From positions 124,001 through 188,000 of the forward strand of contig NCGJ01000001.1 of NCBI GenBank assembly GCA_002281555.1: DNA of 64,000 bases. Reading direction: 5' to 3'. A program made the position numbers and the translations under genes. The DNA is from Hydrogenophilales bacterium 28-61-23 (GTDB lineage Bacteria; Pseudomonadota; Gammaproteobacteria; Burkholderiales; Thiobacillaceae). The notes below the pieces were generated by a model. The model had not been told where the DNA came from. It saw only the letters and a program-made list of their open reading frames with translations, and made no database searches. Of the stretch, positions 1 through 64,000 are shown in pieces. Positions within the stretch are counted from its first letter, which is position 1, and each line of letters starts with the position of its first letter.

Positions 1-759
1 CTCGGGAATGCCGGTCGGATGGAACTGCCAGAACTCCATGTCTTCCAGCGGCAGGCCGGCGCGCAGCACCATGCCGAGGCCATCGCCGGTGTTGATGTGG
101 GCGTTGGTGGAGTGGCGAAAAATGCGGCAGGCGCCGCCGGTGGCCAACAGCGTGGCGCGCGCCTCGAACAGCCAGGGTTCGCCGGTCTCGATCTCCAGCG
201 CGGTCACACCCAGCACATAACCGTCCTGGTCGCGGATCAGATCGAGGGCGAAGAACTCGTCGAAGAACTGGGTGCGGGCCGCGATGTTGCGCTGGTAAAG
301 CGTGTGCAGCAGGGCATGGCCGGTGCGATCCGCCGCCGCGCAGGTGCGGATCGCCTGCTCGCCACCGTAGTTTTGCGACTGGCCGCCGAACGGGCGCTGG
401 TAGATCTTGCCGTTGTCCAGGCGCGAGAACGGCAGGCCCATGTGCTCCAGCTCATACACGGCGGCGGCCGCGTTGCGGCACATGAATTCGATGGCGTCCT
501 GGTCGCCCAGATAGTCCGAGCCCTTGACCGTGTCGTACATGTGCCAGTGCCAGTTGTCGTCCGACACATTGGCCAGCGCCGCCGTGATGCCGCCCTGGGC
601 GGAGACGGTGTGCGAGCGGGTGGGGAACACCTTGGAAATCAGCGCCACCTTGAAGTTGGCCTGAGCCAGTTGCAGCGCGGCGCGCAGGCCCGCGCCGCCG
701 CCGCCGACAATCACCGCATCGAAGGTGCGTTTGGGGATGGAAGTTTTGACCGCACTCAC
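1..759 (-). CDS. sdhA: Succinate dehydrogenase flavoprotein subunit (N-terminal 253 residues, cut by window edge)
   Basis: This subunit oxidises succinate to fumarate and passes electrons to the iron-sulfur subunit of complex II on the cytoplasmic side of the membrane. The visible part has the FAD-binding GGGGAG motif at residues 19-24, the segment SHTVSAQGG whose histidine (residue 50) is the usual covalent flavin attachment site, the RPFGGQ segment, and the active-site HPTG just before the edge. The start is a GTG that overlaps the sdhD stop codon (GTGA), which is typical of translational coupling. The rest of sdhA and presumably sdhB lie beyond position 1. Identity is certain; only the truncation by the window limits the description. 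Confidence 0.97.
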
Positions 760-1109
760 TTCACGCTCCAGAGAATGTCCACCGTCCACACCAGGCAAGC
801 CAGATAGAGTGTGGCAAAAGCGAAATACGAAAACAGGCGCAACGCCAGGCAGCGCGCGCAATGCAGATAGTCGATGAAAATTTCGCGCAGGCCGATCCAG
901 GCATGCAGCAGCACGGCCAGCACACACAGCAGCACGGCCACTTTCATGCCCAACGGCATGAACAACGCGCGCCAGCCGGCATAGTCCAGGCTGGGCGCGG
1001 CCAGGACATAGATGGCGAACAACGGCATGAACAACGCCATGTAGATTGAGCTGGCGCGCTGCATCAGCCACATATCGAGCCCGCGGCGGGAACCGCCGAC
1101 GCGCCTCAT
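756..1109 (-). CDS. sdhD: Succinate dehydrogenase membrane anchor subunit SdhD
   Basis: This is the second small membrane anchor of complex II (117 aa), which with SdhC binds haem b and the quinone site. Three hydrophobic helices are visible. The segment [16 protein letters not shown] matches the SdhD signature that carries the haem/quinone-proximal histidine. It lies 24 bases after sdhC and overlaps sdhA by four bases. SdhD proteins are poorly conserved, but the position and this motif make the call safe. Confidence 0.93.
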
Positions 1110-1133
1110 GTCGGTTTCCTCATCCCGGTTCCC

Positions 1134-1511
1134 TCATGCCAGCCTCCATACCGCGATCAGCGCGGTCAGCCCGGCGGCGGCGATGAGGCTGGCCCAGGCC
1201 GTCTTGCGCGCGCGATACCTTTCTTCGCCCCAACCGAAGTCGAAGCCCAGATGGCGCAAGCCGGCCAGAAAGTGGTGCAGCAAGGCCCAGATCAGCGCCA
1301 TCGACAGCAACCAGCCCCAGATACCGCCCAGCCACGCGGCCACATTCCGGAAATCCTCCGGCGCGCGCAGCGACAGCATCAAGACGTACAGGACACCGGG
1401 AATGGCCAGCGAAAGCAGCGCGCCGCTGGCACGATGCAGGATGGACACCCAACCGCCGATGGGCAGACGCATCTGCATCAGGTTCAGGTAATACGGTCTG
1501 ACTTCGTTCAT
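1134..1511 (-). CDS. sdhC: Succinate dehydrogenase cytochrome b556 subunit SdhC
   Basis: This is the first membrane anchor of complex II (125 aa), with three transmembrane helices. The N-terminal SILHRASG matches the quinone-site S/R region, and LLHHFLAGLRHLGFDFG is the SdhC signature containing the haem-ligand histidine. It begins only 13 bases after the stop of the TRAP permease gene dctM, so it is very likely on the same transcript as the dicarboxylate transporter. The ATG at 1511 gives the normal SdhC N-terminus (short, ending in RPYYLNL before the first helix). Confidence 0.95.
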   Translation of the reverse strand: MNEVRPYYLNLMQMRLPIGGWVSILHRASGALLSLAIPGVLYVLMLSLRAPEDFRNVAAWLGGIWGWLLSMALIWALLHHFLAGLRHLGFDFGWGEERYRARKTAWASLIAAAGLTALIAVWRLA

Positions 1512-1524
1512 TGCCCTTGCCCAA

Positions 1525-2811
1525 TCAAGAAAGCATGCCCAGGCTGCGCGGCAACCAGAGCGAAATTATCGGCACATAAGTCACCAGCGCCAGGAACACC
1601 AGCATGGTCAGCAGCCACGGCCAGACCGCGATGGTCAGTTCGGTGATCCCCATCCTGGCGATGCCGCTCGCCACGTACAGATTCAGCCCCACCGGCGGGT
1701 GGCACATGCCCACCTCCATGTTCACCACCATGACGATGCCGAAATGCACCGGATCGATACCCAGACCGATGGCAATCGGAAACAGAATGGGCGCCATGAT
1801 CAGCACAATCGAAGACGGCTCCATGAAGTTGCCGGCCAGCAGCAGCAACACGTTGGCGATGAGCAGGAAGCCGATCACGCCCAAGCCTTGCGACAGCATC
1901 CAGTTGGCCATTTCCTGCGGGATATTTTCGTGCGTCATCAAGAACGAAAACAGGATGGCGTTGGTGATGATGTAGAGCAGCATCGCGCTCATGTTGGCCG
2001 AATTGAGCAGCACCTTGGGCACATCGCGCAACTTCAGGTCGCGGTAGACGAACACCGCGATAAGGAAGGCGTAGACCGCGCTCATCGCCGCCGCCTCGGT
2101 CGGCGTGAAGATGCCGCTGTAAATACCGCCCATCACCACCACAATCAGCAACAGACCCCACACGCTCTCGCGGAAGGCGCGCCAGCGCGCGCCCATGCTG
2201 GCTCTGGGTTGACGCGGGTAGTTGAACTTGCGCGCCCGGTACCAGGTGGTAAAGCCGAGCATGAAAGCGAGGATCAGGCCCGGAATCACCCCCGCCATGA
2301 ACAGCGCCCCCACCGAAGTGCTGGTCGACACCGCGTACATGACCAGGACGATGGAAGGCGGAATCAGAATGCCCAATGCGCCCGAAGTGGTGATGATGCC
2401 GGCGCCGAAGCGCTTGGGGAAACCGGCCTTGACCATGGCCGGCAGCAATATCGAACCGATGGCCACCACCGTTGCCGGACTGGAACCGGACACCGCCGCG
2501 AACAAGGCGCAGGCCAGCACCCCGCCCAGGCCCAGACCGCCGTAAAAATGGCCGACCATCGCGGTGGCGAAGTTGATCATTCGCCGCGCCACGCCGCCAT
2601 GAGTCAGGAAATTGCCGGCCAGGATGAAGAACGGAATCGCCATGATTTCGAACTTCTCGATACCGGTAAACAGCTTCAGCGCCACCGCTTCGATAGGTAC
2701 ATCGGTCAACGTGTAAAGAAAGGTCAGCACGGTCAGGCCGAGCGAAATCGAGATCGGCATGCCGGTGAGCATCAGCGCCACCAGCAACGCGAAGATGATC
2801 ATCGTGCTCAA
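1525..2811 (-). CDS. dctM: TRAP transporter large permease subunit DctM
   Basis: This 428-residue, very hydrophobic protein is the large membrane subunit of a tripartite ATP-independent periplasmic transporter. It drives sodium- or proton-coupled substrate import. Family signatures seen include GMPISISLGL near the N-terminus, IPFFILAGNFLTHGG, and PPVGLNLYVASGI near the C-terminus. The length is normal for DctM. It overlaps dctQ by four bases and is followed after 13 bases by sdhC, suggesting that the imported substrate is a C4-dicarboxylate such as succinate. The substrate itself is inferred from the neighbours. Confidence 0.95.
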   Translation of the reverse strand: MSTMIIFALLVALMLTGMPISISLGLTVLTFLYTLTDVPIEAVALKLFTGIEKFEIMAIPFFILAGNFLTHGGVARRMINFATAMVGHFYGGLGLGGVLACALFAAVSGSSPATVVAIGSILLPAMVKAGFPKRFGAGIITTSGALGILIPPSIVLVMYAVSTSTSVGALFMAGVIPGLILAFMLGFTTWYRARKFNYPRQPRASMGARWRAFRESVWGLLLIVVVMGGIYSGIFTPTEAAAMSAVYAFLIAVFVYRDLKLRDVPKVLLNSANMSAMLLYIITNAILFSFLMTHENIPQEMANWMLSQGLGVIGFLLIANVLLLLAGNFMEPSSIVLIMAPILFPIAIGLGIDPVHFGIVMVVNMEVGMCHPPVGLNLYVASGIARMGITELTIAVWPWLLTMLVFLALVTYVPIISLWLPRSLGMLS

Positions 2812-3515
2812 GGCTTGTTCGCTCCGGCGGCCGGATCGTCCGGTTTCGAGTGTTTCAAACCATGCGGATGGGCGTTGTCGTTCATCGCATACCAGTCCAT
2901 ATCCACCGGCGGTTTTTCCTCCTCGAGTCCTTCGACGAAAGCGTGCTCGTGGCGCGGCAACTCACCGGTGCGCAGGAAACCGACGGTCACCTGCAGAAAG
3001 CGGAAACACATCAGCGACGAGCCGAGCGGAATGGCCGAATAAACCACCCAGGTCGGCCATTCCAGGTCTGGCGTGGTCGGCCCTTCGATCATTGCGGAAA
3101 CATCGCGCCCGAGCCAGTTGTAGACGGCGTAATGGGCGCCGTTCTCCCAGACGAAGTAAGCGCCCAGAGTGCCGATGATGCCGGTAAAAAGCGCGCCCGC
3201 CAGCAGGCCAAAGACGATGAACCGGCTCCGGTTCTTGTCGTTCAGACGGTTGATAAGCACGTCCACCCCGACATGGATGCCGGTGCGCACTCCGTAGGCG
3301 GCGCCAAATTTGGCCATCCACACAAACATGATGATGGTGAGTTCCTGCGCCCAGGAAAGATCCTGCAACAACAGCCAATCCTGCAGTCCGGGAATGGCGA
3401 CGCCGGACAGGTAACGATGCAGAACCGCCGCGAAGATGATCAGCGTGGCCGCTCCCATCAGAAAGGTGATCAGCCATTCCTCAAGATGGTCGAGCGTTCT
3501 AAGCAGGAATCTCAT
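2808..3515 (-). CDS. dctQ: TRAP transporter small permease subunit DctQ
   Basis: This is the four-helix small membrane subunit that pairs with DctM. At 235 aa it is longer than the usual 160-200 residues. The extra length is partly a hydrophilic C-terminal tail (roughly residues 185-235) rich in charged residues. The segment RTGIHVGVDVLINRL is the typical DctQ signature. It overlaps dctM by four bases and is separated from dctP by 143 bases containing a small hairpin. That spacing is common where the binding protein is made in excess over the membrane subunits. Confidence 0.93.
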   Translation of the reverse strand: MRFLLRTLDHLEEWLITFLMGAATLIIFAAVLHRYLSGVAIPGLQDWLLLQDLSWAQELTIIMFVWMAKFGAAYGVRTGIHVGVDVLINRLNDKNRSRFIVFGLLAGALFTGIIGTLGAYFVWENGAHYAVYNWLGRDVSAMIEGPTTPDLEWPTWVVYSAIPLGSSLMCFRFLQVTVGFLRTGELPRHEHAFVEGLEEEKPPVDMDWYAMNDNAHPHGLKHSKPDDPAAGANKP

Positions 3516-3557
3516 GAACTATTGCTGAACGGAGTCGTATGACGGCAAGCGAACTAC

Positions 3558-3572
3558 CGGGCAAAAAGCCCG
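3558..3572. other. Short hairpin between dctP and dctQ
   Basis: The arms CGGGC and GCCCG enclose a five-base loop, on either strand. It lies in the 143-base gap between dctP and dctQ. Similar intercistronic hairpins often protect the upstream binding-protein mRNA from decay. No U-tract follows, so it is not a convincing terminator. Confidence 0.3.
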
Positions 3573-3658
3573 CTTCCCTTGCGGCTAGATAGCCCATCCA
3601 CCCCCGCGCGGGCGGGAGCGACGGGCATGGAAACACGCGCCGATGGCCAAACACCGGC

Positions 3659-4663
3659 TTACATCTTGGAAGGATCGAAACCGGTCTGCTTGTAGATGGA
3701 CTGAACCAGTTCCAGGCCGACGCGGTCGTCCATTTTCTGATGCACGCCGACCAGCGCCCGCTTCATGGCCGCGCGTTGTTGCGCTGTCGGCTCCTTGACC
3801 ACGGACTTGCCGGACTTGCGCACGGCGTCCAGGTCCTCATCGTTCTTCTGCTTGGCGATCTTGTTGGCGTAGTCGGTGGACTCCTTCACCGCCTTGTCGA
3901 GCTGGGTGCGCACGTCCGCCGGCAGGCCGTCCCAGAACTTCTTGTTGGTGATCAGCGCATAGCCCAGATAACCGTGGTTGGACAACAGCACGTTCTTCTG
4001 CACTTCATGCATTTTTTGCGTGTACAGATTGGACGGCGGATTTTCGGTGCCATCGACCACCCCGGTCTGCAGCGCCTGATAAACCTCGGAAAAAGCCATC
4101 ACCTGCGGCAACACGCCCAGCGCCCGCATCTGCGCATCGAGCACTTTGGAAGACTGGATGCGCATCTTCTGGCCCTTGAACGCCTCGACGCTATCCAACG
4201 ATTTGTTCGAACTGAACACCTTGAAACCGTTATCCCAGTAAGTCAGGCCCTTGATGCCGCGCGTCTCCAGCTTGTCCAGCAACTGGCGACCGATCGGTCC
4301 CTGCGTCACCGCGTGCAGTTCCTGGTAATTGTCGAAAATGTAGGGCAGATCGAAGACCTCGAATTCCTTCACCCCGAGCGGCCCGAACTTGGCCAGCGAC
4401 GGCGCCAGCATCTGCACCGCGCCCAGTTGCAGGGCTTCCATTTCCTCCTTGTCCTTGTACAAGGTGCTGTTGGCGTAAACCTCGACCCTGACCTGGCCTT
4501 TGGTCAGCTCCTCCACCCGCTTCTTGAAAAACTCGGCGGCCAGGCCTTTAGGCGTATTCCCCGCCACCACATGGCTGAACTTGATCACGATGGGTTCCGC
4601 GGCGCTGGCGGTCAGGGCAAAACCAGCGGCGATCAGACTGAAAAGCAGGCTGCGAATTTTCAT
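3659..4663 (-). CDS. dctP: TRAP transporter periplasmic C4-dicarboxylate-binding protein DctP
   Basis: This is the extracytoplasmic solute receptor (334 aa) of the TRAP transporter. A clear signal peptide ends at TASA-A around residue 22. Family motifs are FSHVVAGNTPKG, the GQKMRIQSS segment with the arginine that in this family pairs with the substrate carboxylate, and FSEVYQALQTGVVDGTENP. The ATG is preceded by AAGGAG at good spacing. It is the first gene of the dctPQM-sdhCDA cluster and has a sigma-54-like promoter about 35 bases upstream of its start codon. Confidence 0.96.
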   Translation of the reverse strand: MKIRSLLFSLIAAGFALTASAAEPIVIKFSHVVAGNTPKGLAAEFFKKRVEELTKGQVRVEVYANSTLYKDKEEMEALQLGAVQMLAPSLAKFGPLGVKEFEVFDLPYIFDNYQELHAVTQGPIGRQLLDKLETRGIKGLTYWDNGFKVFSSNKSLDSVEAFKGQKMRIQSSKVLDAQMRALGVLPQVMAFSEVYQALQTGVVDGTENPPSNLYTQKMHEVQKNVLLSNHGYLGYALITNKKFWDGLPADVRTQLDKAVKESTDYANKIAKQKNDEDLDAVRKSGKSVVKEPTAQQRAAMKRALVGVHQKMDDRVGLELVQSIYKQTGFDPSKM

Positions 4664-4698
4664 GTCATCTCCTTGCGTTGAAGTGGATTATCGCGGCT

Positions 4699-4714
4699 TG
4701 CAAGCATACCCCCA
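4699..4714 (-). promoter_or_regulatory. Candidate sigma-54 promoter of dctP
   Basis: On the minus strand the sequence TGGGGGTATGCTTGCA has the invariant GG and GC of sigma-54 promoters ten bases apart and the full TTGCA -12 element. The -24 element keeps only TGG. Transcription would start near 4688, giving a leader of about 25 bases before dctP. Dicarboxylate TRAP systems in Pseudomonas are known to be activated through DctB/DctD and sigma-54. Three GGAACG half-sites at 4753, 4781 (inverted) and 4803 upstream could be activator sites, but this is a guess. Confidence 0.55.
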
Positions 4715-4917
4715 GTACGGCCCGCATACGCACACCCCGCCTTGACCGGCCCGGAACGCCTTGCCATAGTCCGGGCCATACGTTCCACCGCGATAACCCA
4801 CCGGAACGACAAAAAACCGGGAGGATTTCGATGTCGATTGCCGATATCAATTGCGTGTTTCCCCGAACCAAGGGTTTTCCGGAAAGCCTCCTTCGCCAGG
4901 CGCACTGAAGCAGCCCC

Positions 4918-5439
4918 ATGCGCTACCAAGGCAGGATAAGCAACTGGAAGGACGATAAAGGCTACGGCTTCGTCGTCCAGAACGGCGCCAGCGAGCCGGT
5001 CTTCGCCCATATCAAATCCTTCTCGAATCGCCAGCGGCGACCGGTCGGCGACGAGATCGTCAGCTACGAAATCGCCACCGAAGCCAACGGCCGCAAACGG
5101 GCCGAAAACATCGAATTCGTCAGCACATCTTCTACTGAAGCGTGGAAGACCAAAGGTGGAACATTTCCAATGAAAAAACTCATCGTATTAATTTTGATCG
5201 GCATCGCGGGGTGGCAGGTGTATGGCAAGTATCAGAACCGGAACACAGACAATTCCAATCTGCCCGAAACAAAGGACGAGAACATAACAACACCCGCCAA
5301 TTTCAGTTGTGACGGAAGAACCCATTGCTCACAAATGACTTCGTGCGAAGAGGCCACCTTCTTCTTGAAAAATTGTCCTGGCGTGGAAATGGATGGAAAC
5401 CACGATGGGGAACCCTGTGAGCAACAATGGTGCAACTAA
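4918..5439 (+). CDS. Cold-shock domain / membrane segment / excalibur domain protein
   Basis: The protein (173 aa) has three parts. Residues 1-68 form a cold-shock domain with the RNP-like GYGFV and VFAHI segments. Residues 87-103 are a single transmembrane helix preceded by lysines. Residues 129-172 form an excalibur domain with paired cysteines and the calcium-loop-like DGNHDGEPCE. A positive-inside reading puts the nucleic-acid-binding domain in the cytoplasm and the excalibur domain in the periplasm. An in-frame stop 12 bases upstream fixes ATG 4918 as the first start. No strong ribosome site is visible. The domain order recurs in proteobacteria but I know no function. Confidence 0.8.
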   Translation: MRYQGRISNWKDDKGYGFVVQNGASEPVFAHIKSFSNRQRRPVGDEIVSYEIATEANGRKRAENIEFVSTSSTEAWKTKGGTFPMKKLIVLILIGIAGWQVYGKYQNRNTDNSNLPETKDENITTPANFSCDGRTHCSQMTSCEEATFFLKNCPGVEMDGNHDGEPCEQQWCN

Positions 5440-5515
5440 CTCAATGAGCATGAACCATCGAGATCAATTCGCCCAAGTGCACAGCATTTCTGATATTCAA
5501 TACAAAGGGTACTGA

Positions 5516-7219
5516 ATGTCGCCCCTCGATAACCGCCTGGAAAACATCGAAACCCGCCTGTCCCGCATCGAGTGCCTGCTGGTCCAGAAAAGCATCCGGA
5601 ACGACGAGGCTATCGAACCCGCGCAAGCGGAATCCGGCGCCAACCTCGCCACTAACAGTCAGCCAACGCGCCCGCCCGCCCCGTCCGCGCCAGTTACAAA
5701 CCGGTTCAACCAACCAGCAAGCGCATACGCCGCTCCGCCGGACATCTCCATCACCCAAATCCTCGGCTGGACCGGGGCGACGGCGTTGGTGCTGGCGACG
5801 GCTTATCTGATTCGGTTGGCGGTGGATTCGGGCTGGCTGACGCCGGAGCGGCAGTTGGTGCTGGCGCTGTTGAGCGGGTTTCTGTTGATCGGCGCGGGTT
5901 TGCGGCTCCGTAGCGCGGATCGGGAATACGCCAGTCTGTTGCCGGCGGGCGGACTGGTGGTGTTGTTTTTGTCGATTTACGGCGCGCATCTTTATTACCA
6001 CTTCATTGGCGTCGGGCTGGCAACGGGCGCGGTGCTGCTGACCTGTCTTGGCGCACTCTGGCTGGCGCGGCTGTTCGAGAGCGAGATCTACAGCTTGTTC
6101 GCGGTGGTCGGCTCGTATTCCGCGCCGTTCCTGCTCGATGCGCTGGCCGGTTCGGTGGTCGATATGGCGATCTATTTTTCAGCCTGGAGCGTGCTGTTCT
6201 GCGTCTATGCGATCTGGCTCGGCGTGCGGCGGATCTATCTGTTGGCGGCGTACATGGCCTTGCTCGGCTTCCACGTGCTGTATGACGCAAACCAGCTCTC
6301 CGCCTGGGTCGAGGCGTTCTCGTTCCAGGCGGTTCAGTTCCCGATTTTCCTGGTCGGCGCGGTCTGGTTTTCCATCCGCCACAACCGGCCGATGAGCCGG
6401 GACGAGGCCATCGCCCACCTGCCCTTGCTGCTGATCTTCTACGCGCTGCAATACCCGTTGCTGGAAAACAATCTGCCGGCTCTGGCGCCGTGGATTTCGC
6501 TGGCCAGCGCGGCCTTGGTGCTGGCGGCCTATTGGTTTGCGCGGAACCGGATGGCGGCGGCGCCGGAAGCGGGCAGTTTGCTGGTCGGCGCCTATGCCGC
6601 GCTGGTGTTGTTCCATGCCGGTTACATGGAGCTGATTCCGCATGATGCGGCGCCATGGCTGGTGTTGGCCGTGTTGCCGGCGCTGGCGGCTTACTTGCGC
6701 GTTGCCGGTTCCACAGCGGTCGTGCAATGGCCGTTCCGGCTGCTGGTCGGCATCGTGTTTGCGATCAACTACCTGCGCGTGGTGGTGGATATCGACAGCG
6801 GAATCGATTCGGAGCATCCGATGCTGGCCCTGTTCTATGCGGCCGAGCTTTACGCGGCCTACTACTTCGTCAAGCGCCTGCCCGATCTGAAAGCGCTGAC
6901 CGCGCCGGTGCTGTATGCCGGCCATATCGCGCTGATGGGCGCGGCGGTGAACATCCTCAACGAGCGCCTGCCGGTGTCGTTCGCCTGGAGTGTCATCGGT
7001 CTGGCCTGTCTGGCGCTGGCCTTCCGGAGCCGAGACAAGCTGCTGGGCAAATCTTCGCTGCTTATCTTCGCCGCGTCGGCGGCCAAGGTGCTGCTGTTCG
7101 ACTTGTCCGACGCGACGCCGCTGGTTCGCATCGCCTGTCTGGCCGTGCTGGGCGTGACGCTCTATGTCGGCGGCTGGATGTACAAGAAGGTGGATGCACT
7201 GGAAGCCGAGCCTGCTTGA
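5516..7219 (+). CDS. DUF2339 polytopic membrane protein
   Basis: This is a 567-residue membrane protein. A short coiled-coil start (residues 1-25) and a proline-rich linker (about 45-75) precede roughly a dozen or more hydrophobic helices. The segment QILGWTGATALVLATAYLIR and the long run of helices match the DUF2339 family, whose members are usually longer (800-1000 residues), so this is a short version. The function of the family is unknown. It is followed by the ChaA-type antiporter on the same strand after about 80 bases. Confidence 0.75.
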   Translation: MSPLDNRLENIETRLSRIECLLVQKSIRNDEAIEPAQAESGANLATNSQPTRPPAPSAPVTNRFNQPASAYAAPPDISITQILGWTGATALVLATAYLIRLAVDSGWLTPERQLVLALLSGFLLIGAGLRLRSADREYASLLPAGGLVVLFLSIYGAHLYYHFIGVGLATGAVLLTCLGALWLARLFESEIYSLFAVVGSYSAPFLLDALAGSVVDMAIYFSAWSVLFCVYAIWLGVRRIYLLAAYMALLGFHVLYDANQLSAWVEAFSFQAVQFPIFLVGAVWFSIRHNRPMSRDEAIAHLPLLLIFYALQYPLLENNLPALAPWISLASAALVLAAYWFARNRMAAAPEAGSLLVGAYAALVLFHAGYMELIPHDAAPWLVLAVLPALAAYLRVAGSTAVVQWPFRLLVGIVFAINYLRVVVDIDSGIDSEHPMLALFYAAELYAAYYFVKRLPDLKALTAPVLYAGHIALMGAAVNILNERLPVSFAWSVIGLACLALAFRSRDKLLGKSSLLIFAASAAKVLLFDLSDATPLVRIACLAVLGVTLYVGGWMYKKVDALEAEPA

Positions 7220-7298
7220 TCGCCAGGTATCGGATAATCGCCTCCCATTTTGTATCGACCTTCTCGTTTCAACTTTCTCGTATCGACTCTCGTCCGCC

Positions 7299-8375
7299 AT
7301 GAAAACCGTCAAAGCCGAATCCCTCATCCTGATCGCCATCGCCATGCTCGGCGTCGGCCTTACGCTGGAACATGCCGCCGTGCAGCACGGCGGCGCAACG
7401 CTCTGGGGGCTGCTCGGGCTGGTGCTGGCGGCGATCATCGGCGTGGCGTTCCGCATCGCGCATCACGCCGAGGTGTTGGCGCTGCGCCTGGGCGAGCCCT
7501 ACGGCACCTTGATCCTGACCATCGCGGCGGTGTCGGTGGAAGTGGTGATTCTGGTCGTGCTGCTGCAAGGCGCGCCGAATCCGACATTGGCGCGCGATAC
7601 GGTGTTCGCGGCGGTGATGATCGACATCAACGGCATTCTGGGCGCGGCCGCGATCATCGGCGGGCTCAAGCACGGCAACCCGAAGTACAACCTCGATTCG
7701 GCCAATTCCTTCATCGCCATGCTGCTGGTCGCGCTCGGCATCGGCATGTTCATTCCGGACTTTGTGCCGGATACCCATTGGCAGCTTTATTCGGCGGTTT
7801 CGGTCGGCGTCATGGCGGTGATGTATCTGGCTTTTCTGCGTTTGCAGACGGTGGAACACCGCCAGTTTTTCGAGCACCCGGTCGAATTGGAAGCAGAGGC
7901 GCACGACATCGCGCACAGCCCGAACGCGCTGCAAGTCGGCGTCATGCTCGCCGCCATCGTGCTGGTCGGCCTGCTTTCCGAAGTGCTGTCGGTCTTGCTC
8001 GATGCCGGTCTGGCCGGCACCAGCCTGCCTAAAACCATACCCGCCGTGCTGGTGGCGCTGATCTCGGCCAGCCCGGAAATCCTGACAGCGCTGAAGGCCG
8101 CTCATAACGACCGCATGCAGACCACGGTCAATATCGCGCTCGGCGCGTCGCTGGCGACCGTGCTGCTGACGCTGCCGGTGATCGAAGGGATCGCTTTGTT
8201 TACCGGCGACCGTATCGTCATGGCGTTGACGCCGATCCAGGCCGGCATGCTGTTGCTGACGCTGCTGACGGTGATGAACAACCTGCACGACGGCGAGACC
8301 AACGCCATCGAGGGCATCAGCCATTTCGCGCTGTTCGCCGCGTTTGTCGCATTGGTCATGATGGGTCTGGCTTGA
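7299..8375 (+). CDS. chaA: Calcium/proton antiporter of the ChaA (CaCA) family
   Basis: This inner-membrane cation/proton antiporter (358 aa) has the two internal repeats of the cation/Ca2+ exchanger fold. HHAEVLALRLGEPYGTLIL and the following TIAAVSVEVVIL match the first alpha-repeat of E. coli ChaA. SASPEILTALKAAHNDRMQT is the second. The reading frame is open further upstream, inside the DUF2339 gene, but ATG 7299 gives a normal ChaA N-terminus and is the better start. ChaA proteins exchange Ca2+, and in some species Na+ or K+, for H+. The exact ion cannot be told from sequence. Confidence 0.88.
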   Translation: MKTVKAESLILIAIAMLGVGLTLEHAAVQHGGATLWGLLGLVLAAIIGVAFRIAHHAEVLALRLGEPYGTLILTIAAVSVEVVILVVLLQGAPNPTLARDTVFAAVMIDINGILGAAAIIGGLKHGNPKYNLDSANSFIAMLLVALGIGMFIPDFVPDTHWQLYSAVSVGVMAVMYLAFLRLQTVEHRQFFEHPVELEAEAHDIAHSPNALQVGVMLAAIVLVGLLSEVLSVLLDAGLAGTSLPKTIPAVLVALISASPEILTALKAAHNDRMQTTVNIALGASLATVLLTLPVIEGIALFTGDRIVMALTPIQAGMLLLTLLTVMNNLHDGETNAIEGISHFALFAAFVALVMMGLA

Positions 8376-8390
8376 GCCCGGGCTGAGCGC

Positions 8391-9017
8391 GTGACCATAC
8401 TGCACGCCATCGAACTGCTCGGTGTCGCGGTGTTCGCGGTCAGCGGCGCGCTCGCCGCCGGGCGGCGCAGCCTGGATCTGCTCGGCGTGGTGGTCATCGC
8501 CACGGTCACCGCCACCGGCGGCGGCACGCTGCGCGATCTGTTGCTCGACCGCAGTCCGGTGTTCTGGATCGCCGACACCACCTACCTCTACATCAGCATC
8601 GCCGCCGCATTGCTGACCGTGGTCTACGCCCGTTACCGGCATCCGCCCGACCGCTTCATCCTGATCGCCGATGCGCTCGGTCTGGCGCTGTTTTCCATCG
8701 GCGGCGCGCAGATCGCCGAAAACGCGGGCTATGACGGCATCGTCGTGGTGATCATGGGCACGTTGACCGGCGCGGCTGGCGGCATGTTGCGCGACATTCT
8801 GTGTGCCGAAGTGCCGCTGATCCTGCGCCGCAGCCGCATCTATGCCACGGCGGCGATTGCCGGGGTCATCGCCTATCTGGCCCTGCAACCGTTCCTCGAC
8901 CGCACCCTGGCCGCCCTGCTCGGCATGGCCTGCGTCGCCGGCCTGCGTCTGGCCGCCATCATCTGGGACTGGACGCTGCCGGTCTTCAGCCTGCCGGGCG
9001 GCAAGGATGAGCACTGA
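8391..9017 (+). CDS. TRIC-type cation channel / UPF0126 membrane protein
   Basis: This is a small inner-membrane protein of 208 aa with six or seven helices arranged as two repeats. Each repeat has the glycine-rich TRIC signature: GGGTLRD at about residue 43 and GAAGGMLRD at about residue 126. Bacterial relatives (UPF0126, YicG-like) form trimeric monovalent-cation channels. The start is GTG at 8391, 15 bases after the antiporter stop, so the two ion-transport genes are probably co-transcribed. Confidence 0.88.
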
Positions 9018-9044
9018 AGCAACCGGTTTATTTCTGTCTACGCT

Positions 9045-9071
9045 TCAAGTTTGTTGCCATCGTGCCGAAAA
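9045..9071 (+). promoter_or_regulatory. Sigma-28 (FliA) promoter of the chemoreceptor gene
   Basis: TCAAGTTT, an 11-base spacer and GCCGAAAA match the FliA consensus closely (-35 TCAAGTTT or TAAAGTTT, -10 GCCGATAA). Transcription would begin near 9080, about 43 bases before the chemoreceptor ATG at 9123. Because the promoter lies at 9045-9071, the upstream in-frame ATG at 9051 cannot be the usual start. Confidence 0.85.
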
Positions 9072-9122
9072 TACCCTGTCACGCAGTGCGCGTTTGGCGC
9101 CCTGTTTTTTGAGATGATAACC

Positions 9123-10751
9123 ATGCTAAATCTGCGCAAATTCAAAATACGCTCTCAACTGATCATTCTGTTGGCTGCCGTCGTCACGCTGTTCCTGATT
9201 TCCACCCTGGTTTCCTGGCTTGCGCTCAACCGCGCCAAGACCGAGTTCACCAATTTCATCGAACAGGATCAGCAGGTTCTGCTCCATTACACCGAGCTTT
9301 ACGCCAACGGCCTGCAAATGGGCCAGGCCTTGCGCAACATCATCCTCGATCCCGAAAACGCCAAGGCCTACGAGAATTTCGAGAAAGCCAGCGATGCGAT
9401 GGACAAGCTGCTCGGCGAGACGAGCGCTCTGGTCGGCGCCAGCAACAAACAGGCGGAGTCCCTGGCCAAAGTCTCGGATTTGCGCCAAAAACAGAAAGGT
9501 CTGCAAACGGAAATCCGCGATCTGGTCAAACAAACCAATATCGAGGAAGCGAAAATCCGCCTGATCAAGCAGGAAACGCCAGTCTGGCGAGATATGCGGC
9601 AAGGCCTGCTCGACCTGATCAAGGATCAGAAGACGGTGATCGACGCGCGTGAAGTAGCGGTTCAGCAGAACACCGAGAATGCCCAGAACATCGCCCTGGC
9701 CTTGACCGTCGTCGCGGTTCTGGTCGGCCTCGCCATTGCCTTGTCCATCGTCGCCAACATCCTGTCCCAACTCACCTTGCTGGGGCGTTCCATCGAATCC
9801 ATGGCCGATGGCGAGGGCGATCTCACCATGCGGCTGCAAATTCAGGGCGATAACGAGCTGTGCCGCATTTCCATCGCCTTCAACCGTTTTGTGTCCGGCC
9901 TGCAAGCCCTGGTCAACGGCATCAAGGGCAACGCCGAGCAATTGCATAACCTGTCCGAAAACCTGGCGACCGCGTCCACCAAACTGCGCGACGCCAGCAC
10001 CGATCAAACCGGCGCCGCCACTTCCACCGCCACCGCCGTGGAACAAATGTCCGCCAGCATTTCCTCGGTGGCCGACAACGCCGAACAGGTCAGGGAAGTC
10101 TCCGCGCGCAGCGCCGACTATTCGAACCAGGGTCTGGATCGCATGAAGCAACTCGATCAGGCGATGAACAGCGTGCAGAGCGCGGTGAAGGGCATGTCCA
10201 CTTCGGTCGAGAAATTCCTCGGCAGCACCCAGAGCATCATCGGCGCCACCCAGCATGTGAAGGACATCGCCGAACAGATCAATCTGCTCGCGCTGAATGC
10301 CGCCATCGAAGCCGCCCGCGCTGGCGAACAGGGCCGCGGCTTCGCCGTCGTGGCGGATGAAGTCCGCAAGCTGGCGGAAAAAACCGCGACGCACGCCAAT
10401 GAAATCACCCGTGTCACCGCCGACCTCAACTCCCAGTCCGGACAGGTCGAAGCCGCGATCAAACAAGGTGAAACGGCGCTGGAGGAAGGCACCAGCCGGG
10501 GTGGCGAGGTTGCCCGCATCCTCGAGCAGGCCCACAGCGCGGTGCTCGAAGCGCAGAAAGGGATCGAGGAAATCACCCGCTCGGTGAAGGAGCAATCGCT
10601 CGCCAGCAACCAGATTTCCAACAACATCGAGCGCCTTTCCGACCTCGCCTCGAGTACCGAACATGCCAGCGCCCAATCCGACCATACCGTGCAGCAGATG
10701 CGCCAGCTTGCCGATCAGCTCTCCAGCACGGTGGGCCATTTCCGCAGTTGA
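9123..10751 (+). CDS. Methyl-accepting chemotaxis protein
   Basis: This transmembrane chemoreceptor (542 aa from the chosen ATG) controls the CheA kinase and flagellar rotation. A first membrane helix lies at about residues 12-32. A periplasmic four-helix-bundle ligand domain follows, then a second helix near 195-220, a HAMP segment ([16 protein letters not shown]) and the signalling hairpin. The hairpin includes [20 protein letters not shown] and [18 protein letters not shown], the conserved tip. ATG 9123 is chosen because the sigma-28 promoter is directly upstream and GAG lies at a workable distance. ATG 9114 is also possible. The ligand is unknown. Confidence 0.95.
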
Positions 10752-10817
10752 TCGTTCTCTTCGCCGGCACGCGGCAGCCGGCTATCATGGCGGTTGTCGA
10801 TCAGTAGCGAAACCGCC

Positions 10818-11312
10818 ATGAGACTCTCCCGCTTGTTCGTTTTAGCCGCGTTTCTGACCGGTTCCGCAGCCCACGCTTTCGAAGTCGCCGAATTCAAGAG
10901 TGGCATGGCGCAGAACGAGGTCAAGACCCTGCTCCTGGCCAACTGGAATTTCGACCGGGTATTGGAACCTTCGGATGACGTCATCCTGGCCTACGACAAC
11001 GACCCCAGCATCGCGCGGCGTTACCAGTTCCGCTTCTGCAAAGGCAAATTGGTCGGCTTTGAGCAGGATGTCCGGCCTTCACTGAAGTCGCTGATCATCT
11101 CGGTCAACAACTACAACCAGCAATATGGCCAACCGAACCGGGTGTATTCCAACACCCACATGGTCAGCAACGGCGAAAAAGCGGTGTTCGCGCTGTTCTG
11201 GAAAAACAATCTCGAATACATCGGCGTGAAGTACATCGTGCTGCCGAACAACGAGCAGATGAGTTTGTCGTTCGACAGCAACAATCTCTGTTACAGCACG
11301 CCACGGATGTAG
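10818..11312 (+). CDS. Small secreted protein of unknown function
   Basis: The protein (164 aa) starts with a good signal peptide, MRLSRLFVLAAFLTGSAAHA, so the mature form begins at FEVAEF and is probably periplasmic. I do not recognise the family. The segment FKSGMAQNEVKTLL resembles the short G-M-x-x-x-E-V motif of BamE/SmpA-like folds, which is only a hint. Two cysteines (in RFCKGK and NLCYST) could form a disulfide. It follows the chemoreceptor on the same strand but about 65 bases away. ATG 10818 was chosen over the upstream ATG 10794 because it gives a clean signal peptide. Confidence 0.6.
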   Translation: MRLSRLFVLAAFLTGSAAHAFEVAEFKSGMAQNEVKTLLLANWNFDRVLEPSDDVILAYDNDPSIARRYQFRFCKGKLVGFEQDVRPSLKSLIISVNNYNQQYGQPNRVYSNTHMVSNGEKAVFALFWKNNLEYIGVKYIVLPNNEQMSLSFDSNNLCYSTPRM

Positions 11313-11372
11313 GGCCGAAACACGCGCTATTCGCGCCGCGAACGGCATCCCCACGTTCCGCGGCTAGAGTAG

Positions 11373-11392
11373 GTCGGCAATCCTTTGCCGAC
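11373..11392. repeat. Palindromic repeat, family B, single hairpin
   Basis: GTCGGCAA-TCCT-TTGCCGAC forms a perfect 8-bp stem with a four-base loop, just downstream of the sucB stop codon. Near-identical hairpins occur at 25635 and at 37094 and 37141, so this is a dispersed element and not only a local terminator. No U-tract follows on either strand. Confidence 0.7.
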
Positions 11393-11403
11393 TGGCGACA
11401 GGC

Positions 11404-12474
11404 TTACAACTCCAGCAGCAGGCGCGCCGGGTCTTCCAGCGCATCCTTCACCGCTTTCAGGAAACTCACCGCCTCGCGGCCGTCGACGATACGGTGGTCG
11501 TAGCTCAGCGCGACGTACATCATCGGGCGAATCACCACCTGACCCTGCTCGGCGATGGGGCGATCCTGGATCTTGTGCAGTCCGAGCACCCCGGATTGGG
11601 GCGGGTTGAGGATGGGCGTCGACAGCAATGAACCGAACACGCCGCCGTTTGAAACGGTGAAAGTACCGCCTTGCATTTCTTCCAGCGTCAGTTCCAGGCT
11701 GTTGGCGCGACGGCCGAAGTCGGCGATCTGTTGTTCTATATCGGCGAAGGAAAGCCGATCCGCATTGCGCAGGATGGGCACCACCAGGCCGCGTTCGGAG
11801 CTGACCGCCAGGCCGATGTCGTAATAGTCGTGATAAACCACATCGCGGCCGTCGATGCTGGCGTTGACCAACGGATATGCCTTGAGCGCCTGGCACACCG
11901 CCTTGGTGAAAAAGGACATGAATCCCAGCTTGACGCCGTGTTCCTTCTGGAACTGCTCCTGATAACGCGCGCGCAAATCCATGACCGGCCGCATGTCGAT
12001 TTCGTTGAACGTGGTCAGCATGGCGGCGGTGTTCTGCGCTTCTTTCAGACGTTCCGCGATGCGCAGGCGCAAGCGGGTCATCGGGACTCTCCGCTCGCCG
12101 CGCTCCGGCTCGCACGGCGGACACGGCGGGCAGCCAACGGGAACTTCCGCCTCATGCGTCGGAGCCGGCATCGCGAGCGGTTCGGGTTCGGCCTCCCCCT
12201 CGCGGGGATTCCGCCCTACGGCTTCGGCGGCTGTTTCCGCGCTTTCTATCCGCGCCAGCACATCGCCGGCTTTCACTTCGCTGCCCGATGGCAGGCATAT
12301 TTCCTTCAGAACACCGGAAACCGGCGCGGCGACTTCCAGAATGACCTTGTCGGTTTCCAGGTCGGTGAGGGGTTCATCGCGCCGGACAAAATCGCCTGCT
12401 TGTTTATGCCAATCCAGCATGGAGCCGCTTTGCACCGATTCGGAAAACTCTGGAGCTTTGACATCGACGAGCAT
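11404..12474 (-). CDS. sucB: Dihydrolipoyl succinyltransferase (E2o), lacking the E3-binding domain
   Basis: This is the succinyl-transferring core of 2-oxoglutarate dehydrogenase (356 aa). Residues 1-78 are a lipoyl domain with the lipoyl-lysine motif [10 protein letters not shown] (K43). A linker at 80-131, rich in Pro, Glu and three Cys, follows. Residues from about 132 form the catalytic domain, with [19 protein letters not shown] and the active-site [11 protein letters not shown] (H327, D331). The peripheral-subunit-binding domain expected between these in bacterial SucB (usually about 400 aa) is absent. The catalytic domain and domain order look like mitochondrial DLST. No sucA or lpd is adjacent, and mfd is divergent. 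Confidence 0.9.
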
Positions 12475-12583
12475 GGATCACCTGTTTTGTGGATTGCAGC
12501 CGCGTGGCGGACAACAGCGCGGATTATAGGAACGAAGAATTCATTCAGCGACAAACGTATACCGCTAACCGGCAAGTCGCGCG

Positions 12584-16044
<3,461 letters not shown>

Positions 16045-16048
<4 letters not shown>

Positions 16049-16065
16049 GGCGCGCCGCGTGCGCC
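16045..16065. repeat. Palindromic repeat, family A, degenerate half-copy
   Basis: The 21 bases starting GTAGGGCGCGCCGCGTGC match the first arm of the family A element at 48366, differing at only a few positions. The second arm (about 16080-16097) is decayed. It overlaps the mfd stop codon. Confidence 0.4.
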
Positions 16066-16095
16066 GATACATGTTCATGGTGCGTATGACACGCG

Positions 16096-16869
16096 CTAGC
16101 GCAGTTGGCGTACCCGCTCGAACAGGCAAATCGCAGCGGCGGTGGCCACATTGAGCGACTCGACCTTGCCCGGCATCGGGATGATGAAGGGCTGAGCGGC
16201 GACGCAGAGTTGCGCCGACAGTCCGGCGCCTTCGTTGCCGAAGGCGAAGCCGACCCGGCCGCGCAGATCGAGATCGAACAAAGCCGCCGTGGCGCCCAGG
16301 CTGGCGGCGTAGACCGGCCCGCCGAACCCCTGTGCCAATATTGGCAAATCGGCGTTTTCATGGATCGCCAACTGAAAATGCGCGCCCTGCCCGCCACGCA
16401 GGCATTTTGGCGACCAGGCTTCGCAACAGCCTTGCGACAGGTGCACCGCATCCGCGCCCGCCGCCGCCGCGACGCGCAGGATCGCGCCCAGGTTGCCCGG
16501 GTCCTGGATGTTTTCCAGCAACACGATGCAGTTGTCCTGCTGCTGATTCGAAACCCGCGGAATGTCGATCACAGCCAGCACGCCGACCGGCGTTTCGACC
16601 GGAGTCAACGCATTGAAAAGCGGGGCTGGCAGCACACAGGCAGGCGTATCGGGCAAGCGCCGACACCAGTCCGCCAATTCACTCGCCGCGGCAGTCTCTG
16701 AAAACACCAGCTGGCGAAACGACACGCCGGCATCGACTCCAGCTTGCAGCAAGTGCGGGCCATCCAGAAGGGTGTGACCGGTTTTCCGGCGCGCTTTGCG
16801 CTCACCGGCCAAGGCGAGCCACTCTTTATAGGTCGGGTTGTCGCGCGAACTGATCGGCTTCATCGGCAC
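16096..16869 (-). CDS. SpoU/TrmH-family RNA 2'-O-methyltransferase
   Basis: This 257-residue enzyme should methylate a ribose of tRNA or rRNA using S-adenosylmethionine. The three SPOUT motifs are present: LENIQDPGNLGAILRVAAAA, FAFGNEGAGLS and IPMPGKVESLNVATAAAI. An N-terminal substrate-binding region (about 1-95) precedes them. The target nucleotide cannot be assigned, as RlmB-like and other SpoU enzymes share these motifs. Its start overlaps the end of the upstream pentapeptide-repeat gene by 10 bases, so the two are probably translated from one mRNA. Confidence 0.88.
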   Translation of the reverse strand: MPMKPISSRDNPTYKEWLALAGERKARRKTGHTLLDGPHLLQAGVDAGVSFRQLVFSETAAASELADWCRRLPDTPACVLPAPLFNALTPVETPVGVLAVIDIPRVSNQQQDNCIVLLENIQDPGNLGAILRVAAAAGADAVHLSQGCCEAWSPKCLRGGQGAHFQLAIHENADLPILAQGFGGPVYAASLGATAALFDLDLRGRVGFAFGNEGAGLSAQLCVAAQPFIIPMPGKVESLNVATAAAICLFERVRQLR

Positions 16870-17729
16870 GCACCGATGGAACCTTCCGCGCAGACGCGAC
16901 CGTCATTCCAGGTCGCTTTGTCGAGTTTTGCACTTTCGAGCCGGGTGCCAGTGAGGTTGGCCGCGGTCAGAACGGCATACCGCAAATCCGCGCCAGTCAG
17001 ATCGGCACCCGATAAATCAGCGCCGGAAAGATCTGCACCGGACAAATTGATGTTGGCAAGCTCCGCATTGCGCAAGCTCGCATTTTTGAGCGAGGCGTAA
17101 GCCAGATCGGCTCCATTCAGGCGGGCATCGTCGAGTTGCACCTTGTCCAGACGCGCATTGGCGGCCTTTGCGCCCGGCTGCGAAAAACCTCGTTTGTCGC
17201 ATGCGCTCCAGTTGAGTCCATCCGCGAAACCCGCCGCACAATCGCTCGCCTTGCCGATGCCGGCTTGAATCGGTTTGTCGTGCTGCCCGAACCACACCGA
17301 AACGCCAATGGCGGCAATCAAACCCATCGCCAGAAGCACGACCCAAGGAGATGTACGTTTTGATTGTTCGGCTTGCAGCAAAGCCTGTGTGCGTAAGTGG
17401 TCTCGTACGATCGAATTCCGAGTTGCGGCATCTTGCGCGGGGTCGTGTACGACTTCCGTGACTGTCGCGTCTTCATGTAGCCATTTTTTTCGCGCCTGGA
17501 TTTGTTGATCGCGCCAGGATGCGGACTCTTCGGAATCGCCACCGCTCACGGGTTCGGGGTCTTCCTTGAACAGATTGCTCTCTTCGATGCTGATCCAATC
17601 GGCTTCATTGAGGCTGATTTCCCATTGCGGATCGACCTCTCCCGATTTCAGTGCCGCCTCGATCTGGGGCGTAGGAAACGGGCCAAAAACCTGATTCTCG
17701 TGCCTGAGATACCAAAATGAATGCGTCAT
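16860..17729 (-). CDS. GYF-like domain / membrane helix / pentapeptide-repeat protein
   Basis: The protein (289 aa) has three parts. Residues 1-52 resemble the bacterial GYF_2 domain (WYLRHENQVFGPF ... WISI). A charged linker and one transmembrane helix (128-147) follow. Residues about 180-275 are pentapeptide repeats, with the run ADLSGADLSGADLTGADL giving a right-handed beta-helix. The N-in topology would put the repeats outside the cytoplasm. Four cysteines in the C-terminal part may form disulfides there. No function is known for this combination. It overlaps the RNA methyltransferase gene downstream. A terminator-bearing RNA lies just upstream. Confidence 0.75.
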   Translation of the reverse strand: MTHSFWYLRHENQVFGPFPTPQIEAALKSGEVDPQWEISLNEADWISIEESNLFKEDPEPVSGGDSEESASWRDQQIQARKKWLHEDATVTEVVHDPAQDAATRNSIVRDHLRTQALLQAEQSKRTSPWVVLLAMGLIAAIGVSVWFGQHDKPIQAGIGKASDCAAGFADGLNWSACDKRGFSQPGAKAANARLDKVQLDDARLNGADLAYASLKNASLRNAELANINLSGADLSGADLSGADLTGADLRYAVLTAANLTGTRLESAKLDKATWNDGRVCAEGSIGACR

Positions 17730-17791
17730 ACCTGCCCTTGCATCACTGAACGATGCGATTTCGATATTGCGGATTGTGGCAGCGCGCGCTC

Positions 17792-17822
17792 AAAAAAAAA
17801 GCCCGGTCGAGAGCGACCGGGC
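17792..17822 (-). terminator. Rho-independent terminator of the small RNA
   Basis: GCCCGGTCG and CGACCGGGC form a perfect 9-bp stem with a CUCU loop. On the minus strand it is followed by nine consecutive T residues (17800-17792). The plus strand has no T-run after the hairpin, so it works for minus-strand transcripts only. Confidence 0.88.
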
Positions 17823-17903
17823 ATAAATCCACCTGTTAAGGAGGATGGAGGAGACGACATTGACAAATGTTTGCTGCCAAACCGGATGCCGCTGTCATAA
17901 GTA
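17792..17903 (-). ncRNA. Candidate small RNA with anti-Shine-Dalgarno tract
   Basis: A free-standing transcription unit is visible on the minus strand between two divergent genes. A promoter lies at 17910-17938. About 112 transcribed bases follow, ending in a strong intrinsic terminator with nine U residues. Folding by eye gives a 5' hairpin (outer UGACA/UGUCA, inner GUUUG/CAAAC with loop GCAG). A pyrimidine-rich stretch follows with two CCUCC motifs, including CCUCCUUA, the same as the 16S rRNA anti-Shine-Dalgarno core. The terminator comes last. A 20-codon frame starting at an AUG inside it might instead make this a leader/attenuator for the pentapeptide gene, whose ATG lies 63 bases further on. 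Confidence 0.55.
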
Positions 17904-17909
17904 TTTTCT

Positions 17910-17938
17910 AATATACGGATTTATTAATCAACCATTAA
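17910..17938 (-). promoter_or_regulatory. Sigma-70 promoter of the small RNA
   Basis: On the minus strand the -10 box is TATATT (five of six consensus bases). The -35 box is TTAATG (weak), with a 17-base spacer. An alternative -35, TTGATT, lies closer but at poor spacing. Start of transcription would be near 17903. The surrounding 60 bases are strongly AT-rich compared with the genome. Confidence 0.5.
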
Positions 17939-18039
17939 TCTGTACTGTTTCCCAAGTTCAGGGATGGAAGGGATAGCTTTGTTGTTTACGTTCAACACTG
18001 CGTTAGCTACTCTGCGCGAACTACATACAGACCTGTGCA

Positions 18040-18801
18040 ATGAATACCGACCTGATACTTGCGCTCAACCAGTACTTTGAATTGGTGCATGCAAATAGTG
18101 ACGCTCTCCGCATGGAAGCGTACTTGTTGCGGTATCAGGTTTATGTATTGGAAACGGGCTTCGAAAACGAGACAGATTGCCGAAGCGGGACCGACCAACA
18201 TGGCAACGCAATGTATTGGGAGCAGGATGGTTTCGATGAACGCTCGGACCATTATTTACTGCGCCATCGGCGTACCGGCGTCTATGCGGCGACCGCGCGC
18301 TTGATTCTGCCCAATGCGCTGGATGTGCAAGTGCCTTATCCGATCGAGTTGCATTGCTCGCTTGACCAACGCATAACCGACGCCGACATCAGAAGCCAGC
18401 TCGGAGAGATATCGCGTTTTGCGGTCTCCAAGGTATTCAAGCGGCGTATCGGCGAAATCGGCAAACCCTCCGGTGTCGCGGAAGACATCCAGATCTATTT
18501 TGAAGAAGACGAACGTCGTGTCCTGCCCCATATCTCCTTAGGATTATTCGCGGCCGTGATGCGCATGGTCCATGACCACAAGATCACCCATTGCTACGCG
18601 GTCATGGAACCCGCCTTGTTACGTTTATTGAGTCGCTTCGGCATGGTATTCAACCGGATTGGCCCGGATGTCGAATATCACGGTAACCGTGTGCCGTGCA
18701 TCACGACTGTCGAAGAGGCATTGCCCAGCATAAAAGCAGTCGCCCCATCGGTGTGGGAACTCATCACCAATCGCGGAGAATTGCTGCAAGATTACCGCTG
18801 A
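18040..18801 (+). CDS. PEP-CTERM/exosortase system-associated acyltransferase (GNAT-like)
   Basis: This 253-residue protein matches the family of acyltransferase-like proteins that travel with PEP-CTERM/exosortase systems. These are related to the GNAT fold and autoinducer synthases. The evidence is the N-terminal LLRYQVYVLETGFE, the core RHRRTGVYAATARLIL with an acyl-CoA-site look, and ISRFAVSKVFKRR. The family's reaction is not established. No exosortase, PEP-CTERM protein or exopolysaccharide gene is seen nearby, so it stands alone here. No good ribosome site precedes the ATG. Confidence 0.72.
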   Translation: MNTDLILALNQYFELVHANSDALRMEAYLLRYQVYVLETGFENETDCRSGTDQHGNAMYWEQDGFDERSDHYLLRHRRTGVYAATARLILPNALDVQVPYPIELHCSLDQRITDADIRSQLGEISRFAVSKVFKRRIGEIGKPSGVAEDIQIYFEEDERRVLPHISLGLFAAVMRMVHDHKITHCYAVMEPALLRLLSRFGMVFNRIGPDVEYHGNRVPCITTVEEALPSIKAVAPSVWELITNRGELLQDYR

Positions 18802-18854
18802 GTCTCCCGTCTTATTCCGCTTACCGCATTTCCTCACTGTCGAAAGTCATCACC

Positions 18855-20891
18855 ATGATCACCTCCAACCTACGCACCCTCGCCCTGGTCGGCCACGGTG
18901 GCGCTGGCAAAACCAGCCTGATCGAAACCCTGCTCGCCGCCGCCGGCGCCATTCCTTCCGCCGGCTCGGTAGAGCGAGGAAGCACGGTTTGCGATTACGA
19001 CCCGCTGGAAAAAACCCACCTGCACTCGATCAAGGTAGCGGTTGCCCATCTGAACCATCAAGACGCGCTGGTCCATCTGCTCGACACCCCCGGTTATCCG
19101 GATTTCATGGGCCAGGCCTTGTGCGCGCTGGATGCGGTGGAAACCGTCGTCGTCGTCGTCGACGCCCACAAGGGGATCGAACTCACCACTCACCGCATGA
19201 TGCATTGGGCGCAAACCCGCAAGCTGTGCCGCATGATCGCGATCAACAAAATCGATGCGCCCGACGTCGATCTGCCGGCCTTGCTGGAAGAAATTCAAAC
19301 CGCCTTCGGCCGCGAATGCCTGCCGATCAACCTGCCGGCGGATGCGGGCGCGCGTGTCAGCGATTGCTTCTTCAACCCGAACGGAAAATCCGATTTCTCG
19401 AGCGTCGACGCGGCGCATCGCGCTCTGGTCGACCAGGTCGTCGAAGTCGACGAAGAGCTGATGAATCTCTACCTGGAACAAGGCGAAATCGCGCCGGAGC
19501 AACTGCACGCGCCGTTCGAGAAGGCCTTGCGCGAAAACCATCTGGTTCCGGTCTGTTTCGTTTCCGCCCTGACTGGCGCCGGCGTGCCGGAACTGCTCGA
19601 CATCATGCTGCGCCTGCTGCCCAACCCGACCGAAGGCAACCCGCCGCTGTTCGTCCGAGGCGAAGGCGAAGCGGCGCAAGCGCTGATGGCCGAACCCGAT
19701 CCGGAAAAACACGTGCTGGCCCATGTGTTCAAACTCGAAGTCGACCCGTACATCGGCCGCATCGCCACCTTCCGCGTACATCAGGGCACGATAAGCGCCG
19801 ATTCGTCTTTATACATTGGCGAGTTGCGCAAGCCGTTCAAGGTCGGCCACCTGTTCCGCTTGCAAGGCAAGCAACTGCTGCCGGTCGAAGCCTGCGGCCC
19901 GGGCGACATCTGCGCGGTCACCAAGGTCGACGATCTCAACTTCGATTCCGTGCTGCACGACGCGCCGGAAGACGACCATATCCACATGCGGCCGCTCGAC
20001 TTCCCGCATGCGGTGTTCGGCCTGGCGGTGCGGCCGAAAAAACAATCCGACATGGACAAGCTGGCGGAAGTGCTGCACCGGCTGGTCGCAGAAGATCCCG
20101 GCCTGCATATCGAACACGACCCGACCACGCATGAAGCGGTGATTCGCGGCCTGGGCGAAACCCATCTCGCGCGCGTGCTGGAAAAGATGCGCGAACAATT
20201 CCGCCTCGACCTGGAAACGCATCCGCCCACCATCGCCTACCGCGAAACGCTGACCCAGCCGGCCGAAGGCCACTATCGCCACAAAAAGCAGACCGGCGGT
20301 TCCGGCCAGTTCGGCGAGGTGTATCTGCGCGTCGAACCGTTGCCGCGCGGCACCGGCTTCGAGTTCGTCGATGCGGTAAAAGGCGGCGTCATTCCCAACA
20401 CCTTCATCCCGGCGGTGGAAAAAGGCGTGCGCCAGGCCATGCAGACCGGCAGCGTCGCCGGCTTTCCGTTGCAGGATGTGCGGGTGACGGTGTACGACGG
20501 CAAAAACCATCCTGTCGACGGCAAGGAAATCGCCTTCGTCACCGCCGGCAAGAAAGCCTTTCTGGATGCCGCCGCGAAAGCGAAACCCATCGTTCTGGAA
20601 CCCATCGTCAACGTCGAACTGACTGCCCCGGATAGCGCCATCGGCGATGTCAGCGGCGATCTTTCCGCGCGCCGCGGCCAGATTACCGGCCACGTCAGCG
20701 GTCGCGGCGGCATGATCACCGTGGTCGGCCACGCGCCGCTGGCCGAACTCGACAGCCTGCAATCGCGCATCAAATCGCTGACCGGCGGACGCGGCTCCTA
20801 CACGCTCGAATTCAGCCATTACGAGCCGGTGCCGCCCTATGTGCAGCAGAAAATGGCGGCCGAGCATCACCCTGAGCAGGATGAGCAATAA
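18855..20891 (+). CDS. Elongation factor G-like translational GTPase
   Basis: This 678-residue protein has all EF-G domains. The GTP-binding motifs are GHGGAGKT (13-20), DTPG (77-80) and NKID (131-134). Domain II follows, and domain IV has the typical GGSGQFGEVYLRVEP start. It belongs to the divergent EF-G-like group (FusA2-type) and is not the ribosomal-operon fusA: no rpsL, rpsG or tuf gene is near. The role of such paralogues is unclear. ATG 18855 is chosen because it gives the family N-terminus. The longer open frame runs into the acyltransferase gene. Confidence 0.88.
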   Translation: MITSNLRTLALVGHGGAGKTSLIETLLAAAGAIPSAGSVERGSTVCDYDPLEKTHLHSIKVAVAHLNHQDALVHLLDTPGYPDFMGQALCALDAVETVVVVVDAHKGIELTTHRMMHWAQTRKLCRMIAINKIDAPDVDLPALLEEIQTAFGRECLPINLPADAGARVSDCFFNPNGKSDFSSVDAAHRALVDQVVEVDEELMNLYLEQGEIAPEQLHAPFEKALRENHLVPVCFVSALTGAGVPELLDIMLRLLPNPTEGNPPLFVRGEGEAAQALMAEPDPEKHVLAHVFKLEVDPYIGRIATFRVHQGTISADSSLYIGELRKPFKVGHLFRLQGKQLLPVEACGPGDICAVTKVDDLNFDSVLHDAPEDDHIHMRPLDFPHAVFGLAVRPKKQSDMDKLAEVLHRLVAEDPGLHIEHDPTTHEAVIRGLGETHLARVLEKMREQFRLDLETHPPTIAYRETLTQPAEGHYRHKKQTGGSGQFGEVYLRVEPLPRGTGFEFVDAVKGGVIPNTFIPAVEKGVRQAMQTGSVAGFPLQDVRVTVYDGKNHPVDGKEIAFVTAGKKAFLDAAAKAKPIVLEPIVNVELTAPDSAIGDVSGDLSARRGQITGHVSGRGGMITVVGHAPLAELDSLQSRIKSLTGGRGSYTLEFSHYEPVPPYVQQKMAAEHHPEQDEQ

Positions 20892-20940
20892 GCGGCCCCG
20901 GCTCAGTCCGGAACACATCAACGGTTGACCCGGAGCGCGC

Positions 20941-21396
20941 ATGGAACGCTTCACCATCTCGCTCGATGAATCGCTGGCCCAGGAGTTCGATGCCCTGCTG
21001 CGCGAGCGCGGCTACGCCAATCGCTCCGAAGCCGTGCGCGACATGCTGCGGCGCGAAGTCGAAACCCACCGGCTCGAACATGAAGACGCGCCGCACTGCA
21101 TCGCCAGCCTGTCCTACGTCTACAACCACCACGAACGCCGCCTGGCCGAACGGCTGACCGACTTGCAGCACCACGCGCACGATCTGGTCGTTTCCAGCAT
21201 GCATGTCCACCTCGATCACGACAACTGCCTGGAAACCCTGTTTCTGCGCGGCGCGACGAAGGAGGTGCGCGCCCTGGCCGAAAAGATCTCCGCCGAGCGC
21301 GGCGTGCGCCACGGCCAGATCAATCTGGTGCCGGTAGAAATCGAGGCCGGCAACCCGCCCGGTCACCGCCACGTCCACAGCCGGCCGCATACCTGA
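20941..21396 (+). CDS. nikR: Nickel-responsive repressor NikR
   Basis: This 151-residue regulator has an N-terminal ribbon-helix-helix (MERFTISLDESLAQEFDALL ... NRSEAVRDMLR) and a C-terminal ACT-like nickel domain. The high-affinity nickel ligands of E. coli NikR (H76, H87, H89, C95) correspond here to H77, H88, H90 and C96, within SSMHVHLDHDNCLETLFLRG. The C-terminus is histidine-rich (GHRHVHSRPHT). No nickel transporter, urease or hydrogenase gene is in the window. It starts 49 bases after the EF-G-like gene. Confidence 0.93.
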   Translation: MERFTISLDESLAQEFDALLRERGYANRSEAVRDMLRREVETHRLEHEDAPHCIASLSYVYNHHERRLAERLTDLQHHAHDLVVSSMHVHLDHDNCLETLFLRGATKEVRALAEKISAERGVRHGQINLVPVEIEAGNPPGHRHVHSRPHT

Positions 21397-21474
21397 CGGG
21401 CATGGATAAGCCGCCAGAAGAATGAACATCAGCATGAACACCATCTCGCGCCATACCCGTTCCCTCACCCCCAA

Positions 21475-21500
21475 CCCCTCTCCCGCGAGCGGGAGAGGGG
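21475..21500. repeat. 12-bp inverted repeat between nikR and pyrD
   Basis: CCCCTCTCCCGC and its exact reverse complement are separated by only two bases, just upstream of pyrD. The sequence and its CCCTCACCCCCAACC flank resemble a short palindrome widespread in proteobacterial intergenic regions. That resemblance is from memory. It could act as a weak terminator for nikR. Confidence 0.5.
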
Positions 21501-21538
21501 AGCTTCGAGCGCCGCTAGCGCGACGTTCACGTTAAACC

Positions 21539-22570
21539 ATGAACCTCTACGAACTGCTCCGCCCCCTGCTGTTCAAGCTCGACCCGGAAATCGCGCACAA
21601 CCTCACGCTCGGCAACCTGACTCGTCTGCATCGCCTCGGCCTGCTGAAAACCTTCCTGCCCAGCGTGCCGGCGTTACCCAAGCGGGTCATGGGACTCGAC
21701 TTCCCCAATCCGGTCGGCCTCGCCGCCGGCCTGGACAAGAATGGAGAAGCCATCGACGCGCTGGCCGATTTCGGTTTCGGCTTTATCGAAGTCGGCGCGG
21801 TCACGCCCCGGCCGCAACCCGGCAATCCGAAGCCGCGCCTGTTTCGGCTGCCCGACGCGCAGGCCATCATCAACCGCATGGGTTTCAACAATCTCGGCGT
21901 CGACAACCTGCTGAACAATCTGCAAGACACCGCATTCAAAGGCATTCTTGGCGTCAATCTGGGCAAGAACTTCGACACGCCTATCGAAAAAGCCGCCGAC
22001 GACTATCTGATCTGCCTGGAAAAACTGTACGGCAAGGTCAGCTTCGTCACCGTCAACATCTCCTCGCCCAACACCAAGAACCTGCGCGCGCTGCAAGGCG
22101 GCGACGAACTCGACGCGCTGCTGGCTGCAATCAAATCCAGCCAGCAAAAACTCAGCCAGCAACACGGCAAATTCATGTCGGTGGCGATCAAGATCGCGCC
22201 CGATCTGGACGACCGGCAGATCGCCGACATGGCCGCGTTGTTCAGAAAACACCGCATCGACGCGCTGATCGCCACCAACACCACGCTGGCGCGCGACGGC
22301 GTCGAACACCTGCCGCACGGCAACGAAACCGGCGGCCTCTCCGGCCTGCCGGTGCGCGAAAAATCGACCCGTGTCATTGCCGCCTTCCATGCCGCTCTGG
22401 CCGGCGAAGTGCCGATCATCGGCGCTGGCGGCATCCTGCGCGGGGCCGACGCAACAGCAAAAATCGCCGCTGGCGCCGATCTGGTGCAGTTCTATACCGG
22501 CCTGATCTATCGCGGACCGGCGCTGGTCAAGGAATGCGTCGAAGCGCTCGCAAAATCAAGCACACGTTAA
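21539..22570 (+). CDS. pyrD: Dihydroorotate dehydrogenase (quinone), class 2
   Basis: This membrane-associated flavoenzyme (343 aa) oxidises dihydroorotate to orotate in pyrimidine synthesis, passing electrons to quinone. Class 2 features are the N-terminal amphipathic helix ([20 protein letters not shown]) that docks on the membrane, [14 protein letters not shown], the catalytic-serine segment [12 protein letters not shown], and [12 protein letters not shown] near the FMN phosphate. The length matches the E. coli enzyme. A family A palindromic repeat follows the stop codon. Confidence 0.96.
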
Positions 22571-22638
22571 TCGTAGGATGGGCGAAGCGCAGCGCGCCCA
22601 TGGGTCGCTGCGGTTGATACGCTTCGCCCATCCTACGA
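22571..22638. repeat. Palindromic repeat, family A, full copy with 19-bp arms
   Basis: The arm at 22571-22589 (TCGTAGGATGGGCGAAGCG) and its exact reverse complement at 22620-22638 enclose 30 bases. The element lies between pyrD and ald, ending 23 bases before the ald start. Its arm is similar over about 21 bases to the element at 48366. It could form a long hairpin in the RNA. Confidence 0.75.
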
Positions 22639-22661
22639 ATTACGAACGAGGTCATCCCCGC

Positions 22662-23747
<1,086 letters not shown>

Positions 23748-23980
23748 GCCGCCGGCCAAGGAAAGCGCCGATCAATTCAAGGCCGTCGTTGCCGCGCAGG
23801 TGAAAATCCAGTGAATTCAACATACTGGGCCCCCGTCTTCGCGGGAATGATAAATACATCAGCGACTCACTCGGCTTGAAATTTCGAGTATCCGGAATAG
23901 TGTGTTGAACCTCCTCCTCCCCCGTCTGATCTCCGGCCAGATCCGCTTATGACGCTCACCCCCTGCAAGGCATAAGTAAA

Positions 23981-24004
23981 AATTACACCCCAAAGGGTGT
24001 AATT
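23981..24004. promoter_or_regulatory. Palindromic operator upstream of hipBA
   Basis: AATTACACCC and GGGTGTAATT are perfect 10-bp arms around CAAA. The palindrome ends 40 bases before the hipB start and sits against a possible -10 (TGTAAT at 24006). A symmetric site in this place suggests binding by HipB and autorepression. The sequence differs from the E. coli HipB site. Confidence 0.65.
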
Positions 24005-24043
24005 GTGTAATATCCCCTGCACGACGTTTTTACGGAGTATGCC

Positions 24044-24292
24044 GTGGCCTTCGTTATTACCAACCCGCAACAGCTCGGCGCCACCTTGAAAGGCTTGCGC
24101 AAGCAAAAAGGCCTGACGCAAATTCAGATGGCAAAGCAGATCGGTCTTGGCCAAAAGACCATCTCCCTGCTGGAAACCGAGCCCTGGCGTTGTAGCGTGG
24201 ATAGCCTGTTGCGCTATCTGTCCGCGGTCGACGTCGCCATGAGCCTCGATTTCATTGCCGCGTTGCGTAGCGGCGGTAGAGGAGAATGGTGA
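24044..24292 (+). CDS. hipB: HipB-like antitoxin, helix-turn-helix
   Basis: This small DNA-binding protein (82 aa) has a Cro/C1-type helix-turn-helix at about residues 10-45 (LKGLRKQKGLTQIQMAKQIG, then KTISLLE). It should bind and neutralise the HipA kinase and repress the operon. The start is GTG 24044, supported by GGAG seven bases upstream. The nearby ATG 24039 is out of frame. Its stop overlaps the preferred hipA start by one base (TGATG). Confidence 0.88.
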   Translation: MAFVITNPQQLGATLKGLRKQKGLTQIQMAKQIGLGQKTISLLETEPWRCSVDSLLRYLSAVDVAMSLDFIAALRSGGRGEW

Positions 24293-25605
24293 TGCGGCGT
24301 CCGAAAAAGTCCGGCGCGCTCAGCCTGTGGATGAATGGCCAGCGGGTTGGTGCCTGGGTGGTCACAACTCAGGGCGAGCATGCGCTGCATTACGATGAAA
24401 CCTGGCTCGCCTCTCCGCTTGGGCGTCCGATTTCACTGTCCATGCCGCTGCGGCCGACCAGCGCGCCGTACAAGGGCGAGATCGTCCGCAACTACTTCGA
24501 GAACCTGCTGCCGGACAACGACAATATCCGGCAACGGCTGGCCAAGCGCTTTTCAACGGGAACCGAAGCCTTCCGCTTGCTCGCCGAAATCGGCCGGGAT
24601 TGTGTCGGCGCCCTGCAGATCCTGCCCGATGGCGAAAGCCCGCCAACTACCGAGGCCATCCAGTTCGAGCCGCTTTCCAGCGAACAAGTGGCTGAACATC
24701 TGGCCGGCACGCTCACAGCCCCCGCCTTTACCCAAGCCGATGACAGCTTCCGGATTTCCATTGCCGGGGCGCAGGAAAAGACCGCCCTGCTTTGGCATCA
24801 GGCGCAGTGGTGCCGCCCGTTGGGCGCCACGCCGACGACCCATATTTTCAAATTGCCGATGGGGCAAATGCCAGGCGGCATCGATCTATCGACCTCAGTC
24901 GAGAACGAGTGGCTGTGCCACCGCCTGTTGCAGGCTTTTGATATTCCCGTCGCCAACGCCGAGATCGTGCAGTTCGGGGAAATGAAAGCGCTCTGCGTCG
25001 AACGCTTCGACCGTCGCTGGATGGCCGATGGTCGATTGCTGCGTCTGCCGCAGGAGGATTTCGCCCAGGTTTTCGGTTTGCCGCCGGACATCAAATACGA
25101 AAGCCAGGGCGGCCCCGGCATTCGTCCTATCCTCGATCAACTGAACGGATCGAGCCAGGCGCAGCTCGACCGCCGCGACTTCTTCCGCACCCAGGTCCTG
25201 TTCTGGATGCTGGCCGCCATCGACGGCCACGCCAAGAATTTCAGCGTATTCATCGAGGCCAAAGGCTTTTACCGACTGACGCCGCGCTACGACGTGCTTT
25301 CCGCTCATCCGGTGATGGGCCATGGCGCCGGGCGTCTCTCTTCGAACAAGGCCAAAATGGCCATGGCGGTCGACGGCAAAAACCGGCATTACAAGTGGTC
25401 GGAAATTCGTCGAGACCATTTTGAACAGACGGCACAACACTGCCACCTGTCAGATGCGCCGGCACTCATTGACGAGTTGATCGCCAGAACACCCCAAGCC
25501 ATCGCTGAAGTGGCCGCCAAGCTGCCCGCCAATTTCCCGGAAGACCTGGCCAAATCGATATTCGACGGCCTGAGGCAGGCAGCCAACACCTTGGTACATT
25601 CATGA
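24292..25605 (+). CDS. hipA: HipA-type serine/threonine kinase toxin
   Basis: This toxin kinase of a type II system (437 aa) is related to E. coli HipA, which inactivates glutamyl-tRNA synthetase. All key residues are present: the autophosphorylated serine in RISIAGAQEKTAL (S156), the ATP lysine in HIFKLPMG (K187), the catalytic D311 and N316 in AIDGHAKNF, and the metal aspartate D334 in RYDVLS. It looks intact and active. ATG 24292 has better spacing from GGAG than ATG 24286. The target in this organism is unknown. Confidence 0.92.
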   Translation: MRRPKKSGALSLWMNGQRVGAWVVTTQGEHALHYDETWLASPLGRPISLSMPLRPTSAPYKGEIVRNYFENLLPDNDNIRQRLAKRFSTGTEAFRLLAEIGRDCVGALQILPDGESPPTTEAIQFEPLSSEQVAEHLAGTLTAPAFTQADDSFRISIAGAQEKTALLWHQAQWCRPLGATPTTHIFKLPMGQMPGGIDLSTSVENEWLCHRLLQAFDIPVANAEIVQFGEMKALCVERFDRRWMADGRLLRLPQEDFAQVFGLPPDIKYESQGGPGIRPILDQLNGSSQAQLDRRDFFRTQVLFWMLAAIDGHAKNFSVFIEAKGFYRLTPRYDVLSAHPVMGHGAGRLSSNKAKMAMAVDGKNRHYKWSEIRRDHFEQTAQHCHLSDAPALIDELIARTPQAIAEVAAKLPANFPEDLAKSIFDGLRQAANTLVHS

Positions 25606-25634
25606 ACAGCCAATAAAGGCAGTTTGAGTGTGGA

Positions 25635-25682
25635 GGCGGCAATCCTTTGCCGACAATCCTGCTTGCGGCGGGGTTTGCCGCC
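25635..25682. repeat. Palindromic repeat, family B, bipartite copy
   Basis: A first hairpin (25635-25654, GGCGGCAA-TCCT-TTGCCGAC, one mismatch) is followed after ten bases by a second (25665-25681, GCGGC/GCCGC). The same two-part arrangement is found at 37141-37189, including similar bases before and between the hairpins. It lies 29 bases downstream of hipA. Confidence 0.7.
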
Positions 25683-25827
25683 CGATTTCCATGCCGGCTG
25701 AGGCAGCTTGCAAATCAGCAATCCTTTTAGATTGGTAGTTTCGAGTCAGCATTTTTTTGCGAGCCTGGCCCATTTTATTTGCGCGTCCCCCAATTCTAAG
25801 CAGACTTCGGGAGACGGTTCTACGACG

Positions 25828-27224
25828 TCAAATGACCTCCGGATCGGCGTCCTCAGGCGAACTGACTGGTTCGTCGGCAGAGGAAGCCGTGACCTCCCCT
25901 CCCAGTCGAAACGTGCGTGTCGGCCATCCCTTCATACCGTAGTCTGTGTGCCTTCCCTCGTATCCGATCAAAAGAAAGACGAGCCGGTAGTAGAGGTTTA
26001 GGCAGACATGGAACCGATCCAGGCGCTCTTATAGGGCCTTATCGTCATCTTCCAGGACGTTCCCGTGGGCAGCAGCATTTCTGAGCTTTCCCCAGGCTTT
26101 GAGGTGCGCCTTGCTTATGACACCTGCCGTCGCGAGTCGCCGCAAAGTGTCCTGAACTCTCGGTTGCTTGGCATTTCCAAGGCTCGATTTGATAGCGCTA
26201 AGTGCTCGGGAGCCGAGTGTGAGATTTTCCAAGATGTGCTCTGCTTCCTCAGCTTGTTTTACGAACTCGGAATCGACGTCCTTCTCGGAAAGTAGAGTCT
26301 GCTTGACCAGACCCTCCACGGCCACGGAAAGCACCAGTGAACTGTTCTCGATGTCGCTCTCGCGGGCCCTGAGAATCCGATGCCAATACCGATGCGCCAA
26401 ATCGCATGGGCCTTCCCCAATCTTCTTCTCGTCCACAGCCTTTTCCATGAACCGTTCCAGAAATAGGTGTGCGTCCTCCGCGAACTCCCTTTGCGTCCCA
26501 ATCGGGGCAAGTAGTTTCTCGGTGTCAGGCTCGTGCAGCCGGTTCAGCATCCTCGTTGTCTGCTGGTCGCCTACATAAATAGAGAGACAAATCGGCTTAA
26601 GCCACCGCCCAGTGAGAATCGACAGGCCGCGCAGGAACGTCTCAAAGCGAGGTTCAACCGGGGAATCCTCGCACTTGAATGTCAGCCACGCGCCGTCGTC
26701 CGTTTTGGCGATCCGCCACTCGAAGCGCCCTGCCTTCCTTTCGAATTGGTCTACCGACCAACCCCGCTCGCCATCTCGGTAACCGCGTGCCAAGGCAGTT
26801 CAATCTTTCCCGGAAGGAAGGCCGCCACCACCGGCCGCTCAGCCGGCTTCGAGCGCTCCTCCGTCTTCTCGAGAGCCCATGGCCGCGCGCGCACATAGGT
26901 TCCAGAGCCGAAGTCCGTGTCGATCGATATCCGATTCGCCCTCCAGACCTTCCCGAAGGGATCCTTCCCCTCGAAGTCGTAGTACTGGGAGTCCGGAACC
27001 AACACACTTGGCGTCAGATCCCGGTTGAAATCGCGATTGAACGCCTCCAAAAAATCCACCGGAGCGGAGAACACCCTCAGGCGTATGGACTTGTCCATCT
27101 CCTGTGTGAGGAGTCCCGGCCCTTCGTAGACTATCGAGGAGTCCACCCCGCACCGTCGAAGTGCGCAATCCGACATGGGCATTCCCAAGTTGCCGGCTAA
27201 AAGGGATTTAACGATTTTTTGCAT
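25828..27224 (-). pseudogene. Decayed HEPN-domain (ApeA-like) gene with a frameshift and a nonsense codon
   Basis: Three minus-strand stretches read as one protein of about 465 residues. Codons from 27224 encode the N-terminal part. At the GGGG run (plus-strand CCCC at 26762-26765) one G appears lost; adding it gives ASGGWSVDQFERKAGRFEWR. The frame continues to WGKLRNAAAHGNVLEDDDKAL and meets TAA at 26029-26031. Read through, it goes on in the same frame with LNLYYRLVFLLIGYEG and HTDYGMKGWP until TGA at 25828. RNAAAH is the R-x4-H motif of HEPN RNases, and the tail resembles ApeA-like HEPN domains (recalled, not searched). ApeA is a known anti-phage protein. The base composition is lower in GC than its neighbours. 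Confidence 0.7.
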
Positions 27225-27353
27225 AGGCTGACTCTAAGAACCGTGGAAACCTGAACGGTGCATTTTTACAGCAGGAATTCACTGTGAATCACCCGCTGAA
27301 TTGACCAGCCCCCATAGGGAGCTGTATGCACCTTGTGCAAACTTTCGGACACC

Positions 27354-28046
27354 CTAAATTTCCAGCCGATAGCCCACGCCCGACACGGTGAGCAGGTGTC
27401 GCGGCCGGGCCGGTTCGGCTTCCAGTTTGCGGCGCAGGCCGGCCATGAACACGCGCAGGTAGTGGATCCGATCGACGTGCGCCGGGCCCCAGACTTCCTT
27501 GAGCAGTTGCCGGTGCGTCAGCACGCGGCCGGCGTGGGCGAGCAGCACGCTCAACATACGGTATTCGATGGGCGTCAAATGCACCGCCTCGCCGGCCCGG
27601 GTGACCGTGCGGTGGGCCAGATCGATGCGCAGATCGCCGAACTCGACCAGGGCTTTGCCGCCGTCTTCGATTCGGATTACCCGGCGCAGCAAGGCGCGCA
27701 TGCGGGCGAGCAATTCCGGCACACCGAACGGTTTGGTCAGATAGTCGTCGGCGCCGGCGTCGAGGGCCGCCACTTTCTGCGTTTCTTCGCCGCGCGCGGA
27801 CAGGATCAGGATGGGAATGGCGGTCCAGGCGCGCAGGTCGCGGATGACATCGAGGCCGTCCCGGTCGGGCAAGCCGAGGTCGAGGACGATCAGCTCCGGC
27901 TGGCGGGTGGCTGCCTCGATCAGGCCGCGCTCGGCGGTTTCCGCCTCCCAGACCTGAAACCCGGAGGTGGCGAGCGCGCTATGCACGAAACGGCGGATTT
28001 CCTTGTCGTCTTCGATCAACACGACGTTGATGGCAGGTTCGCTCAT
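27354..28046 (-). CDS. kdpE: KdpE response regulator
   Basis: This OmpR-family regulator (230 aa) is the partner of KdpD. The receiver domain has the acidic pair (EDD, 12-14), phosphorylated D56 in LIVLDLGLPDRDG and the conserved K in YLTKPFG. The C-terminal winged helix includes LTPIEYRMLSVL and HYLRVFMAGLRRKLE, typical of KdpE. In E. coli it activates the potassium-pump operon kdpFABC, which is not in this window. The start overlaps the kdpD stop by four bases. Confidence 0.94.
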   Translation of the reverse strand: MSEPAINVVLIEDDKEIRRFVHSALATSGFQVWEAETAERGLIEAATRQPELIVLDLGLPDRDGLDVIRDLRAWTAIPILILSARGEETQKVAALDAGADDYLTKPFGVPELLARMRALLRRVIRIEDGGKALVEFGDLRIDLAHRTVTRAGEAVHLTPIEYRMLSVLLAHAGRVLTHRQLLKEVWGPAHVDRIHYLRVFMAGLRRKLEAEPARPRHLLTVSGVGYRLEI

Positions 28047-30775
28047 GGTGTTTCCTTGATGACCGGCGGATTGCCGATCGGCAGGGTGAGCACGAAGCAG
28101 GCGCCGGCCGGTGCTTGGTTATCCACCCGGTTGTACGCCTTGATGTGTCCGCCATGCGCTTCGACGATGGCGCGGGCGATGGCCAGGCCGAGGCCGACGC
28201 CGACGATATTGCTTTCCTCCTGGCCACGGGTGAATTTCTCGAAGATGGCTTGCTCGCGCCCAGGCGGCAGACCCGGCCCGTTGTCGCATACCGAGACCTC
28301 GACTTCGGCCCCGGCGACGCGGGCGGCGATTTCGATGACGCTGCCCGGCGGCGTGTATTTGGCGGCATTCTCCAGCAGATTGCAGAACGCCCGTTCCATC
28401 AACACCGCGTCCAGTTCCAGCACCGGCAGATCGCCCGGCAGGTCGATGCGCACGCTATGCCCGCCGAGTACCGTGGCGCGGGCTTGCAGCGCGGCGCCGA
28501 CGGCGTCTTCCAGCGGTTGCCATTCGCGCTTGAGGGTGACCTTGCCGGCTTGCAGTCGCGCCATGTCGAGCAGGTTGTTGACCTGGGCGTTGGTGCGCAT
28601 GGCCTGTTCGCGGATGGCGCCGGCGAACTCCTGATGCGGCGGCGGCAGTTTCGGTTCGATCAGCATCATCGCGTCGATCAGCCCGACCAGCGCGGTCAGC
28701 GGCGTGCGCAGGTCGTGCGAGATGCTGGACAACAAGCCGTTGCGCAGGCGCTCCGATTCCATGTTGACCAGCGCTTCCTGGGCGACGGTGATGTAGTGCA
28801 CCCGTTCCAGCGCGATGCCGATCAGCGCGGCGAAGGTGTCGAGCAAACGCTGCTGTTCCGGATTGAGCAGACCGCCTTCCTGCCTGGGCGCGATGGCCAT
28901 GACGCCGCGCACGCGCATGGTGGCTTTCAACGGCACATAGAGAAAGTGGCTGGCCGGCAGCGTGTCGGTACCGCAACCGGCGGATTCGCCATGATCCAGC
29001 GCCCACTGAGCGATGCCCAGGTCGAGCACATCGCCGCGTTCGATCGTCACCGGCAGCTTGCCTTTGTCATCCGGCAGCAGCAGGTGGGCATGGACGCCGA
29101 AGGTACTCGACACGAAGCGGTCGCCGATTTCCTCGATCTGTGCCAGCACCAGCGCGCTGGACAGCTCGCGCGCCATCTCGTAAAGCGCGCGCATGCGCCG
29201 CTCGCGGCTTTCCGCCACCCGTGCCTGGAAGCTCAGACCGGTGGTCAGGTGGGCGATGGAGAGCGCGACCGTCAGCATCACGGCGAAGGTGACCAGATAC
29301 TGGACATCGCTGACCGCGAACGAGAGGCGCGGCGAGACGAAGAAGAAATCGAACGCCGCCACCGACAGGAACGCCGTCAACAGCCCCGGGCCGCGCCCCA
29401 GCTTGAACGCGGCGAACAGCACCGCCAGCAGAAACAGCATGACGATGTTGGCCAGCTCCAGCATGTCACGCAGCGGCGTGGCGAACAGGGCCACCGCGAC
29501 GACGACGGCCAATGCCACTCCATACTGGCGCCAGCCGGTGCGACCGCCGGCCTTGCCGATGGGGTTCGCGAACGGGGTTTTTACCGCTGCGTCTTCGCGC
29601 GCGTTGCTGCCCAACTCGCCGCCGAGTTCCACCAGGATCAGGTCGATATCCGGCGCGATCGCGCCCAGCCGGGTGCTGAAGCGGCGTTGCCAGGGAAAAC
29701 GATAGGCGCGCCAACCGACCGAACGGCGGCCGAGGACGATCTTGCCCAGGTTGTGTTCGCGGGCGTAAGTCAGCGCCACCAGCGCGGCATCTTCGCCGGG
29801 CAGCGTCGCGGTCTTCGCGCCCAGATCGGCGGCCAGCTTGAGGATTTTCAGCAGGCGCGTGCGCCGCGTTTCCGGCAGACGCAGCAGTTCGGGTGTTTCC
29901 ACATAGATGACGTGCCAGGGCACATCGAACTGCGCCGCCAGGCGGGCGCCGTTGCGCACCAGTTTCTCGCCGCCCGGCTCGGGGCCGATGCACACCAGCA
30001 GCGAATTCTGGGTCGGCCAGACCGGGGCCACGGACTGGTCGCGCCGGTAGGCCACCACGTCCTCGTCGACCCGGTCGGCGGTGCGGCGCAGGGACAACTC
30101 ACGCAAAGCGAGCAGATTGCCCTTGCGGAAGAAATTCTGGATCGCGCGTTCCGCCTGCTGCGGCAGATAGACCTTGCCTTCCTTCAGGCGCTGCAACAGT
30201 TCATCCGGCGGCAGATCGACCAGCACCACCTCGTCCGCCGTGTCGAACAGGCGGTCCGGCAAGGTCTCCCACACCTTGATGCCGGTGATGCCGCTGACCA
30301 CATCGTTGAGCGTTTCCAGGTGCTGCACGTTGACCGTGGTGAGCACATCGATGCCGGCGGCGAGCAGTTCCTCCACGTCTTGCCAGCGTTTCGGATGGCG
30401 CGATCCGGGCGCATTGGAATGCGCCAGTTCATCCATCAGCAGCAGCCCCGGCTTGCGCGCCAGCGCCGCGTCCAGGTCGAACTCCTTGAGTACGCGGTTT
30501 TTGTACTCGATGGCTTTCAACGGCAGGATTTCCAGCCCCTGCAACAACGCGGCGGTCTCCGAGCGGCCGTGCGTCTCGACCACGCCGACCGCGACATCCA
30601 CACCCTGCGCCAGCAACTGCCGCGCCGCCACCAGCATGGCGTAGGTCTTGCCGACACCCGGACTGGCGCCGAAGAAAATTTTCAGCTTGCCGCGCAACGC
30701 GCGGACTTCCTCAGCCGCCAGCTTGGCCAGCAGGGCGTCGGGGTCGGGGCGGCTATCTTGGATGTTCGCGGCCAT
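28043..30775 (-). CDS. kdpD: KdpD potassium-responsive sensor histidine kinase
   Basis: This 910-residue sensor has an N-terminal KdpD domain with Walker A GASPGVGKT and DELAHSNAPGSRHPKRW. A universal-stress-like domain follows (about 260-375), then four membrane helices (about 415-510) and a GAF-like region. The histidine kinase has H687 in SSISHDLRTPLTAL and the ATP-binding boxes NLLENAAKY, DNGPGLPPG and GVGLGLAI. The length and order match E. coli KdpD. The kdpFABC genes are not adjacent, so regulation must act at a distance. Confidence 0.95.
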   Translation of the reverse strand: MAANIQDSRPDPDALLAKLAAEEVRALRGKLKIFFGASPGVGKTYAMLVAARQLLAQGVDVAVGVVETHGRSETAALLQGLEILPLKAIEYKNRVLKEFDLDAALARKPGLLLMDELAHSNAPGSRHPKRWQDVEELLAAGIDVLTTVNVQHLETLNDVVSGITGIKVWETLPDRLFDTADEVVLVDLPPDELLQRLKEGKVYLPQQAERAIQNFFRKGNLLALRELSLRRTADRVDEDVVAYRRDQSVAPVWPTQNSLLVCIGPEPGGEKLVRNGARLAAQFDVPWHVIYVETPELLRLPETRRTRLLKILKLAADLGAKTATLPGEDAALVALTYAREHNLGKIVLGRRSVGWRAYRFPWQRRFSTRLGAIAPDIDLILVELGGELGSNAREDAAVKTPFANPIGKAGGRTGWRQYGVALAVVVAVALFATPLRDMLELANIVMLFLLAVLFAAFKLGRGPGLLTAFLSVAAFDFFFVSPRLSFAVSDVQYLVTFAVMLTVALSIAHLTTGLSFQARVAESRERRMRALYEMARELSSALVLAQIEEIGDRFVSSTFGVHAHLLLPDDKGKLPVTIERGDVLDLGIAQWALDHGESAGCGTDTLPASHFLYVPLKATMRVRGVMAIAPRQEGGLLNPEQQRLLDTFAALIGIALERVHYITVAQEALVNMESERLRNGLLSSISHDLRTPLTALVGLIDAMMLIEPKLPPPHQEFAGAIREQAMRTNAQVNNLLDMARLQAGKVTLKREWQPLEDAVGAALQARATVLGGHSVRIDLPGDLPVLELDAVLMERAFCNLLENAAKYTPPGSVIEIAARVAGAEVEVSVCDNGPGLPPGREQAIFEKFTRGQEESNIVGVGLGLAIARAIVEAHGGHIKAYNRVDNQAPAGACFVLTLPIGNPPVIKETP

Positions 30776-31088
30776 GTGCTCAGTGTAGTTTCAGGGGCGA
30801 TCCATAACACGATGCAAACCTTGTCATCGGTCGAAGGCATGCGGCAGGTTGCTGTTCTGGTCGAGCCATGCTCAGGTCAACGCCCGGGGTCAGGACAGTC
30901 TCAGCCTAATGGTTGGCACATCAAGATGGTGTAAAGATTGGATGCCCGCCACGGTGTGGCAACACGTTACCTGTCCAATCGCCTCGGCGGGTTCCGCGCA
31001 CTCGACCGGTCTCGGAAAACCGCGCTTAACCCCGCGTCATTGCTGGCAATGGCTATCGGAATTTGATGCCATCACTACTCAACAAACA
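30776..31088. other. Intergenic stretch without recognised gene
   Basis: These 313 bases lie upstream of kdpD and downstream of the alpha/beta hydrolase gene. They must contain the kdpDE promoter, but no clear sigma-70 or sigma-54 box was picked out. A 40-codon plus-strand frame begins at 30812. It has no ribosome site or recognisable motif and was not called. Confidence 0.4.
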
Positions 31089-31850
31089 TCAACGGCGCTG
31101 TGTGGCCAGCCACGTCCTCACTTCATGCGCCACCCATTCGCCGTCATCCAGCGCCAGATCGTGCCCCGCGCTAGGGTGCAGGGCAAAGTCGGCGTTCCAG
31201 GCGCGCGCCAGCCGTCGCGAGCAGCGCGGGTGGACCAGCCGGTCGCCGGCGCCGGCAAGGATAAGCAGGGGGATGGCGGGCTTGTCGACGGCGGCAAAAC
31301 GCGCGGCGGCGAGCAACTGGCGCAGGGCGCCGCCGCGCGAGACCGGACATTCCCGTGCGTACTCGGTCCAGGCCGGCAGGACCGATTGCAGTTCCGCGGC
31401 GCGAGCGCTGGTCAGTTCCAGAATGCCGCGCTCCCGCGCTTCGCCACTGGAAACCAGCAGCCTGAGCAACGTGGGATAGGCGCTAGGCCGTAAACGCTCA
31501 AAAAACGGGCTGTAAGGGCGCAGGCTGGTACTGAGCAAAACCACGGCGCGACATTCGTCCGGATAGCGTGTGGCCCAAGCCACAGCCACCATGCCACCGA
31601 GCGACAGGGCAAGCAGGTGGTAGGGCGGCGCCCTGCCCCGCTCGCGCAGCGCGCTGCGGCAGGCTTCCATCATGGCATCGACCCGGGCCGGGCTGGGCGC
31701 GGCATAGAGGCGGCCGTTGCCGGGCAGGTCGGGCGTGAGGATATCGCTCTCTGCAAGCTCGCCGGCGAACACGGCTTGGAACTGCTCCGGAAAGCCGCCC
31801 CAGTGCCGCGCCTCGCGCGTCAGTCCACGCAAAAAAACCCAGGTCGTCAT
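31089..31850 (-). CDS. Alpha/beta-fold hydrolase
   Basis: This 253-residue protein has the alpha/beta hydrolase fold. The nucleophile elbow is ALSLGG (S83, with alanine in place of the first glycine of GxSxG). A plausible catalytic aspartate is in LAGAGDRLVHP and the histidine in HPSAGHDL. The substrate is unknown. ATG 31850 was chosen because its ATGA overlaps the stop of the upstream M14 peptidase gene and it gives a compact N-terminus. The frame remains open much further upstream but only antisense-like low-quality sequence is added. The overlap suggests joint function with the peptidase. Confidence 0.82.
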   Translation of the reverse strand: MTTWVFLRGLTREARHWGGFPEQFQAVFAGELAESDILTPDLPGNGRLYAAPSPARVDAMMEACRSALRERGRAPPYHLLALSLGGMVAVAWATRYPDECRAVVLLSTSLRPYSPFFERLRPSAYPTLLRLLVSSGEARERGILELTSARAAELQSVLPAWTEYARECPVSRGGALRQLLAAARFAAVDKPAIPLLILAGAGDRLVHPRCSRRLARAWNADFALHPSAGHDLALDDGEWVAHEVRTWLATQRR

Positions 31851-32878
31851 GAGTGATGATGCCAGCCGTACCACTCGGCCATGGCCAGCTTCTTGTGGCG
31901 TAGCCGCGCATCGCCGCGCGGCAGCCAGTTCTCCCAGCCACCGGCGGCGCGCGCCAGGAAATCCAGCCAGAGCAGATGTTGCCGCAGGATGCGATGCATG
32001 CGGTGGCCGGGGCGAGGATTGAACAGGCCTTGGCGGGAAAACAGTTGGCGCGGATTCTTCTTCACCCATAGCCAGGAACCCATTTCCAGGGTCAGCGGCA
32101 GGAACACCCGCTCCGCCCCGCCACCCGCCCGCGTTTGCAAATAGAAATGATCCCAAAGATCGCCATGCGCCAGATATTGCCGGCTTTGCGGCTCGATCAC
32201 GTAGTTGTGGGTGGGGAAACTCTGCTCGAACAGGTCTTTCAGTGCGTGGACTTCCGGCAAATTCGGAAACGGCTTGGTCGTGTGGGCATAGGGAAACCAG
32301 ATGCGGTCACGCACGCCGAAGCCGGAATGGCAATCCATCGCCAGACTGAAGCGACGGTGGCCGAGTTCTTCTTCCACCACCCGCGCCAGCACCTGGCTCT
32401 CCGGCTGCATCGGCGCGTCGACCGGGCCGCGATACCAGGGCAGGCGGGCGCTGTAACGCTGGCCTCCAAGCATGAAAGGCACCCTCTCCAGCGCATCCAG
32501 CGGCGCGTTGCGCATGAGATCGACCCCGTCCGGATTGCTGCGCGTGTTGCGCCACATGCCGCCAGGGTTGGCCAGGGGCACGAACACCATGCGCAGCGTC
32601 TCCAGTTGCCGGTGCAGCAGCGGGTCCCACTTGAGCCGGTTGAGCAGCCCGCGCAGGTAAACCAGCAACACGCGCGTACCGATGCGCTCCAGCCCGTGGA
32701 TGCCGCCGAAATAACCTATCGCCGGCAAGTTCGGGTCGGGATTGCCCAGAGCCAAGACATGGATAGGCAGCGCCGTGCCATCCACCTCGACCGTATGCGC
32801 AACGCGCACCGAAAAACCGTCTGGCACCTGGTCCAGCAGACGGTTCAGATCGATGAGTTCGGGGAGGTGTTGATACAT
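31847..32878 (-). CDS. M14-family zinc carboxypeptidase-like protein
   Basis: This 343-residue protein has the metallocarboxypeptidase layout. The zinc ligands are HGLE (H61, E64) and H184 in MDCHSGFG. A substrate-site region NPGGMWRNTRSNPDGVDL is present, and the catalytic glutamate is E265 in LTLEMGSW. No signal peptide is evident, so it probably acts in the cytoplasm. The M14 subfamily that trims peptides or deacylates amino acids cannot be told apart here. ATG 32878 is the natural start. It is translationally coupled to the downstream hydrolase. Confidence 0.82.
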   Translation of the reverse strand: MYQHLPELIDLNRLLDQVPDGFSVRVAHTVEVDGTALPIHVLALGNPDPNLPAIGYFGGIHGLERIGTRVLLVYLRGLLNRLKWDPLLHRQLETLRMVFVPLANPGGMWRNTRSNPDGVDLMRNAPLDALERVPFMLGGQRYSARLPWYRGPVDAPMQPESQVLARVVEEELGHRRFSLAMDCHSGFGVRDRIWFPYAHTTKPFPNLPEVHALKDLFEQSFPTHNYVIEPQSRQYLAHGDLWDHFYLQTRAGGGAERVFLPLTLEMGSWLWVKKNPRQLFSRQGLFNPRPGHRMHRILRQHLLWLDFLARAAGGWENWLPRGDARLRHKKLAMAEWYGWHHHS

Positions 32879-32931
32879 CGCGGCATGATCTGAGTGGCGC
32901 TGGTGGGCGTGTCGACATGGGAACGCGGTGC

Positions 32932-32984
32932 TTCGCCTGACCCACGTCCGGTAGGAGATGGAGTATTCAGGCGAATGCATCTCC
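32932..32984. promoter_or_regulatory. Nested inverted repeats between divergent M14 gene and hybrid kinase
   Basis: TTCGCCTGA (32932-32940) pairs with TCAGGCGAA (32967-32975), and GGAGATG (32954-32960) pairs with CATCTCC (32978-32984). A further near-palindrome, ATGGG-n8-CCCAT, lies at 33060-33077 before the kinase. These may be regulator sites in the divergent promoter region, but no regulator is known. Confidence 0.3.
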
Positions 32985-33132
32985 ATGTCCATACATGAAC
33001 CGATCTTTATGCCGCGCCCGCATCGGGCGAACACCGGCCCATGAGCAATGCCGGAAGACATGGGTCTTTAGTCCCATACGCAATGACCTCGGCGGCGCGC
33101 TAACATGACCGCGCCCTCCATCTGGAATCGCC

Positions 33133-35754
33133 ATGTCCGCCCGTCTCGCCCACTTGCCACACAAACTCCTCTCGACGGTCGGCGCGGGCTTTGCTCTGGC
33201 GCTGGCTTTGATCGTGGCGCTGATCTTCCTCGGTCTGCACCAGCTGGCGGCGACCAACGCGCATCTGGAATCCATCGTCCAGGAAAACAGCGTCAAGAGC
33301 CGTCTGGCCAATCAGATGCGCGACATCCTGCGCGACCGCGCGATTTCCATGCTGACTATCGTGGTGACCAGCGACCCGTTTGAAAAAGACGAGGAGATGC
33401 TGCGTTTTTACGAGTTCGGCTCAGCCTACCAGCAAGTCCGCCTCGATCTCTATTCGCAGATCAGTCGTCCGCGCGAAAGGGAAGTGCTGGCCCACATCGA
33501 CCACCTCACCAACACCAACCAGCCGGTGATGGTACGTACCGTCGATCTGGCGGTCGACGGCTATACCTTCCTGGCCTTTGAAGAGCTGCAACGCGAAGGC
33601 ATCCCCTTGCAACGCGCGCTGGTCAAGGAGCTGGACGCGCTGATCCTGATTCAACGCGACATGACCAAGCTGGCGGCCGATGAAGCGCGCGCCGACTACG
33701 ACCAGACCCGCTGGCTGATGATGACACTCGGCGCTCTGGCGGTACTGGCGGCCGGGCTTGTGGCCATTACGGTGATGCGCCGCACCGCGCGGCTGGCGGC
33801 CGCCACCGAACATGAACGGACCAAATTCCAGACCCTGTTCGAGACCAATACCGACGGCATCGTCATCCTCAACCGCCAGGGTTTCTCGGACTGCAATCCG
33901 GCCACGCTGGAAATGTTCCGCATGAACCGGGTCGAGGATTTCCTCAAACGCAAACCGGAAGATCTGGGCGTTGAAAGCCAGCCTTGCGGCACACCGCCTT
34001 ACATGCTGGCGGAGCGCCACATCCAGCAGGCGGTGGAAAAAGGCCATGCGTTCTTCAAATGGACCGCGCGCCGCCCGGATGGCAGCACCTTCCCGGCCGA
34101 AATCGCGCTGCACGCGATGAATCTGGATGGCGAACCGGTGATCCAGGCCATCATGCGCGACGTCTCCGCCCAGAAGGAAGTCGAGGCCGCGCTGGAAGGC
34201 GCCCGCGATGCGGCGCTGGCGGCGAATGAAATGAAGTCGCAGTTCGTCGCCAATGTCAGCCATGAGATCCGCACCCCGATGAACGGCATACTCGGTATGA
34301 CGCAACTGCTGCTCGGCAGCGACCTCAACCCGCGCCAACGCGAATATGCCGACACCATCGCCCGCTCGGCCGAGGCATTGATGGGCGTGATCAACGATCT
34401 GCTCGATTTCTCCAAAATCGAAGCCGGCCGCATGAACGTCGAAAGCATCGACTTCAACCTCGGCGCCGTGCTCAAGGATGTGATCGATCTTTACCTTCCG
34501 CGCGCCGAGGCCAAGCAGCTGGTGCTGCGGCTGGAACGTGGCGAAGACTTGCCGGAATGGGTGCGCGGCGATCCGCTGCGCCTGCGCCAGATTCTGCTCA
34601 ATCTGCTCGATAACGCGATCAAATTCACCCATGAGGGCGAGATCCGGGTCAGCGTTACCTGGATCGATGCCGCGCCCAATCAATGCCTGTTCACGATAAG
34701 CGACACCGGCATCGGCATGAGCGAGGAAACGCAAAAACGGATTTTTCAGGCTTTCTCCCAGGCCGACGGCTCCGTCAGCCGCAAATACGGCGGCACCGGC
34801 CTCGGCTTGACCATCTGCCGGCAACTGGCGGAGTTGATGGGCGGAGATCTAAACCTGCACAGCGCGCCCGACCAAGGCAGCACCTTCCGCTTGCGGCTAC
34901 CCTTGTCGAAGGCGCATGCCGGCCACCTTGCCGCCACGACCGGGCGCCCGGCCGACACCGACACGCTCCGCTTCCCCGGCGTCGAAGTACTGATCGTGGA
35001 AGACAACCCGATCAATCAGAAGCTGCTTGGTTTCATGCTGAAAAATCTGGGCGTCACGGTTCATTTGGCTGACGACGGCAAGACCGCGTTCGATCTGCTC
35101 GAAAGCGCCGATGTCGATCTGGTTCTGATGGATTGCCAGATGCCCGGGTGGGACGGCCTCACCGCGACGCGAGCGCTGCGCGAGCGCGAAGAAAAAGAAG
35201 CGCGAAAACGCGTGCCGATCATCGCCTTGTCCGCCAACGCCATGCCCGGTTATGACGAAATCTGCCGCCAGGCCGGCATGGATGACTACATGGCCAAGCC
35301 GCTCAAGGAAGACGATCTGGCGCAAACCCTGGCCCGCTGGCTGCCAGGCCGAGCCATTTCGGCCCGGGAGAGCAGGCCGGAGCAAGACTCGGGCAACGCG
35401 CCGGAAACCGGTTTCGATCTCGAAAAATTACGCCGCATTTGCCGCAACGACACGCGCCAGATCGATGAAATGCTGCGACTGTTCGTTTCCAGCACGGAAA
35501 ACCTGCTGGCCGATCTGGCTCAAGCGATCGAAAATCGCGATGCTGCGCAGACCGCTCGGCATGCCCATCAAATCAAGGGCGCGGCCGCCTATCTTGGCGC
35601 CGAAGCGATGACCGAACTGGCCAGCGCAACCGAAACTCAGGCCAAGGCGACCGACTGGGCCGCCTGCATCGACGCCCAGGAAGACCTGGAAGCCGCGTTC
35701 ATTACGGTGCGACTGGCAATCGAGACGCACGTTTTGAGAAAAACAGGCAGTTAG
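33133..35754 (+). CDS. Hybrid sensor histidine kinase with receiver and HPt domains
   Basis: This 873-residue inner-membrane phosphorelay protein has two membrane helices (about 15-35 and 193-215) flanking a periplasmic four-helix region. A PAS domain follows (about 230-350). The kinase has H377 in NVSHEIRTPMNGI and an ATPase domain (DNAIKF, DTGIGM, GGTGLGLTI). The receiver has D667 in LVLMDCQMPGWDG, and the C-terminal HPt domain has H812 in HQIKG. All phosphotransfer residues are present. The signal is unknown. No partner response regulator is adjacent; serS follows. Confidence 0.94.
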   Translation: MSARLAHLPHKLLSTVGAGFALALALIVALIFLGLHQLAATNAHLESIVQENSVKSRLANQMRDILRDRAISMLTIVVTSDPFEKDEEMLRFYEFGSAYQQVRLDLYSQISRPREREVLAHIDHLTNTNQPVMVRTVDLAVDGYTFLAFEELQREGIPLQRALVKELDALILIQRDMTKLAADEARADYDQTRWLMMTLGALAVLAAGLVAITVMRRTARLAAATEHERTKFQTLFETNTDGIVILNRQGFSDCNPATLEMFRMNRVEDFLKRKPEDLGVESQPCGTPPYMLAERHIQQAVEKGHAFFKWTARRPDGSTFPAEIALHAMNLDGEPVIQAIMRDVSAQKEVEAALEGARDAALAANEMKSQFVANVSHEIRTPMNGILGMTQLLLGSDLNPRQREYADTIARSAEALMGVINDLLDFSKIEAGRMNVESIDFNLGAVLKDVIDLYLPRAEAKQLVLRLERGEDLPEWVRGDPLRLRQILLNLLDNAIKFTHEGEIRVSVTWIDAAPNQCLFTISDTGIGMSEETQKRIFQAFSQADGSVSRKYGGTGLGLTICRQLAELMGGDLNLHSAPDQGSTFRLRLPLSKAHAGHLAATTGRPADTDTLRFPGVEVLIVEDNPINQKLLGFMLKNLGVTVHLADDGKTAFDLLESADVDLVLMDCQMPGWDGLTATRALREREEKEARKRVPIIALSANAMPGYDEICRQAGMDDYMAKPLKEDDLAQTLARWLPGRAISARESRPEQDSGNAPETGFDLEKLRRICRNDTRQIDEMLRLFVSSTENLLADLAQAIENRDAAQTARHAHQIKGAAAYLGAEAMTELASATETQAKATDWAACIDAQEDLEAAFITVRLAIETHVLRKTGS

Positions 35755-37071
<1,317 letters not shown>

Positions 37072-37093
37072 GCCCTCGGAATTCTGAGTGGAA

Positions 37094-37189
37094 GGCGGCA
37101 AGGGATTGCCGCCCAACCGACTAGGCTCACACAACCGTAGGGCGGCAACCCCTTGCCGCCCGTTCTTCTCGCGGCGGGGGTTCGCCGCC
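37094..37189. repeat. Palindromic repeat cluster, family B (three hairpins)
   Basis: Between convergent serS and gyrA lie GGCGGCAA-GGGA-TTGCCGCC (37094-37113), GGCGGCAA-CCCC-TTGCCGCC (37141-37160) and a shorter GCGGCG/CGCCGC hairpin (37171-37188). The last two repeat the bipartite arrangement found downstream of hipA. They may serve as bidirectional transcript ends, though no U-tract is present. Confidence 0.75.
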
Positions 37190-37210
37190 TTATGAAACTA
37201 TCGGCGGAAA

Positions 37211-39826
<2,616 letters not shown>

Positions 39827-39911
39827 TGCGGGGCGTCTCGACGGGTTGTTCTGTGATTTCTTTGAAAAACGTGATGTTTTTACTGGCGTTTTTGCCAACA
39901 AAAGCCAGTGG

Positions 39912-39917
39912 ATTTTA
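39912..39917 (-). promoter_or_regulatory. Possible extended -10 promoter of gyrA
   Basis: On the minus strand TGCTAAAAT has the TGn extension and a five-of-six -10 box. No good -35 box lies at 17 bases. Transcription would start about 79 bases before the gyrA ATG. Confidence 0.35.
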
Positions 39918-39998
39918 GCATGGCAAACACCCCATTCCGTCCCTCATTCCGGTCCAAAAACCGCTAGGATTTCAGCCTTTCCTGCAAGGAATCGTGCC

Positions 39999-41330
39999 AT
40001 GTCCGAAAAAATCGCCGATCTACGCATCGATGCCGGCTGGATCGTTCCCGTCGAACCTGAAAACACAGTGCTGTCCGGCCATAGCCTGCTAATCAGGAAC
40101 GACCGCATCGCCGCGCTGTTGCCCAGCGCGGAGGCGGACAACTGGATCAGCCGGGAGCGCGTGCATCTGCCCGGCCATGCGCTGATTCCCGGGCTGATCA
40201 ATCTGCATAGCCACGCCGCGATGACCTTGCTGCGCGGCTATGCCGACGATCTGCCGCTGATGACCTGGCTGCATGAACACATCTGGCCAGCGGAAAATCG
40301 CCACGTTTCCGCCGCCTTCGTGCGCGACGGCACCCGCCTGGCCTGCCTGGAAATGTTGCAGGCCGGCGTGACCTGCTTCAACGACATGTATTTTTTCTCG
40401 GAAGCGGTGGTGGAAGCGGCGGTGGAAGCCGGCATGCGCGTGGCGGCGGGCCTGATCGTGGTGGATTCCGCCACGCCCTACGCCGCCGACCCGGACGGCT
40501 ATCTGCAAAAGGGCCTGGCGCTGCGCGATGCATGGATCGACGAACCTTTGGCCCACTATTGCCTGGCGCCGCATGCGCCCTACACCGTCGGCGACCGCTC
40601 GCTGGAAAAGATCGCGACCTACGCGGCGCAGCTCGATCTGCCGGTTCACATGCACATCCACGAAACCGAACATGAAATCGAGCATAGCCTCGCGCAATAC
40701 GGCGTGCGCCCGCTCGCCCGGCTGAAGGCGTTGGGGCTGCTGACGCCGGGGCTGATCGCCGTCCATGCGGTGCATCTGAACGAGGAGGAAATCGGCTGGC
40801 TGGCCAGCCACGGCTGCCATGTGGCGCACTGTCCGAGTTCCAACCTGAAACTGGCAAGCGGTTTTTCGCCCGTGGCCGCATTGCTGGCGGCCGGAGTGAA
40901 CGTGGGCATCGGCACCGATGGCGCGGCGAGCAATAACCGTCTGGACATGCTCGGCGAACTGCGTCTGGCCGCCCTGCTCGGCAAAGCCGTGGCGGCCGAT
41001 CCGGCCGCTCTGCCGGCGCATCGGGTCTTGCGCATGGCGACGCTGGCCGGCGCGCGCGCCCTTGGCCTGGATGCGCGGATTGGTTCGCTGGAAGTCGGAA
41101 AAATGGCGGACGTGGTGGCCGTCAACCTGGATCACCCCGCAACTCAACCCTGTTATGACCCGGTTTCTCAGTTGGTCTACAGCGCCGGCAGCGATCAGGT
41201 CAGCCATGTCTGGGTCGGCGGCAAGGCGGTGGTGATCGAAGGACGATGCCGGACGCTGGATGAGGCCGAGATCATCGGCCGCGCGCATGTCTGGCGTGGG
41301 CGCATCGGCGCGGGAACAAAACACGGATGA
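39999..41330 (+). CDS. mtaD: MtaD-like adenosine-derivative deaminase (amidohydrolase)
   Basis: This 443-residue amidohydrolase of the TRZ/ATZ family most resembles 5-methylthioadenosine/S-adenosylhomocysteine deaminases. The metal ligands are seen in NLHSHAAM (HxH), HMHIHETEHE and AVHAVHLNE, with the aspartate in IGTDGAASNN. These enzymes act in the cytoplasm on methylthioadenosine or related nucleosides. The exact substrate is inferred from the family. ATG 39999 is preceded by AAGGA at good spacing. The gene is divergent from gyrA. Confidence 0.85.
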   Translation: MSEKIADLRIDAGWIVPVEPENTVLSGHSLLIRNDRIAALLPSAEADNWISRERVHLPGHALIPGLINLHSHAAMTLLRGYADDLPLMTWLHEHIWPAENRHVSAAFVRDGTRLACLEMLQAGVTCFNDMYFFSEAVVEAAVEAGMRVAAGLIVVDSATPYAADPDGYLQKGLALRDAWIDEPLAHYCLAPHAPYTVGDRSLEKIATYAAQLDLPVHMHIHETEHEIEHSLAQYGVRPLARLKALGLLTPGLIAVHAVHLNEEEIGWLASHGCHVAHCPSSNLKLASGFSPVAALLAAGVNVGIGTDGAASNNRLDMLGELRLAALLGKAVAADPAALPAHRVLRMATLAGARALGLDARIGSLEVGKMADVVAVNLDHPATQPCYDPVSQLVYSAGSDQVSHVWVGGKAVVIEGRCRTLDEAEIIGRAHVWRGRIGAGTKHG

Positions 41331-41334
41331 CGCT

Positions 41335-41877
41335 TTACGCCGAAGTTTCCCGCCACTCCCCCGGCTGCAATTCATCCAGCCGATAGTTGCCGATTGCCAC
41401 CCTCAACAAGCGCAAAGTCGGGAAGCCGGCTTTCGCCGTCATCCGTCGCACCTGGCGGTTCTTGCCTTCTTTCAGCACAAGCTCGATCCAGGTCGTCGGG
41501 ATGGCTTTGCGAAAGCGCACCGGCGGATCGCGCGGCCAGAGATTTCCCGGCGTGTCGATCAGATGCGCTTGCGCGGGCTGGGTGACGAAGTCGCCCAGGT
41601 CCATCGGACGGCGCAAAGGTTCGAGGTCCTCTTCGGTGGGCGCGCCCTCGACCTGTGCCCAATAGGTCTTGGGCAGTTTGTGGCGCGGGTCGGCCAGGCG
41701 GTGCTGGAGTCCGCCATCGTCGGTTAAAATCAGCAGGCCTTCACTATCCGAATCCAGCCGCCCAGCCGCATAAACACCGGGAATGTCGAGATAGGCGGCA
41801 AGTCCCGGATGGCCGTCTTCAGCCGTGAATTGGCTCAGAACGCCATAGGGTTTGTTGAACAGAATGACGCGGGCCAT
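41335..41877 (-). CDS. rluE: Ribosomal pseudouridine synthase, RluE-like
   Basis: This small RsuA-family pseudouridine synthase (180 aa) lacks the S4 domain. The catalytic aspartate is in AAGRLDSDSEGLLILTDDG. KTYWAQVEGAP and EGKNRQVRRMTAKAGFPTLR are further family motifs. Its size and lack of an S4 domain fit RluE, which modifies 23S rRNA U2457 in E. coli. The specific site is an inference. ATG 41877 gives the normal N-terminus MARVILFNKPYGVLSQF. It ends five bases from the convergent deaminase gene. Confidence 0.85.
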   Translation of the reverse strand: MARVILFNKPYGVLSQFTAEDGHPGLAAYLDIPGVYAAGRLDSDSEGLLILTDDGGLQHRLADPRHKLPKTYWAQVEGAPTEEDLEPLRRPMDLGDFVTQPAQAHLIDTPGNLWPRDPPVRFRKAIPTTWIELVLKEGKNRQVRRMTAKAGFPTLRLLRVAIGNYRLDELQPGEWRETSA

Positions 41878-41908
41878 CAGTTTTTTTCTTTTTTGATCAG
41901 GAGTTATC

Positions 41909-43150
41909 GTGAGCAGCCACATCCAGATGCCAACCGAAGGCGCAAAAATCACCGTCAATGCCGATGCTTCGCTGAATGTGCCGGAGCGCCCGATTATCCC
42001 GTTTATCGAGGGCGATGGCACCGGCGTGGACATCACCCCGGTGATGATCAAAGTGCTCGATGCGGCCGTGGCCAAGGCTTACTCTGGCCGCCGCAAGATT
42101 GAATGGATGGAAGTCTTCGCCGGCGAAAAAGCGACCAAGGTCTATGGCGCCGACGCTTGGCTGCCCGACGAAACCGTCGCGGCGATTCGCGATTACGTGG
42201 TGTCGATCAAGGGTCCGCTGACCACGCCGACTTCCGGCGGCATTCGTTCGCTCAACGTGGCGTTGCGCCAGATGCTGGATTTGTACGTCTGCCTGCGCCC
42301 GGTGCGTTATTTCGAGGGCGTGCCTTCGCCGGTCAAGCATCCGGAAAGAGTCGATATGGTGATCTTCCGCGAGAACACCGAGGACATCTACGCCGGAGTC
42401 GAATGGGAAGCCGGTTCGGCGGAAGTGAAGAAAGTCATCGAATTTCTGCAGAAGGAAATGGGCGTCAAAAAGATTCGTTTCCCGGAGTCTTCCGCCATCG
42501 GCATCAAGCCGGTCTCGGTGGATGGCTCAGAGCGCCTGATCCGCCGCGCCATCCAGTACGCCATCGACAACAACCGCCGCTCGGTGACCTTGGTACACAA
42601 GGGCAACATCATGAAGTTCACCGAAGGCGGCTTCAAGAAGTGGGGCTACGAACTGGCGATTCGCGAATTCGGCGGTGAACTGATCGACGGTGGTCCGTGG
42701 GTCAAATTGCCGAATGGCATCGTCATCAAGGATGTCATCGCCGACGCTTTCCTGCAGCAGATTCTGCTGCGGCCGGAAGAGTACGACGTGATCGCCACGC
42801 TGAACCTGAACGGCGACTATGTTTCCGATGCGCTGGCGGCGGAAGTCGGCGGCATCGGCATCGCGCCCGGCGCGAATCTTTCGGACTCGGTGGCGATGTT
42901 CGAAGCCACCCATGGCACCGCGCCAAAATATGCCGGCAAGGATTACGTCAATCCGGGTTCGATCATCCTGTCCGGCGAAATGATGTTGCGCCACATGGGC
43001 TGGCTGGAAGCCGCCGACCTGATCGTCAAGGGCATGGACGGCGCGATCCGCGCCAAGAAGGTAACTTACGACTTCGCCCGTTTGATGGACGGCGCCACCC
43101 AGGTTTCGTGCTCGGAATTCGGCACGGAAATGATTCGCTGGATGGACTAA
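41909..43150 (+). CDS. icd: Isocitrate dehydrogenase (NADP)
   Basis: This 413-residue TCA-cycle enzyme oxidatively decarboxylates isocitrate to 2-oxoglutarate. It carries [12 protein letters not shown] with S114, equivalent to the serine phosphorylated by AceK in E. coli. [15 protein letters not shown] and [15 protein letters not shown] are also present; the latter carries the Lys-Tyr pair linked with NADP use. The start is GTG 41909 with AGGAG six bases upstream, preceded by a T-rich tract. It is divergent from the pseudouridine synthase gene. Confidence 0.96.
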
Positions 43151-43353
43151 GGCTTGCGCTTGGCTTGCGGTGGCTGGGGCTGCGAAGCAACGCCCACCCC
43201 GAGTCGGTGCAGAAGATCGATCAATTCAAGCGCAATCGGACCGAGCTCTTCTTTCTGTCGCTCCAGACCATCGAGTAAATGATTGATCTGGCTCGTTGTA
43301 TCGAGTCTACGAGACTCGCTGAGAGGTACTCGAAACTGATTGTGGGCATTCAT
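43147..43353 (-). CDS. Small protein of unknown function
   Basis: This is a 68-residue frame convergent with icd and overlapping its stop codon by four bases. AGGAG lies eight bases before the ATG, which supports translation. The middle (about residues 15-50) looks helical, and the C-terminus is proline- and lysine-rich. I do not recognise a family, and the frame could be chance. Confidence 0.4.
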
Positions 43354-43446
43354 CTCGGCCGCTCCTGCGCCAGCATCTGATCTTGTGAATTAAGCTATAG
43401 CACAAGGGATGCATGGCGCAGGAACCTGGACGTAAAAGCCCATCGC

Positions 43447-43472
43447 GGAATACGGCAATATCCCCGTATTCC
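43447..43472 (-). terminator. Hairpin downstream of the cold-shock gene
   Basis: GGAATACGG and CCGTATTCC form a perfect 9-bp stem with an eight-base loop, 12 bases after the cold-shock gene stop on the minus strand. No U-run follows, so it may be a terminator remnant or a 3' stabilising hairpin. Confidence 0.4.
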
Positions 43473-43483
43473 TTAAAACCGAA

Positions 43484-43687
43484 TTACATCGGCTGGATGT
43501 TGGAGGCTTGCTTGCCCTTGGGGCCGTCCACCACATCGAAAGTAACGCGCTGATTTTCTTTCAGGCTTTTGAAGCCTTTCGAGGCAATCGCGGAAAAGTG
43601 GGCGAACAAATCATCACCACCACCATCAGGGGTAATGAAGCCGAAGCCTTTAGAGTCGTTAAACCATTTAACAGTACCAGTAGCCAT
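43484..43687 (-). CDS. Cold-shock protein of the CspA family
   Basis: This 67-residue single-domain RNA chaperone has RNP1 KGFGFI and RNP2 DLFAHF, which bind single-stranded RNA or DNA. AGGAG precedes the ATG at good spacing. The region before it (to the divergent clpS, about 165 bases) is AT-rich and long enough for the extended leader common in this family. Which Csp paralogue it is cannot be told. Confidence 0.95.
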
Positions 43688-43881
43688 TGAAACTGCTCCT
43701 AAATCAAAAACCGACATAACTAGAATAAAAAACACAAAAACATCTGAACTAAACACTTCCAATTACAGTCGCGTCCGTCCAAACGGGGGCTTTTTACTCG
43801 CCTAATCCCCATACCGTCAATCGGCTTGAAAAAAAACTTTCAATCTCCACAATGATGCTATCCAAGTTACCCGTCTCCCCA

Positions 43882-44193
43882 ATGGCAACAAGGCATCACG
43901 AGGAATCGGTCATCCAAACGGAACGCCCCGTTACCGCACCGCCTCCTCTATATAAGGTATTACTTCTAAACGACGATTTCACGCCAATGGAATTCGTCAT
44001 TCATGTCTTGGAAAGGTTTTTTCAAATGGGGCGCGAACAAGCCACTTCGGTAATGCTCAAAGTGCATAATGAAGGCGCTGGGCTGGCAGGTATTTACCCG
44101 CGAGACGTCGCTGAATCCAAGGTACACCAGGTAAGAGAATTCGCCCGCAACCACCAGCATCCGCTTCAATGCGTGATGGAGGAAAACACATGA
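43882..44193 (+). CDS. clpS: ATP-dependent Clp protease adaptor ClpS
   Basis: This small adaptor (103 aa from the chosen ATG) delivers N-degron substrates to ClpAP. The core [20 protein letters not shown] contains the conserved N-degron pocket residues. [21 protein letters not shown] and the C-terminal HPLQCVMEE match the family. ATG 43882 gives a normal short N-terminal tail. ATG 43852 is also open and adds ten residues. Neither has a clear ribosome site. Its stop overlaps the clpA start (ATGA). Confidence 0.93.
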
Positions 44194-46454
44194 TCGCCCA
44201 GGAGTTGGAAGTCAGCTTGCACATGGCCTTTATGGAGGCCCGGCAAAAACGCCATGAGTTCATCACCGTGGAACATTTGCTCCTTGCCATGCTCGACAAC
44301 CCTTCGGCTGCCGAAGTCTTGCGGGCTTGTGCGGCAAATGTCGATGACTTGCGCAAGAAACTGGCGGAATTCATCGAACGCCATACCCCAAAAGTACCCG
44401 GTGAAGCCGATGTCGACACGCAGCCGACGCTCGGATTTCAACGCGTTATTCAGCGCGCCATATTGCATGTGCAGTCGTCCGGGAAGAAGGAAGTTACCGG
44501 CGCCAATGTGCTGGTTGCGATCTTTGGCGAAAAGGACTCGCATGCCCTGCACTTCCTGACCCAACTGGGCCTCTCCCGCCTGGATGTGGTGAACTTCATT
44601 TCGCACGGCATCGCGAAAACCACCCAGGAAGCGACGCCAAGCGGCCGCGGAGAACCCAGTGGCGAACAACAGGAAAGTGAAGAAAAGACCGCCTCGCCGC
44701 TCGACTCCTTCACCAGCAATCTCAACCTGCAAGCGCAAGCCGGCAAAATCGATCCGCTGATTGGTCGCGATCAAGAACTGGAGCGCGTAATCCAGACCCT
44801 GTGCCGCCGTCGCAAGAACAATCCCTTGCTGGTCGGCGAGGCCGGTGTCGGCAAAACCGCGATCGCCGAGGGCTTGGCGCGGCGTATCGTCGAAGGCAGC
44901 GTGCCGGATGTGCTGGAGGGCGCAACGGTGTTCTCGCTCGACATGGGCGCACTGCTGGCCGGCACCAAGTATCGCGGCGATTTCGAACAGCGCCTGAAAG
45001 CGGTCATCAAGCAGCTGGCGGCTAATCCCAAAGCCATTCTGTTCATCGACGAAATCCATACCGTGATCGGTGCTGGCGCGGCATCCGGCGGCACGCTCGA
45101 CGCCTCCAACCTGCTCAAGCCGGCGCTTTCCTCAGGTCAACTGCGCTGCATCGGCGCCACGACGTATAGCGAATTCAGAGGCATATTCGAGAAGGATCAC
45201 GCCTTATCGCGGCGTTTCCAGAAGGTCGATGTCAACGAACCTTCGGTGGCGGAAACCATCGCCATACTCAAGGGCTTGAAATCCCGCTTCGAGTTGCACC
45301 ACAACGTCAAATACACGCAAGGCGCGCTGTCCACCGCCGCCGAACTGTCCGCCCGCTACATCAATGACCGCCATTTGCCGGACAAGGCGATCGACGTCAT
45401 CGACGAGGCTGGCGCGGCGCAACGCATCCAGCCCAAATCCAAGCAGAAAAAAGTCATCACGCCGAAGGAAATCGAAGATATCGTCGCCAAGATCGCGCGC
45501 GTGCCGGCAAAGACTGTCGCCAACGATGAACGCAATACGTTGAAGAACCTCGACCGCGACCTGCGCAGCGTGGTTTTCGGCCAGGATCGCGCCATCGATG
45601 CGCTGGCTTCCGCGATCAAGATGACGCGTTCCGGCCTCGGCAACCCACAGAAACCGATTGGCTCCTTCCTGTTCTCCGGCCCTACCGGCGTCGGCAAGAC
45701 CGAGGTGGCGCGGCAGTTGGCCTATGTTCTCGGCGTTGAACTGCTCCGCTTCGACATGTCGGAATACATGGAACGCCACGCCGTTTCCCGTCTGATCGGC
45801 GCGCCACCCGGCTATGTCGGCTTCGAACAAGGCGGCCTGCTCACCGAAGCCATCACCAAGAATCCTTATGCGGTGTTGTTGCTGGATGAAATCGAGAAGG
45901 CGCATCCGGACATTTTCAATGTGTTGTTGCAGGTCATGGATCACGGCACGCTGACCGACAACAATGGCCGCAAGGCCGACTTCCGCAACGTGATCATCAT
46001 CATGACCACCAATGCCGGCGCCGATGCGATGAACAAGACCGGCATCGGATTTTCTCTGCCGAAGAAGGCTGGCGATGAAATGGCCGATATCAAACGACTG
46101 TTCACCCCAGAATTCCGCAATCGCCTCGATGCCACCATCTCCTTTACCGCGCTGACCGAGGAAATCATCCTGCGCGTGGTCGACAAGTTCCTGATGCAAC
46201 TGGAGGAGCAGCTCCATGCCAAGAAAGTGGAAGTCCACTTCACCGATGCATTGCGCCAGTGGCTGGGTCGCAAGGGCTTTGACCCGCTGATGGGTGCCCG
46301 CCCGATGGGGCGTCTGATTCAGGACACCATCCGCAAAGCGCTAGCCGATGAATTGTTGTTTGGTCGTCTCAGCGATGGCGGGGAAATTACCGTTGACGTC
46401 GACGACAACGACGAAGTCCGGCTCATCTTCGATGAGGCGCTGCTGCCGGCCTGA
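44190..46454 (+). CDS. clpA: Clp protease ATPase subunit ClpA
   Basis: This 754-residue AAA+ unfoldase feeds proteins to ClpP. The N-terminal double Clp-N repeat (about 1-145) binds ClpS. AAA domain 1 has Walker A GEAGVGKT and Walker B LFIDEIH. AAA domain 2 has GPTGVGKT and LLLDEIE. The D2 region and C-terminal domain match ClpA, with no ClpB-type long middle coiled coil. GGAGG precedes the ATG. It is coupled to clpS, and a strong terminator follows. Confidence 0.97.
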
Positions 46455-46482
46455 GAGACGGGAACCCAACCCGGCCATCGTA

Positions 46483-46516
46483 AAAATGAAAACGCCCCAG
46501 AAATGGGGCGTTTTCA
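46483..46516. terminator. Bidirectional terminator between clpA and lpdA
   Basis: AATGAAAACGCCCCA and its exact reverse complement form a 15-bp stem with a GAAA loop. The A/T-rich base gives a T-run after the GC-rich stem on both strands. It lies 28 bases after clpA and before the convergent lpdA end. Confidence 0.85.
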
Positions 46517-46591
46517 TTGGGGCGTGTTCATGACACGGTCTACGGGCTATTCAACAACAGCGCAACAACAGCGCCATTGCCTGGCGCGCAA

Positions 46592-48346
46592 TCACTTGTG
46601 CTTGGGTGGCAGCAGGTCGGTGATGGTGCCTTCCGCCATTTCGGCGGCGAAGCAGATCGTCTCGGACAGCGTCGGATGGGCATGGATGGTGAGGCCGATG
46701 TCTTCCGCCGTGGCGCCCATTTCAATCGCGAGCACGGCTTCCGCCAACAACTCGCCGGCGTTGATGCCGACAATGCCGGCGCCAATGACGCGGCCGGATT
46801 CCTTGTCCATGATCAGCTTGGTCATGCCTTCGGTGCGGGCGATGGACAGCGCGCGACCGCTGGCAGCCCAGGGGAATACGCCTTTTTCGATGGAAAGCCC
46901 TTGCGCCTTGGCTTCGGTTTCGGTGACGCCGACCCAGGCCACTTCCGGGTCGGTGTAGGCGACCGACGGAATCACCAGGGCCTGGAACTCCACTTTGTGA
47001 CCCGCGATGACTTCCGCCGCGACCTTGCCTTCATGCACGGCTTTGTGCGCCAGCATCGGCTGACCGACGATGTCGCCGATGGCGAAGATGTGCGGCACGT
47101 TGGTGCGCATCTGTTTATCGACGGCGATGTAGCCGCGTTCATCGACCTGCACGCCGGCGGCTTCCGCGCCGATCAACTTGCCGTTGGGACGCCGGCCGAT
47201 GGCGACGAGGACGCGGTCGAACACTTCGTTGCTGATTGTTTCGCCGGCTTTCAGCGTGACATGGATGCCGTCTTTCTTCGCCTCCATGCCGGTTACACCG
47301 GTGTTGAGCAGGACTTTCTCGAAGCGTTTTTCCATGCGCTTGGCAAGCGGTCGGACCAGATCGGCGTCGCAGCCGGGGATCAACTGGCCTCCGAGTTCGA
47401 CCACGCTGACTTTGCTGCCGAGCGCGTCGTACACCGTGCCCATTTCCAGGCCGATGATGCCGCCGCCGATGACCAGCAGGCGTTTCGGCACGTCGGCCAG
47501 CGCCAGCGCGCCGGTACTGTCCATGACACGCGGATCGTCCGGCTGGAACGGCAGTTTGATGACTTGCGAACCGGCCGCGATGATGGCGTTGTCGAAGCCT
47601 ATGGTTTTGACCGAACCGTCCGGGCCGGTGGCTTGCAACTGGTTGGGGCCGGTGAAGCGGGCGACGCCCTGGACAACGGTAACTTTGCGTTGCTTGGCGA
47701 GCTGGCCGAGGCCGCCAGTCAGTTTGGCCACCACGTCTTTGGCTTTCCATTCACGCAGCTTGTCCAGGTCCACCTCGGGCTTGCCAAAGCTGACGCCATG
47801 CGCGGTCATTTCTTCCACTTCGGTGATCAGCTTGGCGGTGTGCAGCAGGGCCTTGGACGGGATGCAACCGACGTTCAGACAGACGCCGCCGAGGTCGGGA
47901 TAACGTTCCACCAGCACGACTTGCAGGCCGAGATCGGCGGCGCGGAAAGCGGCTGTGTAACCGCCCGGGCCGGCGCCGAGGACGACGACCTGGGCGTGCA
48001 GGTCGGCGGTGGACTGGGCTGCGCTGACAGGAGCGGCAACCGGCACGGCGGCGGCCGGCGTCGTGGCCGCTGCTGCCGGAGTTGCAGCCTGGGTGGCGGT
48101 CTCGCCAGCCGCGCTGAGCAGCATGATCGGCGTGCCTTCCGACACCTTGTCGCCCACCTTCACCAGCAGTTTTTCCACCACGCCGGCTTGCGGGCAGGGA
48201 ATATCCATCGCCGATTTATCCGATTCGACGGTGATCAGCGCGGCGTCCTTGGCGAGTGTGTCGCCGACGTTGACCAGGATTTCGATGATGGCGACATCTT
48301 TGAAATCGCCGATGTCGGGGACTTTGATTTCAGTGCTTTGGCTCAT
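46592..48346 (-). CDS. lpdA: Dihydrolipoamide dehydrogenase (E3) with N-terminal lipoyl domain
   Basis: This 584-residue E3 component of pyruvate dehydrogenase reoxidises lipoyl groups with NAD. Residues 1-78 are a lipoyl domain (lysine K44 in VESDKSAMD), joined by an Ala/Pro linker. The flavoprotein has GAGPGG (124-129), the redox pair C156/C161 in GGVCLNVGCIPSK, and the C-terminal active-site HAHPTLSE. The lipoyl-E3 fusion is typical of Neisseria and many betaproteobacteria. The start is ATG 48346. It is the last gene of aceE-aceF-lpdA, separated from aceF by a family A hairpin. Confidence 0.96.
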   Translation of the reverse strand: MSQSTEIKVPDIGDFKDVAIIEILVNVGDTLAKDAALITVESDKSAMDIPCPQAGVVEKLLVKVGDKVSEGTPIMLLSAAGETATQAATPAAAATTPAAAVPVAAPVSAAQSTADLHAQVVVLGAGPGGYTAAFRAADLGLQVVLVERYPDLGGVCLNVGCIPSKALLHTAKLITEVEEMTAHGVSFGKPEVDLDKLREWKAKDVVAKLTGGLGQLAKQRKVTVVQGVARFTGPNQLQATGPDGSVKTIGFDNAIIAAGSQVIKLPFQPDDPRVMDSTGALALADVPKRLLVIGGGIIGLEMGTVYDALGSKVSVVELGGQLIPGCDADLVRPLAKRMEKRFEKVLLNTGVTGMEAKKDGIHVTLKAGETISNEVFDRVLVAIGRRPNGKLIGAEAAGVQVDERGYIAVDKQMRTNVPHIFAIGDIVGQPMLAHKAVHEGKVAAEVIAGHKVEFQALVIPSVAYTDPEVAWVGVTETEAKAQGLSIEKGVFPWAASGRALSIARTEGMTKLIMDKESGRVIGAGIVGINAGELLAEAVLAIEMGATAEDIGLTIHAHPTLSETICFAAEMAEGTITDLLPPKHK

Positions 48347-48365
48347 GGTTCGATCTCGAAGATTC

Positions 48366-48420
48366 TGTAGGGTGCGCCATGCGCACCGATCCACTGCTGG
48401 TGCGCATGGCGCACCCTACA
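48366..48420. repeat. Palindromic repeat, family A, perfect 22-bp arms
   Basis: An arm beginning TGTAGGGTGCGCCATGCGCA (48366-48387) and its exact reverse complement (48399-48420) flank 11 bases. It sits between aceF and lpdA inside the operon and could form a long hairpin in the mRNA. Related copies are at 22571 and, degenerate, at 16045. Confidence 0.8.
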
Positions 48421-48425
48421 AGGGG

Positions 48426-49757
48426 TCACAGCAACAGCCGCCGCACATCCGACAGCATCAGGCGCAGATGGCTGGTGAAGCGCGCGCCGTCAGCGCCGTC
48501 GATGACGCGGTGGTCGTAGGACAGCGACAGCGGCAGCATCAGACGCGGCTCGAAGCTCTTGCTCGCCTTGTTCCATACCGGCTTCATCTCGGCGCGCGAG
48601 AGGCCGATGATGGCGACTTCCGGGCAGTTGATGATCGGCGTGAACGCGGTGCCGCCGATGCCGCCCAGGCTGGAGACGGTAAAGCAGCCGCCCTGCATGG
48701 CGTCGACCTTGAGCTTGCGCTCGCGCGCCAGTTCGGACAGTTCGGCCAGCTCGCGGGCAATGTCCATGACGTCTTTCTTGTTGACGTCGCGGATCACCGG
48801 CACGACCAGACCGTCCGGCGTATCGCAGGCGAAGCCGACATGGAAATACTTCTTCAGCACCAGGTTTTCGCCATCGGCGGCGAGCGAGGCGTTGAAACTC
48901 GGGTAGGTGCGCAGGGCGTTGACCACCGCTTTCATCAGGAAGGCGAGCAGGGTGAGTTTGACGCCGCGCTTGGCGGCCTCGTCCAGCATCGACTTGCGGA
49001 AGTCTTCCAGGTCGGTGATGTCGGCTTCGTCGAACTGGGTGACGTGCGGCGCGCTGACCCAGTTGCGGTGCAGGTTGGCGCCGGACAGCTTCTTGATGCG
49101 GGAAAGCGCCTGGGTTTCGATCTCGCCGAACTTGGTGAAGTCGATGACGGGAGCCGGCGAGAAACCGAGGCCGATGGCTTCGCCGGTGGGCTTGGCCAGT
49201 TCCGCCTTGACCCAGTTCTGCACATCTTCTTTAAGGATGCGTCCGCGCGGGCCGCTGCCTTTGATGCGCGACAGGTCCGCGCCGCCGGGATGTATGCCCA
49301 ACTCGCGCGCGAAACGGCGCACCGAGGGGCTGGCATGGGCCGGTTTGCCGTCGGCGAACTCGGCGTGCGCGGCGACCGGGTCGGGTCGGTGCTTGGGCGG
49401 GATATGGACTTGAACTTCCGGCGCCGGATGGGTCGGCGGCGGCACATTGGCAACGACCGGTGTGGCCGCCGGAGTAAACGAGGTCACGACCGGGGCCGTG
49501 CTGCTGGCCACGGCCTCGCCCGCGGTATCCAGCATCAAGACCAGGGAACCGGCGGAAACCTTGTCGCCGACCTTGATCTTGAGTTCCTTCACGACGCCGC
49601 CAAAGGGCGCCGGGATGTCCATCGCGGCCTTGTCGGATTCCACCGTCATCAACGAGGTATCGGTAGCGATGCTGTCGCCGACATTGACCAGGATTTCAAT
49701 GACTTCGACATCCGCGAAGCTGCCGATATCGGGGACGAAGACTTGTTTGATCGTCAT
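48426..49757 (-). CDS. aceF: Pyruvate dehydrogenase E2, dihydrolipoyl acetyltransferase
   Basis: This 443-residue core of the pyruvate dehydrogenase complex has one lipoyl domain (K43 in VESDKAAMD) and an Ala/Pro-rich linker. A complete peripheral-subunit-binding domain follows (about 142-180, SPSVRRFARELGI ... GSGPRGRILKEDV), then the catalytic domain with active-site SYDHRVIDGADG. It has only one lipoyl domain where E. coli has three; the second lipoyl domain is on lpdA. It starts 12 bases after aceE. Confidence 0.96.
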   Translation of the reverse strand: MTIKQVFVPDIGSFADVEVIEILVNVGDSIATDTSLMTVESDKAAMDIPAPFGGVVKELKIKVGDKVSAGSLVLMLDTAGEAVASSTAPVVTSFTPAATPVVANVPPPTHPAPEVQVHIPPKHRPDPVAAHAEFADGKPAHASPSVRRFARELGIHPGGADLSRIKGSGPRGRILKEDVQNWVKAELAKPTGEAIGLGFSPAPVIDFTKFGEIETQALSRIKKLSGANLHRNWVSAPHVTQFDEADITDLEDFRKSMLDEAAKRGVKLTLLAFLMKAVVNALRTYPSFNASLAADGENLVLKKYFHVGFACDTPDGLVVPVIRDVNKKDVMDIARELAELSELARERKLKVDAMQGGCFTVSSLGGIGGTAFTPIINCPEVAIIGLSRAEMKPVWNKASKSFEPRLMLPLSLSYDHRVIDGADGARFTSHLRLMLSDVRRLLL

Positions 49758-49769
49758 CTTCTGGTTTCC

Positions 49770-52448
49770 TTACACGTTGACCGGGTTGGCCCGGTCGGCG
49801 TCGATGCCATACTTCTTGATCGCCTCGGCGGCCTTGCTGGTGGGCAGCACGCCATCGTCGGCCAGCGCCTTGAGCGCGGCCAGCACGACGTAGTGGCGAT
49901 CCACCTCGAAGAAGCTGCGCAGCGCCTCGCGCGAATCGGAACGGCCGAAGCCGTCGGTGCCCAGGGTCACGAAGCGCCGGTTCACATAGGGCCGGATCTG
50001 GTCCGGGAAGGCGCGCATGTAGTCGGTGGAGGCGATGACCGGGCCTTCCGTGGCGTCCAGGCATTGCTCGACGTAGCTGGTTTTCTGCTTCGCTTCCGGG
50101 TGCAGCAGGTTCCAGCGATGCGTTTCCTGCGCTTCGCGACGCAGTTCGTTGAAGCTGGTCGCGCTCCAGACATCGGCGGCGACGCCCCAGTCGGTTTCCA
50201 GCAGCTCGGCGGCGGCGATGACCTCGCGCAGGATGGTGCCTGAGCCCATCAACTGGACGCGCGGCAAGGATTTCTTCCCTTTGCCCTTCGCCCTTCCCCC
50301 TTCACTCAGTTGATACAAACCCTTGACGATGCCGGCCTCGGCGCCCTTGGGCAGGGCCGGGTGGCTGTAGTTCTCGTTCATCACCGTCAGGTAATAGAAC
50401 ACGTCCTCCTGCTCCTGGAACATGCGGCGCATACCGTCCTGCACGATCACCGCCAATTCGTAATGGAAGGTGGGGTCGTAGGACACGCAGTTCGGGATCA
50501 TCGCCGCCTGCAGATGGCTGTGGCCGTCCTCATGCTGCAGGCCTTCGCCGTTCAGCGTGGTGCGGCCGGCGGTGCCGCCGAGCAGGAAGCCGCGCGCGCG
50601 CGAGTCGCCGGCGGCCCAGGCCAGGTCGCCGATGCGCTGGAAGCCGAACATCGAGTAGTAGATGTAGAACGGCATCATCTGCACGTTGTTGGTGCTGTAC
50701 GACGTGGCGGCGGCGAGCCAGGATGAGAACGCGCCGGCCTCGTTGATGCCCTCTTCCAGAATCTGGCCGCCTTTGTCCTCGCGGTAGTACATGACCTGAT
50801 CGGAATCGACCGGCTCATAAAGCTGGCCGACCGAGGAATAGATGCCGACCGTGCGGAACAGGCCTTCCATGCCGAAAGTACGCGCCTCGTCCGGGATGAT
50901 GGGCACGATGTGGCGGCCCAGGGTCTTGTCGCGCAACAGCGTGGTGAGCAGGCGGACGAAGGCCATGGTGGTGGAGATTTCGCGTTCGCCGGTGGCCTCC
51001 AGCATGGCCTGGAAGACGGACAGCGGCGGCGCTTCCAGCGCCGCCGCCTTGCGCTGGCGGGTGGGGATATAGCCACCCAGCGCGGCGCGGCGCGCGTGCA
51101 GATATTTCATCTCCGGGCTGTCCTCCGCCGGCCGGTAGAACGGCAGGTGCTCCAGATCGGCATCGGCAATCGGGATGTTGAAGCGGTCGCGGAAGGCGCG
51201 TAGATCGTCCATGGCCATCTTCTTCTGCTGGTGGGTCGGGTTCTGCGCTTCGCCCGAGGCGCCCATGCCGTAGCCCTTCACGGTCTTGGCCAGGATCACG
51301 GTGGGCTGGCCGGTGTGCGCCACCGCCGCCGCGTAGGCCGCGTAGACCTTGTGCGGGTCGTGGCCGCCGCGGTTCAGGCGCCAGATGTCCTGGTCGGACA
51401 TGGCGGCGACCATCTCCTTCAGTTCCGGGTATTTGCCGAAGAAGTGCTCGCGCGTGTAGGCGCCGCCCTTGGCCTTGAAGTTCTGGTATTCGCCGTCGAG
51501 GCATTCTTCCATGCGCTGGCGCAGCAGGCCCTTGCTGTCCATGGCCAGGAGCGGATCCCAGTACGAACCCCAGATGACCTTGAGCACATTCCAGCCGGCG
51601 CCGCGAAAGGCGGCTTCCAGTTCCTGGATGATCTTGCCATTGCCGCGCACCGGGCCGTCCAGGCGTTGCAGGTTGCAGTTGATGACGAAGATCAGGTTGT
51701 CGAGTTTCTCGCGCGAGGCCAGCGTGATGGCACCCAGCGTCTCCGGCTCGTCGGTCTCGCCATCGCCCAGGAAGGCCCAGACCTTGCGGCCCGAGGTGTC
51801 GGCGATGCCGCGGTCGTGCAGGTATTTGAGGAAACGCGCCTGATAGATCGCGGTGATCGGGCCCAGGCCCATCGACACGGTCGGGAACTGCCAGAAATCG
51901 GGCATCAGCCACGGGTGCGGATAGGACGGAATGCCCTCCCCGCCGGTTTCCTGGCGGAAGTTGCCGAATTGCTCATCGCTGATGCGGCCTTCGACGAAGG
52001 CGCGGGCGTAGATGCCGGGCGAGGCGTGGCCCTGGAAATAGACCAGATCGCCGCCGTGCTCGGGGGTCTGGGCGCGGAAGAAATGGTTGAAGCCGACGTC
52101 GTACAACGTGGCGGAAGACTGGAAGCTGGCGATATGGCCGCCGACACCGGGCGCCTTCTCGTTGGCGCGCATCACGCAGGCCACCGCGTTCCAGCGGATC
52201 AGCGCCTTGATGCGGCGTTCGATGGCGACATCGCCGGGATGCTTCGCCTGCATGTGGGTCGGGATGGTATTCACATAGCCGGTGGTCGCGTTGTACGGCA
52301 GGTAGGCGCCCGAGCGGCGCGCCTTGTCGATCAGTTTTTCAAGCAGAAAATGGGCGCGCTCGACGCCTTCTTCTTCAATGACCGCGGCGAGGGCATCGAG
52401 CCACTCGCGCGTTTCCTGAGGATCGTGGTCAGGCATGGAATTCGGCAT
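49770..52448 (-). CDS. aceE: Pyruvate dehydrogenase E1 component, homodimeric
   Basis: This 892-residue thiamine-diphosphate enzyme decarboxylates pyruvate and transfers the acetyl group to lipoyl-E2. The thiamine motif begins GDGETDEPE and ends at the NLQRLDGPVRGN region. GHASPGIYARAF and TSYSTNNVQMMPFYIYYSMF are family segments. Near residue 720 an insertion of about eight residues (GGRAKGKGKKS) comes from a repeated AAGGG tract. ATG 52448, with GGAG ten bases upstream, is preferred over the longer frame. It is the first gene of aceE-aceF-lpdA. Confidence 0.96.
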   Translation of the reverse strand: MPNSMPDHDPQETREWLDALAAVIEEEGVERAHFLLEKLIDKARRSGAYLPYNATTGYVNTIPTHMQAKHPGDVAIERRIKALIRWNAVACVMRANEKAPGVGGHIASFQSSATLYDVGFNHFFRAQTPEHGGDLVYFQGHASPGIYARAFVEGRISDEQFGNFRQETGGEGIPSYPHPWLMPDFWQFPTVSMGLGPITAIYQARFLKYLHDRGIADTSGRKVWAFLGDGETDEPETLGAITLASREKLDNLIFVINCNLQRLDGPVRGNGKIIQELEAAFRGAGWNVLKVIWGSYWDPLLAMDSKGLLRQRMEECLDGEYQNFKAKGGAYTREHFFGKYPELKEMVAAMSDQDIWRLNRGGHDPHKVYAAYAAAVAHTGQPTVILAKTVKGYGMGASGEAQNPTHQQKKMAMDDLRAFRDRFNIPIADADLEHLPFYRPAEDSPEMKYLHARRAALGGYIPTRQRKAAALEAPPLSVFQAMLEATGEREISTTMAFVRLLTTLLRDKTLGRHIVPIIPDEARTFGMEGLFRTVGIYSSVGQLYEPVDSDQVMYYREDKGGQILEEGINEAGAFSSWLAAATSYSTNNVQMMPFYIYYSMFGFQRIGDLAWAAGDSRARGFLLGGTAGRTTLNGEGLQHEDGHSHLQAAMIPNCVSYDPTFHYELAVIVQDGMRRMFQEQEDVFYYLTVMNENYSHPALPKGAEAGIVKGLYQLSEGGRAKGKGKKSLPRVQLMGSGTILREVIAAAELLETDWGVAADVWSATSFNELRREAQETHRWNLLHPEAKQKTSYVEQCLDATEGPVIASTDYMRAFPDQIRPYVNRRFVTLGTDGFGRSDSREALRSFFEVDRHYVVLAALKALADDGVLPTSKAAEAIKKYGIDADRANPVNV

Positions 52449-52701
52449 GAAAGGGGTTCTCCGAAAAAGGGGGCGCACGGCCCCGCCCTGCTTTAGGCGC
52501 GGGCTTTTGGTGTTCAGGACCTGTCAGTTATCTGTACTGGTTTTCAGGGACAATCGCCCTCACAACGGGGCGCAGGATTAGTAAATGCTGTGCGGCAACC
52601 AACCCGCAATGTTTCATCAGGCCGCGAATTATCTAGGCTGCGGTATCTCAGGGTCAATTTTCGCGGCTCGCTATCGATGTTCAGAAATCAAAGGAAGACG
52701 C

Positions 52702-54189
52702 ATGAACCCAGTTTCAACACTTATCCCCGAATTGGCCGACCTGGTTCAACACAAGGCGCCGCTGAGCCAGCGCGGCAAGAAAACCCGCCATCTGCTGATG
52801 ATTTTGCCGGCCGGCCTGGATTGGCACGATGCGGCCGAACATGCCGCCGCCGAAGCCGCGCTGAAGCGGCGCAACAAAGGCGACGACAAGAAAGCGGATG
52901 AACTGGCCAAGTCGGCATTGAGCCTGGAACTGCCGGGCGGCTGCCTGTCGGTCTGGCTACGCCTGGATGGCGAAAAATCGCTGTTCGACTGGCATACCCG
53001 TTTACGCCAGGCACTGAAGCCGCTGCTGGACGAGCAAGCGGCTGAAATCGAGATCGCCGTCCATGGCGACGCCGCCTTCCGCGCCCGCGCCGCCGCCGCC
53101 GCCGTCTACGTGGCCTGGCTGAACAGCGCGCAACTGCCGTGCTGGAAAGGCGGCAAGCCACCGGTCGCGCTGAAACGGATTGCGCTGCATGGCGTGGCTG
53201 GCCTGAAGCTGGATCGCGAGCGGGCGCTGGCCGAAGGGCATAGCCTGTGCCGAACCTTGACGGTGCTGCCGCCCAATCTGCTTACCCCGGCGACTTATCG
53301 GGAGCGCATCCGCGATTTGGCCGGGGCAACCGGCTGCAAACTCGATGAATACGACATCAAACGGCTGAAGAAACTGAAAGCCGGCGCTTTTCTGGCCGTG
53401 GCGCGCGGCAGCGGGCATCAAGATGCCGCGATCATGCGACTCTCGTATCGGGGCCAAGCGAAGGCCGGCAAAACAATCGCGCTGGTCGGCAAGGGCATCT
53501 GCTTCGACACCGGCGGCCACAATCTGAAGCCGGCGCGCTACATGAACAACATGCATGACGACATGAACGGCTCGGCGGTGGCGCTGGGCATCCTGCTCGC
53601 GGCGACGCGGCTGAAACTGCCGGTCAATCTGGACGTCTGGCTGGCCATCGCGGAAAACCATCTCTCGCCCGAGGCTTACACGCAGAACGAAGTGGTCACG
53701 GCGCTGAATGGCACCACCATCGAAATCGTCCATACCGACGCCGAAGGCCGCATGGTGCTGGCCGATACGCTGACGCTGGCGGCGCGGGAAAAACCGGCCG
53801 CGATCATCGACTTCGCCACCCTCACCGGCAGCATGGCGGTGGCGTTGGGCGAGCGCATGAGCGGCGTCATCAGCAACCGGGACGACTTCGCCGCGCGCGC
53901 CGTCGCGGCCGGCCAGGCCTGCGGCGACCGGGTGGTGGCTTTCCCGATGCCGGACGACTACGACGAAGCGCTCGATTCGAGCGTCGCCGACGTCAAGCAA
54001 TGCACGCTCGACGGCGAGGCCGACCACATCCTGGCGGCGCGTTTTCTGCAACGCTTCGTCGCCGATACGCCCTGGCTGCATGTCGACCTTTCCGCCAGCC
54101 GCTGCAAGGGCGGCCTGGGCGCGGTGGCATCGGACATCACCGGTTTCGGCGTGGCGCTGGGGCTGAGCATGCTGGAAGCGCGGGACTAA
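52702..54189 (+). CDS. M17-family leucyl aminopeptidase
   Basis: This 495-residue cytoplasmic metallo-aminopeptidase has the conserved C-terminal catalytic domain. VGKGICFDTGGHNLKPA holds the metal lysine and aspartate, NMHDDMNGSA a further metal ligand, and HTDAEGRMVLADTL is the M17 signature (usually NTDAEGR). The N-terminal third is poorly conserved. It resembles the PepB/PepA-like group. AAAGGA precedes ATG 52702, and the upstream in-frame start is less likely. It ends with a four-base overlap on the convergent neighbour. Confidence 0.9.
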   Translation: MNPVSTLIPELADLVQHKAPLSQRGKKTRHLLMILPAGLDWHDAAEHAAAEAALKRRNKGDDKKADELAKSALSLELPGGCLSVWLRLDGEKSLFDWHTRLRQALKPLLDEQAAEIEIAVHGDAAFRARAAAAAVYVAWLNSAQLPCWKGGKPPVALKRIALHGVAGLKLDRERALAEGHSLCRTLTVLPPNLLTPATYRERIRDLAGATGCKLDEYDIKRLKKLKAGAFLAVARGSGHQDAAIMRLSYRGQAKAGKTIALVGKGICFDTGGHNLKPARYMNNMHDDMNGSAVALGILLAATRLKLPVNLDVWLAIAENHLSPEAYTQNEVVTALNGTTIEIVHTDAEGRMVLADTLTLAAREKPAAIIDFATLTGSMAVALGERMSGVISNRDDFAARAVAAGQACGDRVVAFPMPDDYDEALDSSVADVKQCTLDGEADHILAARFLQRFVADTPWLHVDLSASRCKGGLGAVASDITGFGVALGLSMLEARD

Positions 54190-55610
54190 CAGCCTGTCCG
54201 ACCAGGTTTTTCAGCCCGGATTTTCCGGCACAACGCGCGGCGGTTCAGGCGGGCCTTGAAATCGCGCGGCGAGAGCTGGATCGCGCGCTCGTAGGCAGTC
54301 AGAGCGGCGCCGGTTTGGCCCGCCGCCGCGAGGGCGTAGCCGAGGTTGTTGAAAGCGCGGCTGTTGGCCGGACTTTTCTCGGCGACGTCCCGCCAGAACG
54401 CCACTTCGTCACGATAGACCCGATTGCGCTGATGCGTGGCCAGCATCAGGCCGAACACCAGCAAAACGGCCAGACCGACCAGCAGACGCGGCCGCGTTTT
54501 CAGCGCGCTGGCCAGCCACAACGCGGCGATCAGGCAAAGTCCGACATCGGCCAGATAGAGATGGCGTTCGTTGGCGAGATCGAGTCGCGGCAACAGCGAG
54601 TTGGTCGGCGCCAGATGCAGGAAAAACCAGAGCAGGCCGAATCCCGTCCAGCGCGCCAGGCCGGCTGCGCGCCAGGCGATGAGCGCGCCGCCGAGCAGAG
54701 TCAGCGTCAGCGCGACCTTGGCGACCCAGTATCCGTTCCAGCCGCTGGACATGCCACCGAACACCGGCAGCGTCGGATCGGCGTTGAGCGCGACCGGCCA
54801 CAGCGCCTGCTTGAGCAAATAGAGCACAGCGCCCGACTGTGCGATCAGGTTGTCGGCCAGCGGACGCGTGGCCAGACTGACCGAGGCCAGATATTGAAAC
54901 GAGGGCAACAGCCACAGCGCCGCCGCCATCGATAGCGCCAGCAGCCAATGCCAGACGCCGTTTGCGATTGCGCTCCGTAGCGGCGTATGCGGCGAACGCA
55001 GCCGATCCACCAGCAGCAAAGCCAGCGGCAGCGTGATCGCGGTTTCGCGCACGCCCAGCGCGACGGCGAACGCGGCGAGCGAAAGCCAGCGCCGCCGCTC
55101 CAGATAGGCGAGCAGGCTGCCGAGATAGAACAAGGCCATCAGCGACATCGAGCGCCCGGAGATCATCGTCACCGCCTCGGTATGCGCCGGATGCGCCAGA
55201 AAAAGCAGCGCCGCCAACAGCGCCACGGCTTGCGCATGAACATGGTCGACAAGAAGGCGGTGCGCGATGGCATAGACCAGCAGCGCGGTGCCGATGTGGA
55301 TGGCCAGATTGACCGCGTGGAATATGAACAACCCATTGAACAACCCGCCGAACAACCCGCTTACCGGGTCGCCGCCGGCCCATTCCCGGTTCAGCGCATA
55401 GGAAAGTTTCAGCAGCGGGCGGATGCCCGGCATGCTCCGCCACCATGCCGCGACAGACGCGACGGCGGGGTTGTCGACGATGACGTTGTAGTCGTCGAAC
55501 TGGAATGCGCCGGCGAACGCATTCCAGTAGGCCAGCAGGGCTAGGCCGGCGATCAGCGCTACGACCGTCGCCGTATCGATCGCCGCGTCGGGCCGGTGCC
55601 GCGCCATCAC
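54186..55610 (-). CDS. GT-C-like membrane protein with C-terminal TPR
   Basis: This 474-residue protein has about ten membrane helices. In the first outside loop, FQFDDYNVIVDNP carries the acidic DD pair typical of GT-C glycosyltransferases. The C-terminal 65 residues form about one and a half tetratricopeptide repeats (SRAFNNLGYALAAAGQTGAALTAYERAI). The layout matches TMTC/O-mannosyltransferase-like proteins of bacteria. The sugar donor and acceptor are unknown. It lies 13 bases downstream of the DUF3617 gene on the same strand, so the two may be co-transcribed. Confidence 0.72.
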   Translation of the reverse strand: MMARHRPDAAIDTATVVALIAGLALLAYWNAFAGAFQFDDYNVIVDNPAVASVAAWWRSMPGIRPLLKLSYALNREWAGGDPVSGLFGGLFNGLFIFHAVNLAIHIGTALLVYAIAHRLLVDHVHAQAVALLAALLFLAHPAHTEAVTMISGRSMSLMALFYLGSLLAYLERRRWLSLAAFAVALGVRETAITLPLALLLVDRLRSPHTPLRSAIANGVWHWLLALSMAAALWLLPSFQYLASVSLATRPLADNLIAQSGAVLYLLKQALWPVALNADPTLPVFGGMSSGWNGYWVAKVALTLTLLGGALIAWRAAGLARWTGFGLLWFFLHLAPTNSLLPRLDLANERHLYLADVGLCLIAALWLASALKTRPRLLVGLAVLLVFGLMLATHQRNRVYRDEVAFWRDVAEKSPANSRAFNNLGYALAAAGQTGAALTAYERAIQLSPRDFKARLNRRALCRKIRAEKPGRTGC

Positions 55611-55623
55611 GGCCGGGCCGGTT

Positions 55624-56661
55624 TCAGAAGCCGAATAGCCCGCGCAATTTCTTGATGCCCTGATCGATGATGACTTCTTTCACAGTTCCGGCAGGGTCGC
55701 CAGGTGCGCTATTCGATTGCGCGGCGGAGACTGCCGGCGCCGTTTCGCCGAGCATGCCGGCATTGCTGCAGAAGTCGAGATAGCGCGGTTCGATGTCGCT
55801 GCTGTACTTGCGTCCTTCGCAGTGCGCCTTGATCAAGGCTTCCCGCTCCGCCGGGCAGCTGGCATTGACGTAGCCGAGCCGGTTTGCCGCTGCCGCCGGT
55901 TTGCACAGCTTGGCGCGATCGCCGGGGCACAAGCGCGAAACGAAGTCGAAATTGCTCTCGGACAACGCGCGTTTGCAGAGCGTGGCGCGCAATTTTGCGC
56001 TGTCGAACTTGCACGGTTTGGCGATCTCGCCGGTGCGTTCGGCGATCATGCTTGCCGCTTCGTCGTCCGCGACGCCGACAATCTGCTCCGGAATGCGCGC
56101 CGCCAGCGCATAGCCGTCCAGCGTGGCGATGCGCTTGCAGTAAAGCGGGGTTTCCTTCGGGCATTGGCGCCCCATCATCGCGCCTTGCATCTCGGTCAAC
56201 GCTTGCTGACAGGTACTGGCGATCACGCCCTCGACCTGATTCTGTATCGCCTTGATTTCGCCGCTGCGATCCTGGTAATCGCACTCGCCCAAGCGTTTGC
56301 CGGACATCTTCATGCTCATGGTCGAACCCGAGCTCTCGGTCATTTTCAAGCTGCCGGAATAACTGGTTGGCGTGCTGGTGACATCGCCGACCATCAGGCC
56401 ATCCTTGCATTGTGCTTTCCACTGAAAACGTTTGCCGGTCATCTTCTTTTCCAGAATCTTGCATTCGTCGTCGCCGCGCGTGACCGGCGGTTCGGTACCG
56501 CCTTTGGGCGCACACACTTTTTGCGCGGGCATCGCGAACGGCATGCCTTCCATCTCCATGCCGATTTCCCAGAAATAACCGGGCGCGGCGACGGACAGGC
56601 TGGAGAAAAGGTTCAAACACAGGCAGGGAACGAACAGTGCAAGCGAACGGAAAAGACGCAT
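55624..56661 (-). CDS. DUF3617-containing secreted protein
   Basis: This 345-residue exported protein has a signal peptide ending near SLSVAA (about residue 26). Residues about 27-135 fit DUF3617: PGYFWEIGMEMEG, then paired cysteines in KVCAPKG and DECKI, and a beta-rich segment. The remainder is unusual for the family, with about twelve further cysteines, several in repeated C-(P)-x motifs (SRLCPGDRAKLC, NASCPAEREAL). It probably folds with disulfides in the periplasm. No function is known. Confidence 0.72.
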   Translation of the reverse strand: MRLFRSLALFVPCLCLNLFSSLSVAAPGYFWEIGMEMEGMPFAMPAQKVCAPKGGTEPPVTRGDDECKILEKKMTGKRFQWKAQCKDGLMVGDVTSTPTSYSGSLKMTESSGSTMSMKMSGKRLGECDYQDRSGEIKAIQNQVEGVIASTCQQALTEMQGAMMGRQCPKETPLYCKRIATLDGYALAARIPEQIVGVADDEAASMIAERTGEIAKPCKFDSAKLRATLCKRALSESNFDFVSRLCPGDRAKLCKPAAAANRLGYVNASCPAEREALIKAHCEGRKYSSDIEPRYLDFCSNAGMLGETAPAVSAAQSNSAPGDPAGTVKEVIIDQGIKKLRGLFGF

Positions 56662-56857
56662 GAAGGACTCCGGAGTGGCTCAGCCTGGGGCTGCGAGAGA
56701 GGTTGCGACAAGAACTGGGACAATTTCAACGCGGCAATTGTGCATTGAAGCAGGCATGGCGGCAGGCGATTTTTCCGCCCATCGCGGTCGGCTCGATGAC
56801 GATATTTCCGTTTTCGGGCGACATAATGCCGTGTCCGGATCTCGATGGAATCGCCGC

Positions 56858-57724
56858 ATGCAAAACCTGTCCGCACGCTTTCTTATTCTCGGCGCCCTGC
56901 TCCTCTCCATGGTCGCCCAATCCGCCTGGGCCGTGGTCGGTGGTGCGGGCATCGACGCCAATACGCCCAGGTCGCGCTGGGCCGGCGTGGGCGTGGTAGA
57001 GAGCGGGCCGGGCCATTTTTCCGGCGCCGTGATCGGGCCACGCCACGTGTTGACCGCCGCGCATGTGGTGGGCGGGCGTCCGGCGGCGGAAATCCGCTTC
57101 CGCCTCAATCTGGCGGATGGAAATTCTCCAGTCATCCAGGCCAGAAGCGTGCATATCCACCCCGGTTTCAAAGGCACCGGCAAAGGCCCGGACGGCTTCT
57201 GGCACAAGGACCTGGCCGTGCTCGAGCTGGCCGAGCCGGTGCCGCCCGGGGTGCCGGTCTATGCGCTGGCCAGAAGCGAGCACCCGCTGAAATCGATGAT
57301 TGTTTTCGTCGGTTATGGGCGTGGCGGCGATGGCGGCCAGGGCGCCGTGCTGGACGGCAATCCGCATACCAAACGGATCGGCTACAACCGGATCGATGCC
57401 CTGCTTGCGGACACCGGTATCGATCGCCAGACCGATCTCTTCCTGTTCGATTTCGACGGCCCGGACTACATCAGCAACCGGATCAAACCCGACTCCCCGT
57501 TCAACGGCAGCCTGGGCGAGGACAAGGAGGCGACCTTCGCCGGCGGCGATTCAGGCGCGCCGGTATTCGTGTTCGAGTCCGGGCAATGGCGCATCGTCGG
57601 CGTCGCCGCCTTTGTCGCGGGCCAAGACGCCGGCCGCTTCGGCTCGATTGCCGGCGCTACCCTGACGCCCGCATTCATGGAATGGATACGCGAGACGGCT
57701 GACTCCGGGCCAGACTCGCCCTGA
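56858..57724 (+). CDS. Secreted trypsin-like serine protease
   Basis: This 288-residue S1-family protease has a signal peptide ending at AWA (residue 25). The next residues, VVGGAGID, resemble the activated N-terminus of trypsins. The triad is complete: H69 in LTAAHVVGG, D118 in WHKDLAVLEL and S232 in GGDSGAPVF. No membrane anchor or PEP-CTERM tail is seen. ATG 56858 was chosen because the longer frame starts in a region without coding character. It is divergent from the DUF3617 gene. Confidence 0.88.
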   Translation: MQNLSARFLILGALLLSMVAQSAWAVVGGAGIDANTPRSRWAGVGVVESGPGHFSGAVIGPRHVLTAAHVVGGRPAAEIRFRLNLADGNSPVIQARSVHIHPGFKGTGKGPDGFWHKDLAVLELAEPVPPGVPVYALARSEHPLKSMIVFVGYGRGGDGGQGAVLDGNPHTKRIGYNRIDALLADTGIDRQTDLFLFDFDGPDYISNRIKPDSPFNGSLGEDKEATFAGGDSGAPVFVFESGQWRIVGVAAFVAGQDAGRFGSIAGATLTPAFMEWIRETADSGPDSP

Positions 57725-57735
57725 CACCGGGTGGC

Positions 57736-57764
57736 GCGCGGGAGATTCCCGACGATTCCCGCGC
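57736..57764. terminator. Inverted repeat between convergent protease and CZB-GGDEF genes
   Basis: GCGCGGGA (57736-57743) and TCCCGCGC (57757-57764) can pair in RNA from either strand. No U-tract follows. It lies in the 129-base gap between two converging genes. Confidence 0.35.
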
Positions 57765-57853
57765 CCGCCGGATCAGGAGAGTGGAGATGAATTCATGCCG
57801 ATCCGCGACAGAAGCCGGCAAGAAGCCGTTATCGACAATCGCCTTATGGGCAA

Positions 57854-58702
57854 TCAAATCCTGATGGTGTAAGTCGCCCGCGCGGCCTGGTTGATGAGCT
57901 GCTCGATATAGGTATCGGGGTCGAGTTCCGTAATGGCGTAATGAATCTGCAGGCTGGCGGCGGAGTTTTCCACAGCGGTCTCGATCGCCCGGCTGATGAT
58001 CGCCAACAAGCGTTGCCTGGTCTTGTCCGCGTCGCTTGCATCCTTGCCGGGCAGGCAGATGACAAATTCCGCCCCCGCATAGCGGTACACCTTTTCGCCC
58101 GCGTCCAGCGCGCCACGGATGGCGGAAATGCTGGCGCGCAGGATATCGTCCCCCTTCGCGCGTCCGAAAACCTGATTGATATCGAACAGGTCGAATCGCA
58201 GCATCAGCAGGCTGTATGCCTGGCCTCGAGTTTTCTTCTGCGCTTGTTCACGTTCAAGGTCCGCCAGTATGTGCGCGCCGGAGTAGGCGCCGGTCAGCGG
58301 GTCGATCTTGTGCAAGGTGTCGAACACTTTCTGCCGCAATTGAGTCAGCTCCGCGCGGAAGCTGACGACCTGTTCGATGTAAAGATCGTATTCCTTCGGT
58401 GTGATGTGCCAATGCCCCTTGAGCCGGATACACAATTCACGCGCGCGCGCATGCATGATCTGGTGCATCGCTTCGATCTTTTTGAAACTGGTCAAATTTC
58501 GGATATTGGCGTTGGTTGGGCTGTAGAACCAGACACCGAAGTCACACTGATAGTGAGCTTCATCGTCCATGTCCGCTTCGCGCGGCGACATTCTGCAAGC
58601 AAGGGTGCGCTGGATCTGGTCGCGCCAGACTTCGTGCATCGCCAAGGCCTTGTCGATGGTGACCAGGATGGTTTCCAGTTCCTGTGCGGTGACGTTGATC
58701 AT
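57854..58702 (-). CDS. DgcZ-like protein: zinc-binding CZB domain and degenerate GGDEF domain
   Basis: This 282-residue cytoplasmic protein has the architecture of E. coli DgcZ. Residues 1-125 form the chemoreceptor zinc-binding domain with all four zinc ligands in place (H23, C53 in CDFGVWF, H80, H84). Residues 130-282 form a GGDEF domain starting DPLTGAYSG. The active-site loop reads AGAEF (209-213), so the metal-binding acidic residue is alanine. The other metal aspartate is replaced (LLMLRFDLFD). No RxxD inhibitory site is seen at the usual spacing. It probably does not make c-di-GMP. Confidence 0.87.
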   Translation of the reverse strand: MINVTAQELETILVTIDKALAMHEVWRDQIQRTLACRMSPREADMDDEAHYQCDFGVWFYSPTNANIRNLTSFKKIEAMHQIMHARARELCIRLKGHWHITPKEYDLYIEQVVSFRAELTQLRQKVFDTLHKIDPLTGAYSGAHILADLEREQAQKKTRGQAYSLLMLRFDLFDINQVFGRAKGDDILRASISAIRGALDAGEKVYRYAGAEFVICLPGKDASDADKTRQRLLAIISRAIETAVENSAASLQIHYAITELDPDTYIEQLINQAARATYTIRI

Positions 58703-59075
58703 GATCTTTTGTGCATTGTCGATTTGGCTATCGATAACTTTAGCTCAGCATAGACCTGTCAAGCACAGGAAACCCTCCTATCGCGCTCTACCCGCCCCCT
58801 TCTTCCACCAGCGCCCTGAATCTTGGCAAGCAGGCTGGCGGCGATCTGGTGTCGCACAGCGCGGCGCGGATTTCTTCTCGCTCTTGTCCCGTCGCCTGGA
58901 GTTGCCGGTAATGGATTCCGCGCTATTCGGCGACCTCCAACCAGGCCTGTTGCCATATTTCTAATCGACACCGATGCTCGAAAGCTTCAAAGCGGTGCAT
59001 CCACAGCTTCATTGCCGGGCGTCGAGGCGGGCCGTCGTGCGATAATTTTGCCAATTCCGCTCTCCTTTCCGCGCC
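58703..59075. other. Intergenic stretch with a doubtful interrupted frame
   Basis: These 373 bases separate the CZB-GGDEF gene from aroC. Near the left end, on the minus strand, is a perfect -35 TTGACA (58762-58757) with a poor -10 (AGTTAT, 58739-58734). A minus-strand frame of 75 codons at 58788-59012 is interrupted by one TAG at 58923. Its first 29 residues (MKLWMHRFEAFEHRCRLEIW...) look protein-like, but there is no ribosome site and no known family. Otherwise nothing was recognised. Confidence 0.3.
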
Positions 59076-60179
59076 ATGTCCGGCAACTCCATAGGCCTCG
59101 TTTTTTCCGTTACCTCGTTTGGCGAATCGCACGGGCCGGGCATCGGCTGCATCGTCGATGGCTGCCCACCCGGCATGGCCTTGTGCGCGGCCGACATCCA
59201 GCTCGATCTGGACCGGCGCAAACCCGGTACTTCGCGCCACGTCACCCAGCGACGCGAGTCGGATACGGTGGAAATCCTGTCCGGCGTGTTCGAAGGCAAG
59301 ACCACCGGCACGCCCATCGCCTTGCTGATCCGCAACGAAGACCAGCGCAGCAAGGATTACGGCAACATCGCCGAGACCTTCCGCCCCGGCCATGCCGATT
59401 ACACCTACAACCAGAAATACGGTTTCCGCGACTATCGCGGCGGCGGACGTTCTTCCGCCCGCGAGACGGCGGTTCGTGTGGCGGCCGGCGCCATCGCCCG
59501 AAAATGGCTGCACGAGAAATTCGGCACCGTGATACGCGGCTATCTGGCGCAACTCGGCCCTATCGCCGTGCCGTTCAAGAACTGGGCCGACGTACATGCC
59601 AATCCGTTCTTCGCGCCGGACGCCGATGCCGTGGCCGGACTGGAGGAATACATGGATGCGCTACGCAAGTCCGGCGATTCGGTCGGCGCGCGCATCAACG
59701 TGGTCGCGGAAAATGCGCCCATCGGCCTGGGCGAACCGGTTTACGACCGGCTCGATGCCGATCTGGCGCATGCGCTGATGAGCATCAACGCGGTGAAAGG
59801 CGTCGAAATCGGCGATGGCTTCGCGGTGGTGGCGCAAAAAGGCACCGAGCACCGCGACGAACTGACCCCGGCCGGCTTTCTGTCGAATCACGCCGGCGGC
59901 ATCCTGGGCGGCATTTCCACCGGCCAGGACATCACCGCATCCATCGCGATCAAGCCGACGTCGTCACTGCGCATCCCCGGCCGCTCGATCAACGTGCGCG
60001 GCGAACCGGTCGAAGTGGCCACCGAAGGACGCCACGACCCCTGTGTCGGCATTCGCGCCACGCCCATCGCCGAGGCGATGCTGGCTATCGTGCTGATGGA
60101 TCACGCCTTGCGCCAGCGCGCGCAGAACGCGGATGTGGTGTGCGCGACGCCGGTCATCCCCGGCCATACAAGTCATTGA
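59076..60179 (+). CDS. aroC: Chorismate synthase
   Basis: This 367-residue enzyme of the shikimate pathway converts EPSP to chorismate using reduced FMN. The signatures are [38 protein letters not shown] and [26 protein letters not shown] and [18 protein letters not shown] lie near the C-terminus. The length is typical. No strong ribosome site is visible before the ATG. A DUF465 gene follows after 33 bases. Confidence 0.97.
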
Positions 60180-60212
60180 CCTTCACCCCACCCTCTTTAC
60201 AAGGAGACAAGC

Positions 60213-60458
60213 ATGCACATCGAACACCATGACCTCGCACACGAATTCCCAGAGCACGCCGAGGCCATGCACAGCCTGAAAATGAATGACGCCCACTTCG
60301 CCAAGCTGTTTGACGAATACCACAGCGTCACCAACGAGGTGGAAAAACTGGAACGCGCCGATCTACCGGTGAACGATGTTCTGGTCGAGGAAATGAAGAA
60401 GCAACGTGTCGCTTTGAAGGACGATTTGTACCGCGCCCTCGTCGCCCACAAGGCCTGA
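60213..60458 (+). CDS. DUF465 (YdcH-like) small protein
   Basis: This 81-residue mostly helical protein matches the DUF465/YdcH family: HSLKMNDAHFAKLFDEYHSV, NEVEKLERADLP and LKKQR-like KKQRVALKDDLYRAL. The likely form is a helical hairpin or coiled coil, cytoplasmic. Its role is unknown. AAGGAG precedes the ATG at good spacing. The downstream MFS gene begins nine bases after its stop. Confidence 0.88.
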   Translation: MHIEHHDLAHEFPEHAEAMHSLKMNDAHFAKLFDEYHSVTNEVEKLERADLPVNDVLVEEMKKQRVALKDDLYRALVAHKA

Positions 60459-60467
60459 CAGCCAGGC

Positions 60468-61631
60468 ATGACTGGACAGCCCGCCGCAATTCCCTATTGG
60501 CGGCTGTCCGGTTTCTATTTTTTCTACTTCGCCTTCGTTGGCGCCATGGCCCCGTTCTGGGGCCTGTATCTCCGCTCACTTGAATTCAACGCCTTCCAGA
60601 TCGGCGTGTTGATGTCGCTGTTGCAGGTCATGCGCATCTTCGCGCCCAACATCTGGGGCCATATCGCCGACCACACCGGCAAACGCGTCGCCATCGTGCA
60701 ACTGGCCGCGCTGGTTTGCCTGGTCGCCTTCGTCGGCGTGTTCTGGGCGACGTCGTTCTGGTCGCTGTTCGCGGTGATGAGCCTGATCAGCTTCTTCTGG
60801 AGCGCCTCACTGCCGCTGGTCGAAGCCACCACATTGACGCATCTGGGCAAGCGCACGGATCGTTACGGCCGCATCCGGTTATGGGGTTCGGTCGGCTTCA
60901 TTCTGGTCGTGGTCGGCCTCGGCGCGGCGCTGGACCATGCCAGCATCAAACTGGTGCCCTGGGTGGTGCTGGGCCTGCTGGTCGGCATCGTGCTCACTTC
61001 GCGCTTCATTCCCGAGGCGGAAATCGCGCGCCACGAACACGTTCATATCCCGATGCGCGAGGTGTTGCGCCGGCCGGAAGTGCTGGCGCTGTTCGGCGCG
61101 GCCTTGCTGATGGCGGCGGCGCACGGGCCGTACTACACCTTCTTCACGATTCACCTGGTCGAAACCGGTTACAGCAAATCGTTCGCCGGCTGGCTATGGG
61201 CACTGGGCGTGATCTGCGAAATCGGCATCTTCCTGGTCATGCCGCGCGTATTCCGTTCGATTCGCCCGGAAACGGTCTTGCTGGCGACCCTGATCATCGC
61301 CGCCGCGCGTTTCGCCCTGATCGGCTGGCAGGCCGACAACCTGCCGGTGCTGCTGTTCGCCCAGTTGATGCACGCCTTCACTTTCGGCGCCTACCATGCC
61401 GCCGCGCTCTCGCTGGTGCATCGACACTTCACCGGCAAAAATCAGGCGCGCGGCCAGGCGTTCTACAACAGCATCGCCTTCGGCGTCGGCGGCACCCTCG
61501 GCAGCCTGTATTCCGGCGCGGCCTGGGACAGTCTGGGCGCGGGCATGACCTTCTCGCTGGCGGCGGGCTGCGCGGTGTTGGCGGCGCTGGTGTTTGCCTG
61601 GCGCGGATGGGCGAAGCCGTCGACGACTTAG
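60468..61631 (+). CDS. MFS transporter of the HcaT / PPP type
   Basis: This 387-residue protein has twelve predicted helices of the major facilitator superfamily. The N-terminal YWRLSGFYFFYFAFVGAMAP and GLYLRSLEFNAFQIG match the group containing E. coli HcaT (phenylpropionate permease-like). The loop HIADHTGKR is the A-like motif after helix 2. The substrate is unknown, and no aromatic-degradation genes are near. It ends nine bases from convergent acrR. Confidence 0.85.
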   Translation: MTGQPAAIPYWRLSGFYFFYFAFVGAMAPFWGLYLRSLEFNAFQIGVLMSLLQVMRIFAPNIWGHIADHTGKRVAIVQLAALVCLVAFVGVFWATSFWSLFAVMSLISFFWSASLPLVEATTLTHLGKRTDRYGRIRLWGSVGFILVVVGLGAALDHASIKLVPWVVLGLLVGIVLTSRFIPEAEIARHEHVHIPMREVLRRPEVLALFGAALLMAAAHGPYYTFFTIHLVETGYSKSFAGWLWALGVICEIGIFLVMPRVFRSIRPETVLLATLIIAAARFALIGWQADNLPVLLFAQLMHAFTFGAYHAAALSLVHRHFTGKNQARGQAFYNSIAFGVGGTLGSLYSGAAWDSLGAGMTFSLAAGCAVLAALVFAWRGWAKPSTT

Positions 61632-61640
61632 GGAAACTCC

Positions 61641-62261
61641 TTAGCGCTGTTTCCGCAACCCATCCAGATAGATATCGATCAGCGCCCCGGCCTGTTGCGC
61701 CAGCGAGTAGCTGTCCGGCTCCATGCTCCAGTTGACGATCAGCCCGTCGACATAGGAAAACAGGCCGATTGCCGCGCGCCGGATATCGGTGGCCGGCGCA
61801 ATCTGGCCGCATTCGATGGCCAACTTCAGATTCTGTTCGATGATCGCCTTGGCGCCCTGGCGGCATTCCTTGCGCCGCAACATCGTGGGAGCGAGGTCGT
61901 CGACGAATTCGCATTTGAAGTTGAGTATTTCGAACACCCGGCGGCAGCGTTGATCCTGTTCGGCCTGGCACAAGACCTCCACACAACCTTCGCGCAATCG
62001 GGATAACGGGTCAGTCAGATCCGGATCGGCGACCCGGCCGAACATGGCTTCCAGCGGCAGCGTGGCGCGGTCGCACATGGCGAGAAACAAATCGGCCTTG
62101 TTTTCGAAATGCCAATAAATCGCGCCCCGCGTCACCCCCGCCGCGCTGGCGATGTCGGACAGTGAAGTGCGTGTGACACCCTTTTCTCTGAACACGATCT
62201 CCGCCGTATCCAGCAGGTGTGTGCGGGTTTCCTGAGCTGCTTCTTTTGTGCGTCTGGCCAT
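61641..62261 (-). CDS. acrR: TetR-family repressor of the adjacent efflux pump (AcrR/TtgR-like)
   Basis: This 206-residue TetR-family regulator has an N-terminal helix-turn-helix (about 32-51, TSLSDIASAAGVTRGAIYWHF) nearly identical in type to AcrR and TtgR. The variable C-terminal ligand domain is also in the AcrR style. ATG 62261 (MARRTKEAAQETR) is the AcrR-like start, and the longer frame runs through the operator region. It is divergent from acrA, and an AcrR-type palindrome lies between them. It should be released from DNA by pump substrates. Confidence 0.9.
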   Translation of the reverse strand: MARRTKEAAQETRTHLLDTAEIVFREKGVTRTSLSDIASAAGVTRGAIYWHFENKADLFLAMCDRATLPLEAMFGRVADPDLTDPLSRLREGCVEVLCQAEQDQRCRRVFEILNFKCEFVDDLAPTMLRRKECRQGAKAIIEQNLKLAIECGQIAPATDIRRAAIGLFSYVDGLIVNWSMEPDSYSLAQQAGALIDIYLDGLRKQR

Positions 62262-62332
62262 AGCGAAATATTCAAATCTTTGGGAACTTAGCCGGAGTGT
62301 TTTCAGTGTAATACCCATGTTCGACGCGAGTT

Positions 62333-62352
62333 TACATACATTCTCGTATGTA
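62333..62352. promoter_or_regulatory. AcrR/TtgR-type operator between acrR and acrA
   Basis: TACATAC-ATTCTC-GTATGTA is a palindrome closely matching the E. coli AcrR operator (TACATACA ... TGTATGTA). It lies 72 bases from the acrR start and 79 bases from the acrA start, in an AT-rich pocket. It is the expected place to repress both genes. Confidence 0.82.
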
Positions 62353-62430
62353 TATAAAATCGCCGTGCTTTTCGGCTTACCCCGGCCGAACCAGTCTCGC
62401 CAGTCAAAGCCCACCTCGCCAGGAGCTATC

Positions 62431-63609
62431 GTGAATTCCGCCCCCCATGCCGCATTTGTCCGCACGCCCGTTCTCGCACTTGTGATGGTCGCTCTTTTTT
62501 CCCTATCCGCCTGCAAGCCGCAATCCGGCCCGACCGGCGATGGCAAACCCGGTGGCAAACCCAGCGCGCCCGGTGGCGGTATGCCGCCGCCTGAAGTCGA
62601 TGTGATCAATGTGGCGCCGCGCAATGTGCCACGCACGCTGGAGGCACCAGGACGTTTACAAGCGGTGCGCACGGCAGAGGTCAGGGCGCGTGTCGAGGGT
62701 GTGCTGGAACGGCGCGGTTACACCGAAGGCAGCGAAGTCAAGGCGGGACAGGCTTTGTTTCACATCGATGCACGCAGTCTGGCGGCCAATGTGGAAGCGG
62801 CGAAAGCAAGTCTGGCGCGGACTCAGGCGCAGAAACTGATCGCCGGCCAGAATCTGGAGCGCATGCAGGCGCTGGTGGCCGGCAACGCGATCAGCAAACA
62901 GGAATTCGATCAAGCCATGGCCGCCAAAGCACAGGCCAATGCCGATGTGGCGGCGGCGCAAGCGGCGCTGTCGAAAGCCGAAATCGATCTGGCCTATGCC
63001 ACGGTGACCGCGCCTATTTCCGGCCGCATCGGCCGCGCGCTGGTCACGGAAGGCGCGCTGGTTGGCAAAGGCGAGGCGACGCCGCTGGCCAGCATCGAGC
63101 AATACGATCCGATCTGGGTCAATTTCTCCCAGTCCAGCGCGGATTTCCTCAATCTGCGCGAAGCAATGCGTAGCGGTAAATCGAAGGCCAGCCAGGCGCC
63201 GGTCAAGCTGGTGCTGGAAAACGGTCGTGAATACCCGCTGCCGGGCAAGCTGCTGTTCAACGATCTGGCGGTCGATCCGGCCACCGGTTCGGTCGGATTG
63301 CGGGCCGAATTTCCGAACCCGGATCGCATCCTGCTGCCCGGCCAGTTCGTCACCGTGCGCCTGCCGGTGGCGCTGGCCGAAAACGTCATCGTCGTGCCGC
63401 AGCGGGCGGTACAGGTTTCGCCACAAGGCCAGGCGGTGCTGCTGGTCGGCAAGGACGGCATGGTGATGCCACAGCCGGTGAAGACCGGCGGCCTGTCCGG
63501 GCCGGACTGGATCATCGCCGAGGGTTTGCGCGGCGGCGAGCAGGTCATTGTCAACGGCGTGCAGAAGGCGCGACCGGGAACCCCCGTCAAACCTGTCTTG
63601 CTCAAGTAG
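62431..63609 (+). CDS. acrA: RND efflux pump periplasmic adaptor (AcrA/MexA type)
   Basis: This 392-residue lipoprotein links the inner-membrane pump to an outer-membrane channel. The lipobox LSAC puts the lipidated cysteine at residue 28. A barrel-sandwich (lipoyl-like) domain is split by an alpha-hairpin (about 100-170). The segment DLAYATVTAPISGRIGRALVTEG is typical (quoted in part: TVTAPISGRIGRALVTEG). Start GTG 62431 has AGGAG at correct spacing. acrB follows after nine bases with its own AGGAG. Confidence 0.93.
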   Translation: MNSAPHAAFVRTPVLALVMVALFSLSACKPQSGPTGDGKPGGKPSAPGGGMPPPEVDVINVAPRNVPRTLEAPGRLQAVRTAEVRARVEGVLERRGYTEGSEVKAGQALFHIDARSLAANVEAAKASLARTQAQKLIAGQNLERMQALVAGNAISKQEFDQAMAAKAQANADVAAAQAALSKAEIDLAYATVTAPISGRIGRALVTEGALVGKGEATPLASIEQYDPIWVNFSQSSADFLNLREAMRSGKSKASQAPVKLVLENGREYPLPGKLLFNDLAVDPATGSVGLRAEFPNPDRILLPGQFVTVRLPVALAENVIVVPQRAVQVSPQGQAVLLVGKDGMVMPQPVKTGGLSGPDWIIAEGLRGGEQVIVNGVQKARPGTPVKPVLLK

Positions 63610-63618
63610 GAGCGCGCC

Positions 63619-64000
63619 ATGCTGCCCCGTTTTTTCATCGACCGGCCCATCTTCGCCTGGGTCATCGCGCTCGCAATTCTGCTCGCCGGCGTACTGGCGC
63701 TGCCCAAGTTGCCGATTGCCCAATATCCGGACGTCGCGCCGCCGGCGCTGGCCATCACCGCCGTCTACCCCGGCGCCAGCGCTCAGGTGGTGGAAGATTC
63801 GGTCACCACGCTGATCGAACAGGAAATGAACGGTCTGGAGCATCTGCTCTATCTGGAATCGAACAGCGATGCCTCCGGCGTGCTGACGCTGACGCTGACC
63901 TTCGCGTCCGGCACCAATCTGGATATCGCCTCGGTCGAGGCGCAGAACCGCATCAAGCGGGTTGAAGCGCGGCTGCCGGAAGAAGTGCGCCGCCAGGGCA
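63619..64000 (+). CDS. acrB: RND efflux pump inner-membrane subunit (AcrB/MexB type), 5' part
   Basis: Only the first 127 codons are in the window. MLPRFFIDRPIFAWVIALAI is the typical HAE1-type RND N-terminus with the first membrane helix. It is followed by YPDVAPPALAITAVYPGASA and EQEMNGLEHLLYLESNSD of the first pore subdomain. These pumps are trimeric drug/proton antiporters. AGGAG precedes the ATG. The gene continues past position 64000. Confidence 0.95.
   Translation, partial: MLPRFFIDRPIFAWVIALAILLAGVLALPKLPIAQYPDVAPPALAITAVYPGASAQVVEDSVTTLIEQEMNGLEHLLYLESNSDASGVLTLTLTFASGTNLDIASVEAQNRIKRVEARLPEEVRRQG

Follow-up and report, generated by a model that had tools for sequence, protein, structure and literature searches.

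The minus strand of the window (the whole 64-kb stretch of DNA that was analyzed) carries a genuine gene for a small regulatory RNA from a previously catalogued bacterial family; it is located between the divergent ORFs 16860–17729 (−) and 18040–18801 (+). In a search with Rfam covariance models, the RNA matched RF02278 (Betaproteobacteria_toxic_sRNA) with 54 bits against a cut-off of 50 and an E-value of 4.6e-8; the alignment covered model positions 1–64 of 64, and no Rfam family except RF02278 reached its cut-off in the 64-kb window. This match makes the gene a further member of a known family, and we hold with high confidence that it is a free-standing RF02278 gene (toxic sRNA, double-hairpin RNA, S17-like) for an RNA of ~105 nt, whose CU tracts would repress several mRNAs with the aid of Hfq. 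A preliminary description of this DNA had placed a minus-strand unit between two divergent genes and read it as a free-standing sRNA with the layout of a trans-acting repressor. Both flanking ORFs were found as described, and the RF02278 match, the covarying stems, a promoter of its own, and the persistence of the unit at loci without the neighbor gene indicate that the window RNA is probably a free-standing trans-acting sRNA with anti-Shine-Dalgarno tracts.

Anatomy, fold, and conservation of the RNA

The features of the gene are listed in Table 1. Of its two neighbors, ORF 16860–17729 (−) gave a Pentapeptide match (PF00805, E 1.9e-28) and a GYF_2 match of 21.5 bits, which is under the cut-off of 25.8 for that domain, and ORF 18040–18801 (+) was assigned to the PEP-CTERM/exosortase-associated acyltransferases (TIGR03694). 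The RF02278 score exceeds the cut-off by just 4 bits, and the window RNA has non-standard pairs at four places of the Rfam hairpins, two outer and two inner. The genome of the window contains one copy above the cut-off, and its next-best match has 20.8 bits.

Table 1 Features of the small RNA gene in the window
Feature	Positions	Strand	Basis or detail
−35 element TTGATT	17926..17931	−	TTG there in 56/56 sequences of the host's taxonomic family
−10 element GAAAAT	17903..17908	−	Alignment of upstream regions; 17 nt from −35
Conserved block ATATTAGAnnATnCTnAT around −10	17897..17914	−	Palindromic in many relatives, weakly in the window
Predicted transcription start	17895..17898	−	Distance from the −10 element
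5′ stem-loop	17854..17898	−	Predicted fold; outer stem AUGACA (17898–17893) with UGUCGU (17859–17854)
Exposed anti-Shine-Dalgarno tract 1, UCUCCUCC	17847..17854	−	Invariant in 57 aligned sequences
Hairpin 1 holding tract 2 (AUCCUCCUUA, 17846–17837)	17827..17846	−	Predicted fold
RF02278 match, also extent of a putative short form by analogy with S17	17793..17856	−	Covariance model
Intrinsic terminator	17792..17822	−	9-pair stem 17822–17801 (8 G-C pairs), U tract 17800–17792

With a start near 17898–17895 and an end in the U tract at 17792, the RNA would have a length of about 103–107 nt. The predicted fold of the segment 17905–17793 has an energy of −40.9 kcal/mol, whereas shuffled sequences average −24.06 (sd 3.11); this corresponds to a z-score of −5.41, and 0 of 200 shuffles were as good. 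A 5′ hairpin, as proposed in the preliminary description, appears in this fold, with changes on both sides at four of nine stem pairs in the genus; in the window itself, pairs 7–42 and 8–41 are mismatched. The same description had two exposed CCUCC motifs. Both are present, at 17851–17847 and 17844–17840 (−), and the first is indeed exposed, with a mean unpaired probability of 0.83 for tract 1 in the predicted ensemble, but the corresponding value for tract 2 (CCUCCUUA) was 0.29, being mostly paired within hairpin 1. The GGUGGAU arm of this hairpin is contested by two pairings, AUCC/GGAU (0.76 in the predicted ensemble) and the Rfam register UCCA...UGGA, in which the loop of the hairpin holds the second CU tract (0.23). 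At one genus locus (L026, genome G001), the CU tracts are kept and the hairpin-1 3′ arm reads ACGAGGAT in place of AGGTGGAT, a change with which the Rfam register is disrupted whereas AUCC/GGAU can still form.

The weight first given to CCUCCUUA as the core of the 16S 3′ end did not hold: it occurs in just 2 of 17 genus sequences, and the longer match to the 16S end therefore looks incidental, its UUA being rare in the genus. CCUCCU is invariant in those 17 sequences, as is GTCTCCTCC-(A)ATCCT across the alignment of 57. In three relatives, the 16S end reads GGATCACCTCCTTTCTAGA, and a search for the 16S end in the window's own genome did not find it.

The terminator with nine U's was confirmed as a 9-pair stem followed by nine T. 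A terminator scan of 901 bases found one site with a shuffled mean of 1.0, that is, about one by chance; the weight of the terminator thus comes from its conservation and not from the scan count. In 17 genus sequences, 100% of the terminator cells were paired, and two of eight counted pairs had changed on both sides.

Conservation was assessed at two levels, with "family" counts referring to the taxonomic family of the window and "genus" counts to its genus. Sixty-one family loci were considered (the window, L008–L026, L037–L057, and L119–L138), 57 of which were in the alignment, and 17 genus loci were aligned separately; the aligned loci were the best scorers of each search and not a random draw. 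L021 and L024, whose GTATTAG variant was missed by the pattern, L026, with no core-pattern match and the changed hairpin arm, and L043, a copy without the block, were left out, and ten weak genus matches (L027–L036, ≤40.4 bits) also stood outside the alignment. Both the CCUCC tract and the terminator, whose conservation in close relatives had been suggested as a check, are retained throughout the alignment of 57. Pairing in the genus set amounts to 97.5% of cells (94.2 on average in shuffles). Of 24 pairs, 6 have changed on both sides, as against a mean of 1.9 in shuffles, none of which (0 of 500) reached that number; four of these pairs lie in the 5′ stem and two in the terminator. The count of further pair types was no better than in shuffles (10 versus 9.2; 178 of 500), and pairing fell to 30–42% when the partner was slid by one to three columns. 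Six of the seven pairs of hairpin 1 never vary in this set, so covariation says nothing on its pairing.

Promoter and the spread of the family

The conserved promoter is TTGATT-17-GAAAAT (17931–17903) instead of the TATATT with 17-base spacing originally assigned. In all family sequences with enough upstream DNA (56/56), a GAnnAT-like hexamer has the TTG exactly 17 nt ahead of it. These upstream sequences were placed using the block ATATTAGA, so selection accounts for part of the invariance of this block; the TTG played no part in the placement. TATATT (17915–17910) lies seven bases upstream of GAAAAT and corresponds to the conserved block that immediately precedes the −10 element. If TATATT were the −10 element, its −35 element would be TTAATG (17938–17933), and the conserved place is the TTG 17 nt before GAnnAT. 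A plain sigma-70 consensus scan found no site at the sRNA promoter because TTGATT and GAAAAT each match only 4 of 6 consensus positions (TATAAT for −10).

The block ATATTAGAnnATnCTnAT matched once in 64 kb and in 0 of 100 shuffles. In many relatives, a TATTAGA-N4-TCTAATA inverted repeat surrounds the −10 element; it is degenerate in the window. The palindrome pattern TATTAGANNATNCTAATA, perfect or near-perfect, gave 64 matches in 61 of 117 family genomes and 0 in the backward control, and it had no match in the window's own genome. Eight of the 64 matches were judged from coordinates to be away from the sRNA; no regulator gene was recognized in the ORFs listed for four of these (L195, L193, L190, and L191). 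The block around −10 may be the operator of a regulator.

Among its relatives the RNA is present almost everywhere: RF02278 was matched by 22 of 23 genus genomes at E ≤ 0.01 (19 above the cut-off) and by 111 of 117 family genomes (101 above the cut-off), including 59 of 59 better assemblies. Matches at E ≤ 0.001 were found in 244 of 399 genomes of an order sample, with 144 above the cut-off. Among 14 named control genomes, none matched at E ≤ 0.001, one did at 0.01, and thirteen did at E ≤ 10, none of them above the cut-off. Two or three tandem RF02278-like copies were observed at G379:C3:217943-218301, G261:C83:5201-5393, G400:C3:141779-142057, G293:C27:1129-1336, and G526:C1:1107730-1107994, resembling a sibling sRNA arrangement. 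In addition, four of the weak genus matches (L028, L029, L030, and L035; 29–40 bits) lie, by eye, directly after an ORF ending in ...TIGKRETRP and have CU tracts and terminators; they may represent another sRNA, encoded where the gene ends (3′).

Matches also extended beyond the order. In a class sample, 103 of 369 genomes matched RF02278 at E ≤ 0.001, three of them within the order and above the cut-off; outside the order, as given by the kinship column, there were 100 of 365, all below the cut-off (best, 48.7 bits). In a phylum sample, 40 of 398 genomes matched; the 24 above the cut-off were all in the order, and six genomes of other classes matched weakly. A model built from 25 sequences of the window's family with the promoter included (R1) matched 99 of 369 genomes, 97 of 365 outside the order, with a best E there of 4.0e-11 (rough E-values, run without control genomes).

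It is unlikely, although not negligible as a reading, that the outside-order matches are chance CU-rich hairpins with terminators and that the RNA family is confined to the order; this reading concerns the wider spread and leaves the identity of the window RNA untouched. All 100 genomes fall under the Rfam cut-off, the 27 best loci (L063–L089) being sub-cut-off matches with cores such as ACTCCTCCATCCTCCTTTGGTGG; 14 of the 27 lack the promoter block; and the R1 model had no controls. However, no control genome matched at E ≤ 0.001, and the other 13 loci carry the block with TTGAC at 17 or 18 nt, a combination seen in 49 of 5400 windows drawn at random from these loci. The block was found at 28 of 45 distinct outside-order loci in all, a count that we set aside as a test because part of these loci was chosen by the promoter-containing model. 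For the loci that share the promoter, homology is the better reading of the sequences, and the weakest matches may be due to chance. By contrast, the other families of the order were represented by 31 loci, 28 of which could be placed, and none of the 28 has the block (best scorers, not a random sample).

We favor, with moderate confidence, a broader reading in which the toxic sRNA called "betaproteobacterial" is a regulator of greater age that occurs in several orders of the class, with its own promoter TTGACA-17-GAnAAT in a conserved, often palindromic block (TATTAGAnnATnCTnATA) that is common to the window's family and homologs in other orders and absent from the 28 placed loci in the other families of its own order. 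One dedicated regulator may control an anti-Shine-Dalgarno brake in many lineages, and in the window's family the two CCUCC tracts would compete for one GGUGGAU arm, one tract staying free. An excerpt of a Herbaspirillum paper (PMC7011215) states that these RNAs have so far been found in betaproteobacteria only. One such RNA is annotated in one Aeromonas strain (PMC8780938, in the part consulted), so a spread beyond the order is not wholly unreported.

Relation to the downstream gene

The terminator lies ~60 nt ahead of the GYF/pentapeptide gene (16860–17729, −) on the same strand, and this gene is kept downstream at 11 of 17 genus loci with 1 kb of downstream sequence. An attenuator or leader, in which the terminator sets read-through into that gene, had been mentioned as a possibility and would fit this arrangement. 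We consider it very unlikely. Sixty family loci were used for a neighbor test, and among the 55 with at least 1 kb downstream, the gene was there in 26 and missing in 29, where the promoter, CU tract, and terminator nevertheless remain. In one genus of the family (g10), the gene was found at 0 of 15 loci, and all 16 loci of this genus that were read have TTGACA, the GTCTCCTCC tract, and the terminator. An unsystematic look also noticed no conserved alternative partner of the terminator stem. Persistence without the GYF/pentapeptide gene indicates that the unit is free-standing. In another genus (g9), the GYF-like part of the downstream gene gave two or three successive matches beyond the sRNA (L045, L047, L048, L051, and L053).

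A tiny leaderless mRNA of 20 codons, starting at the ATG at 17898 and stopping at the TAA of CCUCCUUAA (17836), is most improbable: the open frame 17836–17898 exists in the window, and an excerpt on the long S17 form of Bordetella describes a putative 32-residue ORF there (PMC11722255), but many relatives have ATAAC where the window has ATGAC and their 5′-loop lengths differ by numbers indivisible by three (both by eye), and the region varies by base-pair compensation.

Proposed mode of action and comparison with known RNAs

As a free-standing sRNA gene, the unit would work as follows. RNA polymerase would start near 17896 from TTGATT-17-GAAAAT and end at the U tract at 17792, giving an RNA with the 5′ stem-loop, the single-stranded UCUCCUCC, the small hairpin with the second CCUCC tract, and the terminator with its U tail. 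Cleavage just past the 5′ stem may yield a short form of ~64 nt, by analogy with S17. With Hfq, the CU tracts would pair with several mRNAs at their Shine-Dalgarno sequences and reduce translation of these mRNAs, which in turn would damp growth or metabolism under some condition; the window RNA probably prevents the initiation of translation on many mRNAs. The window's genome has two Hfq matches above the cut-off, which makes Hfq binding of the sRNA possible. In a duplex test with 39 mechanical ORFs of the window, 9 reached −10 kcal/mol or better, and several of these were no better than shuffled tracts.

The cuckoo RNAs of Rhodobacter carry a CCUCC-type motif, CCUCCUCCC, in the sRNA loop. The similarity to these RNAs noted earlier stands as a likeness of idea and not as kinship: CCUCCUCCC is absent from the predicted window RNA, which reads CCUCCAUCCUCCUUA, and RF02278 is the one Rfam family that reaches its cut-off in the window. 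Closer counterparts are the double-hairpin RNAs ncS03, ncS05, ncS27, and ncS62 of Burkholderia cenocepacia, which have the core sequence, two hairpins, U tail, and exposed CU tract as in the window. Unlike these, the window RNA has a predicted long form with a covarying 5′ stem and favors the AUCC register in hairpin 1, and its genome holds one copy versus four in B. cenocepacia; its gene also carries the promoter block, which the 28 placed loci of the order's other families lack. In the part of PMC5688073 consulted, a longer form of 92 nt with a site of processing is described for ncS27 as well, overexpressed ncS27 attenuates the growth of B. cenocepacia, an antisense against the CU-rich 5′ end of ncS27 has the reverse effect, and 55–80% of the predicted interactions of these double-hairpin RNAs fall around start codons. 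A review, likewise consulted in part, assigns ncS27 a regulatory role in shutting down metabolism when nutrients are lacking (PMC10987360).

S17 of Bordetella pertussis, as described in excerpts of PMC11722255, resembles the window RNA in having a long form, a CU tract right after the 5′ structure, a 17-nt promoter spacer, and a nine-T terminator. It occurs as 190-nt and 67-nt forms (S17L and S17S), the short one being a cleavage product that begins from the CU tract. S17 is recovered with Hfq in co-precipitation, and a sigma-54 activator is among the genes that it represses. Both ncS27 and S17 work at ribosome-binding sites by way of their CU-rich tracts. By contrast, the 5′ part before the RF02278 match is ~42 nt in the window RNA versus ~123 nt in S17L, the −10 and −35 letters of S17 differ from those of the window, and processing of the window RNA is putative. 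Since S17 left exponential growth of E. coli unimpaired according to the same excerpts, the label "toxic" need not apply. The Neisseria RNAs NmsRA and NmsRB are alike in carrying two anti-Shine-Dalgarno motifs that lower the translation of metabolic mRNAs, but they form a tandem pair, unlike the window gene (excerpt of PMC5362039); this likeness is one of description and not of family assignment.

The newer part of these results is the strongly conserved promoter, together with the likely relatives outside the group after which RF02278 is named. They provide a corrected anatomy and a promoter for an RNA family whose upstream control is little described, and the matches of a single-family model in 97 of 365 sampled genomes outside the order are a concrete ground for rebuilding the RF02278 model. 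The conserved operator-like block would permit looking for the regulator of a general translation brake, and the occurrence of these RNAs outside the order, together with a shared promoter, is what most merits follow-up.
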